Shown here: positions 1-31,579 of the stretch, piece by piece
How positions within the stretch are numbered: the stretch's first letter is position 1
How the letters are laid out: each line of letters opens with the position of its first letter
IMG/VR virus record: IMGVR_UViG_3300022539_000471
Location: 1-31,579 of that record
Length of the DNA stretch: 31,579 nucleotides
DNA from: a virus
Reading direction: 5' to 3' (one strand)
Position numbers and translations under genes: made by a program
The notes under the pieces: generated by a model
Told to the model about the DNA's origin: nothing
The model's database searches: none
The model's input: the letters and a program-made list of their open reading frames with translations, nothing else

Positions 1-85
1 TACTCTTATCTAAGCAACGTACCTTCCCTCTAGGTATCCTTTTAGAGCTAGTAACCTCATCAGCAATCTTTTTTAAGCTATTCAT
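1..85 (-). CDS. Hypothetical protein, N-terminal fragment (cut by window edge)
   Basis: An ATG at 85-83 on the minus strand opens a frame without stop to base 1. It begins MNSLKKIADEV and continues for 28 residues, rich in Lys, Arg and Ser. An AGGAT sequence lies about 9 bases upstream, and a strong sigma70-like promoter (131-158, minus) points at it, which is the main reason to believe it. The fragment is too short to assign a family; the start 'KKIADEV' could belong to a small DNA-binding protein but nothing proves that. Confidence 0.55.
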   Translation of the reverse strand, partial: MNSLKKIADEVTSSKRIPRGKVRCLDKS

Positions 86-130
86 TCTACATCCTATAAA
101 CTACCTACGAGAGAATGGACTTTTAATTAC

Positions 131-158
131 ATTATACCACAGAATCACTAAAAGTCAA
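131..158 (-). promoter_or_regulatory. Sigma70-like promoter, leftward
   Basis: On the minus strand TTGACT (158-153) is followed after 16 bases by TATAAT (136-131). The same 16-base spacing is seen in the other two strong promoters of the window. It would drive the gene starting at base 85 with a leader of about 40 bases. Confidence 0.75.
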
Positions 159-170
159 TAGGTTTTCAGG

Positions 171-192
171 GATTGAAGCTCTCAGGGGAAGG
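171..192 (+). repeat. 22-base direct repeat, copy A
   Basis: GATTGAAGCTCTCAGGGGAA plus GG here matches 20 of 22 bases of the copy at 2153-2174. Copy A is upstream of the leftward promoter at 131-158; copy B is in the leader of the rightward early operon. Function unknown; a protein site or shared RNA leader element are possible. Confidence 0.6.
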
Positions 193-379
193 TAGGAAGC
201 TGAAAGCCGCTACCAGAGCGCATTACAGCAAAGACAGATTTTTTGGTCTAGGGAATAATGGAGTGCCAGAGATATATATTAGTCCCCCTGGGGGGTTTCG
301 CTTTCTCGGTGCTAGTATTAACACACAGAGAGATAACGCCATAGCTATAGCAAACAAAGTGCTAGGACAACTAAGCTAA
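173..379 (+). CDS. Questionable small ORF, 68 aa
   Basis: A TTG-initiated frame encodes 68 residues that I do not recognise, ending NKVLGQLS. It starts inside the 22-base repeat, has no convincing ribosome binding site and no promoter in its direction. Against chance, the second half (EIYISPPGGF onward) has a plausible composition. Its neighbours to left and right are both leftward genes, so it would be an isolated gene. I list it mainly because bases 86-616 otherwise hold only regulatory and structured elements. Confidence 0.25.
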   Translation: MKLSGEGRKLKAATRAHYSKDRFFGLGNNGVPEIYISPPGGFRFLGASINTQRDNAIAIANKVLGQLS

Positions 380-465
380 GGGCTTGGTTTGTAGTGGGAA
401 AAGTTAATTTAATGGCCTAGGGGAAGAGGAGATGTCTGACATATACCTACCCCCTTAGTGGTGAA

Positions 466-515
466 CAATTCCCTATCTGATCCTAGCTGATCTATACCTA
501 AAAGATCAGGAATTG
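466..515. other. Bipartite inverted repeat in the 380-616 gap
   Basis: CAATTCC (466-472) and CTGATC (477-482) are mirrored by GATCAG (504-509) and GGAATTG (509-515), giving a two-part stem with a 4-base bulge and a loop of about 21 bases. It lies beyond the terminator at 558-592, so it would be read only by readthrough of the leftward genes or from the plus strand. The rest of 380-616 shows no gene. Confidence 0.45.
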
Positions 516-557
516 AGCTATTCCAACACTAGTACCAAAAATGCTTTTTCATATTAT

Positions 558-592
558 AAAAAAAAGAGGATCAGAGTTTTACCCCTGATCCC
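558..592 (-). terminator. Intrinsic terminator of the leftward operon
   Basis: On the minus strand the stem GGATCAG (591-585) / CTGATCC (574-568) is followed by TC and a run of eight T (565-558). It sits just past the stop codon of the gene at 617-913, closing the operon 1410-617. Confidence 0.88.
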
Positions 593-616
593 CTTAGTCT
601 TCCCTGGTCTTAGAGA

Positions 617-913
617 TTATAATTCTATCCCTAATTCTTCCTGAACCCTCTTCATCAAGCTAGGGTCATCAAGCAGTTTAGACGCTAAGTCCTTTAGCTT
701 TTTGCGCTTCATTCTAGCTTCCCCGCCCTTCAGTGCTACCCTCTCAGCGTTGCAAGCGTCTGTTACTGTGCATCTGACATACTTTGTATATACCTTCTCC
801 TCTCCCTCTACCTTGATAGCTTCCTTCAGGTTAGACGCTATATCTACCCTGATCTCCACTTCTCTGTCAACACCTTCCACTTTCGCTTTGACTACTTTAT
901 CTAGCTTAATCAT
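617..913 (-). CDS. Hypothetical early protein, 98 aa
   Basis: The protein is strongly charged: an N-terminal stretch that looks like beta-strand (IKLDKVVKAKVEGV, EIRVDIASNL), then a Lys/Arg-rich segment (RMKRKKLKDLASKL) and an acidic helical end. GGGGGTGA lies about 5 bases before the ATG. It is the last gene of a three-gene leftward operon (1410 to 617) driven by the promoter at 1505-1532 and closed by the terminator at 558-592. I recognise no domain. Location next to the origin-like region makes an early regulatory or host-interaction role possible, but that is only inference from position. Confidence 0.75.
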   Translation of the reverse strand: MIKLDKVVKAKVEGVDREVEIRVDIASNLKEAIKVEGEEKVYTKYVRCTVTDACNAERVALKGGEARMKRKKLKDLASKLLDDPSLMKRVQEELGIEL

Positions 914-952
914 TAGTTATCACCCCCTTTCTTTTATAGGATATTGGTTGAT

Positions 953-1219
953 CTACTTACTCTCTGCTAATTTATGAATTAACGGTTTGTAGTATGCTAT
1001 TATTATTCTGTTCCATTTATCCTTATCGAGTATCTTCCCTTCCCTGATATAATAGTGTCTAGTCCTACCATTAGCACTTTCTTTATATAAATCACAGTAT
1101 CCTATTTCTTCCCCTATACCATAGGCGGATGTAGCTTTCTGGTATGCTTTAGCTAGTAGTATGCGTAGTATTAGCTTTAGCTTTCTCTCTTGCTTTCTTT
1201 GCCATGCTTTCTTGTTCAT
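953..1219 (-). CDS. Hypothetical basic early protein, 88 aa
   Basis: The N-terminal 30 residues are very basic (MNKKAWQRKQERKLKLILR), followed by a mixed region with YCDLYKES and RTRHYYIREG, then a hydrophobic/aromatic end. The ATG overlaps the stop of the upstream gene as TAATG, implying translational coupling. The basic start would suit nucleic acid binding, but no family is recognisable. Confidence 0.68.
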   Translation of the reverse strand: MNKKAWQRKQERKLKLILRILLAKAYQKATSAYGIGEEIGYCDLYKESANGRTRHYYIREGKILDKDKWNRIIIAYYKPLIHKLAESK

Positions 1220-1410
1220 TAGCTTACCCCCTTCGTTACTCTGTGTAATGCGGATAACATAATTGCCTGGTCTATTCCATTAGTTAGTCTGGGTATGTAT
1301 ACCTGTGTTTTATAACATATTCTATCTCTTACTAAAATTTCCCATAGCTGATACAATTCACAGCTATTCTTTAACCGTTTTATCTCTTCTCGTATGTCCA
1401 TATTATCCAT
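1219..1410 (-). CDS. Hypothetical early protein, 63 aa
   Basis: First gene of the leftward operon; GGGGGTAAGG precedes the ATG, and the promoter at 1505-1532 lies about 95 bases upstream. The protein is predicted helical with mixed charge (MDNMDIREEIKRLKNS start). A second in-frame ATG at codon 4 is possible. No family recognised. Confidence 0.65.
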   Translation of the reverse strand: MDNMDIREEIKRLKNSCELYQLWEILVRDRICYKTQVYIPRLTNGIDQAIMLSALHRVTKGVS

Positions 1411-1504
1411 ACCTTACCCCCTTTTTGTTGCTAGTAGGTAGTCCTATCTGCACGTCAAGATAAGACTATTTTCCTACTGCTTTATTTATCAAATAACTAT
1501 TCTT

Positions 1505-1532
1505 ATTATATACTAATTTTTCAAGTTGTCAA
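1505..1532 (-). promoter_or_regulatory. Strong sigma70-like promoter, leftward
   Basis: On the minus strand TTGACA (1532-1527) and TATAAT (1510-1505) are perfect consensus boxes separated by 16 bases. It matches the rightward promoter at 2022-2049 in the bases AGGGGTTGACAA, so the pair forms divergent early promoters. One TACTAAT repeat (1511-1517) lies in the spacer, so a protein binding these repeats could repress it. Confidence 0.88.
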
Positions 1533-1555
1533 CCCCTAGCATACAAACGAGATAC

Positions 1556-1964
<409 letters not shown>

Positions 1965-2021
1965 TGAATCCCGTATCCCTTGCCAGGAGCGGGTTATAGA
2001 ATTAGTGGTCTTTTTTAGGGG

Positions 2022-2049
2022 TTGACAAAGCTAATTTTTCGTCTATAAT
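2022..2049 (+). promoter_or_regulatory. Strong sigma70-like promoter, rightward early
   Basis: TTGACA (2022-2027) and TATAAT (2044-2049), both perfect, are spaced by 16 bases. Transcription would start near 2056, giving a leader of about 165 bases before the first gene at 2220, with the palindrome at 2086-2103 and the 22-base repeat copy B inside it. Confidence 0.88.
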
Positions 2050-2075
2050 ATAGACATATAAAGAGTTTACGTTCA

Positions 2076-2103
2076 TTGACAAATTGCTATATTAAAATAT
2101 AGC
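2076..2103 (+). promoter_or_regulatory. Second rightward promoter with overlapping palindrome
   Basis: TTGACA (2076-2081) is followed after 16 bases by TATAGC (2098-2103). GCTATATT (2086-2093), AA, AATATAGC (2096-2103) form a perfect palindrome with 8-base arms that covers the -10 box, as operators often do. A weaker inverted pair TATAGT (2113-2118) / ACTATA (2125-2130) follows. The promoter is a weaker match than 2022-2049. Confidence 0.6.
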
Positions 2104-2152
2104 ATACAAGATATAGTAGGTATAACTATAGCTATGTAAAAACATGCAGTAA

Positions 2153-2174
2153 GATTAAAGCTCTCAGGGGATGG
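2153..2174 (+). repeat. 22-base direct repeat, copy B
   Basis: GATTAAAGCTCTCAGGGGAT plus GG matches copy A at 171-192 at 20 of 22 positions. Here it lies in the untranslated leader of the early operon, about 45 bases before the first start codon. Confidence 0.6.
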
Positions 2175-2219
2175 AGGGCAGTCTTTGCTGTATTAGAATA
2201 AGAGGGAGGTGAAAGTAAC

Positions 2220-2408
2220 ATGGGCAAAGCTATGATACTAGCCAAAGAAACAGGCTTACCAGCGTATGTTGGTGATGGAGACATGGTATGTAATAAATGT
2301 GGAGAACTTTGGGATGTCTATGGGATCGGCCACGGAGATATGACCGCAAAAGAGAGGGATGTATTTCTAGCAGGTGACGGTTGTCCCTGCTGTAGAGAGG
2401 GAGGGTAA
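2220..2408 (+). CDS. Small zinc-ribbon protein, 62 aa
   Basis: Two cysteine pairs, CNKC near residues 24-27 and CPCC near 56-59, are spaced as in small zinc ribbons. GGGAGGTG lies 8 bases before the ATG. It is the first gene of the rightward early operon. Zinc binding follows from the cysteine pattern; no partner or specific role can be read. Confidence 0.75.
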   Translation: MGKAMILAKETGLPAYVGDGDMVCNKCGELWDVYGIGHGDMTAKERDVFLAGDGCPCCREGG

Positions 2409-2411
2409 GCT

Positions 2412-2597
2412 ATGCATAAAGTATTACAGGATGCTATAATCAAGTGTAGAATCCGCAAAGTTCACACAATCAGCCCATGGGAACAGACAGCGATGGATGC
2501 GTATTGCGCCTGCTGTCCATTAGGTGCAGAATGTGCTAACTATGAGCTTGGTGAGCAAGATACATTACACCATAAAAAGAAGGAGGAGAAAGCATGA
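2412..2597 (+). CDS. Small cysteine-rich early protein, 61 aa
   Basis: Cys12 and a cluster CACCPLGAEC in the second half suggest metal binding. The end is a charged tail HHKKKEEKA. It starts 3 bases after the previous stop and overlaps the next ATG as ATGA. Family unknown. Confidence 0.65.
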   Translation: MHKVLQDAIIKCRIRKVHTISPWEQTAMDAYCACCPLGAECANYELGEQDTLHHKKKEEKA

Positions 2598-3013
2598 CTA
2601 GAGAGCAACAAGAGGAGGTAGTAAGTATCATTCACGGGAAAGGAGGACGGCTTGAGAAGGTAGGTTGTTGGTCTACAGTTGTAGCAGTTAAAGGATGTAA
2701 AGTCCTCTACACGCATGAGATTAAGAAAATACTCAGCCTGTGAGCGAACATATATTTTCATGATGTAGAGATGATGATAAGTAATTGGCAAGCAGATCTA
2801 CCACCAAAGCCTGAGGTACAGGTGATAAAGATTAAGTCATTTAGTCCAGAAGAGCCTAACCTAGAGTTACGGCTTGACAGAGGAAATGACCATAGCCACG
2901 TTGAGCTGTGGAATAATGGGCAGATGTTGGGATATATGCACATAGATACTAGAAAAATACAGTGGTGCTCAAATGGCCCAGCTCAATGGATTAAACTAAG
3001 TGAGGATTGCTAA
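2594..3013 (+). pseudogene. Early gene interrupted by one in-frame TGA; paralogue of 3113-3520
   Basis: From ATG 2594 the frame is open to 3013 except for TGA at 2741-2743 (codon 50). Reading past it gives 138 further or remaining codons in the same register with no shift. Both halves match the intact protein at 3113-3520: MTREQ at the start, IYF-D then ISNW around residues 53-65, then DHSHVELW against DHDDVEIW, and MHI before the end. It may be a decayed copy, two proteins (49 aa, then from an ATG at 2771 or 2774), or a gene expressed by UGA readthrough. No ribosome site is evident before 2771. TGA is used normally as stop elsewhere, so the genetic code is not changed. Confidence 0.75.
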
Positions 3014-3029
3014 TTCATTCACAAAACCT

Positions 3030-3051
3030 GAGCCCTCCCCCACGAGGGCTC
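3030..3051. terminator. GC-rich hairpin, terminator-like without clear U tract
   Basis: GAGCCCTC (3030-3037) and GAGGGCTC (3044-3051) form a perfect 8-bp stem with loop CCCCAC, just after the stop of the interrupted gene. There is no T run downstream on the plus strand; on the minus strand only TTTTG follows. It may attenuate transcription or protect mRNA 3' ends. Confidence 0.55.
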
Positions 3052-3073
3052 ACGCTATCTTAGAGGATTACTA

Positions 3074-3090
3074 TATTCAAAAATTGAATA
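3074..3090 (+). promoter_or_regulatory. Palindromic element, copy 1 (TTCAAAAATTGAA)
   Basis: TATTCAA, AAA, TTGAATA is an inverted repeat with 7-base arms, 23 bases before the ATG at 3113 and directly upstream of its AAGGAGG. One of five copies in the window. Operator, promoter or RNA-level control are all possible. Confidence 0.72.
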
Positions 3091-3112
3091 AGCTAAGGAG
3101 GTGAGGAGAACC

Positions 3113-3520
3113 ATGACTAGAGAGCAAGCTAGAGAGATACTGAAGATGCTTGACAGAGGAGGGAAGATTGATAAGGATGGATACATCACTGGATGCCCTG
3201 TTTGGACTTCAACGATAGACCGCATACGTAAGGTAAATGGACTGATCTACTTTGATGACATTCAGGGAAAAATGCAGATAAGCAACTGGCCTGAGGATTT
3301 GGATGAGGAGGTAAAGGTAGTAATGAAGTTTAGGGGATTCGATGGAGAGGATATGGAGCTTAGAGTTACAGAGGAAAAGATAATGGATAAGGAGGCAGAC
3401 CACGACGATGTTGAAATTTGGAAAGAGGGGAAATGTATAGCCATGATGCACATTGAGGAAAAGATAATGTTTGTATGGCCTGAAAAGGCAGGACGTAAAA
3501 CCGTGCATCTTAAAGATTAG
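3113..3520 (+). CDS. Hypothetical early protein, 135 aa, intact paralogue of 2594-3013
   Basis: I place the start at ATG 3113 because AAGGAGG ends 11 bases upstream and the first residues MTREQ then match the paralogue; an in-frame GTG at 3101 overlaps that ribosome site. The protein has a short helical start, IYFDDIQGK and ISNW in the middle, and a DHDDVEIW...MHIEEK end that looks like alternating strands. No known domain is recognisable. It follows the first palindromic element, so it may begin a separately controlled segment of the early operon. Confidence 0.75.
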   Translation: MTREQAREILKMLDRGGKIDKDGYITGCPVWTSTIDRIRKVNGLIYFDDIQGKMQISNWPEDLDEEVKVVMKFRGFDGEDMELRVTEEKIMDKEADHDDVEIWKEGKCIAMMHIEEKIMFVWPEKAGRKTVHLKD

Positions 3521-3529
3521 GAGAAGCTC

Positions 3530-3781
3530 ATGAAGAAGCATAAGCTAGTAGAGCTCCTTGAGAAGCAAGCACAATTAGCGAAGCAACGTCATGCACCGTT
3601 AAGGGTAGAGCTTAGTAATGAAGAAAAGCTAAAGCTCGACATAATCAACCTTGAGAGACGTTTGGATGCATTGACTGAAGCCTGCGCTGTGTTAGCTAAT
3701 TGGGTTATAATGGCAGAGGGAGAGCAGTTGATGATGATTGATAAAGATGGCGGTGTGAACTTTAAGAGGCTTAGGTTATGA
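3530..3781 (+). CDS. Hypothetical coiled-coil protein, 83 aa
   Basis: Residues 1-60 are helical and charged with heptad-like leucines (VELLEKQAQLAKQ, LDIINLERRLDALTEA), so a short coiled coil is likely. The end is GGVNFKRLRL. The ATG follows AGGAGAAG, and the stop overlaps the next ATG as ATGA. Function unknown. Confidence 0.7.
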   Translation: MKKHKLVELLEKQAQLAKQRHAPLRVELSNEEKLKLDIINLERRLDALTEACAVLANWVIMAEGEQLMMIDKDGGVNFKRLRL

Positions 3782-3945
3782 GCTACGTGCATTCTATAAA
3801 AGAGTATGAAGTGAGGCTCATAGTTAGATATAGTCCTTATTTTCATAAGCCATCTATGGGTAGATTAGAGGCACGGCTGATGGATGAGATACCTTCGTGG
3901 GATATGGATATTGTGAGTATGGAAATTAGGGGGATGAGGAGATGA
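3778..3945 (+). CDS. Hypothetical protein, 55 aa
   Basis: A short frame beginning MSYVHSIKEYEVRLIVRY and ending SMEIRGMRR. It is held between neighbours by ATGA overlaps at both ends (3778 and 3942), which is the pattern of real genes in this operon and the main support for it. No motif recognised. Confidence 0.6.
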   Translation: MSYVHSIKEYEVRLIVRYSPYFHKPSMGRLEARLMDEIPSWDMDIVSMEIRGMRR

Positions 3946-4112
3946 GAGTGCATATCTATAAGGGTGGTATAATTCCAGAAGGAGACTATCCAGCCCGCAT
4001 CACAGATGTCATCCGTGTAAGACAAAGACTTGAGATTAAGTTCAGGATTACTGAGGGAAAGCATGCAGGCTGCTCTTTTACAACTTCAACTAGAGGGAGG
4101 TTTAGAAGATGA
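3942..4112 (+). CDS. Small protein resembling a truncated DUF669-type fold, 56 aa
   Basis: The segment IPEGDYPARITDV followed by LEIKFRITEGKHAGCSF resembles the N-terminal half of the protein at 7500-7871 (IPTAQYLCRITKAEQ, then EVAEGEHEGRVLFF). That family (DUF669) is phage-associated and often sits by recombination genes. This copy stops after the first half, so it could be a shortened paralogue or an independent small beta protein. ATGA overlaps join it to both neighbours. Confidence 0.6.
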   Translation: MRVHIYKGGIIPEGDYPARITDVIRVRQRLEIKFRITEGKHAGCSFTTSTRGRFRR

Positions 4113-4462
4113 AACAAGGTGATATAGTAGGTAAGGAGAAAGAACCCTGGTTAGGTAAGGTTACATGGGTAGATGAGGAAGCAGGACAATGTGGAGTAGT
4201 TTACACGAGTCCTACTGACTACCAGGGTGGAGCTAACATATTTAAGATCGACGAACTAAAGATCGTAGGCAGGGCTACAGCTGAGGAGATGGAGGATATA
4301 AATGAGCTGAGCATTGAAGAGCTCAGGGCTGAGGTTAGATCATTGAGAAACCAAAAGCGTAGGCCAGCAGGCATTAGGAAACAGAAGAGTAGGAAGCAAC
4401 TGCTTGCTGATAAGCTGAAGGGATTGACAACTGAGCAGATTGAGAAGTTGATGGAGGGGTAG
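4109..4462 (+). CDS. Hypothetical protein with SH3-like start and basic helical end, 117 aa
   Basis: Residues 1-55 (GDIVGKEKEPWLGKVTWVDEE, then CGVVY and FKIDELKIVG) look like a small beta barrel of the SH3 or KOW kind. Residues 60-85 are acidic and helical, and 83-100 are basic (NQKRRPAGIRKQKSRKQ), followed by a terminal helix. The basic patch could bind nucleic acid. Domain calls are by appearance only. GGGAGG precedes the ATG. Confidence 0.7.
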   Translation: MKQGDIVGKEKEPWLGKVTWVDEEAGQCGVVYTSPTDYQGGANIFKIDELKIVGRATAEEMEDINELSIEELRAEVRSLRNQKRRPAGIRKQKSRKQLLADKLKGLTTEQIEKLMEG

Positions 4463-4463
4463 G

Positions 4464-4652
4464 ATGAGTACGAGTTATTACTTAGTCTATGATTTTGGTG
4501 ATAAAGATGTAGAGGGTCTCCCTAAAATCACAGAGGTTAACGAAAAGAAGATCTTTGAGATATTAGATCGTGCACACGCAAATGATGATGATGCCGCAAT
4601 GAAGAAGATAGCAGTCTATAAACTAGGGAACTGTCTTATCGACTGGAGTTAA
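4464..4652 (+). CDS. Hypothetical acidic protein, 62 aa
   Basis: Starts one base after the previous stop with GGAGGGGT upstream. MSTSYYLVYDFGD, then a helical acidic middle (HANDDDAAMKK) and NCLIDWS at the end. No family recognised. Confidence 0.65.
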   Translation: MSTSYYLVYDFGDKDVEGLPKITEVNEKKIFEILDRAHANDDDAAMKKIAVYKLGNCLIDWS

Positions 4653-4654
4653 TC

Positions 4655-4771
4655 ATGCCCATATGGCTAATGAACATTGCAGCTAAAGCGGTTCAGGGTG
4701 TGCTGGTATTATGGGTAGGGATTTATGGGTTGGTATGTTTGTATTGTGCATGGAGGAATAGAAAGCATTAG
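4655..4771 (+). CDS. Tiny single-span membrane protein, 38 aa
   Basis: From ATG 4655 the frame encodes 38 residues: a hydrophobic span (about residues 12-31, VQGVLVLWVGIYGLVCLYCA) ending in a basic tail WRNRKH. This fits a small inner-membrane protein with the tail in the cytoplasm. No strong ribosome site is seen, so translation may be coupled to the preceding gene, whose stop is 2 bases away. Its TAG stop falls in the conserved CATTAGCA that precedes the palindromic element. Confidence 0.55.
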   Translation: MPIWLMNIAAKAVQGVLVLWVGIYGLVCLYCAWRNRKH

Positions 4772-4774
4772 CAT

Positions 4775-4789
4775 ATTCAAAAATTGAAT
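4775..4789 (+). promoter_or_regulatory. Palindromic element, copy 2
   Basis: ATTCAAAAATTGAAT lies 18 bases before the GTG at 4807 and just upstream of its GAGGAGG. It is preceded by CATTAGCA (4766-4773), which also precedes copies 3 and 4, and followed by TTAGT. Confidence 0.72.
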
Positions 4790-4806
4790 TTAGTGAGGAG
4801 GAGAAA

Positions 4807-5037
4807 GTGAAGATTACAGAAGGAAAGGCAACATACAGGACAATCACAATCGAGTTGGAGACAAGAGAGGAAGCACTGTTGGTGTCCCATCTCGTGAACA
4901 ATGCTCCAGGCATACCTCTAGTAGATTACTGCGAGCAGCGTGGGGTTGATGAGGAGAAGCTGTTCACACTCACCCATGAAATATATGCGGAGCTTGATGA
5001 CTTAGGTATTAACACTTGTTGTACTAAGGATTGCTAG
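4807..5037 (+). CDS. Hypothetical protein of a local paralogous family, 76 aa
   Basis: Starts at GTG behind GAGGAGGAGAA. The N-terminal pattern YRTITIELETREEALLVSHL recurs in the proteins at 6385-6558 (PVMIKLETPEELRCLESAL) and 6559-6777 (KVTIELEGEKELGCLDYLL), so these look like products of gene duplication within the operon. The end carries ELDDLGINTCC. Function unknown. Confidence 0.7.
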   Translation: MKITEGKATYRTITIELETREEALLVSHLVNNAPGIPLVDYCEQRGVDEEKLFTLTHEIYAELDDLGINTCCTKDC

Positions 5038-5051
5038 AAAAAGAGGCAAAT

Positions 5052-5978
5052 ATGGCTGATAGACCACTCATTCTAGATTATACCACCCTAAGCACCTTCT
5101 TAACATGTCGTAAGAAGCACTACTGGAGGAATGTTAGGAATCTTGTTGCCGTCGACGGTGCGGTTAGCTTAGCATTTGGTCACTCAACACATGGAGGGTG
5201 GGCAGTGTTTTATAAAGGGGAGGGAGATAAGGCTACGCTTAAGGCATTTGCATGTGAGTACAAAGACTTCCCTGTACCTGAGGGGGATAAGAGAACACTG
5301 AAGCGTGGGATGGAGTGCCTCGAGGATTATACGAAGAGGTATCAGCATAACCCATTTAAGGTAATCAATGTTGAGGTTAGCCATCAGGTTAAGATACATC
5401 CGCTGCTCACCTACGCTGCTAGGATGGATTTGATAATCAAATGGGAGGGAAGGATTTACGTAATGGAGCACAAGACTGCGAGTAAGCTAGGCTCGTACTT
5501 CTTTGATGCCTTTAAGCTGAACCATCAAGTCGATGGTTATTTCTTTGCTTGCATGGATAAGTATGGAGAATGTCATGGAGTATGGATTGACGCTATGCTC
5601 ATAGCAAAGACTAAGTTTAACTGTCTGAGGGATATTGTAGGGAGAGGGCCGAAGCATAAGGAAGAGTTCATCGAGGAGCTACTTGATATTGAGAAGAATA
5701 TGCGATGGGCTGAGAAGGAGCAGAGCTATCCGCTTGATAAAGGGAGCTGTGATTACTACGGTGCCTGTGTTTATAAAGACTTATGTTATTACAGGCATGA
5801 CAAGAAGATACTCAAACGCGTTATCGAAACAAGGTATACTGAGAGTGTTTGGGATGCAGCTAAAGGTAGGGAGGTAAAGGATGAATCAAAACATAAAAAG
5901 GAGTCTAGAACTGATGCACAATCGACCATTGAATCGAAAGGAAGCACGAAGCTTACTCCGCCGCATATGTCCGTGTAA
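5052..5978 (+). CDS. PD-(D/E)XK nuclease, RecB/Cas4-like, with probable Fe-S cluster, 308 aa
   Basis: The protein opens with a hydrophobic strand and a Cys-Arg motif (LTCRKKHYW, Cys19), has LAFGHSTHGG, then RMDLIIKWEGRIYVMEHKTA, which holds the catalytic Asp and Glu-x-Lys of the PD-(D/E)XK fold, then NHQVDGYFFA, the Gln motif. Near the end CDYYGACVYKDLC adds three cysteines; with Cys19 this is the layout of a 4Fe-4S cluster in Cas4 and AddB nucleases. Such phage enzymes process DNA ends in recombination. I chose ATG 5052 (AAAGAGG upstream) over TTG 5031. The last 30 or so residues are Lys/Ser-rich and overlap the next gene by 98 bases. Confidence 0.87.
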   Translation: MADRPLILDYTTLSTFLTCRKKHYWRNVRNLVAVDGAVSLAFGHSTHGGWAVFYKGEGDKATLKAFACEYKDFPVPEGDKRTLKRGMECLEDYTKRYQHNPFKVINVEVSHQVKIHPLLTYAARMDLIIKWEGRIYVMEHKTASKLGSYFFDAFKLNHQVDGYFFACMDKYGECHGVWIDAMLIAKTKFNCLRDIVGRGPKHKEEFIEELLDIEKNMRWAEKEQSYPLDKGSCDYYGACVYKDLCYYRHDKKILKRVIETRYTESVWDAAKGREVKDESKHKKESRTDAQSTIESKGSTKLTPPHMSV

Positions 5979-6183
5979 GAGTGGAAAGCTTTATAAGAAT
6001 TGCTGTCTTGAGGATGACATACGCAGGATGGTTAAGAAGCAGGCGTGGATACTGAAGGAGAAGAAGAGAGGGGAGATTAAGATTACTTCTGGTTATAGAA
6101 CAGCAGAGCAGAATAAAAACGTAGGAGAAGCACCTAAATCAATTCACTTGAAGGAGAGGCGCAATGAGAAAGATATGGGTTGA
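5881..6183 (+). CDS. SEC-C motif protein with a C-terminal M15-peptidase relic, 100 aa
   Basis: Residues 29-42 (RICPCKSGKLYKNCC) form a SEC-C zinc motif, known from the SecA tail and many small proteins. Residues 66-93 (IKITSGYRTAEQNKNVGEAP then SIHL) closely match the substrate site of the M15 peptidase at 9160-9627 (VVITSGYRTPAHNEKVGGAA then SFHM) but stop before the catalytic Asp and the second His. A peptidase function is excluded by what is missing. GGGAGG precedes the ATG, which lies inside the end of the nuclease gene. A recombination scar is the likeliest origin. Confidence 0.75.
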   Translation: MNQNIKRSLELMHNRPLNRKEARSLLRRICPCKSGKLYKNCCLEDDIRRMVKKQAWILKEKKRGEIKITSGYRTAEQNKNVGEAPKSIHLKERRNEKDMG

Positions 6184-6394
6184 GCGTGCTGAGGTAGAGC
6201 GATACATTGTACGTGATGCTGAAGAAGCCAAAGATTTATATATGGATGAGGATAGAGGCGTCAAGATTGGTGAGGCAGAGTACGATGAACTAATGCAGAT
6301 GAGAAAGGTTTATCATCGCTTTCAGCAGGAGCTAGAAAGATTATGGGTTAAGGAACGAAAACATCTATATGAAGGAGGCGAGTTATGCAGGTAA
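6164..6394 (+). CDS. Hypothetical charged helical protein, 76 aa
   Basis: GGAGAGG precedes the ATG, and the gene overlaps the previous one by 20 bases and the next by 10. The protein is rich in Glu, Arg and Lys and almost wholly helical (EYDELMQMRKVYHRFQQELE). No motif recognised. Confidence 0.65.
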   Translation: MRKIWVERAEVERYIVRDAEEAKDLYMDEDRGVKIGEAEYDELMQMRKVYHRFQQELERLWVKERKHLYEGGELCR

Positions 6395-6558
6395 CAAGGG
6401 AGAAGGTATGGACACCAGTGATGATTAAGCTGGAAACACCCGAGGAACTGAGATGTCTAGAGAGTGCTTTGTACTGTGCTATAACAAGCATTGGCAGTTG
6501 TAGTTCTACTTGGCACAGATTTGCTTATGAGTTTCTCCATGAACTAAGGAGGGAGTAA
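6385..6558 (+). CDS. Hypothetical protein of the local paralogous family, 57 aa
   Basis: ATG 6385 follows GAAGGAGG by 6 bases and the frame ends at TAA 6556-6558, directly before the next ATG. Residues 10-30 (TPVMIKLETPEELRCLESAL) match the family pattern of 4807-5037 and 6559-6777. The second half has no match to the paralogues. Function unknown. Confidence 0.65.
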   Translation: MQVTREKVWTPVMIKLETPEELRCLESALYCAITSIGSCSSTWHRFAYEFLHELRRE

Positions 6559-6777
6559 ATGAAAGTAAGTCAAGTAAGGAAGATCATTAAAGTTACCATC
6601 GAGCTGGAGGGTGAGAAGGAGCTTGGGTGTTTGGACTATCTGTTGTTTTGTGATGTTCAACCATACGGAAGTAGCATTCGTACAAGAGTGCTCGAGCATG
6701 ATGGCTTAAGTTATGATGCTGATATTAGGCCTTTCCAGTCCAAACTAAGGGAACTACTGAGGGAGAATGACTGTTGA
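6559..6777 (+). CDS. Hypothetical protein of the local paralogous family, 72 aa
   Basis: Starts immediately after the previous stop, with AAGGAGGGAG upstream. KVTIELEGEKELGCLDYLLF matches the shared N-terminal pattern. The stop overlaps the next TTG start as TTGA. Tandem with 6385-6558, so a local duplication is likely. Confidence 0.68.
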   Translation: MKVSQVRKIIKVTIELEGEKELGCLDYLLFCDVQPYGSSIRTRVLEHDGLSYDADIRPFQSKLRELLRENDC

Positions 6778-7496
6778 GAAATACAAAAGATCTAGCGCTA
6801 GACCTGGATAAGCTAAAGCTACACATCCTAGTCTATGGCATCAGCGGAACAGGTAAAACTACATTCGCAGGTACATTCCCTAAACCTTATTTCTTTGATT
6901 TTGATAGGGGAATGCTTAGCCTGCGAGGGCAAGATATATCATACGAGACATATCTCGATGAGGATTTGACTAGACCTGATGCCTACCGTAGATTTCTGGA
7001 GCAGATGCATAGGTTTAAGAAAAGTCTAAATGGGTTTGAGACTATTGTTGTTGATAGCTTAACTACGCTGAGCGAGAGTATGATGTATCACATTCAATTT
7101 CTTAATGGTACGATAACGAAGCAACCCACACTGCAAGACTGGGGAATGGGTGTAGCTAAGCTGAGGGATTTGTTTCATGAGATCATGGCATTTGATTGCC
7201 ATACTATAGTTACTGCACATGAGGAGATGATAAAGGATGAGCTAAGCGGAGAGATTGTAAATCGACCTCTAGTAATCGGACAGAAGCTACCGCCAAGGAT
7301 TCCACTCTGGTTCGATGAGATATACAGGGCTCAGGTTGGGAGGGATAAGAATAGGAACCCTGTATATCAGTTGCTCACTACAGCTATGCGCAGATATACG
7401 GCTAAGAGTAGGATGAACGGGAAGCTTAAATGCTTCGAGGAACTGGAAGTTCCTGATTACAAGAGCTTGATGAAGAAGATTAAAGGAGGTGAGTAA
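6774..7496 (+). CDS. RecA-like AAA ATPase (AAA_24 / Sak4 type), 240 aa
   Basis: Walker A is GISGTGKT (residues 22-29). Walker B is IVVDS (91-95) after a hydrophobic strand. FFDFDRGM after the P-loop and VTAHEE further on fit the AAA_24 family, which includes phage Sak4 single-strand annealing ATPases. The size (240 aa) is normal. Likely role is recombination or annealing with the nuclease upstream and the DUF669-type protein downstream, which often accompanies it. The start is TTG 6774, overlapping the previous stop, with GAGGGAG about 9 bases before. Confidence 0.85.
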   Translation: MRNTKDLALDLDKLKLHILVYGISGTGKTTFAGTFPKPYFFDFDRGMLSLRGQDISYETYLDEDLTRPDAYRRFLEQMHRFKKSLNGFETIVVDSLTTLSESMMYHIQFLNGTITKQPTLQDWGMGVAKLRDLFHEIMAFDCHTIVTAHEEMIKDELSGEIVNRPLVIGQKLPPRIPLWFDEIYRAQVGRDKNRNPVYQLLTTAMRRYTAKSRMNGKLKCFEELEVPDYKSLMKKIKGGE

Positions 7497-7499
7497 AGC

Positions 7500-7871
7500 A
7501 TGAGTAAGATTAATGTAAACCTGGACGAGGTTGACGAGTTCGAGCCTATACCAACCGCACAGTACCTATGTAGAATTACAAAAGCAGAGCAGGTTAAGGC
7601 AAGTACGGGAGCTGATATGATTTCTTGCGAGGCTGAGGTAGCCGAGGGTGAGCACGAAGGGAGGGTGCTCTTTTTTAATACCATGCTCAAGACGAAAAAA
7701 GGGAAGGTTAATTACTACCTCAGAAGGCTCATAGAGGCTCTCGGTGTGGAATGGACAGCTAAGGGATTCAACACGGAAGATATGATGGGAGCAGAGTTCA
7801 TAGCGAATGTAGAACCACCTGATCCTGGACAGAGATTTAATAAGGTGACTGATTATCTGCCACCTAGTTAG
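7500..7871 (+). CDS. DUF669-type phage protein, probable ssDNA-binding partner, 123 aa
   Basis: Begins SKINVNLDEVDEFEPIPTAQ and contains VAEGEHEGRVLFFNTML and VNYYLRRLIEALGV, the pattern of the DUF669 family. These proteins lie beside Sak4-like ATPases in many phages and are thought to act like single-strand binding proteins; that role is by family and context, not shown in the sequence. AAAGGAGGTGAG precedes the ATG. Last protein gene before the first structured RNA. Confidence 0.78.
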   Translation: MSKINVNLDEVDEFEPIPTAQYLCRITKAEQVKASTGADMISCEAEVAEGEHEGRVLFFNTMLKTKKGKVNYYLRRLIEALGVEWTAKGFNTEDMMGAEFIANVEPPDPGQRFNKVTDYLPPS

Positions 7872-7877
7872 TAATTT

Positions 7878-8016
7878 ATCCGCTCTGGAGTACCTTTGAG
7901 TACTCGGTAATGGTCGTTAAGACCGAGGTCTCTGTCGCCAGGATAGGCATAAGCCGAGTTATTCTGGGAGGGTTGAGACGTGGTGCAGGGGATGGGGATA
8001 ACCTGCCAGAGCGGAT
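7878..8016 (+). ncRNA. Structured RNA candidate, member 1
   Basis: A closing stem of 10-11 bp (ATCCGCTCTGG 7878-7888 with CCAGAGCGGAT 8006-8016) encloses several hairpins: GAGTAC/GTACTC (7888-7893, 7900-7905), GGTC/GACC (7912-7915, 7921-7924), GTCTC/GAGAC (7928-7932, 7975-7979) enclosing CCAGGATA/TATTCTGG (7938-7945, 7960-7967) and GGC/GCC, then GCAGG/CCTGC (7985-7989, 8002-8006). It fills the gap between two genes. The closing stem, the CGTTAAGA loop and the ATGGGGA loop recur in the RNA at 10811-10956, with two compensatory pair changes. I match it to no known RNA class. Confidence 0.72.
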
Positions 8017-8073
8017 CGCAATTATAATATTATAGGAAAAACATCCTGAAACTATAAAGCTTGGTGAAGAAAA

Positions 8074-8460
8074 ATGATTATTGATAAAAAAGTTATATGT
8101 TTCCTGTTAGCAATTGCTGCGGTGCTTGTATTTACTTTCACACTAGCGGATTGCATGAGTGAGATAGATCATTCTAAAGCTCCCTGGCTGCGACGAACTG
8201 ATAAAGATCTAATAACTCAACTGCGAATGGAAATAAATGGCCTTAGTTATGCTCTGAGCACAATGGCTATTAACAATAGATATTTAAGAGGGCTTATTTA
8301 CACTACAAAGCCAGATCATTGGACAACGTGGATTGAGCTTTTGGATGAATGTAAAAGGCTTGAAGGAATAATTAAGGCAAAGAATGAAAGGATTAGAATA
8401 CTAGAGAAGCAACTGGGCATTCGACAATGGCAAACGCCAGCACCATATCGGAAGATATAA
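8074..8460 (+). CDS. Signal-anchored coiled-coil protein, possible inner-membrane spanin, 128 aa
   Basis: Residues 7-25 form a hydrophobic span (VICFLLAIAAVLVFTFTLA) after a Lys-containing start, followed by a mostly helical periplasmic-type part whose end (ECKRLEGIIKAKNERIRILEKQ) looks like a coiled coil. That topology and length suit an i-spanin, and it lies upstream of the M15 peptidase. No o-spanin lipobox partner was found, so a general membrane protein is equally possible. The ribosome site is weak (TGGTGAAG). Confidence 0.65.
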   Translation: MIIDKKVICFLLAIAAVLVFTFTLADCMSEIDHSKAPWLRRTDKDLITQLRMEINGLSYALSTMAINNRYLRGLIYTTKPDHWTTWIELLDECKRLEGIIKAKNERIRILEKQLGIRQWQTPAPYRKI

Positions 8461-8478
8461 GAATCTTTGGAGGAATAA

Positions 8479-8694
8479 ATGGGCATCTATAGTGAATGGG
8501 ATGAGTTCTGTAAGATGGCTAAAGAGAGTGCTGGAACAGCAGGTTCAAGCTTGCCTGCTCCTGCTCGCTGGCAGGATAGCATACTATCATACCTTGACGC
8601 AGTTAAGATATTCGTTGAGGTTTGTTTTCTCATACTCTTATATCTATGGAACTTTTACCTATGGCTAGATGTGGTTTTGTTATGGATAAAATAA
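8479..8694 (+). CDS. Small membrane protein, holin candidate, 71 aa
   Basis: GGAGGAA precedes the ATG. A soluble, Ser/Ala/Pro-containing N-terminal half is followed by one long hydrophobic segment at residues 43-70 (VKIFVEVCFLILLYLWNFYL and on). One span near the C terminus with a position just before the endolysin would suit a holin-like role. No family recognised. Confidence 0.65.
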   Translation: MGIYSEWDEFCKMAKESAGTAGSSLPAPARWQDSILSYLDAVKIFVEVCFLILLYLWNFYLWLDVVLLWIK

Positions 8695-8755
8695 GAAGGC
8701 GAGTCATCGAAGGCCGCCTAAGAAAGGAAAGATATAATAATATAGGAGGAATAAG

Positions 8756-8926
8756 TTGCGAACAAAAGAAGAGATTCAAGAACGAGCTGATGAGATTGCT
8801 GGAGAGAAGTATGGTAAGGCCTTCTATGAGCTGAGTGAGAAACAACAGGATAAGGTATATGAGGAAGCTCAGGAGTCATGGACTGACCACTATGCGAGCT
8901 TGGCAGATTCGATGAAGGAGAGATAA
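8756..8926 (+). CDS. Hypothetical helical protein, 56 aa
   Basis: TTG start at 8756 with ATAGGAGGAAT 5 bases upstream, a strong site that decides this frame over an overlapping one. The sequence MRTKEEIQERADEIAGEKYG and on is soluble, charged and helical. It ends two bases before the next ATG. Confidence 0.68.
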   Translation: MRTKEEIQERADEIAGEKYGKAFYELSEKQQDKVYEEAQESWTDHYASLADSMKER

Positions 8927-8928
8927 AA

Positions 8929-9054
8929 ATGATATGCCTACAATGTGGAAAGGTAATAAAGTGTTATATTGCAGGTTCAGTAGCGTGCCCTGAGTGTGGA
9001 AGTATTATGTCTGACGAAGATCATAGAAAAGAGGAGGAACAAAATGACATGTAA
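8929..9054 (+). CDS. Tiny zinc-ribbon protein, 41 aa
   Basis: CLQC (residues 3-6) and CPEC (20-23) form a rubredoxin-like zinc ribbon, with an acidic tail. Too short for routine gene callers but held between neighbours by tight spacing and an 11-base overlap with the next gene. Role unknown. Confidence 0.65.
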   Translation: MICLQCGKVIKCYIAGSVACPECGSIMSDEDHRKEEEQNDM

Positions 9055-9160
9055 ATACTGTGGATCAGAGGCAACTATGGATAATAAGTTCTATGTTATA
9101 GACTGTTGCAAGAGATGCCACGACGCAGGGGAAGATAGCACTGATAATGAGAATGATTGA
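9044..9160 (+). CDS. Tiny zinc-finger protein, 38 aa
   Basis: CKYC (residues 3-6) and CCKRCH (21-26) give a four-cysteine site with a possible His. GAGGAGG lies 7 bases before the ATG. The TGA overlaps the start of the peptidase gene by one base (TGATG). Confidence 0.65.
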   Translation: MTCKYCGSEATMDNKFYVIDCCKRCHDAGEDSTDNEND

Positions 9161-9627
9161 TGCACCCATCACCCATTACAATCTCCGCACTGATTACAGC
9201 TATACTCTTTGGGAGTTTGTACATGCCACAGATAAAAGAGCGTTTCCATAGGCGCATTAACAATGTATGGATCGGTTCGTACTATCGTCTTTATGAACTT
9301 GAGTCTCCTGATACTAAAGAAGTTAAGGTCGATCCAAAGCTCATAGCATGCTTAGATAAACTACAGAGGGAGAGTGAGAGTAGAGTTGTTATTACCTCTG
9401 GCTACAGAACTCCAGCACATAACGAGAAGGTCGGGGGAGCAGCTAGGTCATTCCACATGAAAGGTATGGCTGTTGATTGCTACCAGGTTGGATGTAAGAA
9501 TAAGAAAGGATTGCTCGCCTTAGCTAAAAGAGGACTCAAATGTGGATTTACCACAGCGATTATTTATAAGGGTCATGTTCACTTTGATGTTCGTTATGAT
9601 GGATTAGGATTAAGATATGCAAAGTAA
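9160..9627 (+). CDS. M15-family peptidase, probable endolysin with N-terminal membrane anchor, 155 aa
   Basis: The core has the M15_3 pattern: SGYRTPAHN, then SFHMKGMAVD (first zinc His and Asp) and GHVHFDVR (second zinc His). All catalytic elements are present. These enzymes cut D-Ala-containing peptidoglycan peptides. Residues 5-25 are hydrophobic (ITISALITAILFGSLYM) and probably act as a signal anchor. I take ATG 9160, coupled to the previous stop (TGATG). An extra TTG one codon upstream is the only alternative. Sits among small membrane proteins, as in a lysis group. Confidence 0.87.
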   Translation: MHPSPITISALITAILFGSLYMPQIKERFHRRINNVWIGSYYRLYELESPDTKEVKVDPKLIACLDKLQRESESRVVITSGYRTPAHNEKVGGAARSFHMKGMAVDCYQVGCKNKKGLLALAKRGLKCGFTTAIIYKGHVHFDVRYDGLGLRYAK

Positions 9628-9635
9628 AGGGAGGT

Positions 9636-10094
9636 ATGAATATGTCTCTATGGTCAGGGCTAATTAATGCTGAAGCAAAGCTTTTCATTCCACATCCGAA
9701 GGTGGAAAGGGAGAAGGTTGATAGCAAATACTTAGAGATTGCACTGCGTAAAGAGTTTGGGGAGGATGCTATTATCTATCTAGTTGATTATGATTATCAC
9801 TTGATAGATGTAGGTGAGATGAGAAATTTTTTAGCAGAAGATAAAACTAACCTAGCTAAGTATGTCCCTGAGTATCACGACTGCGATGACTTTAGTTTTA
9901 GATTAATGGGTCAGGTTTCTACTCCTGGTTGGAGCGATATTGCTTTTGGTATTGTATTCGCTCATACTCCAGAGGGGGAACATGCCGTGAATTGCTTTGT
10001 CTCGGCTACTCATGCAGTCCTACTAATTGAACCGCAGACTGATGAGATAATGGCAAAGCCTGAGAATTGGCAGGTGTTTTTCTGTTTAATATAA
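9636..10094 (+). CDS. Papain/transglutaminase-like fold protein (MOA C-terminal type), 152 aa
   Basis: YHDCDDFSFRLMG, then GIVFAHTPEGEHAVNCF and IEPQTDEI, place Cys, His and a polar residue as in the cysteine-protease domain of the agglutinin MOA-related family. Cys82 and the His of EHAVN would be the catalytic pair. GGGAGG precedes the start; ATG 9636 and ATG 9642 are both possible. The neighbouring M15 gene suggests a role at the cell wall or in lysis, but no signal peptide is seen, so it would need another route out of the cell. Assigned from memory of the motif. Confidence 0.65.
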   Translation: MNMSLWSGLINAEAKLFIPHPKVEREKVDSKYLEIALRKEFGEDAIIYLVDYDYHLIDVGEMRNFLAEDKTNLAKYVPEYHDCDDFSFRLMGQVSTPGWSDIAFGIVFAHTPEGEHAVNCFVSATHAVLLIEPQTDEIMAKPENWQVFFCLI

Positions 10095-10117
10095 GATAAA
10101 AAGGGAGGTGATTAAGC

Positions 10118-10399
10118 ATGGGAGTATACATGGCAGGATTAATGTTCCTGTTGTTCACTCTAGGCATGGGTGGTCCAATGGGGCAGGCTGATGAGGTTAT
10201 TATTACCGTACCTCCAGCTCGTGTGTTCGAGCTATCTAGCAACAGAACATTCGCAGAGCTGAAGCCTGGTTCTTCGGTATTCAAGGTTGAGCAGAATTCT
10301 CCATTGATAACGACCACTCAAAAGAAAAGTATTGGTGCAACAGCGATTGTAGTGATTGCTCTTGCATTGCTTATGTTTGGTGAGAATGGAGGAGATTAA
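10118..10399 (+). CDS. Membrane protein with two hydrophobic segments, 93 aa
   Basis: GGGAGGTG precedes the ATG. Residues 1-22 are hydrophobic (signal-like) and 73-90 form a second span (ATAIVVIALALLMFG), with an acidic end ENGGD. The middle (VPPARVFELSS and on) looks like an extracytoplasmic beta segment. Two spans and position in the lysis-like group make a holin or envelope protein possible. No family recognised. Confidence 0.68.
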   Translation: MGVYMAGLMFLLFTLGMGGPMGQADEVIITVPPARVFELSSNRTFAELKPGSSVFKVEQNSPLITTTQKKSIGATAIVVIALALLMFGENGGD

Positions 10400-10416
10400 G
10401 AGAGGAGGTGAGAAGA

Positions 10417-10806
10417 ATGAATCTATTTAGAGAAGGAGCAGCTTCGGGCTGTTATGCTGTGGCGTTTGTCTTGGATACAAACTTCGTCGATTTCAAGTGG
10501 GATATAGAGAAGTATCAGGTAGCGCTTAGGATGATTGATAAGGCCCGAGGGGATAAAAAGGTCACTGATGAAGAGATTGGAGACATCCTCATTGCATTAG
10601 GTGATGAACAACCTGTGTATCTAAAGCACGCCCTGTATGTTCTTGGAGCTTTGTTTAAGTCAAAGTCTGTGGACTTCGAATGGGAATCTGAGGAGTTTAG
10701 TGACGTATTTGATTGTTTGGATGACATGCGTGCTGACAATTACTTCACTGATGAGGAGCTAGCGGATTTCCTGAGAGTGCTTGGAGATACTTTGTCTGAA
10801 GAATAA
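10417..10806 (+). CDS. Hypothetical acidic protein with internal duplication, 129 aa
   Basis: ATG 10417 follows AGAGGAGG by 8 bases; GTG 10408 overlaps this site and is less likely. Two halves are homologous: VDFKWDIEKY, RGDKKVTDEEIGDILIALGD and then VDFEWESEEF, RADNYFTDEELADFLRVLGD. Each half has an Asp-rich loop before TDEE, which recalls EF-hand-like or helical pair repeats, but the 12-residue EF-hand spacing is incomplete. Last gene before the RNA cluster. Confidence 0.72.
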   Translation: MNLFREGAASGCYAVAFVLDTNFVDFKWDIEKYQVALRMIDKARGDKKVTDEEIGDILIALGDEQPVYLKHALYVLGALFKSKSVDFEWESEEFSDVFDCLDDMRADNYFTDEELADFLRVLGDTLSEE

Positions 10807-10810
10807 TTAT

Positions 10811-10956
10811 TAACTGCTCTGTGGCGTTCAAGCGTCAGGTTGGTGGTAGAAAAGCCTTTCCTGATACGGGTTGGTAGGGAACGACCAGTTCGTTAAGAGG
10901 CAATTGTGGGGTGGTTGTGGTAGCAGGTTAAATGGGGAACCCTGCCAGAGCAGTTA
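10811..10956 (+). ncRNA. Structured RNA candidate, member 2
   Basis: TAACTGCTCTG (10811-10821) and CAGAGCAGTTA (10946-10956) form a perfect 11-bp closing stem. Relative to the RNA at 7878-8016, two pairs differ on both strands: T-A becomes A-T and C-G becomes T-A. After the closing strand comes a small hairpin (TGGCG/CGTCA, 10822-10826 and 10832-10836, six-base loop). Shared primary elements are CGTTAAGA (10891-10898), the GCAGG/CCTGC hairpin (10923-10927, 10941-10945) with ATGGGGA in its loop, and CCAGAGC. The middle differs in sequence. Followed by GCAAT in both members. Confidence 0.72.
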
Positions 10957-10964
10957 GCAATACT

Positions 10965-11102
10965 GAGGAGCTCACCTTTATGGGAATATCGAGGGAGGCT
11001 ATGCGGAGCCTAGTGGTTGCCTGTTGGGAATCGGATGCTGAGCCTAGCCGCCAGCATCCTTGTGCGCTCTCGACGCTCTGTCCAACATTGGTGAGCTCCC
11101 TC
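10965..11102 (+). ncRNA. Structured RNA candidate abutting tRNA-Thr
   Basis: GGAGCTCACC (10967-10976) pairs perfectly with GGTGAGCTCC (11090-11099); GAG/CTC can extend it. Inside are GGCT/AGCC (10997-11000, 11007-11010), GGATGCTG/CAGCATCC (11033-11040, 11052-11059), TCGAG/CTCGA and GTTGG/CCAAC pairings. It ends one base before the tRNA, so it is probably co-transcribed and processed from the same transcript. An ORF track through it has no ribosome site. It shares no clear sequence with the other two RNAs. Confidence 0.6.
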
Positions 11103-11103
11103 T

Positions 11104-11176
11104 GCCAACGTAGCTCAACTGGTAGAGCAGCTGATTTGTAATCAGCAGGTTGGGGGTTTGACTCCTCTCGTTGGCT
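11104..11176 (+). tRNA. tRNA-Thr (anticodon TGT)
   Basis: Acceptor GCCAACG / CGTTGGC pairs fully. The D arm is GCTC...GAGC, the anticodon arm GCTGA-TTTGTAA-TCAGC places TGT in the loop, and the T arm GGGGG-TTTGACT-CCTCT contains G-U pairs. No CCA is encoded. The T loop TTTGACT departs from TTCGANT by one base. Confidence 0.92.
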
Positions 11177-11192
11177 CTAAGGAGGAAGGAAG

Positions 11193-11561
11193 ATGAAACC
11201 TAAAGTTATATGTATTTGTGGTTCGACTAGGTTTGCTGATTTGCATGCAATAACAAAGTGGGAGTTTGAGAAAGAGGGTAAGACTATATGCCTAATGATA
11301 AACTATCTGCCTTTCTGGTACGTAGAAGAACACGGTTGGATTCACCCTGACCATCTTGGAGAACAATCAGGATATAAGAAGGCATTAGATAAGCTCCATC
11401 TGAGAAAAATAGACTTAGCAGACGAGGTTTTTGTCATCAATAGCAACGGCTATATAGGTAAGTCAACTAAATGTGAGATAGAGTATGCAGAGGCAAAAGG
11501 CAAACCTGTGCATTACTTGGAGGAAAAAGATGGAAGAGGAGGCTATATTAAGGGTAATTAA
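11193..11561 (+). CDS. Nucleoside 2-deoxyribosyltransferase-like / DUF4406-type protein, 122 aa
   Basis: MKPKVICICGSTRF is a Rossmann-like first strand with glycine loop; LHLRKIDLADEVFVINSNGYIG and STKCEIEYAEAKGKPVHYLE follow, all typical of the nucleoside deoxyribosyltransferase-like superfamily found in phages. It probably acts on nucleotides or nucleotide sugars; the exact reaction cannot be read. AAGGAGGAAGG precedes the ATG, 16 bases after the tRNA. Confidence 0.78.
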   Translation: MKPKVICICGSTRFADLHAITKWEFEKEGKTICLMINYLPFWYVEEHGWIHPDHLGEQSGYKKALDKLHLRKIDLADEVFVINSNGYIGKSTKCEIEYAEAKGKPVHYLEEKDGRGGYIKGN

Positions 11562-11634
11562 TGTGCTATGTAACCTCTTATGGTTCTGTTGTTTTTTGCT
11601 AGTTATACTATTGTCAAGATATATGTCTAAATAA
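11530..11634 (+). CDS. Tiny single-span membrane protein, 34 aa
   Basis: ATG 11530 lies 8 bases after GGAGG and inside the previous gene. MEEEAILRVINVLCN is followed by a hydrophobic run LLWFCCFLLVILL and a basic end SRYMSK. The acidic start and basic end predict the C terminus in the cytoplasm. It resembles the 38-aa protein at 4655 in design only. Confidence 0.55.
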   Translation: MEEEAILRVINVLCNLLWFCCFLLVILLSRYMSK

Positions 11635-11645
11635 GGAGGAAGAGG

Positions 11646-11795
11646 ATGAGAATATGTGATAGATGTAAAGAGTCTGACGAAAGGGTTAACATTAGGGAGG
11701 TTGTAATTTATAGCACAAAGCAGGAGCTATGCTCTAATTGTCAAAGAAGGCTAGAAAGGATATTTTTGATGTTTATAAAGGAAGGAGGAAGCTGA
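11646..11795 (+). CDS. Small zinc-ribbon protein, 49 aa
   Basis: CDRC (residues 4-7) and CSNC (29-32) with an intervening segment of mixed charge form a zinc ribbon, followed by a helix RRLERIFLMF. GGAGGAAGAGG precedes the ATG. The stop is 2 bases before the next ATG. Confidence 0.68.
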   Translation: MRICDRCKESDERVNIREVVIYSTKQELCSNCQRRLERIFLMFIKEGGS

Positions 11796-11797
11796 AG

Positions 11798-11953
11798 ATG
11801 ATAGTAACACATAAAGAATGTTGTGAAAAGGCATTAGCTGATTACTTGTGTACAGTAATACAATTAGGTAAATATAATACTGTCATCCCAAAAGCGATTA
11901 TATTTTACCAAGAACATGGAGATGAAAATGAACAACAAAAAGCCCATTCCTAA
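11798..11953 (+). CDS. Hypothetical protein, 51 aa
   Basis: GGAGGAAG lies about 7 bases before ATG 11798. A longer version from TTG 11738 would overlap the previous gene and lacks a ribosome site. MIVTHKECCEKALADYL, then IPKAIIFYQEHGDENEQQ. Two adjacent cysteines, no recognisable family. Confidence 0.6.
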   Translation: MIVTHKECCEKALADYLCTVIQLGKYNTVIPKAIIFYQEHGDENEQQKAHS

Positions 11954-12248
11954 GTTCAGCTGTAAGCTAGAAAGAGGAAATCTCTCCCTCGAGATCTCTG
12001 CAGAACACAACATTATTGTATCACGCCAACACTTTGTTGATAATCGGCAGGCTGTAAAGGCAGCACAGATATCAGCTCAGCAGATGATGCAGAAGGGATG
12101 GAAGTTGGTAATGCTTAACGAGCAGAAGGTTAAGCAAAGTAAATTAGTCATTCCCACCTCATTAGCAGTTTCAAAAATTGAAAATAGTCCCCCTTATATA
12201 AAGGCGAGATTGCCTTTAGGGGATGGAACAGTGGGAAGGGAGATATGA
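11928..12248 (+). CDS. Hypothetical protein, 106 aa, with palindromic element inside its 3' end
   Basis: Three in-frame ATGs exist (11916, 11922, 11928); GGAG at 11918-11921 favours 11928. The middle is helical (RQAVKAAQISAQQMMQKGWK). The palindromic element at 12169-12183 encodes VSKIE near the end, so the C-terminal coding sequence may be under double constraint. Function unknown. Confidence 0.65.
   Translation: MNNKKPIPKFSCKLERGNLSLEISAEHNIIVSRQHFVDNRQAVKAAQISAQQMMQKGWKLVMLNEQKVKQSKLVIPTSLAVSKIENSPPYIKARLPLGDGTVGREI
12169..12183 (+). promoter_or_regulatory. Palindromic element, copy 3
   Basis: TTTCAAAAATTGAAA is preceded by CATTAGCA (12160-12167) and followed by ATAGT, as in copies 2 and 4. 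It lies inside a coding region, about 62 bases before the start at 12245, so it is farther from a start than the others. Confidence 0.65.
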
Positions 12249-12520
12249 TAGCCCTCATAAAACAAGCTAGGTATTTCAAGAAGGGTGATACTACGGCTAA
12301 GTCATTCAGGTTTAGATTCGCAAGTAAATGGAAAGTTGTACATCCTAAAGCGAGGGATAATCTTTATATGCTGTTTGATTTGGATGGGCGTTTTATTGGT
12401 ACTGTTACAGAGGAGGTCTTAATAAAAGCGAGGGAGAGCTATGAAGCTAGCAATAAGCAAGATCAAAGTAAAGGATCAGGTAAGAAAAGAATTCGGCGAC
12501 GTAGAGGGACTGGCAAGTAG
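12245..12520 (+). CDS. Hypothetical basic protein, 91 aa
   Basis: A KOW or SH3-like beta region (WKVVHPKARDNLYMLFDLDG) is followed by a very basic tail ending GKKRIRRRRGTGK. That tail is encoded in the stretch that overlaps the ParB-methyltransferase gene by 80 bases, so part of its composition may be forced by the other frame. Nucleic acid binding is plausible. GGGAAGGGAG precedes the ATG. Confidence 0.62.
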   Translation: MIALIKQARYFKKGDTTAKSFRFRFASKWKVVHPKARDNLYMLFDLDGRFIGTVTEEVLIKARESYEASNKQDQSKGSGKKRIRRRRGTGK

Positions 12521-13670
12521 TATTAAGAAGTTCGGTCTACTGCATCCATTAACAGTCGATGATAACGATGAGCTAGTTGCTGGAGAACGGAGGTTAAGGG
12601 CTTGCAAGCTCCTCAATTTCAAAGAGGTAGAGGTTAAGTATAAACGTGATCTATCCCCTCTAGAGAAAACTGAACTCCAGCTAGAAGAGAACCTCATGCG
12701 CAAAGACCTCACCTGGGTGGAAGAGGTCAAGGGTAAGTGGCTTATTGATGTAATCAAGAGAGGGCTATATGGAAGTGCAGTCAAAGGTAAGGCTGGTGGA
12801 TGGGGAGTTAAGGATACTGCAATGGCACTTGGTAAATCTGCTGGTAGTATCTCGACGGATATACAATTAGCTGAGGCCTTAAGGATGTACCCTGCACTAG
12901 CACTGGAGAAGAATAAATCAATTGCATTTAAGAAGCTTAAGAAGCTCCAGGAGGAGCCATTTTTAATTGAGATACATAAGCGCATGCTAAAGACTGAGCC
13001 TGTGGAGAATGTTATATTAGGTGATGCTCGTGTTATTATACCTACTATAAAGAAGAAGGTTCATCTTATAGTAGCGGACCCTCCCTGGGGTATTGAGGTA
13101 GAGAAATCACACGGGCTTGGGAAGATGAGCGGTGCAACTCCCTTCAGGGATGATAAAGAAAGTTGTCAGCAATTAGCGAAGGATGTTTACCCTCTCTTGT
13201 ATAACGTGCTCGAGGATGACACACACGCCTATATATTCTTTGCAATCACGCAACGAGATTTCCACGTGGAGGCACTTACAAATGCTGGTTTTTGGGTTGA
13301 TCCTATTCCTATCGTATGGCCAAAGGAAGCAGCCTCTGCCCCAGGAGTTTATACTAGATGGACTAATTCATATGAGACTGTGCTATTCTGCAAGAAGGGG
13401 AATAGGAAGTTAAATAGCTCACCGAGGAATGTGTTGGATTATAAAAGGGTCTCTCCGAAGGATAAGATACATGATACAGAGAAACCTGTGCCACTCATTA
13501 AGAAACTTATTACTGTTTCAACACTACCTGGTGAGTGTGTGCTAGATCCATTTGGAGGGAGTGGATCAACGTTAGAGGCAGCCGTTCAGCTTAAGAGGGA
13601 TGTTATTATCATTGAGAAGGAGAAGAAGTATTATCATAATATATGTGAGAGGGCGAGGCAGTTGAAATGA
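12441..13670 (+). CDS. ParB-like domain fused to DNA methyltransferase, 409 aa
   Basis: Residues 1-95 are a ParB/Srx-type domain with GLASSIKKFGLLHPLTV and the box GERRLRA. From about 190 a methyltransferase follows: ADPPWG (motif IV, near 212-217) precedes VLDPFGGSGSTLEAA (motif I, near 370), the order of the beta class of N6-adenine/N4-cytosine enzymes. Such fusions are common in phages and may protect DNA from restriction or mark it for other uses. Target sequence unknown. GGGAGAG precedes the ATG. The stop overlaps the next ATG as ATGA. Confidence 0.88.
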   Translation: MKLAISKIKVKDQVRKEFGDVEGLASSIKKFGLLHPLTVDDNDELVAGERRLRACKLLNFKEVEVKYKRDLSPLEKTELQLEENLMRKDLTWVEEVKGKWLIDVIKRGLYGSAVKGKAGGWGVKDTAMALGKSAGSISTDIQLAEALRMYPALALEKNKSIAFKKLKKLQEEPFLIEIHKRMLKTEPVENVILGDARVIIPTIKKKVHLIVADPPWGIEVEKSHGLGKMSGATPFRDDKESCQQLAKDVYPLLYNVLEDDTHAYIFFAITQRDFHVEALTNAGFWVDPIPIVWPKEAASAPGVYTRWTNSYETVLFCKKGNRKLNSSPRNVLDYKRVSPKDKIHDTEKPVPLIKKLITVSTLPGECVLDPFGGSGSTLEAAVQLKRDVIIIEKEKKYYHNICERARQLK

Positions 13671-13945
13671 AATGTATAATATGCCATATAAGGGGGCTCT
13701 TATGGATTGACCCAGCGCCTGCTAAAAAGTATAGACACCTAACTAGATTAGGAGAAACACATTGGTTGTGCGAGAAGCATTATAAAGAACGTTTCCACGA
13801 GTTGGTAGACATAGGATTATTTACTGAGGAAGCTTTTAATCTGATAATAGAGAATGCTAAGAACGGACTAGAAGGATTCAAATCATATACTGGAATTGAG
13901 TATAACAAAAAGAAAGAAGCATGGGACATAACGAGGGAGTCGTAA
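13667..13945 (+). CDS. Hypothetical zinc-binding protein, 92 aa
   Basis: CIIC (residues 3-6) and CEKHYKE (36 onward) give a C-x2-C...C-x2-H site. The rest is helical and charged. Its last 10 bases are the start of the tRNA-Asp acceptor stem, so mRNA and tRNA overlap. Confidence 0.68.
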   Translation: MKCIICHIRGLLWIDPAPAKKYRHLTRLGETHWLCEKHYKERFHELVDIGLFTEEAFNLIIENAKNGLEGFKSYTGIEYNKKKEAWDITRES

Positions 13946-14011
13946 CTCAATGATTAGAGTACCTGCCTGTCGAGCAGGGGGATATGGGTTCAAGTCCCAT
14001 CGGCTCCGCCA
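13936..14011 (+). tRNA. tRNA-Asp (anticodon GTC), CCA encoded
   Basis: Acceptor GGAGTCG / CGGCTCC with one G-U pair, discriminator G and encoded CCA (14009-14011). Anticodon arm CCTGC-CTGTCGA-GCAGG gives GTC. T arm ATGGG-TTCAAGT-CCCAT is canonical. It overlaps the stop of the previous gene. Confidence 0.95.
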
Positions 14012-14028
14012 AAGCTAGGAGGGAAAGA

Positions 14029-14217
14029 ATGAAAGGTGATGTAGAATTTTGGGCAGAAGATCTAGTACTTACCTGCCCTAAGTGTGGGTGTATCAACTAC
14101 TTTGCAGGTACTAAAGGAAGATTATCACTTAGTACGAGTGTTCTATATGCCTACTGTAAAGAGTGCAACGCAAAGTTTAATGTCAAGCTTAAGGTTTCAC
14201 TGGAGGAGGTAAAGTGA
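14029..14217 (+). CDS. Small zinc-ribbon protein, 62 aa
   Basis: CPKC (16-19) with a following C, and CKEC (44-47) form a zinc ribbon flanked by strands. ATG 14029 follows AGGAGGG; an in-frame ATG at 13984 lies in the tRNA and is rejected. The stop overlaps the next GTG as GTGA. Confidence 0.7.
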   Translation: MKGDVEFWAEDLVLTCPKCGCINYFAGTKGRLSLSTSVLYAYCKECNAKFNVKLKVSLEEVK

Positions 14218-14384
14218 TCAAACTAAAAATCTCAGTCGAAGGTTTCAGAGGGAAGACTAAAGGGAAATCTACAGCCCTCGCTATCTGTGCTAGTGCGCTG
14301 AGGAGTAGGGGATATAGTGTAGTACTGAGAGGGCATTCGCTGTATGTATCCAAGCGAGAGGTATACGTAATACCAAGAGGATAA
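14214..14384 (+). CDS. Short P-loop-like protein, 56 aa
   Basis: MIKLKISVEGFRGKTKGKST then ALAICASALRSRGYSVVL resembles the first strand, P-loop and helix of an NTPase, but the loop reads GFRGKTKGKST, longer than GxxxxGK[ST], and no Walker B can fit in 56 residues. It may be a degraded remnant or a minimal nucleotide- or phosphate-binding protein. GGAGG lies before the GTG start, which overlaps the previous stop. Confidence 0.6.
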   Translation: MIKLKISVEGFRGKTKGKSTALAICASALRSRGYSVVLRGHSLYVSKREVYVIPRG

Positions 14385-14402
14385 AAGGGAGGAGGATAAT
14401 GA

Positions 14403-16682
14403 ATGATAGTAAAAGGAGTAGGGCCGAAGGATGCAAAAATAGCAATAATAGGCGAAGCACCAGGCAAAGATGAAGAAAGAAAAGGAATACCATTCGTTGG
14501 AAAAGCTGGCCAACTTCTTGATCGGATGCTTACCGAAGCTGGGATTGAACGTGGAGAATGCTACATCGATAATATCGTTCAAATGCGTCCACCTGGGAAT
14601 GACTTCGGTGTATATTATGAAGATAAAGCAAGGAAACATCCGAAAGATGTTTTGGTTAAAGCGAGGGCGAGGTTATACTATGACCTCGGACGAATTCGAC
14701 CCAACATTATTATCGGACTTGGAAATGAACCACTTAAAGCACTCACAGGAAGAGGAGGGATAACAAGCTGGAGAGGTAGCACCCTCTGGATAGAGCCTCT
14801 TAAATCAAAGGTCGTCTGCACTTATCATCCTGCAGGTATCCTACGTAATTGGACATGGAGACAGATAGCTGTCTTTGATTTGAAGAGAGCATTAGAGCAA
14901 TCGAAGTTTCCTGAGTATCATACAAAGATACGCTTTCTGATTAGTGAACCAGATAATGTAGAAGCCATACGCAGGTGGACAGAGCTGATCCTAGGAAAGG
15001 AGGTAAAGTACTTATCATTCGATATTGAGACCTATAAGAACAAAGTCATAAGCTGTATAGCATTCGCTACAAGTGATAGACAGTCGTGGTGCTTTCCTAT
15101 ACTGCACGCTAATGGGCAACCCTATTGGGATTCCGTGGTAGAAGAGACTGAGGTCTGGAAATGTATGCATAAGATACTGCGTTCTTCCATCAGGAAGATG
15201 GCGCAGAATGCTAACTTTGATATCACTGTATTAAATAGATTCAACGTGCCTGTTAATAATCTTTGGCTAGATACAATGAATGCTCACCATTTATGTTATC
15301 CTGAATACCCAAAATCTTTAGCATTTCAAACATCGCTTTACACAGATCAAAACTATTATAAGTACATGCGAACAGAGGGAGACCTCTATGAATACTGTTG
15401 TCTTGATGCTGTCATCACATACGAGGTTGCCATGGCATTGAAAGCTGAGATGGAGGAGCTTGGTGTGTATAGGTTCTACCGCAGGAATATTCACCCTCTC
15501 ATTGCTCCCCTTCGTAAGATACAGGGGATAGGAGTAAGGATTGATGAGAAAATAAGAACAAAGCGCAGTGAGCAAGCAGGGCGTAAGATTAAGAACATGC
15601 AGGAGCAGCTAGAGCAAGCTATAGGACATCCGTTGAATGTAAACAGCCATCCACAGATGGTAAACTTTCTCTACAAAGAGCTTAAACTGCCTGCTAGAAC
15701 AAAACAGGGAAGGTTGACAGCAGATGAGGATGCTATCAAGAGCCTTAGAGCAAAGACTAAGTTTAAGTTTCTTGATCTTATCTTAGAAATCAGGGGACTT
15801 CGTAAGCTTAAGTCTGTAACGCTAGACTCGCCTATTGATCCTGATGGTAGAGTACGTACTACCTATCTAGTCGATGGAGCGGAGACAGGAAGAATTAGCT
15901 CACGTAAGACAATAGATAAGACAGGGATGAACTTACAGAATGTTCCTAAACCATCGAGGGACTTCTTCATTGTTGATGAGGGGTGTATGTTTATCGGTGC
16001 AGATCTAAACCAAGCAGAGGCTAGAGTGGTTGCCTGTTTAAGTAGTGATGCCTCATTGTTAAAGCTGTATAAAGAAGGTGGAGATGTACACGCAAGGAAC
16101 GCAGCAAACATATTCAAAGTGGCTCTTGCTGATGTAACCCCAGAGCAACGCTTTATAGGTAAGAAGTTAGTGCATGCAGCTAATTACAGAATCGGATATA
16201 AGAAGTTCTCCCTCGAGACTGGCCTGAGCTTTGAGGAAGCTAGGGAAGCACTTAATACCTACTATGCAACTTATCCTGGCATACCTATGTGGCATGCACG
16301 GGTAGAACGACAGCTCGGTAAGACACGTACATTAACTACTCCGCTTGGTAGGAAGAGAATGTTCTTTGGTAGATGGAATAATGATTTATTCAGGGAAGCA
16401 TATGCACATGTGCCTCAATCTACGGTGGCTGATTACTTGAATATGGGACTTGTTAGATTATACTACGCTCTACCCGATCAGTATAAAATTGTATTGCAGA
16501 TACATGACAGCGTTATCATACAAGCTCCTATAATAGCATGGCCTAAGAGCTCAGATGAAAATCTTATGCATATCAAAGATGTGATAAAGCGATGCATGGA
16601 GATACCCATCTGGGTAGGTAAACATAAGATAATAATACCAGTAGATATAAAGGAGGGAAAGAATTGGAAAGAAGTAAGCTAA
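14403..16682 (+). CDS. Uracil-DNA glycosylase / family A DNA polymerase fusion, 759 aa
   Basis: Residues 1-165 look like a family 4 type uracil-DNA glycosylase: GEAPG (18-22), PFVGKAGQLLD (30-40), NIVQMRPPG (57-65), YHPAGILR (141-148). A 3'-5' exonuclease follows: FDIET (206-210), NANFD (269-273), YCCLD (331-335). The polymerase part has ETGRISS (494-500), motif A ADLNQAEARV (533-542), motif B with Arg583, Lys587, His591 and Tyr595 in the R-x3-K-x3-x-x3-Y frame, and motif C IHDSV (700-704). His takes the place of the Phe/Tyr/Leu usual at E. coli position 762. This is the replicative polymerase. GGAGG precedes the ATG. Confidence 0.92.
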   Translation: MIVKGVGPKDAKIAIIGEAPGKDEERKGIPFVGKAGQLLDRMLTEAGIERGECYIDNIVQMRPPGNDFGVYYEDKARKHPKDVLVKARARLYYDLGRIRPNIIIGLGNEPLKALTGRGGITSWRGSTLWIEPLKSKVVCTYHPAGILRNWTWRQIAVFDLKRALEQSKFPEYHTKIRFLISEPDNVEAIRRWTELILGKEVKYLSFDIETYKNKVISCIAFATSDRQSWCFPILHANGQPYWDSVVEETEVWKCMHKILRSSIRKMAQNANFDITVLNRFNVPVNNLWLDTMNAHHLCYPEYPKSLAFQTSLYTDQNYYKYMRTEGDLYEYCCLDAVITYEVAMALKAEMEELGVYRFYRRNIHPLIAPLRKIQGIGVRIDEKIRTKRSEQAGRKIKNMQEQLEQAIGHPLNVNSHPQMVNFLYKELKLPARTKQGRLTADEDAIKSLRAKTKFKFLDLILEIRGLRKLKSVTLDSPIDPDGRVRTTYLVDGAETGRISSRKTIDKTGMNLQNVPKPSRDFFIVDEGCMFIGADLNQAEARVVACLSSDASLLKLYKEGGDVHARNAANIFKVALADVTPEQRFIGKKLVHAANYRIGYKKFSLETGLSFEEAREALNTYYATYPGIPMWHARVERQLGKTRTLTTPLGRKRMFFGRWNNDLFREAYAHVPQSTVADYLNMGLVRLYYALPDQYKIVLQIHDSVIIQAPIIAWPKSSDENLMHIKDVIKRCMEIPIWVGKHKIIIPVDIKEGKNWKEVS

Positions 16683-17458
16683 GTGTGATTTATAATGAAG
16701 ATTGCTTAGAGGGAATGAAAAAACGGTTGTCTGATGGGTCTGTTGATCTAACTATAACTTCTCCGCCCTATGATAATCTAAGAACTTACAATGGTCATGT
16801 TTTTGTTTTTGAGCCGATAGCACAAGAGTTGTATCGAGTTACCAAAGATGGTGGAGTAGTTGTTTGGGTGGTTAGAGATGCTACTATAAAGGGAAGTGAG
16901 ACAGGAACGAGCTTTAAGCAGGCATTATATTTCAAGGAGATTGGTTTTAATTTGCATGATACAATGATCTATGCAAAGACAGATTACATACCATTAACAC
17001 ATAATAGATATGAACAACAATTCGAATACATGTTTATTCTAACAAAAAATAAACCCAGAACCTTTAATGCTATTCGAGAGAAGTGCAAGCAAACTGGAAG
17101 AATACCACGTGCCACATTCCGCTACTCCGATAATTTAACAAAACTACAACACTCTCTAAAGCCCATTAAAAAGACAAAGATAAAGGGAAATATATGGACA
17201 TATGATGTGGGATATATGAAATCTACCAAAGATAAAATTGCTTTTCAGCACCCTGCGATATTTCCTGATAAACTCGCAGAAGATCACATATTGTCCTGGA
17301 GTAACAAGAATGACGTGGTTCTCGATCCTCTGTGTGGAAGTGGAACTACATTAAAAATGGCGAAAAAACATCAGCGTTACTATATAGGTTTTGAGACGAG
17401 CTTATATTATTGTAAAATTGCTGAGGAGCGATTAAAGAAGGTAAGCCAAAATGAATAA
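16664..17458 (+). CDS. N6-adenine/N4-cytosine DNA methyltransferase, 264 aa
   Basis: Motif IV TSPPYDN (near 32-38) comes first and motif I VVLDPLCGSGTT (near 226-237) last, so this is a beta-class enzyme; SPPY suits N4-cytosine or N6-adenine. The start is TTG 16664 with AAAGGAGGG six bases before, overlapping the polymerase end by 19 bases. Its target specificity is not readable; no restriction partner is nearby. With the ParB fusion it makes two methyltransferases within 5 kb. Confidence 0.88.
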   Translation: MERSKLSVIYNEDCLEGMKKRLSDGSVDLTITSPPYDNLRTYNGHVFVFEPIAQELYRVTKDGGVVVWVVRDATIKGSETGTSFKQALYFKEIGFNLHDTMIYAKTDYIPLTHNRYEQQFEYMFILTKNKPRTFNAIREKCKQTGRIPRATFRYSDNLTKLQHSLKPIKKTKIKGNIWTYDVGYMKSTKDKIAFQHPAIFPDKLAEDHILSWSNKNDVVLDPLCGSGTTLKMAKKHQRYYIGFETSLYYCKIAEERLKKVSQNE

Positions 17459-17660
17459 ATCAGAGAAAAAACTACTATGCCCATTCTGCAAGGATAGTAC
17501 AGTCGTTACACTAACACCCTTTCAAGTAACTCTATTCCACCTAGGCTTTATTTTCATTGCCCCAGATATATATGCATTCTGCCCAAAATGTGAGCGAAGG
17601 ATTGTTGAGGTAGGGGACAAACTATTCATCGAACTGGAGGTACCAAATGGATACAAGTAA
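17451..17660 (+). CDS. Small zinc-ribbon protein, 69 aa
   Basis: CPFC (10-13) and CPKC (44-47) frame a hydrophobic middle (LFHLGFIFIAPDIYAF), followed by a strand-rich end. Overlaps both neighbours by 8 and 14 bases. Role unknown. Confidence 0.7.
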   Translation: MNKSEKKLLCPFCKDSTVVTLTPFQVTLFHLGFIFIAPDIYAFCPKCERRIVEVGDKLFIELEVPNGYK

Positions 17661-18054
17661 AAAATATATCAAGATGTGTGAGAAGGCGGAGGAGATACAA
17701 GGACAGCGACACATTCCTACAGATTGGCAAAAAGGAGATTGGTTTTTACGAGCAGGTACATCTTGGATTGAGGTTGTATCTCACCAAATTAATTTCTCAA
17801 ATTTGTCTATTCCTAGAGGAACCGTCTGGCTCCCTCGCCAAGACCAGTTGCAGGAAATGATGGATAAATGGTATAAGAATAATCCCCATGTGTTGGTTTC
17901 TGATTTCTATGATTCTATTTACGAAGAACCAATGCCGAGTTACTATGTTCCAAAGAATTTTACTTCAATGGAACAACTCTGGCTCGCATTTGTGATGAGG
18001 GAGAAATATCACAAGATATGGAAGGAGGACACCTGGAAGGATGGAGCTAACTAA
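17647..18054 (+). CDS. Conserved-looking phage protein of unknown function, 135 aa
   Basis: Starts KKYIKMCEKAEEIQGQ and has several Trp residues near WQKGDWFLRAG, VWLPRQDQLQEM and EQLWLAFVMREKYHK. I recall similar proteins in phages of Firmicutes, but cannot name a domain. CTGGAGGT precedes the ATG. It ends directly before the helicase gene (stop TAA, next ATG immediately). Confidence 0.7.
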   Translation: MDTSKKYIKMCEKAEEIQGQRHIPTDWQKGDWFLRAGTSWIEVVSHQINFSNLSIPRGTVWLPRQDQLQEMMDKWYKNNPHVLVSDFYDSIYEEPMPSYYVPKNFTSMEQLWLAFVMREKYHKIWKEDTWKDGAN

Positions 18055-19254
18055 ATGGCTGACGGCAGGCAAATACAAGGAAGTTGGCTTGAGGAATATC
18101 TCAATTACACTAGGAAACAGGAAAGTCCTACTATATTTCACAGATGGTGCGGTTTATCTGTGGTTGCCTCGGCGATGGAAAGGAATGTCGTATTGGATAT
18201 GGAAGCTTATCGCCTGTTCCCAAATCTCTATGTTGTTCTTGTTGCTGATAGCGGGCGGTGCAAGAAAACCACGGCGATGGATTTGGGCTATGGTGTCCTT
18301 GCACGCATGGACGATAAGATCAACATATTTGCACAGAAGATTACTCCTGAAGCACTTATCGGTCGCTTAGCATCCCGCCTCAAGCTTAAAGGTGAGGAGA
18401 TAGTTCAAGACTGCACCAGCACAGTGTTTGCTACTGAACTTAGTGTATTTCTTGGGAAGGATGCATATGCTAGTGGACTCATTAGTATTCTAACTGAGCT
18501 ATATCAGGGTAGAGATCAATGGGCGTATGAAACAAAAAAGCGTGGTGAAGAACTCTTATTCAATACTCTTATAAACATGATAGGTGCGATAACTCCGAGT
18601 GGGCTAAGGCTAGGAATACCGAAGGATGCTACGGGGGCAGGATTCACATCAAGGATCGTATTTATCTATGCTAGTAAACCCCGCTCTCGCATTGCTTTCC
18701 CAAAGGTAGGTAAGATGAAGAGGGCGGTGCTTATACATGACTTGAATCATATGAGAACACTAGAGGGAGAGTTTGGATGGGATGAGGGTACGAGGGACTG
18801 GTATAAGAAATGGTACGATGGACTAGAGGCGAAAGAACCAATCGAGGCACTTGCGGGATATCAATTTAGAAGGCAGGATATGTTATTAAAGGTAGCTATG
18901 TTACTCTCCCTGTGTGAGGGTGATACGCTGAAGATTAGCATTGATAATCTCAAGACATCATTGAAGTACAACGATGAAGCATATGCAACGATGGGGAAAG
19001 CAATCAAAGCTATGGAGGAAACAAGCGAAGGAGCGGATACTAATAAAGTGTATGAATACATACTCAAAAATAAAGAAGTGGATAGATCAGTCCTACTGAG
19101 AAGCTTCTCTCACAGACTCAGGGCTAAGCAGCTTAATGAGATTCTTGATACACTTACAGGGGCTCAGGTTATAGGTACTAAAGATGTACCAACTAAGCCT
19201 GGTGCGAGAGGTAAGAGAGAGAAGCAGGTTTATTATATTATGAGGGAGATATAG
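18055..19254 (+). CDS. DUF3987-type helicase/primase-associated ATPase, 399 aa
   Basis: IFHRWCGLSVVASAMERNV is the usual DUF3987 opening. A degenerate Walker A (VADSGRCKKTTA, residues 63-74) and a Walker B-like FATELSVFLG (125-134) follow, then ELYQGRDQWAYETKK, INMIGAITPS and GFTSRIVFIYA, all typical of that family. The end is a winged-helix-like region. These proteins serve as phage replicative helicases. GGAGGACACC lies before the start. Loss of the Walker glycines is notable but may be normal for the subfamily. Confidence 0.82.
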   Translation: MADGRQIQGSWLEEYLNYTRKQESPTIFHRWCGLSVVASAMERNVVLDMEAYRLFPNLYVVLVADSGRCKKTTAMDLGYGVLARMDDKINIFAQKITPEALIGRLASRLKLKGEEIVQDCTSTVFATELSVFLGKDAYASGLISILTELYQGRDQWAYETKKRGEELLFNTLINMIGAITPSGLRLGIPKDATGAGFTSRIVFIYASKPRSRIAFPKVGKMKRAVLIHDLNHMRTLEGEFGWDEGTRDWYKKWYDGLEAKEPIEALAGYQFRRQDMLLKVAMLLSLCEGDTLKISIDNLKTSLKYNDEAYATMGKAIKAMEETSEGADTNKVYEYILKNKEVDRSVLLRSFSHRLRAKQLNEILDTLTGAQVIGTKDVPTKPGARGKREKQVYYIMREI

Positions 19255-19273
19255 AGTTGAGATCATTAGCAGT

Positions 19274-19286
19274 TTCAATTATTGAA
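19274..19286 (+). promoter_or_regulatory. Palindromic element, copy 4
   Basis: TTCAATTATTGAA is preceded by CATTAGCAG (19264-19272) and followed by TATAGTAAGG, 26 bases before ATG 19312. TATAGT (19287-19292) with TTAGCA (19266-19271) could act as -10 and -35 boxes 15 bases apart, with the palindrome filling the spacer. Confidence 0.7.
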
Positions 19287-19311
19287 TATAGTAAGGATAA
19301 GGAGGAAGGGG

Positions 19312-19470
19312 ATGATAGTTGATTTCAACCAGGATTTTATTGCCAAGCTTGTAGAGAGGTATCTTGTAGGAAAGTACAGGAGGATGGGTGGACAGAAGGG
19401 AGAATTACTTAGTAACCTAGAAGTCTACATGAGACTAAAAGATAACAAGGGGAAGATTAAACTAATCTAA
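19312..19470 (+). CDS. Hypothetical basic protein, 52 aa
   Basis: ATG 19312 follows AAGGAGGAAGGGG; an in-frame ATG at 19282 lies in the palindrome and lacks a ribosome site. MIVDFNQDFIAKLVERYLVG then a basic helical part ending KGKIKLI. Last gene of the rightward block. Its TAA overlaps the TAG of the convergent gene by 2-3 bases. Confidence 0.65.
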   Translation: MIVDFNQDFIAKLVERYLVGKYRRMGGQKGELLSNLEVYMRLKDNKGKIKLI

Positions 19471-20552
19471 AGTAAGTGCCACTCCATCATCAACTTCTCC
19501 CTCTCCTGAACTCTATGTGCAACAGGATGAACAAGCGTAAAGGGAATGATTAAATTAGTCCGAGTTCTCGCTACTCTCCTGTTGCACTCCCTCACAGTCT
19601 CACCTGTTGATGTAATATAACCAATGATAGGTATCTCACCTGTGTAAATGTGCTCTTCATACTCTCCGTGCTCATCCCGCAAGAGCCACAGGTGTTTCTT
19701 ATTCTGTTCATTAAGTCCGAGAATGGGAAGTGGGAGTTTACAGTTCAAAAGTGATACATCGCAGACGAGGGGCACCTGCTCTGTCCATCCCCAGTAGATC
19801 GGAAACTTATTCGACGCTCCCGTTACAACAGCCCTTAGTACATCTGCAGGATGTTTAAGTGATTCAAACACCATCGGCCTAAATGTACAATCGAGGGAGA
19901 GGCCGTATACATCCTTTTCACCAACTCCAACCCTCATACTAATTGGGCCTTTGAAATCAATCTTCTTAAGTGCATCTTCTAACTTCCCCAGCGTTTCGTT
20001 ATAGAGATTCTCACGAGGTAGAGGACGCATTATCACGCTGTCGAGGATGAGGTAAGGAGGACTCATAAATTCTTTACCATTAAACCAACTCTCTATTTCT
20101 ACCTCGAATGAATAAGGAATCTCCCTCACTTGCTGTACCACGTGTAAATCATTGAGTAACTTAAGCACAGCCTTTGCGTCCTCTACCCCTTTGTTAAAAT
20201 AGGAGGGGAAAGTATGACTATCGATTGCATATTTGGTATCATCCTTTATCTCCATACTAACCACTCCTTGGTTTGCTATATGCATTGTGGGAGTATGAAT
20301 GCCTAGTACACGCATGAACTTTTGTGTGTACTCCATATCTGTCACAATGTTATATAAAGACTGAGACATACCTGCGAGTACGTGGTTTAGGTGATGGAGA
20401 GGTTTATAGGTATTAGCAAGAAGCACATCAGGTTTCATCTTCGCAAGCTCACCCTTCCAGCGAGGGAAGTATAGAGCATCATACCCCTCTTCTTTGATCT
20501 TAGTTGCTAATGTTCTCAGATAACCAGGTTCGTCTATGATGATAACTTGCAT
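19467..20552 (-). CDS. ATP-grasp protein, PurD-like, 361 aa
   Basis: MQVIIIDEPGYLRTLATKIKEEG gives a Rossmann-like start. MEYTQKFMRVLGIHTPTMHI resembles the ATP-grasp entry segment, then FEVEIESWFNGKEF and ISMRVGVGEK, LSLDCTFRPM resemble the catalytic part of PurD-type ligases, where the last motif is normally a Glu-x-Asn-x-Arg. Here Asp-Cys-Thr-Phe-Arg stands in that place. It may ligate a small molecule, not necessarily in purine synthesis. It is the last gene of the virion operon, joined by TAATG to the gene before. Confidence 0.62.
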   Translation of the reverse strand: MQVIIIDEPGYLRTLATKIKEEGYDALYFPRWKGELAKMKPDVLLANTYKPLHHLNHVLAGMSQSLYNIVTDMEYTQKFMRVLGIHTPTMHIANQGVVSMEIKDDTKYAIDSHTFPSYFNKGVEDAKAVLKLLNDLHVVQQVREIPYSFEVEIESWFNGKEFMSPPYLILDSVIMRPLPRENLYNETLGKLEDALKKIDFKGPISMRVGVGEKDVYGLSLDCTFRPMVFESLKHPADVLRAVVTGASNKFPIYWGWTEQVPLVCDVSLLNCKLPLPILGLNEQNKKHLWLLRDEHGEYEEHIYTGEIPIIGYITSTGETVRECNRRVARTRTNLIIPFTLVHPVAHRVQEREKLMMEWHLL

Positions 20553-23500
20553 TAGAATCCTCCCTTCAAGAGCTCTTCAACTTCCTCCCTCGTAGGCATC
20601 CTACCCTCTTGTATCAGGAATCGCTGTAAATCTCCTTGCTTCCCTCTACGCTGTAAATCCCAAAACATTCTCTGTTGCTTCAGATCTACAGGCATTGCTC
20701 CGACACCAGTCATATACGTCCATAACCTCCATGGAGCACGCTGTTGTTCAAGGTCAACCTGCGCAGGAAATAACTTAGATCCCTCAGCAAGGACAGGGAA
20801 CATAGAGTACATCAGATAAAGATTACGTTTCCTTATGCCCAGCACTACCTTACCTGAACGCTGGTCTCTCATTGGCCCCATCTCAAGTAGCTTCTGGATG
20901 TCTCCAGGTATATATGCCATCCACCCAGGGGCAGGTACTTTTTGTTTAGGATATGTTTCAAGCTTCATTCCATACTGAGGAAAGTCCTTCCTTCCTCGTA
21001 TGAAATCAATGATAGGCTTTAACCCTTCAGGATTGAGCAAATTAACAATACGATTCATATCTCCACTCAGCTCACCAAGAGGGAGATCTAAATGCATATA
21101 GAGCGGATTCTTTTCATCCACAGCAGGAAAAAATGGCTTGGCCATGTTTTGAACCCAATCAGGAACCTTGAGCCACATCTGTTTATCCATATACTCAGGT
21201 TTGAAGAATCTCTCCTCTCTCGTCTCAGGTGCCATATCATATATCATCCTATAAACCTTACCTGTGTTTGCTAATTTCTGAGGTTTCGCTAGCATTGTAT
21301 GTATCATGTGAGGAGTATTCTTTCTAGCCCACGTATAGAAGGGCATGATGCGCTTCATTACATTCGTCTCAAAGGGAGTTAGTCCTATAGGACTATAATC
21401 ATATAATCCTTCGAATACCCTAAGTGCAGCCTCTCTAAAACCATCACCCTTCGCAAGCCTATCTATATAGAGAGCTAGGCGTGCATTATCTTCAATCTCC
21501 CTTCCTAGCTTTCTACCCCACTCCATTGGGTTTGCACCTGCCTTTAGCCTTCCATATTTATTAAAGTATTCCATTTGCTGCCATACACTCTTTCCCTCTG
21601 CCCCAAGCCAACCAGTTTTGATTACTCCATCCTTTGTTGCATTCTCTAGTATCTGCTTAGAGCTCATTAACTTCCCAGTCTTTAATGAACGGATGGGAAT
21701 TTCTTTCCCAAGCCTAACGCCAGCAGCCTGTGTCATGCGAGTAGGTATCATATGAGGGTCAACATCCATGATATACATAAGGAACATATTAGAATATGCA
21801 TTACGCAAATGGAATGGCAAACGCATAGCAGTAGCCATTCCTTTCCATGCGCCGTACCATTTATCTAAACTACGTAGCACTACATGCGTAGCTGGATCAC
21901 CCCAGAAGAATGAGCTCATCTTATTCAACCTGTTAGCGATTGCTTCATCAAACAGGTAAGCAGGTACCTTCTTTGATACACCTACCTCACCAGCAGAGGA
22001 CTTTGCAATCTTCATTAACATTTCTCTCACTTTCGGTGTGAGCTCAATCATTTCATCGCCTTCTGCAATGGTACCTAAGTAATCATCAATAAGACTAAGT
22101 GTACGATCTCCAGCAGGATAGAAACGCAACTGCCCTTTAGGAAAGACGAGCTTCTTCCCTAGAGGGACAGTTCCATAATCAAACACATTTGGAACCTTCT
22201 GCCCAAACTCATCAAGCACGGTTTCCATAAACTTCTCACTCCTGAAGAGGCGACCAGCCTCAGTTTTATAAAGTGCAGTTAGTTTAATAAAGTTCTCCTC
22301 AGGTATATAACTTGCTTGAAGTGCAGCTCTATAAGCCTGCACTTGCTTCACATCAGTAAGACTCTTTATAGCCTTCTCGATATTACCTGGTTCGTCTGCA
22401 ACATCTCTAAATATCTTAGCTATGTCTGCTGCCTCATCCACACTTTTTACATCCCGTAGTAGGTCTAGATTCTTGACGAATTGTTTAGCATCATCAACCT
22501 TTGCAAATACCTTAGGGCGAGCAAACGAGGGCTTTGATAAGCGCTGGAATACGGTAGGTGGAATGCGCCCAGATAACATGCGTGTGTAGTTAGGATAGAA
22601 TCCATACATATAAGTATCTTTCCACTTTAGATATGACTTCATTGGAATGAACTTACGTACCACAAGCTCCTTACCAATCCTATCAATATCATCTGCCATC
22701 TTGAGGAATATCTCTTGATTCTTTGGCGTTAGCTTATTAAGCAACCCTGGATTCTGCTTCACACGAGTCATTAACTTTGCGGTGGCTTGCTTATTCCCCT
22801 GTAAGGCTTTCCATGTTTTACGTAGATCTGCAATGACATCCGCTTCCTCTGCAAACCCTCGCCTTCTAGTGAATGACTCAAGCATAAAGTATTTTTTATC
22901 AAGTTTCCATCCAGGTATGAACATTTTACCAAGGGCATCTACAACGCTTGTATCCTTAATTGCTTGTATAGCTTTCTTCACCCCAGGAAGCTTACCTACA
23001 CCCTTAGCTCCCTGCTTTATAAACAAACCCCAAGGAAGATAGTTAATGGGATCAAGTCCCATATCCAGAACCAGTCCAAGTATTCTAGGAACGCCCTCCT
23101 CGGCAGCGATATCCATGAACATACCCTTATCCGCACCTGTAATACCATCCCATACTGCAGCAGCTCCCTCAGTATCTCTCTTTAGTATCAGATCCATGAC
23201 AGCTGCAGCACTTGCAGGAAATGGGCCAGGCTGACCTGTTTCACCATAAAGAGTTACTCTCGTCCATTCATCAGCGATAGCCTCGTTCATGTTCGGGTAC
23301 TTCTGTAGTATCTCTTGTTTTATTTCTACTACTCTATCCTGCATCTCTGGTGTTTTCATTTCCTCTAGCTGAGTACGAAACACACCAGCCTGAGCAAAGT
23401 TCATCCGCTGTAACCAGTCAAAGAGCAGCTTCTGTAAAAACCCTCGTGTGGGTGGATCGAGGTCTATAGTCTCCATAGTCTCAGGTTCGATATAAACCCT

Positions 23501-23653
23501 ACGAGGGTCTAATAGAGGTTCATGTACTCCCGCAGGAGGAATATATCTCTCCTCTACTAACTTCTGTTCAGTTGTCTTTAATACAGGCACTTCCTCGCTA
23601 GTAACTACTAGCTCCCATGTACCATCCTCGTTCTGTTTCCAATCAACAATCAT
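20552..23653 (-). CDS. Large internal virion protein with LPD38-like region, 1033 aa
   Basis: The long C-terminal third has MRLPFHLRNAYSNMF, EDNARLALYIDRLAKGDGFR, EGLYDYSPIGLTPFE and MPFYTWARKNTPHMI, the pattern of large polyvalent-protein domain 38 found in ejected phage proteins. The N-terminal part is helical with no protease or lyase motif I can see. A hydrophobic run near 190-215 might cross a membrane during DNA entry. Start and stop are coupled to neighbours by TAATG. Likely ejected into the host with the DNA. Confidence 0.7.
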   Translation of the reverse strand: MIVDWKQNEDGTWELVVTSEEVPVLKTTEQKLVEERYIPPAGVHEPLLDPRRVYIEPETMETIDLDPPTRGFLQKLLFDWLQRMNFAQAGVFRTQLEEMKTPEMQDRVVEIKQEILQKYPNMNEAIADEWTRVTLYGETGQPGPFPASAAAVMDLILKRDTEGAAAVWDGITGADKGMFMDIAAEEGVPRILGLVLDMGLDPINYLPWGLFIKQGAKGVGKLPGVKKAIQAIKDTSVVDALGKMFIPGWKLDKKYFMLESFTRRRGFAEEADVIADLRKTWKALQGNKQATAKLMTRVKQNPGLLNKLTPKNQEIFLKMADDIDRIGKELVVRKFIPMKSYLKWKDTYMYGFYPNYTRMLSGRIPPTVFQRLSKPSFARPKVFAKVDDAKQFVKNLDLLRDVKSVDEAADIAKIFRDVADEPGNIEKAIKSLTDVKQVQAYRAALQASYIPEENFIKLTALYKTEAGRLFRSEKFMETVLDEFGQKVPNVFDYGTVPLGKKLVFPKGQLRFYPAGDRTLSLIDDYLGTIAEGDEMIELTPKVREMLMKIAKSSAGEVGVSKKVPAYLFDEAIANRLNKMSSFFWGDPATHVVLRSLDKWYGAWKGMATAMRLPFHLRNAYSNMFLMYIMDVDPHMIPTRMTQAAGVRLGKEIPIRSLKTGKLMSSKQILENATKDGVIKTGWLGAEGKSVWQQMEYFNKYGRLKAGANPMEWGRKLGREIEDNARLALYIDRLAKGDGFREAALRVFEGLYDYSPIGLTPFETNVMKRIMPFYTWARKNTPHMIHTMLAKPQKLANTGKVYRMIYDMAPETREERFFKPEYMDKQMWLKVPDWVQNMAKPFFPAVDEKNPLYMHLDLPLGELSGDMNRIVNLLNPEGLKPIIDFIRGRKDFPQYGMKLETYPKQKVPAPGWMAYIPGDIQKLLEMGPMRDQRSGKVVLGIRKRNLYLMYSMFPVLAEGSKLFPAQVDLEQQRAPWRLWTYMTGVGAMPVDLKQQRMFWDLQRRGKQGDLQRFLIQEGRMPTREEVEELLKGGF

Positions 23654-26472
23654 TACTGACCCCTTGGAGTCATTTTAATCTTACCTCGACGATAGGCTAG
23701 TTTAAATGCCCGTTCAAACTCCTTCGTCATTATCCCATCAACAGGCCCATCCCATACACCACGGTCTTTCATCTCCTGTTGAGCTGCCTGGATTGAGAGA
23801 TGGTACTTAGTATCCTTATCCATGAAGAACTTAAATGTATCTAGCCAATACGTTGAATCATAAGCACGTTTCTTTCCAGGAGGCGGTTCAAGAGAGGGAG
23901 GTTCAAGAGAGGGAGGTTCAAATGGAACAGCTTTAGAATATGGTACGCTTCGTATGAATTTCTCATGCAACGCAGGCGTTATCTCTGGACGCTCTCCTGC
24001 AAAGGATAAGGTAGTATCACTATATGCTTTCCATAAGCCCAGAGGAGTGCTAAAACGAGCTGCCTCTTCAGGACTATACCCCATCTCTGTCTGTAGCAAA
24101 TCACCATATAATGCAAATATCTCACGACGACCCTGAGCTCTAATCGCCTGATCAAACGATGCCATGAAAATGCCCTGAGGATCAATCGTTCTAACCGCTT
24201 GCTTGAGTAACTCAAGACGTCGGTCTGCCTCCTCATCACCAGCTGCACCTCCAGGGGTAGTACTGAGCCAATCGAGAGTACCATCTCTAGGGTTAATCAA
24301 TCCTACTTTATACCCTGTCTTACTATCACCAATCTTTATAGGGGTGGGAGGGTAAAATGCTGCAGGATACTTAAATGCTACTTCTATGGAATCATCATCT
24401 TTTCGCTGAATAATCACATCACCAACCTTCATGAATTTACCAGCTTCAATCTCAGCCCTTACTTTCATGGATTCAATTCGCTGATCCTCCGCCTTAAGTG
24501 ATGTAGAGATTAGCATCTTCTCCCTAGTTGTAAGGTTATCCATTTGTGCAATTCTCCAAGTTATAGCAGTCCTATCTCTTTGCACATCATAACCTTCTCT
24601 CGTAAGGATTGCATTTATTTCAATTCGTCTATCTTCTCTCATCCCCATAGATTCTGCAAGTTCTTTAGAAACATACATCTGTTCCCATCCACGCTTTTCT
24701 GCCCTCTCCTTAACTGCTAACTCACCCATGCCGAGAACTTCGTCGAGAGCGAGTTTATCCATGTTATACTCTTGCATAAAGTCTTGCCCTCTCATTGATA
24801 TGGTCGCATTAAGTGCCGCAACGTTAGCAGTAGTCAAATTCAACTTATCTGCAATCTCTCCCCTTATAGCATACCCTTCACGAGTAACCTCGAATCCTTT
24901 ATCTGCTATGTATTTATTCAATCCCATTCGTTGCTCTTCTCGCAATCCTGTAGCTTCAGATAAGTCTTTATCGATGTACATCTTTTCCCATGCTCGTTTC
25001 TCTGCTAACTCTTGGATATCTCTTACATCTTCCTCTGTAACCACTCTGCGTTCAGCTATGCGAGCTAGTTGCTCAGATATGGCTAACTTACCTTTGCCAA
25101 GTGTTTCTTCCATCTCTATCCGTGTCATACCAAGCTCACGCTCAATATCCTGCCCTCGCTCTGTAAGTCCTGCGTTTAATGCTGCACGCTGGCCTGCTGC
25201 AAGGTCGTGCTTATCTGCAATCCTCTCACTAATCATATAGCCTTCACGAGTAACCTGAAACCCTTCACGCCTAATGTCAGCATTAATCTCAGCTACTTGT
25301 ATGGGAGTAAGGTTTGCTCGCTTTCTAAGTTCTTCATCAATATACATAGCCTCCCATGCACGTTCTTCTGCTTGCCTTCTAATAGCCAATGCTTCCTCTT
25401 CCACACCTACCCTGCGCTCAGCCACACGGACTAATTGTGCAGAAATCTTGAGCTTACCTTTACCGAGCATATCTTCCATATCTATACGTGACATACCAAG
25501 CTTATACTCGAGGTCTTGCCCTCGTTTTGTAAATCCTGCATTCAGTGCTGCTCGCTGATCAAGTGATAAATTATTCTTATCTGCAATCCTTTCAGTAACC
25601 GCAAAGCCAGTATAATCTACCTGAAATCCCTCACGTCTGACATCAGCATTTATCCCCGCTACCTGTATAGGGGTGAGATTTGCTTGTTTCCCAAGTTCTT
25701 CATCAACATACATTGTCTCCCACAATCTATCCTCTGTTCTTACTTTGAGTTGGTAGTCTTGCTCATTCTCTACAGCTTCCCTGCGCATCATCTCTTCACC
25801 TGCAGGGTTTGTATATTCCATTATTGTACTACCAGTTTGTTTATCAAGTGCTACAACATTCCCATACTTATCAGCAAAGAATTGAGCTTCAGGAGGGAGT
25901 TGGTTAATAGGTATTTTATTCATCACATCACCCGAAAGACGCTCAGTGATAATAAGTTCTGTATCTGTAGCAGTTAGCACTGGAGGTGCATATTTAGGCT
26001 CTCCAGTTATAGGATCAACCAAAGCACCTGCTATCTCTATACCAGGTACGACCATAGGAACTCCCTCTGGAGAGAGTAACATTTCAGTTTGTTTCAATAC
26101 TATTGGCTTAGGCTCTGGAGGAGGAGCCTGCCATGCTTCAACTACCTCTCCTGTAGGATAGGTAGCTAAGAGCACACCTTCCACAGTTGCATACGTAGGC
26201 CACGTAGCTTGCTCTTCTGCCCAGTCCTGCTTACGCTCAGCTAAACTCACCTGACGTTCCATTGCTACCTGCTGCCTTTCCTGTAAGGCTAATTGTGCTC
26301 TTGCAATATCTTCAGCAAGTGTATCAGTAACACCCCCCACACCTCTTACATCTAATGCTTCTTCCTCCTCCCTCTCGAGCGCTCTCTCTGATGCTCGAAC
26401 CTGAAGTTTCATTAAGCTCTTCCTGAGTCTTTCCATCTCAGGATCAACATGTCCAAACCAAGTCATTGGCAT
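23653..26472 (-). CDS. Repeat-rich internal virion protein with PG-binding-like end, 939 aa
   Basis: Four homologous units begin near residues 247, 369, 492 and 592, each with W-x-x-MY[IV], an ERIADK- or EIADK-type middle and GQD, with spacing of 122, 123 and 100 residues; the fourth is the most diverged. They are charged and helical and could form a rod or tube. A Pro-rich linker (PPSLEPPSLEPPPG) leads to a C-terminal IQAAQQEMKDRGVWDGPVDG segment like a PG_binding_1 domain. GGGTGGTG precedes the ATG, and the palindromic element lies 23 bases upstream. Confidence 0.72.
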   Translation of the reverse strand: MPMTWFGHVDPEMERLRKSLMKLQVRASERALEREEEEALDVRGVGGVTDTLAEDIARAQLALQERQQVAMERQVSLAERKQDWAEEQATWPTYATVEGVLLATYPTGEVVEAWQAPPPEPKPIVLKQTEMLLSPEGVPMVVPGIEIAGALVDPITGEPKYAPPVLTATDTELIITERLSGDVMNKIPINQLPPEAQFFADKYGNVVALDKQTGSTIMEYTNPAGEEMMRREAVENEQDYQLKVRTEDRLWETMYVDEELGKQANLTPIQVAGINADVRREGFQVDYTGFAVTERIADKNNLSLDQRAALNAGFTKRGQDLEYKLGMSRIDMEDMLGKGKLKISAQLVRVAERRVGVEEEALAIRRQAEERAWEAMYIDEELRKRANLTPIQVAEINADIRREGFQVTREGYMISERIADKHDLAAGQRAALNAGLTERGQDIERELGMTRIEMEETLGKGKLAISEQLARIAERRVVTEEDVRDIQELAEKRAWEKMYIDKDLSEATGLREEQRMGLNKYIADKGFEVTREGYAIRGEIADKLNLTTANVAALNATISMRGQDFMQEYNMDKLALDEVLGMGELAVKERAEKRGWEQMYVSKELAESMGMREDRRIEINAILTREGYDVQRDRTAITWRIAQMDNLTTREKMLISTSLKAEDQRIESMKVRAEIEAGKFMKVGDVIIQRKDDDSIEVAFKYPAAFYPPTPIKIGDSKTGYKVGLINPRDGTLDWLSTTPGGAAGDEEADRRLELLKQAVRTIDPQGIFMASFDQAIRAQGRREIFALYGDLLQTEMGYSPEEAARFSTPLGLWKAYSDTTLSFAGERPEITPALHEKFIRSVPYSKAVPFEPPSLEPPSLEPPPGKKRAYDSTYWLDTFKFFMDKDTKYHLSIQAAQQEMKDRGVWDGPVDGIMTKEFERAFKLAYRRGKIKMTPRGQ

Positions 26473-26494
26473 CTAAATCACCACCCTTAGTATT

Positions 26495-26507
26495 TTCAAT
26501 TTTTGAA
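26495..26507 (-). promoter_or_regulatory. Palindromic element, copy 5, minus strand
   Basis: Read leftward, TTCAAAAATTGAA is followed by AATACTAAGGG, 23 bases before the ATG at 26472. It is the only copy in the virion operon and has the same orientation to its gene as the others. Confidence 0.68.
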
Positions 26508-26518
26508 CATAGTCATGA

Positions 26519-27928
26519 TTAATAAGTATACATCCCAGCCATTGGAGTTCCTAGTAATTGTGCTAATAACTGTTGCCTTCGTATTTGCTGCTCCGCACCT
26601 AATCGCTGAGTTTGCATCCCCGCTCCCATACCCAACTGTTGAGCCTGTAATGCTGCTTGTGTACCTAATCGTTGTGTTTGCAATCCTGCCCCTGCACCCA
26701 ATTGCTGAGCTTGTAACGCCGCTTGTAATGCCTGCTGTTGCTGCATCATCGCTGCTTGTGCACCTAGTTGCTGAGTCTGCATCCCTGCTCCCATGCCTAA
26801 TTGTTGTGCTAACATTGCTGCTTGCGCACCTAATTGCTGCCCTTGCATACCTGCTGCTGCTCCAAGTTGTTGGGTTTGCATTCGTGCTCCCATACCTAAT
26901 TGTCGAGCTTGCATCTGTGCCCCTACACCTAATTGTCGCCCCTGCATCCGTGCTCCCATACCTAGTTGCTGTGCCTGTAACGCTGCTGTTGTACCCAATC
27001 GCTGTGCTTGCATCCCTGGTTGCATCTCCATTCCAAACCGCTGCACGCCAAGTCCTGCTGCTCCAAGTGCTTCCTGAGTACCCAAGCCTGCAGCCTGCAT
27101 AGCTTGCGCTCTTCGTTGCATTCTATACTGCTCTCCCATTCCAGCAAGACTCTCAGCTAAACCTGCTCCAGCTCTAGCCTCTTCTCCAGCACGCATTGTA
27201 CTCCAGGTAGTCCCTGCTCCTGCAGCAGCGCCTCTGATTCCAGGAAGTATTTGTTCTCTAAATTGACGCATTGCAGGAGCACTCATAGCCTGAATTGCTG
27301 CAGCCTCCTCAGTGGGAGACACAGCCATCATCCTACCCAATGCGCCTGCCCGTTCACCTGCGCCAGCAAGTCCTACTGGAGCATATGTGGGCATCTGCAT
27401 ACCAGGAACTCCTGCAGCAGTAGGTGCCTGTATAGTGGGCATCTGTATAGCGGTAGGCATTTGTATAGGAGTAGGCATCTGCACACCAGGTATCTGTGCA
27501 GGAGTGGGCATCTGTATACCAGGGATCTGTGCAATAGGAGGAGCACCTACGCCAGGAATCCGAGCTTGCGCAGGAACCTGTGCAGCAGTAGGCATCCGCA
27601 TGGTAGGGATTTGCGGTTGCTGTCCCATTAAGGTCGTAAGCATTTGCTGTTGCTGTGGAGTTAATGTACCTATCGTACCAAAGCGAGGTTTCTCACTAGG
27701 TTCCCTTCTAGTACCAGCATATCCCTTTGAGACCGCTGCGGTACGCCTTTCAGTAGGACGCTCTGCTGCTCTTCCTGGTATAGGCCAATGAGCCCTACTA
27801 GGATCAACTACTGTATATCCAGCTCTAGGTCTAGGTACAACACCTCCTCCTCTACCACGAGATGCAATGCCTTGCCATCCAGCTCCAAAGCCTCCAGCTA
27901 CTCCTCCAGTCCTTCTAGTAATTGCCAT
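26519..27928 (-). CDS. Low-complexity virion protein with 11-residue repeats, 469 aa
   Basis: Residues 1-35 are Gly/Arg-rich, 105-180 hold Pro repeats (QIPGVQMPTP kind), and 195-290 are Ala/Met-rich with APAMRQFREQILPGIRGAAA. Residues about 318-460 contain more than ten copies of an 11-residue unit of the form QQLGMGARMQT, with Gln, Leu, Gly and Ala at fixed places. Eleven residues fit three helical turns, so a long amphipathic helix or right-handed coiled coil is expected. Probably an internal or membrane-interacting virion protein. GGGGGTGATT precedes the ATG. Confidence 0.65.
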   Translation of the reverse strand: MAITRRTGGVAGGFGAGWQGIASRGRGGGVVPRPRAGYTVVDPSRAHWPIPGRAAERPTERRTAAVSKGYAGTRREPSEKPRFGTIGTLTPQQQQMLTTLMGQQPQIPTMRMPTAAQVPAQARIPGVGAPPIAQIPGIQMPTPAQIPGVQMPTPIQMPTAIQMPTIQAPTAAGVPGMQMPTYAPVGLAGAGERAGALGRMMAVSPTEEAAAIQAMSAPAMRQFREQILPGIRGAAAGAGTTWSTMRAGEEARAGAGLAESLAGMGEQYRMQRRAQAMQAAGLGTQEALGAAGLGVQRFGMEMQPGMQAQRLGTTAALQAQQLGMGARMQGRQLGVGAQMQARQLGMGARMQTQQLGAAAGMQGQQLGAQAAMLAQQLGMGAGMQTQQLGAQAAMMQQQQALQAALQAQQLGAGAGLQTQRLGTQAALQAQQLGMGAGMQTQRLGAEQQIRRQQLLAQLLGTPMAGMYTY

Positions 27929-27942
27929 TCAAAATCACCCCC

Positions 27943-28224
27943 TTAAGTTAACGTAACAGAGTACATAGTACCTGCTACATTCCCATAAAGCTTAACTGTT
28001 GAATTACTTTTATAGAATACAATTTCACCTTCCTCTACATCACTTGTAGTAGGCTCGGTTGTATAGGTTCTATGTTGAATTCTTCCATTTGATAAATCTT
28101 CATAAACTGCTTTAACAAATTCTCTAACAGCCATATCAAGTTTTCGTAAATAACTCCTGACATCCTCGTTATCTATTTCACGAGGTACAGGTGGTAACTT
28201 TATCGTAGGTCTAGTTCGCATCAT
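27943..28224 (-). CDS. Small virion protein, 93 aa
   Basis: A helical first half (DVRSYLRKLDMAVREFVKAVYE) is followed by a beta half VEEGEIVFYKSN then STVKLYGNVAGTMYSVTL, a pattern often seen at the end of small phage head or tail fibre proteins. The start overlaps the previous stop (ATGATG with TGA); two adjacent ATGs are possible. Confidence 0.65.
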   Translation of the reverse strand: MMRTRPTIKLPPVPREIDNEDVRSYLRKLDMAVREFVKAVYEDLSNGRIQHRTYTTEPTTSDVEEGEIVFYKSNSTVKLYGNVAGTMYSVTLT

Positions 28225-29675
28225 GATAGCGTTCCTGTCCAGATTTGACCTTTCCTATCATCATCATCTTCAATCCACACGTGACATATTACATCTCCGC
28301 TTATGTCAATGTGAGGATAAGCCAAATCATAGGCTTTATCTGTTCTTTCTGTAGCTGTAAAACCAGTTCCAGCAGTATTCATCTCAGCAGTCACTACATG
28401 TCGATTGCTCGATACAGTTTCATCAACACCAATATAATAAATCTTTGACTCTGCAGAAACTACCTTCTGTTGAGGATAGCGTAAAATACTTGATTGCATG
28501 GTTTCACTAAAAAATGTTCCATTAGTTGCCATTGTAGCCGTCCAAATATAAGTGGTACCAGTAGCATCTCTTCCTTCCCAACAATAATAAATTGTATCAT
28601 CTACCACCTGAAGTTGAGGTATTGCCTGAATATACAACTCAGTTGTTCTTTGAGAAGTTGACCAACTAGAGCCATTCAAAGCTGTAGTTGCTGTATAGAT
28701 ATTGGGTACACCAGTTAAGGCATTCTGTGAATATACATAATAAATAGTGCTTCCTGAAATATCTAAGCGAGGGCTATATTTTGAAACATTATCACTCGTC
28801 TGCTTAATGGCTACCCAGTCAGTTCCATCAGTATCCATGCTTGCTGTATAGAATTGATAATAACTACCTACAAGCTCTTCCCAACAATAGTAGATTTTTG
28901 TACCTACGACCTTCTGACATATTGTGCGTACAGTTCCACCATCTCTCTGTTCAGTCGTCGCCCAGTTTGAGCCATCTAAGTCCGAGGTAGCTGTAAATAT
29001 TATGCCCCCTGTGCAGTAATATACGTAATAGATTGTATCACCTACTACCTGGAGCTGTGGTGCACTGTGATTAGTAGCATCTGTAGTCTGCTTAGTTGGA
29101 GTAAAGTTTGAACCATCCGAATCCATTGTAGCTGTCCAGATTTGAGTCTTATTAGAGGTATCTCTCTCTGTCCACACGAGATAGACAGTATCTCCTACTA
29201 CTTGAAGCCGTGGTCTAGATTTATCATGAGCTGATGTAGTTTGCTTTATAGCTGTCCATGCTTTAGTATAAGACTTAGTATAATCCGTTCCCTCAATGTT
29301 AATTGTTAAACCAGTATCGCTCATATAAAGTCCTCCCCAATCGAGGATTTGCTCTGGGAATAATGGAAAACCATATCTCATATCATAGAAAATCAGAGGG
29401 AAGAAATGCACAAGCGCATTGTGAAATCTCCAGAGATAATCACTTAAATAGTTTAGATAGCTTAGATAACTAATTGGTACTTCTGCTGGCCATAACCATC
29501 TTGGCCATCCTAGTTGCCTTGGCCACCCTAGCTGCTTTGACCATCCCATCTGTTCTAACCATCTTGGCCATAGCCATTTTGGCCAGGGCCAATCTACCAC
29601 TGGTTTCATCTCTGGACACTGTGCCCTCATTATATCAGGAGGTCTCGGTAAGTATGGAAGCGCTGTAGTTCTCAT
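28221..29675 (-). CDS. Beta-propeller-like virion protein with Trp-rich N terminus, 484 aa
   Basis: From about residue 125 seven or so units of about 50 residues recur, each with a pattern such as PQLQVVGDTIYYVY then IFTATSDLDGSNW, as in BNR/sialidase-type propeller blades. Residues 29-62 hold 10 tryptophans in 34 positions in short repeats (WPRQLGWPRWLWP). I place the start at ATG 29675, coupled to the stop of the previous gene (TAATG); ATG 29714 would add 13 residues. Probably a tail or receptor-binding protein. Confidence 0.68.
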   Translation of the reverse strand: MRTTALPYLPRPPDIMRAQCPEMKPVVDWPWPKWLWPRWLEQMGWSKQLGWPRQLGWPRWLWPAEVPISYLSYLNYLSDYLWRFHNALVHFFPLIFYDMRYGFPLFPEQILDWGGLYMSDTGLTINIEGTDYTKSYTKAWTAIKQTTSAHDKSRPRLQVVGDTVYLVWTERDTSNKTQIWTATMDSDGSNFTPTKQTTDATNHSAPQLQVVGDTIYYVYYCTGGIIFTATSDLDGSNWATTEQRDGGTVRTICQKVVGTKIYYCWEELVGSYYQFYTASMDTDGTDWVAIKQTSDNVSKYSPRLDISGSTIYYVYSQNALTGVPNIYTATTALNGSSWSTSQRTTELYIQAIPQLQVVDDTIYYCWEGRDATGTTYIWTATMATNGTFFSETMQSSILRYPQQKVVSAESKIYYIGVDETVSSNRHVVTAEMNTAGTGFTATERTDKAYDLAYPHIDISGDVICHVWIEDDDDRKGQIWTGTLS

Positions 29676-31183
29676 TATTTCACACCAGCAGGGAGCATTA
29701 CAGGCTGGAACCATTTAATCTCGAATGTCTCACCCAGATTATTATTTCTAAATCTATATCTAATCTTACGCTGGTAGCCAGTATCATGGACGAGCTCATA
29801 GAATGCCCAACTACTCGTGAGGGTTTGTGTACCTACATTAGTCCAAGAACTTCCCTCATCGCTGGAATATTCTACTGTAACCTCATCTCCCTTAGCTTCA
29901 AACTTAAAGCCCTCATGCCTTAAAAGCTGAGAGGGATTTTGTATATTAACAAAATCTATAGTCTCATATCGTCCATCGATTGCACTGCCACCATCGTTTG
30001 TTGCACTATAATTATAATGATTGATAGTATTAGTATAACCAGCGAGCACATCCCAGTTATCATGAACTATTGCAGCGAAGGCGCTCATGGAGTACTTATA
30101 CCACAAGTACTCCTCTACACAGCCACCATAGCGAATGACGTAAACAGTATCAGGAGTAGTACCTGTTGTGGGGATGAACAACCATGCCTCATCCAACCCC
30201 TTAGCTAAGATGAAGAAGCTATTTGATGCATACGTCTTATTTATTACACTTCGGATGCTTGCATTGATAGGGTCGCCGATTGGTCTACAATACTGACCAC
30301 CAGAATACTCTTGTACTGTATATTTATCATCTAAGAATAAATGCCTATCACCAAGATCAGCAATAGCATTCTGCGCAGCAAGTCCCTGGCTAACCATAGG
30401 GTCGAATCTGAATCTACCTGTCCCTCCGATGAATGCCATCCTTATAATCTCATGTTCGCAGTAGATAGTCATATCATCAACGAGCTTCTCTGCCCCTACG
30501 ATGATTCCACCAGTCCTTCCCAGGAGTAGATTGCTACCATAACCTGTTCCATCGATATCCTCACAATCTGCGGTAGCTGTCCATTGTATCTTCCTCTGAG
30601 CTTGAGTCCAGCTCGAGGCATAGGTTCCTACGTTAAATAAGCAGAGATGATCCTTAAAATACCTCACAACCTTTGCCCTCAATACGGTGGTATCTGTGGT
30701 GTGATTAGCGACCTTCGCAGCTGCTCCAGACTGACTATCATCCCATATCTTCAGCCTTGTTAGGTTATCACAAAGAATCATAACCTGCGTACCATCGCTT
30801 AGAACAGCAGGACAGCTAGATAGTTGACTATATGAGGTCTGAGCCTCCTGCTCAGCAAGCACCCAATTTCCAGCACTTGTATCGTAGAGATAATAACTCG
30901 TATTCACCCCATCCTGTAAGAGGGCAACTATGTCATCACTCCACCCAAATGGAGTTTGAGAAAGACCTTGGATGCGTCCTGTGAGATTTCCATCACCATA
31001 GATATCTACATCAAATGCAGCAAACCCTTTCCTCTTCTTTAGCACTCCCTGATCTGGTCGCATATCAACACAGTTACTAGCGTGGCGAGGGTCTAATGCC
31101 ATAGCAGGAAGCCTACTATCAAGCATCCTGGTAGGACTAATAATCGCTGGAGCTACTAACCCCTGCTCATCTTCTCTAGGCAA
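29675..31183 (-). CDS. Tail nozzle / stabilisation-like beta-propeller protein, 502 aa
   Basis: The segment ALDPRHASNCVDMRPDQGVL then KKRKGF is typical of podovirus tail proteins that plug the DNA exit channel (P22 gp10 or T7 gp12 like). The rest is beta-rich with YFKDHLCLFNVG, IQWTATADCEDI and a C-terminal beta-sandwich. Start TTG 31183 has GGAG 8 bases before. It overlaps the previous gene by 8 bases. Assigned from motif appearance. Confidence 0.65.
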   Translation of the reverse strand: MPREDEQGLVAPAIISPTRMLDSRLPAMALDPRHASNCVDMRPDQGVLKKRKGFAAFDVDIYGDGNLTGRIQGLSQTPFGWSDDIVALLQDGVNTSYYLYDTSAGNWVLAEQEAQTSYSQLSSCPAVLSDGTQVMILCDNLTRLKIWDDSQSGAAAKVANHTTDTTVLRAKVVRYFKDHLCLFNVGTYASSWTQAQRKIQWTATADCEDIDGTGYGSNLLLGRTGGIIVGAEKLVDDMTIYCEHEIIRMAFIGGTGRFRFDPMVSQGLAAQNAIADLGDRHLFLDDKYTVQEYSGGQYCRPIGDPINASIRSVINKTYASNSFFILAKGLDEAWLFIPTTGTTPDTVYVIRYGGCVEEYLWYKYSMSAFAAIVHDNWDVLAGYTNTINHYNYSATNDGGSAIDGRYETIDFVNIQNPSQLLRHEGFKFEAKGDEVTVEYSSDEGSSWTNVGTQTLTSSWAFYELVHDTGYQRKIRYRFRNNNLGETFEIKWFQPVMLPAGVK

Positions 31184-31334
31184 TTTTAAGACTCCATAGT
31201 AATGCCCCTAATGCGAAAACTAGAGGGAAAATCTTCATCATCAATTCATAAATCTTAGCCTTAGTACGAATCTCAAATATAGTAGAGGCAACTATGCCTC
31301 CCGCTCCGACTGCCATGATAACTAATCCAACCAT
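31176..31334 (-). CDS. Small membrane protein with two spans, 52 aa
   Basis: ATG 31334 follows AAAGGAG by 7 bases; an upstream ATG at 31367 would overlap the previous gene and lacks a site. Residues 2-20 (VGLVIMAVGAGGIVASTIF) and 34-50 (IFPLVFALGALLWSLKI) are hydrophobic, with a Lys/Arg loop between. Could act in virion assembly or lysis (holin-like). Confidence 0.62.
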   Translation of the reverse strand: MVGLVIMAVGAGGIVASTIFEIRTKAKIYELMMKIFPLVFALGALLWSLKIA

Positions 31335-31345
31335 GTAATTCTCCT

Positions 31346-31579
31346 TTATCCTGGACTTCTTATCCAATCAGGCTTTAGCCAATACTGAGATGCTTCACCA
31401 GGATGAAGAACTGTACGACCACCAACGAATGGAGTAACGTGAAGTATTGTATCATACTTATGTGCTTCCCTATCCGTTGAGATTGCACCCCTTAGGAGTT
31501 CTTCATACTCACTGCGAAATCTACGTATGTCTTTCTCCAGGTTTAATGAAAGCACAGTGAGCCAGTCAGCTACCTTGAT
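31346..31579 (-). CDS. Hypothetical virion-operon protein, C-terminal fragment (cut by window edge)
   Basis: The frame is open to the window end, adding IKVADWLTV before a GTG at 31555, so the gene probably starts outside. 77 residues are visible, including LNLEKDIRRFRSEYEELLRG and HVTPFVGGRTVLHPG. It precedes the nozzle-like gene, so a head-tail connector is possible from position; the sequence does not prove it. Confidence 0.6.
   Translation of the reverse strand: MKVADWLTVLSLNLEKDIRRFRSEYEELLRGAISTDREAHKYDTILHVTPFVGGRTVLHPGEASQYWLKPDWIRSPG

Follow-up and report, generated by a model that had tools for sequence, protein, structure and literature searches.

A small phage gene interrupted by an in-frame TGA in one contig and whole in a near-identical sister contig

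The window analysed here is a whole virus record of the IMG/VR type, 31,579 bases in length. Judged by its gene content, which includes a Sak4-like protein, an exonuclease, a DNA polymerase, a primase/helicase, an endolysin and virion proteins, the virus is a tailed phage. A cluster of small open reading frames (ORFs) with good Shine-Dalgarno sequences runs rightward from a perfect sigma-70 consensus sequence, a candidate promoter for the cluster, and two of these ORFs, copy A and copy B, form a tandem pair of which copy A is interrupted by a stop codon. The coordinates of these features are collected in Table 1.

Table 1. Features of the tandem pair and its surroundings; positions are those of the window unless the sister contig (L003) is named.
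Feature	Position	Strand	Remarks
Sigma-70 consensus promoter, TTGACA-16-TATAAT	2022-2049	+	Perfect match; consensus match only
Copy A, interrupted member of the pair	2594-3013	+	139 sense codons and one internal TGA; ATG 2594, open after the TGA up to TAA 3011-3013
In-frame TGA, codon 50 of copy A	2741-2743	+	Glycine codon in the sister contig
Three-T patch, 26 bp	2741-2766	+	Holds three of the six window/L003 differences, at 2741, 2764 and 2766; the window has T at each
Copy A, downstream half	2771-3013	+	Open from ATG 2771 or 2774; the window has no Shine-Dalgarno sequence here, the sister contig has AAGGAG
Copy B, intact paralogue, 135 aa	3113-3520	+	ATG 3113, stop TAG 3518-3520; strong Shine-Dalgarno sequence aaggaggtgaggagaaccATG; the mechanical ORF 3101-3520 is copy B begun at an upstream GTG
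Window/L003 mismatches	178, 239, 2741, 2764, 2766, 7643
Intact copy A in the sister contig	L003:4326-4742 plus stop codon

Several other elements lie near the pair. The AT-rich region from 1500 to 2050 separates divergent gene sets and contains 11 of the 33 ATTAGT/ACTAAT words found in the whole window, together with inverted repeats that are long but imperfect and an (AT)n tract; it has the appearance of a replication origin or of a control region that serves both directions. Copies A and B are separated by a 9-pair hairpin (GAGCCCTC/GAGGGCTC, 3029-3052) with a terminator score on the minus strand. In addition, the near-palindrome ATTCAAAAATTGAAT occurs in exactly two copies in the window (3075-3089 and 4775-4789), each 18-24 nt ahead of a gene's ribosome site or start (3113 and 4807, respectively). 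Nine matches are found when up to three mismatches are allowed, compared with 2.1 expected, which makes it a possible site for a regulator or a phage promoter.

Both halves of copy A are homologous to copy B. The upstream half (49 aa) aligns with a local BLOSUM62 score of 57 (shuffles: mean 24, sd 4.3) and the downstream half (89 aa) with a score of 123 (shuffles: mean 27, sd 4.7), and in neither case did any of 2000 shuffles reach the real score. When copy B is used as query against the record, copy A is found across the stop with an E value of 3.6e-16, 39% identity and '1 TGA' inside. These alignments confirm the first-pass annotation, which described a TGA at codon 50 of the frame 2594-3013 with homology to the intact neighbour on both sides and in the same register. 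The residues that it saw kept downstream of the stop are those common to the two copies. A compensated frameshift in copy A is ruled out, as both other frames on the strand are full of stops. At 37-39% identity, the pair would be the product of an old duplication. Over 126 aligned codons, the differences between the copies number 56, 46 and 79 at codon positions 1, 2 and 3, respectively, and this excess at third positions is what is expected of divergence between two coding genes.

A comparison of the window with a sister contig from IMG/VR, IMGVR_UViG_3300022538_000443 (L003), dates the interruption. L003 aligns with positions 1-8517 of the window without gaps over 8,517 bp, at 99.93% identity and with 6 mismatches. 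Copy B is identical in the two contigs, and the three patch positions are the only bases at which copy A differs. In L003, codon 50 encodes glycine and the frame is open over 139 aa, so that an intact allele of copy A, the counterpart expected of a pseudogene or null allele, is present in a close relative. Among the records found, the stop is private to the window's contig; since the same gene lacks it in a contig 99.93% identical, the stop is at most strain-deep. A DNA pattern allowing any base at the three variable sites, used to find a third haplotype, matched only L003. The first-pass annotation had offered very recent decay or regulated readthrough as explanations and had proposed a comparison with related phages and a check of the reads for sequencing error, in which a sense codon would count against its view. 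The comparison bears out the recency and tells against readthrough, the sense codon at codon 50 being read from a sister contig rather than from the window's own reads.

The three differences in copy A are closely grouped. The sister and window bases are G and T at 2741, A and T at 2764, and G and T at 2766. Under simulated even placement, three of six mismatches fall this close together with P = 4.5e-4, although the cluster was seen before P was computed. One of the changes is nonsense, one is Glu-to-Asp and one is Gly-to-Val. The window carries the derived state at the patch, as judged from the alignments, because the stop interrupts a frame that is homologous on both sides and because the glycine codon altered at 2765-2767 encodes glycine in copy B also (column G58/G52). 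A templated origin of the patch found no support within the window, where neither of the altered words CTGTGAGCG and CATGATGTAG has a second occurrence; the altered word GATGTAGAG is found at three other places, for which chance suffices with a 9-mer.

The explanation that we hold to be somewhat the better bet is that the stop came into the window's contig through an error of sequencing or assembly, for example at a low-quality read end at low coverage. The three Ts would then, we infer, be errors, whereas what is directly observed is the stop, the cluster of differences, the homology and the intact gene of L003; the actual phage would make the full 139-aa protein from copy A. Differences that are private to one contig and clustered are the mark of such an artefact, and with three of them, all T, an error is no less likely than real decay. 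In MiSeq data, G to T accounts for 40-45% of the errors at G and C to A for 58-61% of the errors at C, and errors increase toward read ends (Schirmer and others, PMC4381044). Two of the three patch changes are G to T (C to A when read from the opposite strand), a direction that is suggestive in that it fits the favoured MiSeq error, though the window's platform may not be MiSeq. The case resembles a single-base or local assembly error by which a viral contig from a metagenome acquires a spurious pseudogene, in its private interruption, its clustering and its agreement with a known sequencer bias. Against an artefact stands the fact that assemblers usually discard unsupported read ends. Furthermore, a real local mutation or microhaplotype in the phage population would give the same pattern, and the loss of one of two paralogues is biologically easy.

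A real and very recent loss of copy A is a serious competitor, to which we give rather less than an even chance. One strain would then carry a natural null allele of copy A, whose function would be covered by copy B or by nothing. The 49-aa fragment would be made, and translation of the downstream half would be inefficient, since the patch also takes away the purine-rich AAGGAG before ATG 2771/2774. The frame is otherwise undamaged and matches the intact sister, as it would in an allele of almost no age. Moreover, copy A is one of a pair and lies in a cluster of small early-type ORFs without named relatives, a setting typical of dispensable phage genes. In its intact allele in a contig of 99.93% identity and its adjoining paralogue, the case is like a null allele, recent and limited to a strain, of an early phage gene that can be dispensed with. 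Such an allele differs from the present one in that a single nonsense change is enough, whereas three changes are clustered here. Three changes in 26 bp, all to T, are unusual for ordinary mutation, and the rest of the overlap of about 8.5 kb holds only three differences against the patch's three. Whether by error or by recent loss, the stop at codon 50 is very probably not an inherited or functional feature, nor a feature of the phage as such.

A reading that credits both contigs is improbable. The two would be real alternative haplotypes of one phage population, of which one makes the full-length protein, perhaps together with an internally started C-terminal form, and the other makes the 49-aa N-terminal fragment only. 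If the haplotypes were real, a local patch of mutation would abolish both products of a small early gene in a single step. Very unlikely, too, is a division of copy A into one gene at 2594-2743 and another at 2771-3013, both having starts of their own. In-frame ATG codons do follow the stop at 2771 and 2774, and in L003 the AAGGAG directly upstream could allow translation to begin inside the gene. The sequence before these codons reads AAGGAGAG in L003 and ATGTAGAG in the window, however, and the window has the altered GATGTAGAG at the position of AAGGAG. The contig with the stop is therefore without the ribosome site, while the contig with the site is without the stop; copy B, furthermore, is one continuous gene.

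Regulated readthrough or recoding of the UGA, yielding the full-length protein and a 49-aa short form, we regard as the least credible reading of all, with next to nothing in its favour beyond the downstream residues kept in common with copy B, whose conservation needs no protection by readthrough in a gene that was whole a few substitutions ago. In L003, the sole relative found, the stop is not conserved and a glycine codon takes its place. TGA is not reassigned in this phage, as all 40 of the ORFs chosen as likely genes in the window are open under table 11 and 8 of the 40 end in TGA. The window has only two tRNAs, Thr(tgt) and Asp(gtc), neither of which reads UGA; they are also its only Rfam matches, and no Rfam recoding element lies at the stop. 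The 93 nt that begin immediately ahead of the stop have a fold little better than that of shuffled sequences (z -1.6, with 14 of 200 shuffles as good). What the locus shares with known UGA readthrough and selenocysteine insertion is an in-frame UGA within a frame homologous on both sides; it differs from them in having neither a tRNA-Sec nor an RNA element nor a conserved stop.

The collections searched hold no named relative of the pair, which makes it an orphan family. Pfam, PHROGs, NCBIfam and PADLOC give no match to a named family, and the PDB gives no significant match to a solved structure (best E 0.085, a value that no search of the other four surpasses). Searches with the intact copy, the downstream half and the pair alignment as queries found a relative in viral contigs only in L003, and none was found in genome contigs or, by tblastn, in phage and plasmid records. 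The pair also has no relative among the genes of a more distant phage (L007, 48% identity), which was found through its Sak4-like gene. For the intact copy, the predicted structure is of low quality (mean pLDDT 60.5, pTM 0.55), and a fold search with it gave no significant match; for both reasons, assignment of a function from the model was dropped. As a tentative guess from position, one that we would sooner doubt than rely on, the pair may encode accessory proteins that are expressed early and directed at the host or its defences.

The pair should be annotated in its intact form. In phage contigs from metagenomes, an in-frame stop can mimic decay or recoding where a sister contig carries a sense codon, and clustered private differences are a useful warning sign.

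Elsewhere in the window, the ORF at 5881-6183 joins a SEC-C-like cysteine motif (a weak match) to a 34-aa endolysin-like stretch, which is 44% identical to the phage's own endolysin (9157-9627, E 3e-8); it may include part of a duplicated lysin gene that has become fused. Small paralogues stand in tandem a second time at 6385-6558 and 6559-6777, with 36% identity over 42 aa (E 1.7e-6). Finally, the ORF at 12441-13670 holds a ParB-like N-terminal domain and a DNA methyltransferase domain in one frame.

Follow-up and report, generated by a model that had tools for sequence, protein, structure and literature searches.

Two structured RNAs encoded in the window, as we call the 31,579-nucleotide stretch of the IMG/VR virus record IMGVR_UViG_3300022539_000471 that was analysed here, belong to a real and functional family of structured RNAs. 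This family, referred to as type B in the following, is previously uncatalogued and has no match in Rfam. We consider it about 50% probable that its members are small, stable, tRNA-like phage RNAs devoid of an anticodon arm, which are probably matured in the manner of tRNAs and act in trans. The original prediction had placed two related RNAs with end stems at these sites and regarded them as functional RNAs of an unfamiliar class. Coordinates and stems proved correct, homologues and strong covariation were found, a covariance model built from 17 other phage contigs finds both copies, and comparison with Rfam gave no known class.

Table 1. Features of the two RNA loci in the window (z, fold z-score against dinucleotide shuffles; R1 and R2, covariance models of type B and type A RNAs).
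Feature	Position	Strand	Properties and basis
RNA1	7878..8016	+	type B; R1 31.0 bits, E=1.6e-6; z=-4.27
RNA1 P1 5' strand	7878..7887	+	pairs with 8007-8016; P1 covarying at all positions in the family
RNA1 P2 hairpin GAGUAC-CUUUGA-GUACUC	7888..7905	+	fold; double changes at 5/5 family P2 pairs
RNA1 GGUAAG element (here GGTAAT)	7906..7911	+	alignment
RNA1 P4 hairpin GCAGG...UGGGGA...CCUGC	7985..8006	+	R1 model alignment
RNA1 P1 3' strand	8007..8016	+	R1 model alignment
RNA2	10811..10956	+	type B; R1 50.4 bits, E=1.4e-11; R2 28.9 bits, E=4.3e-7; z=-1.99
RNA2 P1 5' strand	10811..10821	+	pairs with 10946-10956, 11 bp
RNA2 P2 hairpin UGGCG-UUCAAG-CGUCA	10822..10837	+	R1 model alignment
RNA2 GGUAAG equivalent (GGTTGG)	10838..10843	+	R1 model alignment
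RNA2 P4 hairpin with UGGGGA	10923..10945	+	R1 model alignment
RNA2 P1 3' strand	10946..10956	+	R1 model alignment
RNA3, third closed RNA, 12-bp end-to-end helix	10965..11102	+	z=-2.96
tRNA-Thr (UGU), closes the RNA2-RNA3-tRNA cluster	11104..11177	+	ARAGORN; Rfam RF00005
DUF669/SSB-like gene	7500..7871	+	stops 6 nt upstream of RNA1

Comparison of the two window copies already reveals compensatory change. Two pairs of the closing helix P1 differ on both strands (T7879-A8015 against A10813-T10954 and C7881-G8013 against T10815-A10952), as had been noticed before, and the P2 hairpin is completely changed between the copies yet still paired (7888-7893/7900-7905, GAGUAC/GUACUC, versus 10822-10826/10833-10837, UGGCG/CGUCA), with the GGUAAG element or its equivalent following directly in both. 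A closing stem of 11 bp had been assigned to each copy, which holds for RNA2; the maximal end pairing of RNA1 (7878-7888 with 8006-8016) also permits 11 bp, but P1 of RNA1 comprises 10 bp in the family frame, as G7888 is the first base of P2 and C8006 the last of P4. The described GCAGG/CCTGC hairpin with ATGGGGA in its loop is P4, while the diverged middle is explained by a domain that varies in length throughout the family. Two further resemblances turned out to be coincidental: the shared CGTTAAGA is located 37 nt into RNA1 and 80 nt into RNA2, therefore its positions are not homologous, and the GCAAT just after each RNA is unconserved in the family. The RNAs do bracket genes that had been taken as lysis-like, but we regard this position as incidental, since an M15 endolysin (9157-9627) is the sole recognised lysis gene between them and relatives of the RNAs adjoin other genes. 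RNA3 is outside the type B family by sequence, and no homologue of it was found among the loci compared. An intrinsic terminator was considered for RNA1 and RNA2 and dropped, as neither P1' strand is followed by a T-run. An antitermination element resembling put of HK022, suggested by the literature, was likewise not retained.

For a search for relatives, related phages were taken from IMG/VR, with the UDG-PolA fusion polymerase and the Sak4-like ATPase as criteria of relatedness. In the window, this polymerase (14403-16682) is a DNA polymerase A with an N-terminal domain of the uracil-DNA glycosylase superfamily (PF03167 and PF00476); the window also encodes a fusion of a ParB-N domain with an N6/N4 DNA methylase (12441-13670) and contains, between divergent gene blocks, an AT-rich, repeat-rich and almost ORF-free region (1400-2150) with a 35-nt inverted pair (1504-1538/2016-2050), possibly an origin or control region. 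Low-stringency blast with RNA2 among the related phages yielded an RNA sharing this 11-bp stem in three contigs (L014, L035 and L012), and IMG/VR pattern scans with the conserved motifs led to approximately 40 uncultured phage contigs with the same layout. Pattern matches were kept solely if a closing helix was present, many others being chance matches in coding sequence; a first scan with the 3' end had given only such coding-type matches beyond a near-identical relative of the window. The covariance model R1 was built from type B RNAs of 17 phage contigs, the window excluded, and R2 from the sister RNAs of type A described below. R1 aligned RNA1 and RNA2 over its full length (1-140 of 140) and had no further match in the window; it also detected 12 other type B members left out of training, and 37 of 48 whole IMG/VR records matched, two of them twice. 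One copy with a score of 21.4 bits (L034) was retained as a member because P1, P2 and GGUAAG are intact at a syntenic site.

Outside this collection the family left few traces. When RNA1, RNA2 and pieces of the consensus were compared with GenBank phages by blastn, no family match was obtained. A pattern scan of bacterial genomes returned 12 matches, apparently by chance; the model found no member in 7 of the genomes concerned, nor in 798 genomes sampled from two of their phyla, a search that is weak evidence because its filters were stricter. At the gathering threshold of Rfam 15 only tRNAs were matched in the window, neither RNA1 nor RNA2 among them, and none of the type B or type A members tested reached this level. 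No description of the family was found in the open-access literature, of which our coverage is incomplete.

Type B RNAs are built from the closing helix P1 (7-13 bp), the P2 hairpin, the GGUAAG element, the variable domain and P4, which carries UGGGGA in its loop and abuts P1'. Covariation was assessed in an alignment of 17 type B members without the window, aligned by sequence alone. Across P1 (12 pairs), P2 (5) and P4 (5), 97.5% of the helix cells were paired, 16 pairs showed changes on both sides, and 93 double-change cells were observed compared to 26.7 +/- 4.2 in shuffles; when the partner column was shifted by one, pairing fell to 36-45%. Employing a permutation test with average-product correction and a 5% family-wise threshold, 8 of 5,299 column pairs were significant, all in P1. 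In an alignment of 36 matches including the window, which is fitted to the model, 95.4% of the cells were paired and 17 of 21 pairs were double-changed, including all five of P2. Because members were chosen by short motifs and P1 was defined as the best complement within approximately 280 nt, a slight selection bias is present, which is far below the usual 9-13 bp. By eye, no conserved complement was found that could pair GGUAAG or GGGGA with the rest of the RNA in a pseudoknot.

These sequence-level patterns bear on two alternatives. That the RNAs are degenerate tRNA genes or chance folds might be argued from the tRNA D- and T-arm motifs of type A and from ARAGORN, which calls some type A RNAs if an intron is allowed. 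This reading is contradicted by the covariation, as compensatory change keeps the helices across unrelated phages, and type B conserves a non-tRNA hairpin together with GGUAAG; we thus give it next to no credence. A so far uncharacterised RNA that cleaves itself as a ribozyme, or a small self-splicing element, would fit the autonomous P1, the varied genomic positions and the conserved core, which is compact and has GGUAAG and GGGGA unpaired at a junction. We deem it very unlikely, as no ribozyme or intron family of Rfam was matched, the RNAs sit between genes of which none is interrupted, and type A has features of tRNA.

Type A RNAs provide the link to tRNA. Like most type B RNAs they start with TGGCGTTCTGGCG, followed by a D-arm (GCGU..ACGC) with GG in its loop; a T-arm, mostly GGUUCRAAUCC with the loops UUCGAAU, UUCAAAU or UCCAAAU, occupies the position of P4 and abuts P1'. 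R2 detects type B members in two contigs (L180 and L095, E about 2e-9) as well as RNA2, on which grounds we take both types as homologous; RNA1 remained below significance (6.6 bits). A type A RNA in one contig (L085) and the type B RNAs in L095 and L180 occupy the same locus, with homologous flanking genes and nearly identical P1 sequence; another contig (L155) contains both types.

Compared to tRNA (RF00005), type A thus shares a D-arm with GG, the GGUUCRAAUCC T-arm and its position next to the acceptor helix, but the RNAs described here have a large insert instead of an anticodon arm, a P1 of often 9-13 bp and no encoded CCA that we could see, and in type B the terminal loop differs. For RNase P or the CCA-adding enzyme, a P1 often exceeding 7 bp and the absent CCA may be unsuitable. 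None of the members tested was called as a tRNA by Rfam, or by ARAGORN unless introns were allowed, which is the sole setting that recovers some type A RNAs. For RNA1 and RNA2 neither program made a call, and no cloverleaf with 7-bp acceptor, anticodon arm and T-arm was found in them. The canonical UUCRANY T-loop, present in type A, is replaced by the UGGGGA loop in the window copies, so that a tRNA-type elbow is only putative in them. Two other tRNA-like elements were noted. One is a tiny element behind the DUF669 gene of L025 (approximately 7837-7910) with an acceptor helix, a D-arm-like stem, the T-arm GAAGG-UUCAACU-CCUUC and about 13 nt in place of the anticodon arm. The other, on the reverse strand of L107 (8452-8587), is located 32 nt upstream of a type B RNA and was missed by ARAGORN; it has a 7-bp acceptor, a 5-bp D-stem, the T-arm GAGGG-UUCGAAU-CCCUC, discriminator A and an insert of approximately 85 nt.

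The closest known RNA to the family is RNA C of phage T4 (species 1 RNA, rnaC; NC_000866, 70908-71046), which is encoded within the tRNA cluster and was confirmed by northern blot as a late RNA of unknown role (PMC9697503; PMC3014915). It is likewise phage-encoded, about 140 nt long and adjacent to tRNA genes, and combines an acceptor-like end helix stacked on a T-arm with a large structured insert replacing the anticodon arm; its homologues preserve the helices through compensatory changes, and it has no gathering-level Rfam match. Its ends pair at 5 of 7 positions (5' CGAUUCG with 3' CGUUUCG), one A-U being changed to G-C in homologues, and the middle pair of its T-arm CCGGG-UUCGAAU-CCCGG appears as G-C, U-A and A-U. 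The window RNAs share with it an acceptor-like helix that joins the two ends and abuts a 3' hairpin at the T-arm position. Unlike the family, T4 RNA C lacks a recognisable D-arm motif, P2 and GGUAAG, and its acceptor contains two conserved U-U mismatches. R1 did not match it, whereas R2 gave a weak match (17.2 bits, E=6e-4 in 5.2 kb), with much of the score from the T-arm and an alignment that uses an inner strand instead of the true 5' end; T4 tRNAs reached at most 12.5 bits, through the T-arm alone. Hence T4 RNA C has the same architecture and can be regarded as a plausible relative rather than as an established member of the family. Two other proposals were rejected: T4 RNA D as a relative of type B, whose GGUAAG overlaps a hairpin and which the model does not match, and an inner 8-bp helix as the closing stem of T4 RNA C, which is broken in two homologues. 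A homologue of T4 RNA C in Enterobacter phage SonariX (L309, 114-208) is annotated as tRNA-Met, apparently an artefact of the tRNA finder.

The genomic placement of the family is intercistronic, and P1 often starts 1-7 nt past the stop codon of an ORF that runs in the same direction. A DUF669 gene also precedes related RNAs in L034, L107, L021/L160 and L230. Among relatives of the window, the gap 3' of this gene holds a type B RNA in the window, L034, L021 and L107 (there after the tRNA-like RNA), a type A RNA in L230, a tRNA-like element of some 70-odd nt without anticodon arm in L025, and other closed folds (e.g. L009, L016 and L026) or plain strong hairpins in further phages. Across L009-L045, a strong RNA stem was nearly always present behind the DUF669/SSB gene, in many cases without a U-run. 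Such exchangeability, together with the short distance to the stop codon, would be expected of an intercistronic element for mRNA stability or processing, that is, a structured 3' end of the upstream gene for which any strong hairpin may substitute. We judge this explanation unlikely, as it leaves unexplained both the conservation of GGUAAG, UGGGGA and P2 across otherwise unrelated phages and the promoter or promoter-like sequence at the start of P1. The latter was found at the second copy of G045 and in L122, where TTGACA or TTGACT, a 16-nt spacer and TATCAT end 2-3 nt upstream of P1; the hexamers are conserved, the spacer has diverged and the upstream genes are similar.

A start codon preceded by an SD-like sequence is located 12-30 nt past the end of more than half of the copies, which counts against an action in trans as it would equally fit a role in cis. 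A translation element 5' of the SD is the main rival to our reading, although we consider it rather improbable. It draws on the finding that tRNAs placed 5' of an SD boost translation 2 to 6.3-fold in vitro and that the tRNA-like yjdF aptamer does so by 60% (PMC9142559). With the yjdF riboswitch (PMC9142559) the family shares the character of a non-decoding, tRNA-derived RNA just 5' of the SD, but it has neither an Rfam match nor a common downstream gene. Placement before the SD of one gene class, as for yjdF, was not seen: the downstream genes are diverse and have no recognisable common function, and RNA2 is followed by RNA3 and a tRNA instead of an ORF. Further points against an element in cis are the tandem copies in L155 and L107, a promoter-like sequence downstream of the RNA in L246, and the fact that P1' does not sequester the SD.

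Several loci are arranged as would be expected of RNA genes: the two tandem type A RNAs of L155 (13212-13494), the tRNA-like neighbour in L107, a short copy of 92 nt surrounded by 8 tRNA genes (L248), the order RNA2-RNA3-tRNA-Thr in the window and the promoter-like sequence at G045/L122. A further copy is located 181 nt from a tRNA (L244). L237 (8452-8565), otherwise nearly identical to L155, lacks one of the tandem copies, a difference that apparently reflects loss or gain of a copy and that could be explained by recombination of the repeated GCCCCGCTGTGG (12-nt repeats).

Following our preferred reading of small tRNA-like RNAs acting in trans, P1 would correspond to an acceptor-like helix stacked on P4 at the T-arm position, with P2 at the position of the D-arm and the variable domain replacing the anticodon arm on a tRNA-derived frame. 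We infer that host enzymes of tRNA maturation cut the RNA out of polycistronic phage transcripts, or that, at the G045/L122 locus, it may instead be transcribed from its own promoter. The excised RNA would then accumulate during infection and work as a tRNA mimic binding a host factor, which would recognise the acceptor/T-arm or elbow and not the anticodon. T4 RNA C is proposed to be a molecule of this kind, too.

YrlA and other bacterial Y RNAs are tRNA mimics, i.e. non-coding RNAs with a tRNA-like domain. The family resembles them in this domain and differs in that its members have no Rfam match. A reading as Y RNA was dropped as no TROVE/Ro60 gene was found in any of the 20 member contigs, other than the window, that the search covered.

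As a more tentative extension, possible but doubtful, the window RNAs, type A and T4 RNA C might constitute one widespread class of phage RNAs derived from tRNA. In this class the decoding arm would be replaced, the tRNA enzymes of the host would carry out maturation, and the product would act in trans to counter a tRNA-binding factor or a defence of the host. Our results add a strongly covarying RNA family without Rfam match, found on phage contigs as large as 175 kb. For the stable RNA C of T4, a long-standing puzzle, they provide a comparative frame consisting of many RNAs of like architecture with a defined conserved core, and a testable prediction is offered for these RNAs, namely maturation in the manner of tRNAs and a host target in common. 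The analysis suggests that tRNA-like RNAs without an anticodon arm are common in phage genomes and have been overlooked by tRNA finders.

Follow-up and report, generated by a model that had tools for sequence, protein, structure and literature searches.

Two stretches of phage DNA, M2 and M1, appear to encode RNAs that belong to a tRNA-like phage family not described before, and the reading that we favour, with a probability of about one half, is that such RNAs are excised from operon transcripts and act in trans as mimics of tRNA. Comparison of sequences establishes the fold, the family, the position of its members between cistrons and the gain or loss of a whole unit, and from this we infer the function. 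No description of such a tRNA-like family was among the matches listed in searches of the open-access literature.

The RNA block and its setting

The window analysed here is the whole of an IMG/VR virus record, 31,579 bases long and tailed-phage-like, from a virus of bacteria. Its plus strand carries genes for an exonuclease, a Sak4-like annealing protein, a DUF669 SSB-like protein, a ParB-methyltransferase and a DNA polymerase. The RNA block at 10811-11176 is real; M2 is followed by M3 and then by tRNA-Thr, and the spacings given in an earlier note on this DNA, 8 nt between the two RNAs and 1 nt from the second to the tRNA, are as measured. The features are collected in Table 1.

Table 1. Positions of the RNAs, their predicted arms and the flanking genes in the window.
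Feature	Position	Strand	Evidence
DUF669/SSB-like gene upstream of M1	7500-7871	+	Pfam DUF669, 1.6e-7
M1, predicted type II RNA of greater divergence, immediately 3' of the DUF669 gene	7877-8017	+	R3 23.0 bits, E 5.5e-4, filters off
M1 D-like arm, GAGTAC-CTTTGA-GTACTC	7888-7905	+	fold; position agrees with R3 alignment
M1 T-like arm, GCAGG-GGATGGGGATAA-CCTGC	7985-8006	+	R3 alignment
132-aa gene of no assigned family, stops 4 nt before M2	10408-10806	+	no Pfam or PHROG match
M2, predicted type II tRNA-like RNA, whole element	10811-10956	+	R3 55.4 bits, E 1.1e-11, full length 1-129
M2 acceptor-like closing stem, 5' strand, partner of 10946-10956	10811-10821	+	12 bp including 10810/10957
M2 D-like arm, TGGCG-TTCAAG-CGTCA	10822-10837	+	R3 alignment
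M2 T-like arm, GCAGG-TTAAATGGGGAAC-CCTGC, abuts closing stem	10923-10945	+	R3 alignment
M2 closing stem, 3' strand	10946-10956	+	stem search, R3 alignment
M3, candidate structured RNA outside the family	10965-11102	+	fold z -3.44, 0/200 shuffles
tRNA-Thr (UGU), ordinary	11104-11177	+	ARAGORN; Rfam tRNA 66.6 bits

The earlier note had read the block as two structured RNAs and a tRNA. M2 is borne out by its homologues and tRNA-Thr by ARAGORN and Rfam, while M3 has a good fold and no independent homologue was found for it, there being no match to any of the three covariance models (R1, R2 and R3) described below. Folding energies, which were expected to be better than those of shuffled sequence, clearly are so for M3 but not for M2 (z -1.52; 13/200 shuffles equally good) or for the block as a whole (z -1.62; 6/100). 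M2 is thus established by its homologues and not by energy. The earlier note spoke of both structured RNAs as members, but they do not form one family; only M2 belongs, with M1, which lies 2.9 kb upstream, as its sibling. That a single transcript is processed into M2, M3 and tRNA-Thr is plausible, since the genes are co-directional and neither a promoter nor a terminator was called within the block, where no such reading exceeded those of shuffled sequence.

A near-identical contig (L003) differs from the window at 21 positions in 13,304 bases, none of them inside M1, M2, M3 or the tRNA, and for that reason adds no evidence of covariation. When the block was compared by blast with named phages, tRNA-Thr gave the sole match among the matches listed (20 of 405 records).

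Common architecture and type I members

The members share a design in which a closing stem resembling a tRNA acceptor, of 9-12 bp as against 7 bp, is followed on the inner side of its 5' strand by a D-like arm; a variable domain of 15-140 nt then takes the position of the anticodon arm, and a T-like arm abuts the 3' acceptor strand. Relatives were sought in loci obtained from profile searches with Sak4 and the polymerase (11 and 30 loci), and in L016 and L018 a stem search of these showed the closing stem, TGTGGCGTTC and the T-arm together. When viral contigs were scanned for the D-arm motif, 19 stretches were returned, 14 of which are members with the full design (11 distinct); the three returned from genome contigs were one complete member, on a MAG contig, one that is cut off and one non-member. 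The type I alignment, A5, contains 12 distinct sequences. Motif scans select for the motif, so that identity of the D-arm in A5, and in the type II alignment A7, is present by construction and was not counted as conservation.

In type I the loops are those of a tRNA. The D-arm is GCGUU-CUGGCGAA-AACGC, with GG carried in the loop, and the T-arm, GCAGG-UUCRAAU-CCUGC or a variant of it, is a normal tRNA T-arm. Across the 21 pairs of the A5 structure 90.4% of cells are paired, compared with 72.4% in shuffled alignments, and the covariation is 0.489 compared with 0.176, with 0/500 shuffles reaching these levels. Two-sided changes number 43 against 16.1 on shuffling, and 10 of the 11 pairs of the closing stem have changed on both sides. 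A basal helix near the T-arm, usual in this type, closes the variable domain (summed score 69.0, shuffled mean 51.6, 0/500 shuffles), which points to a cloverleaf with a replaced anticodon arm. The variable domains of the family match their own loci in antisense no more than expected (sum 212, shuffled 214.5).

Two sets of candidates were discarded. The stretch L021:8008-8116, which follows a DUF669-like gene and was first taken as a member, is supported by no model, and the apparent members (3/60) in genomes of bacterial relatives of the L066 MAG are tRNAs by Rfam.

Type II members, M2 and M1

A covariance model built from type I only, R1, matched M2 and two further copies in L047. At L047:7346-7480 the D-arm is different and the T-loop is GUGGGUGAAU, and L025 is similar. 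A scan for the L047-type D-arm gave 40 stretches, 12 of them members or parts of members, and nine distinct sequences, nearly all with a GGGGAA-like T-loop, form the type II alignment A7. Here 93.1% of cells are paired (75.7% when shuffled), covariation is 0.525 (0.181 when shuffled; 0/500 shuffles) and, as in type I, 10/11 pairs of the closing stem have changed on both sides.

The model R3 was built from these nine viral sequences, none of which comes from the window. Applied to the window without filters, it ranks M2 first and M1 second. It also finds L025 and L038 and, more weakly, cross-detects the type I members L046, L050 and L018 (E 6e-6 to 3e-5); because a type II model detects type I members, the two types are related. 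The boundaries of M2 are identical in all three covariance models (R1 26.1, R2 45.2 and R3 55.4 bits), of which R2 was built with M2 included and R1 and R3 without it. The R1 score is weak alone, because ordinary tRNAs reach as much as 27.5 bits with this model. It is R3 that carries the case for M2, separating it from tRNA as R1 alone cannot; the T4 tRNA cluster has no R3 match at E 1. Within the family 10/11 positions of the M2 closing stem covary. In A8, a fitted type II alignment of 13 sequences including M2, 13 pairs have changed on both sides, and in the D-arm such changes are seen in 2/5 pairs. By blastn, M2 also has 15 consecutive nt in common with L018, of which L039, L051 and L061 are duplicates.

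M1 is more divergent. With filters off the next place in the window after M2 and M1 scores 13.6 bits with R3, and with the default filters M1 is not recovered. Its 3' end is shared with M2 (local score 32, against no more than 30 in any of 2000 shuffles) and its fold is better than that of shuffled sequence (z -4.13, 0/200). The case for M1 and M2 together rests on comparison.

The loops of type II, to which both belong, are not those of tRNA: the T-loop has the form U-GGGG-AA and the D-loop contains CUGG, to which most members have a complementary CCAG in the variable domain. The UGGGGAA of the type is present in the T-loop of M2, TTAAATGGGGAAC, and in a looser form in that of M1, GGATGGGGATAA. 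Within the variable domain CCAG is found in 11/13 type II members, where 1.6 would be expected, compared with 3/12 in type I, where 2.1 would be expected. CUGG and CCAG occur together in 9/13 type II members, and the combination is therefore frequent rather than defining: M2 (D-loop UUCAAG) and M1 have CCAG and lack CUGG in the D-loop, L110 has CUGG only and L038 has neither. A second copy in the record of L110 (L133) has UCUAGG in the D-loop and CCUAG further on, an anecdotal case of compensatory change. A UUC:GAA pairing between the D-loop and the T-loop may also form in type II, but both loops are nearly invariant. A DNA pattern for the T-loop of M1 and M2 was tried as well; it returned seven stretches, of which the near-twin contig is the sole true member and the other six lack such a structure and look coding.

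Position between genes and possible roles

Copies of the family sit between operon genes, sometimes in tandem. One tandem is at L047:13212-13494, where two type I copies lie 5 nt apart; the near-identical L058:8452-8565 has one, and the pair reads as a natural gain or loss of one whole RNA unit. The RNA comes after a DUF669 gene in the window, in L038 and in L025, with gaps of 5, 2 and 70 nt. In L087, whose Sak4 is the most similar non-twin among those compared (51.6%), a tRNA-like RNA of 140 nt comes directly after DUF669 and a type II member 28 nt further on; the first of these RNAs (L087:651-790, minus strand) combines a 7-bp acceptor and an 80-nt insertion with D- and T-arms like those of tRNA, and scores 19.9 bits as tmRNA, below the cut-off. 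Position and presence are not universal, since no R3 match at E 0.001 was found in 11/15 other records of the polymerase/Sak4 set. R2 matches 22/34 virus records, a set chosen largely as known or suspected carriers.

A second conserved element lies between the DUF669 and ParB-methyltransferase genes in L014 (7795-7893), L016 (8222-8316) and L038 (7699-7802). It has a closing stem, CGCCTCCTTT, which resembles an anti-SD sequence, and an inner hairpin, and folds with z of -5.6, -5.5 and -7.2 respectively.

Under the reading that we favour, the RNAs would be transcribed within the operon and cut out in the manner of tRNAs, by RNase P and the 3' tRNA nucleases, to give stable small RNAs. The tRNA-shaped body would then work in trans, tying up a protein of the host or of a defence system that recognises tRNA by its elbow or acceptor, and the variable domain would be free to diverge. 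M3 would be a separate structured RNA of the same transcript and tRNA-Thr an ordinary tRNA. Recognition by tRNA enzymes is not assured, because the closing stem exceeds the acceptor of tRNA and the T-loop of type II is no longer canonical.

The intercistronic position also fits a role in cis. In the main alternative, to which we give appreciable weight though clearly less than an even chance, the tRNA-like body is punctuation, a signal for processing by RNase P or other tRNA nucleases or for protection of the 3' end, and the excised RNA is idle. Among the 26 members surveyed, 13 start no more than 7 nt after the stop of an upstream gene, and 13 are followed within 10-23 nt by a start codon that has an SD-like sequence (M2 would be the 14th only if a doubtful frame in M3 is counted). 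With ORFs of at least 60 codons, 11/25 members fit between cistrons compared with 0.56 expected at random positions, a weak null in genomes as compact as those of phages. Punctuation would also suit neighbouring genes that vary and a variable domain that is not conserved. For this purpose, however, a plain tRNA would suffice, and for several copies the nearest ORF end is over 100 nt away. The conserved loops of type II, unlike those of tRNA, and the complementarity between its D-loop and CCAG suggest instead a specific partner, and we favour a trans-acting tRNA mimic over a processing signal.

Alternatively, the RNA could be a cis-regulatory leader of the downstream gene, similar to a riboswitch or T-box. 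This is improbable. The RNA does often end just 5' of a Shine-Dalgarno sequence, but M2 precedes M3 and a tRNA rather than a gene, and no alternative fold that would sequester the SD was noticed, short of a systematic search.

Comparison with known RNAs

In the window, ARAGORN and Rfam detect two ordinary tRNAs only, so that M1, M2 and M3 are not called as tRNAs with an anticodon arm; Rfam has no match at any of the three, and tmRNA is absent by both programs, with no match to RF00023. Rfam scans of 14 loci with members gave a sub-threshold match over the RNA in two, both type I: the L047 member scores 27.0 bits as tRNA (cut-off 29) with a 50-nt insertion, and that of L048 scores 26.3 as tRNA-Sec (cut-off 47). 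These two scores would be expected if the RNAs were tRNAs in decay or carrying a long insertion, retained by chance. We consider this quite unlikely, as the over-long stem covaries strongly, the RNAs are conserved across diverse phage records and there is a second coherent loop type. The family shares with tRNA and tRNA-Sec the order of the arms and, in type I, the loops; it differs from them in having no anticodon arm, an acceptor-like stem of 9-12 bp and no call by ARAGORN. In the same scans the manA RNA motif reached 50.9 bits at L091:6743-6919, just under the cut-off of 55.2.

The family resembles tmRNA (RF00023) in its acceptor, its T-arm and the large domain that replaces the anticodon arm, and differs from it in the 9-12 bp closing stem, the stemmed D-arm and the lack of a recognised tag reading frame. 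No tmRNA match lies over family members in the Rfam scans of the 14 member loci. A separate stretch, L046:1893-1991, is matched by the Rfam tmRNA model at 49.1 bits (cut-off 47); it is only 99 nt long, a tRNA-like domain that has CCA but lacks the tag part.

Y RNAs occur in phages, and the tRNA-like domain of YrlA is permuted, hence the order of its arms is different. As far as they are described in PMC8394870, Y RNAs are 90-150 nt long with a 5'-3' closing stem and a tRNA-like D/T domain, and in size, paired ends and D and T arms YrlA and the family agree. That the family could be a phage Y RNA, YrlA-like and bound by a Ro60/Rsr protein, is nevertheless very improbable. There is no match to YrlA (RF02553) in the window or in the Rfam scans of 14 member loci, and a TROVE/Ro60 gene is found in 0/34 virus records, some of which may be fragments, the one match being in a bacterial MAG. 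In the family the closing stem is an acceptor-like stem on which the T-arm abuts, which is not the arrangement of YrlA.

The block had been likened to phage tRNA arrays that carry other stable RNAs, and the comparison is apt. In T4, rnaC (139 nt), rnaD (119 nt) and tRNA-Arg lie 6 and 1 nt apart, much as in the block. RNA C and RNA D (species 1 and 2) are late RNAs of unknown function seen on Northern blots, according to PMC9697503 and PMC3014915. RNA C ends in a canonical T-arm, but it lacks the long closing stem, and the order relative to the tRNA is reversed. As a homologue RNA C is not supported by its R1 score, which is like that of a tRNA (18.9 bits, compared with 17.4 for T4 tRNA-Ser). 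When two type I members and one of type II were compared by blast with named phages, only tRNA T-arm stretches and short scattered matches were seen among the matches listed.

M3 and tRNA-Thr

M3 is closed by a 10-bp stem (10967-11099). Its similarity to M2 is at the level of shuffled sequence, and nothing common to M3 and M1 was found either. No convincing gene separates the RNAs, as had been proposed, but the further claim that no ribosome site interrupts them needs amending: GAGGAG followed by ATG at 10980 opens a frame of 53 codons (10980-11141) that enters the tRNA. We take this frame to be spurious because it has no PHROG match and the SD-like bases lie inside the closing stem of M3. A mechanically called ORF of 69 codons (10932-11141) also overlaps the block. 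The same transcript may include M3 as a further RNA, but M3 may also be a chance structure or the small frame.

Chance structure for the block as a whole has next to no probability left, being refuted for M2 by the covariance models and the covariation, in spite of its modest folding energy; it is for M3 that chance could still apply. Closing stems of at least 10 bp spanning 110-170 nt number 4 in the window, whereas 179 shuffled windows have 1.92 on average and 8 at most; since this count is within the range of the shuffles, such stems alone prove nothing.

The tRNA-Thr is incidental to the RNA family, as ARAGORN found no tRNA in any of the 19 other loci with members.

Significance

The tRNA-like RNAs may be an overlooked tool with which phages engage the tRNA machinery of the host. 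Stable RNAs of unknown function in phage tRNA regions date from RNA C and RNA D of T4; new here is a family with a defined architecture, covariation, two subtypes and a natural pair that differs by gain or loss, present in many diverse phage records and unrecognised by Rfam or ARAGORN. The role of tRNA-shaped phage RNAs that do not decode becomes directly testable, and there is a search model for further members, including those of cultivable phages. A broader and distinctly more tentative proposal, one we hold to be rather doubtful, is that, among tRNA-shaped RNAs that are non-translating, tmRNA and Y RNA are joined by these RNAs as a third major class. Such a class would have a lengthened acceptor, two elbow chemistries (one tRNA-like, the other a UGGGGAA T-loop with a kissing pair between the D-loop and the variable domain) and a fast-changing payload; it would be excised from operons and would occupy or mislead host enzymes that handle tRNA, or defences that target it.

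Other elements of the window

A near-palindrome, TTCAAAAATTGAA or similar, recurs at gene borders in the window (3064-3104, 4764-4804, 12159-12188, 19263-19292 and 26484-26513), and a similar one is found in intergenic stretches of the related L016, L021, L024 and L028; it is possible that this is an operator or a ParB-type site. Between divergent gene blocks lies an AT-rich gap (1410-2220) with perfect outward sigma-70-type promoters at 1532-1505 on the minus strand and 2022-2049 on the plus strand, which is likely to be an early control region. The left gene block is flanked by a 29-nt repeat (171-199 and 2153-2181, 83% identical) that contains AAGCTCTCAGGGG, and in the right-hand gene block there are internal repeats at 24844-25631 and 26595-27043, with spacings of 366 nt and 33 nt.
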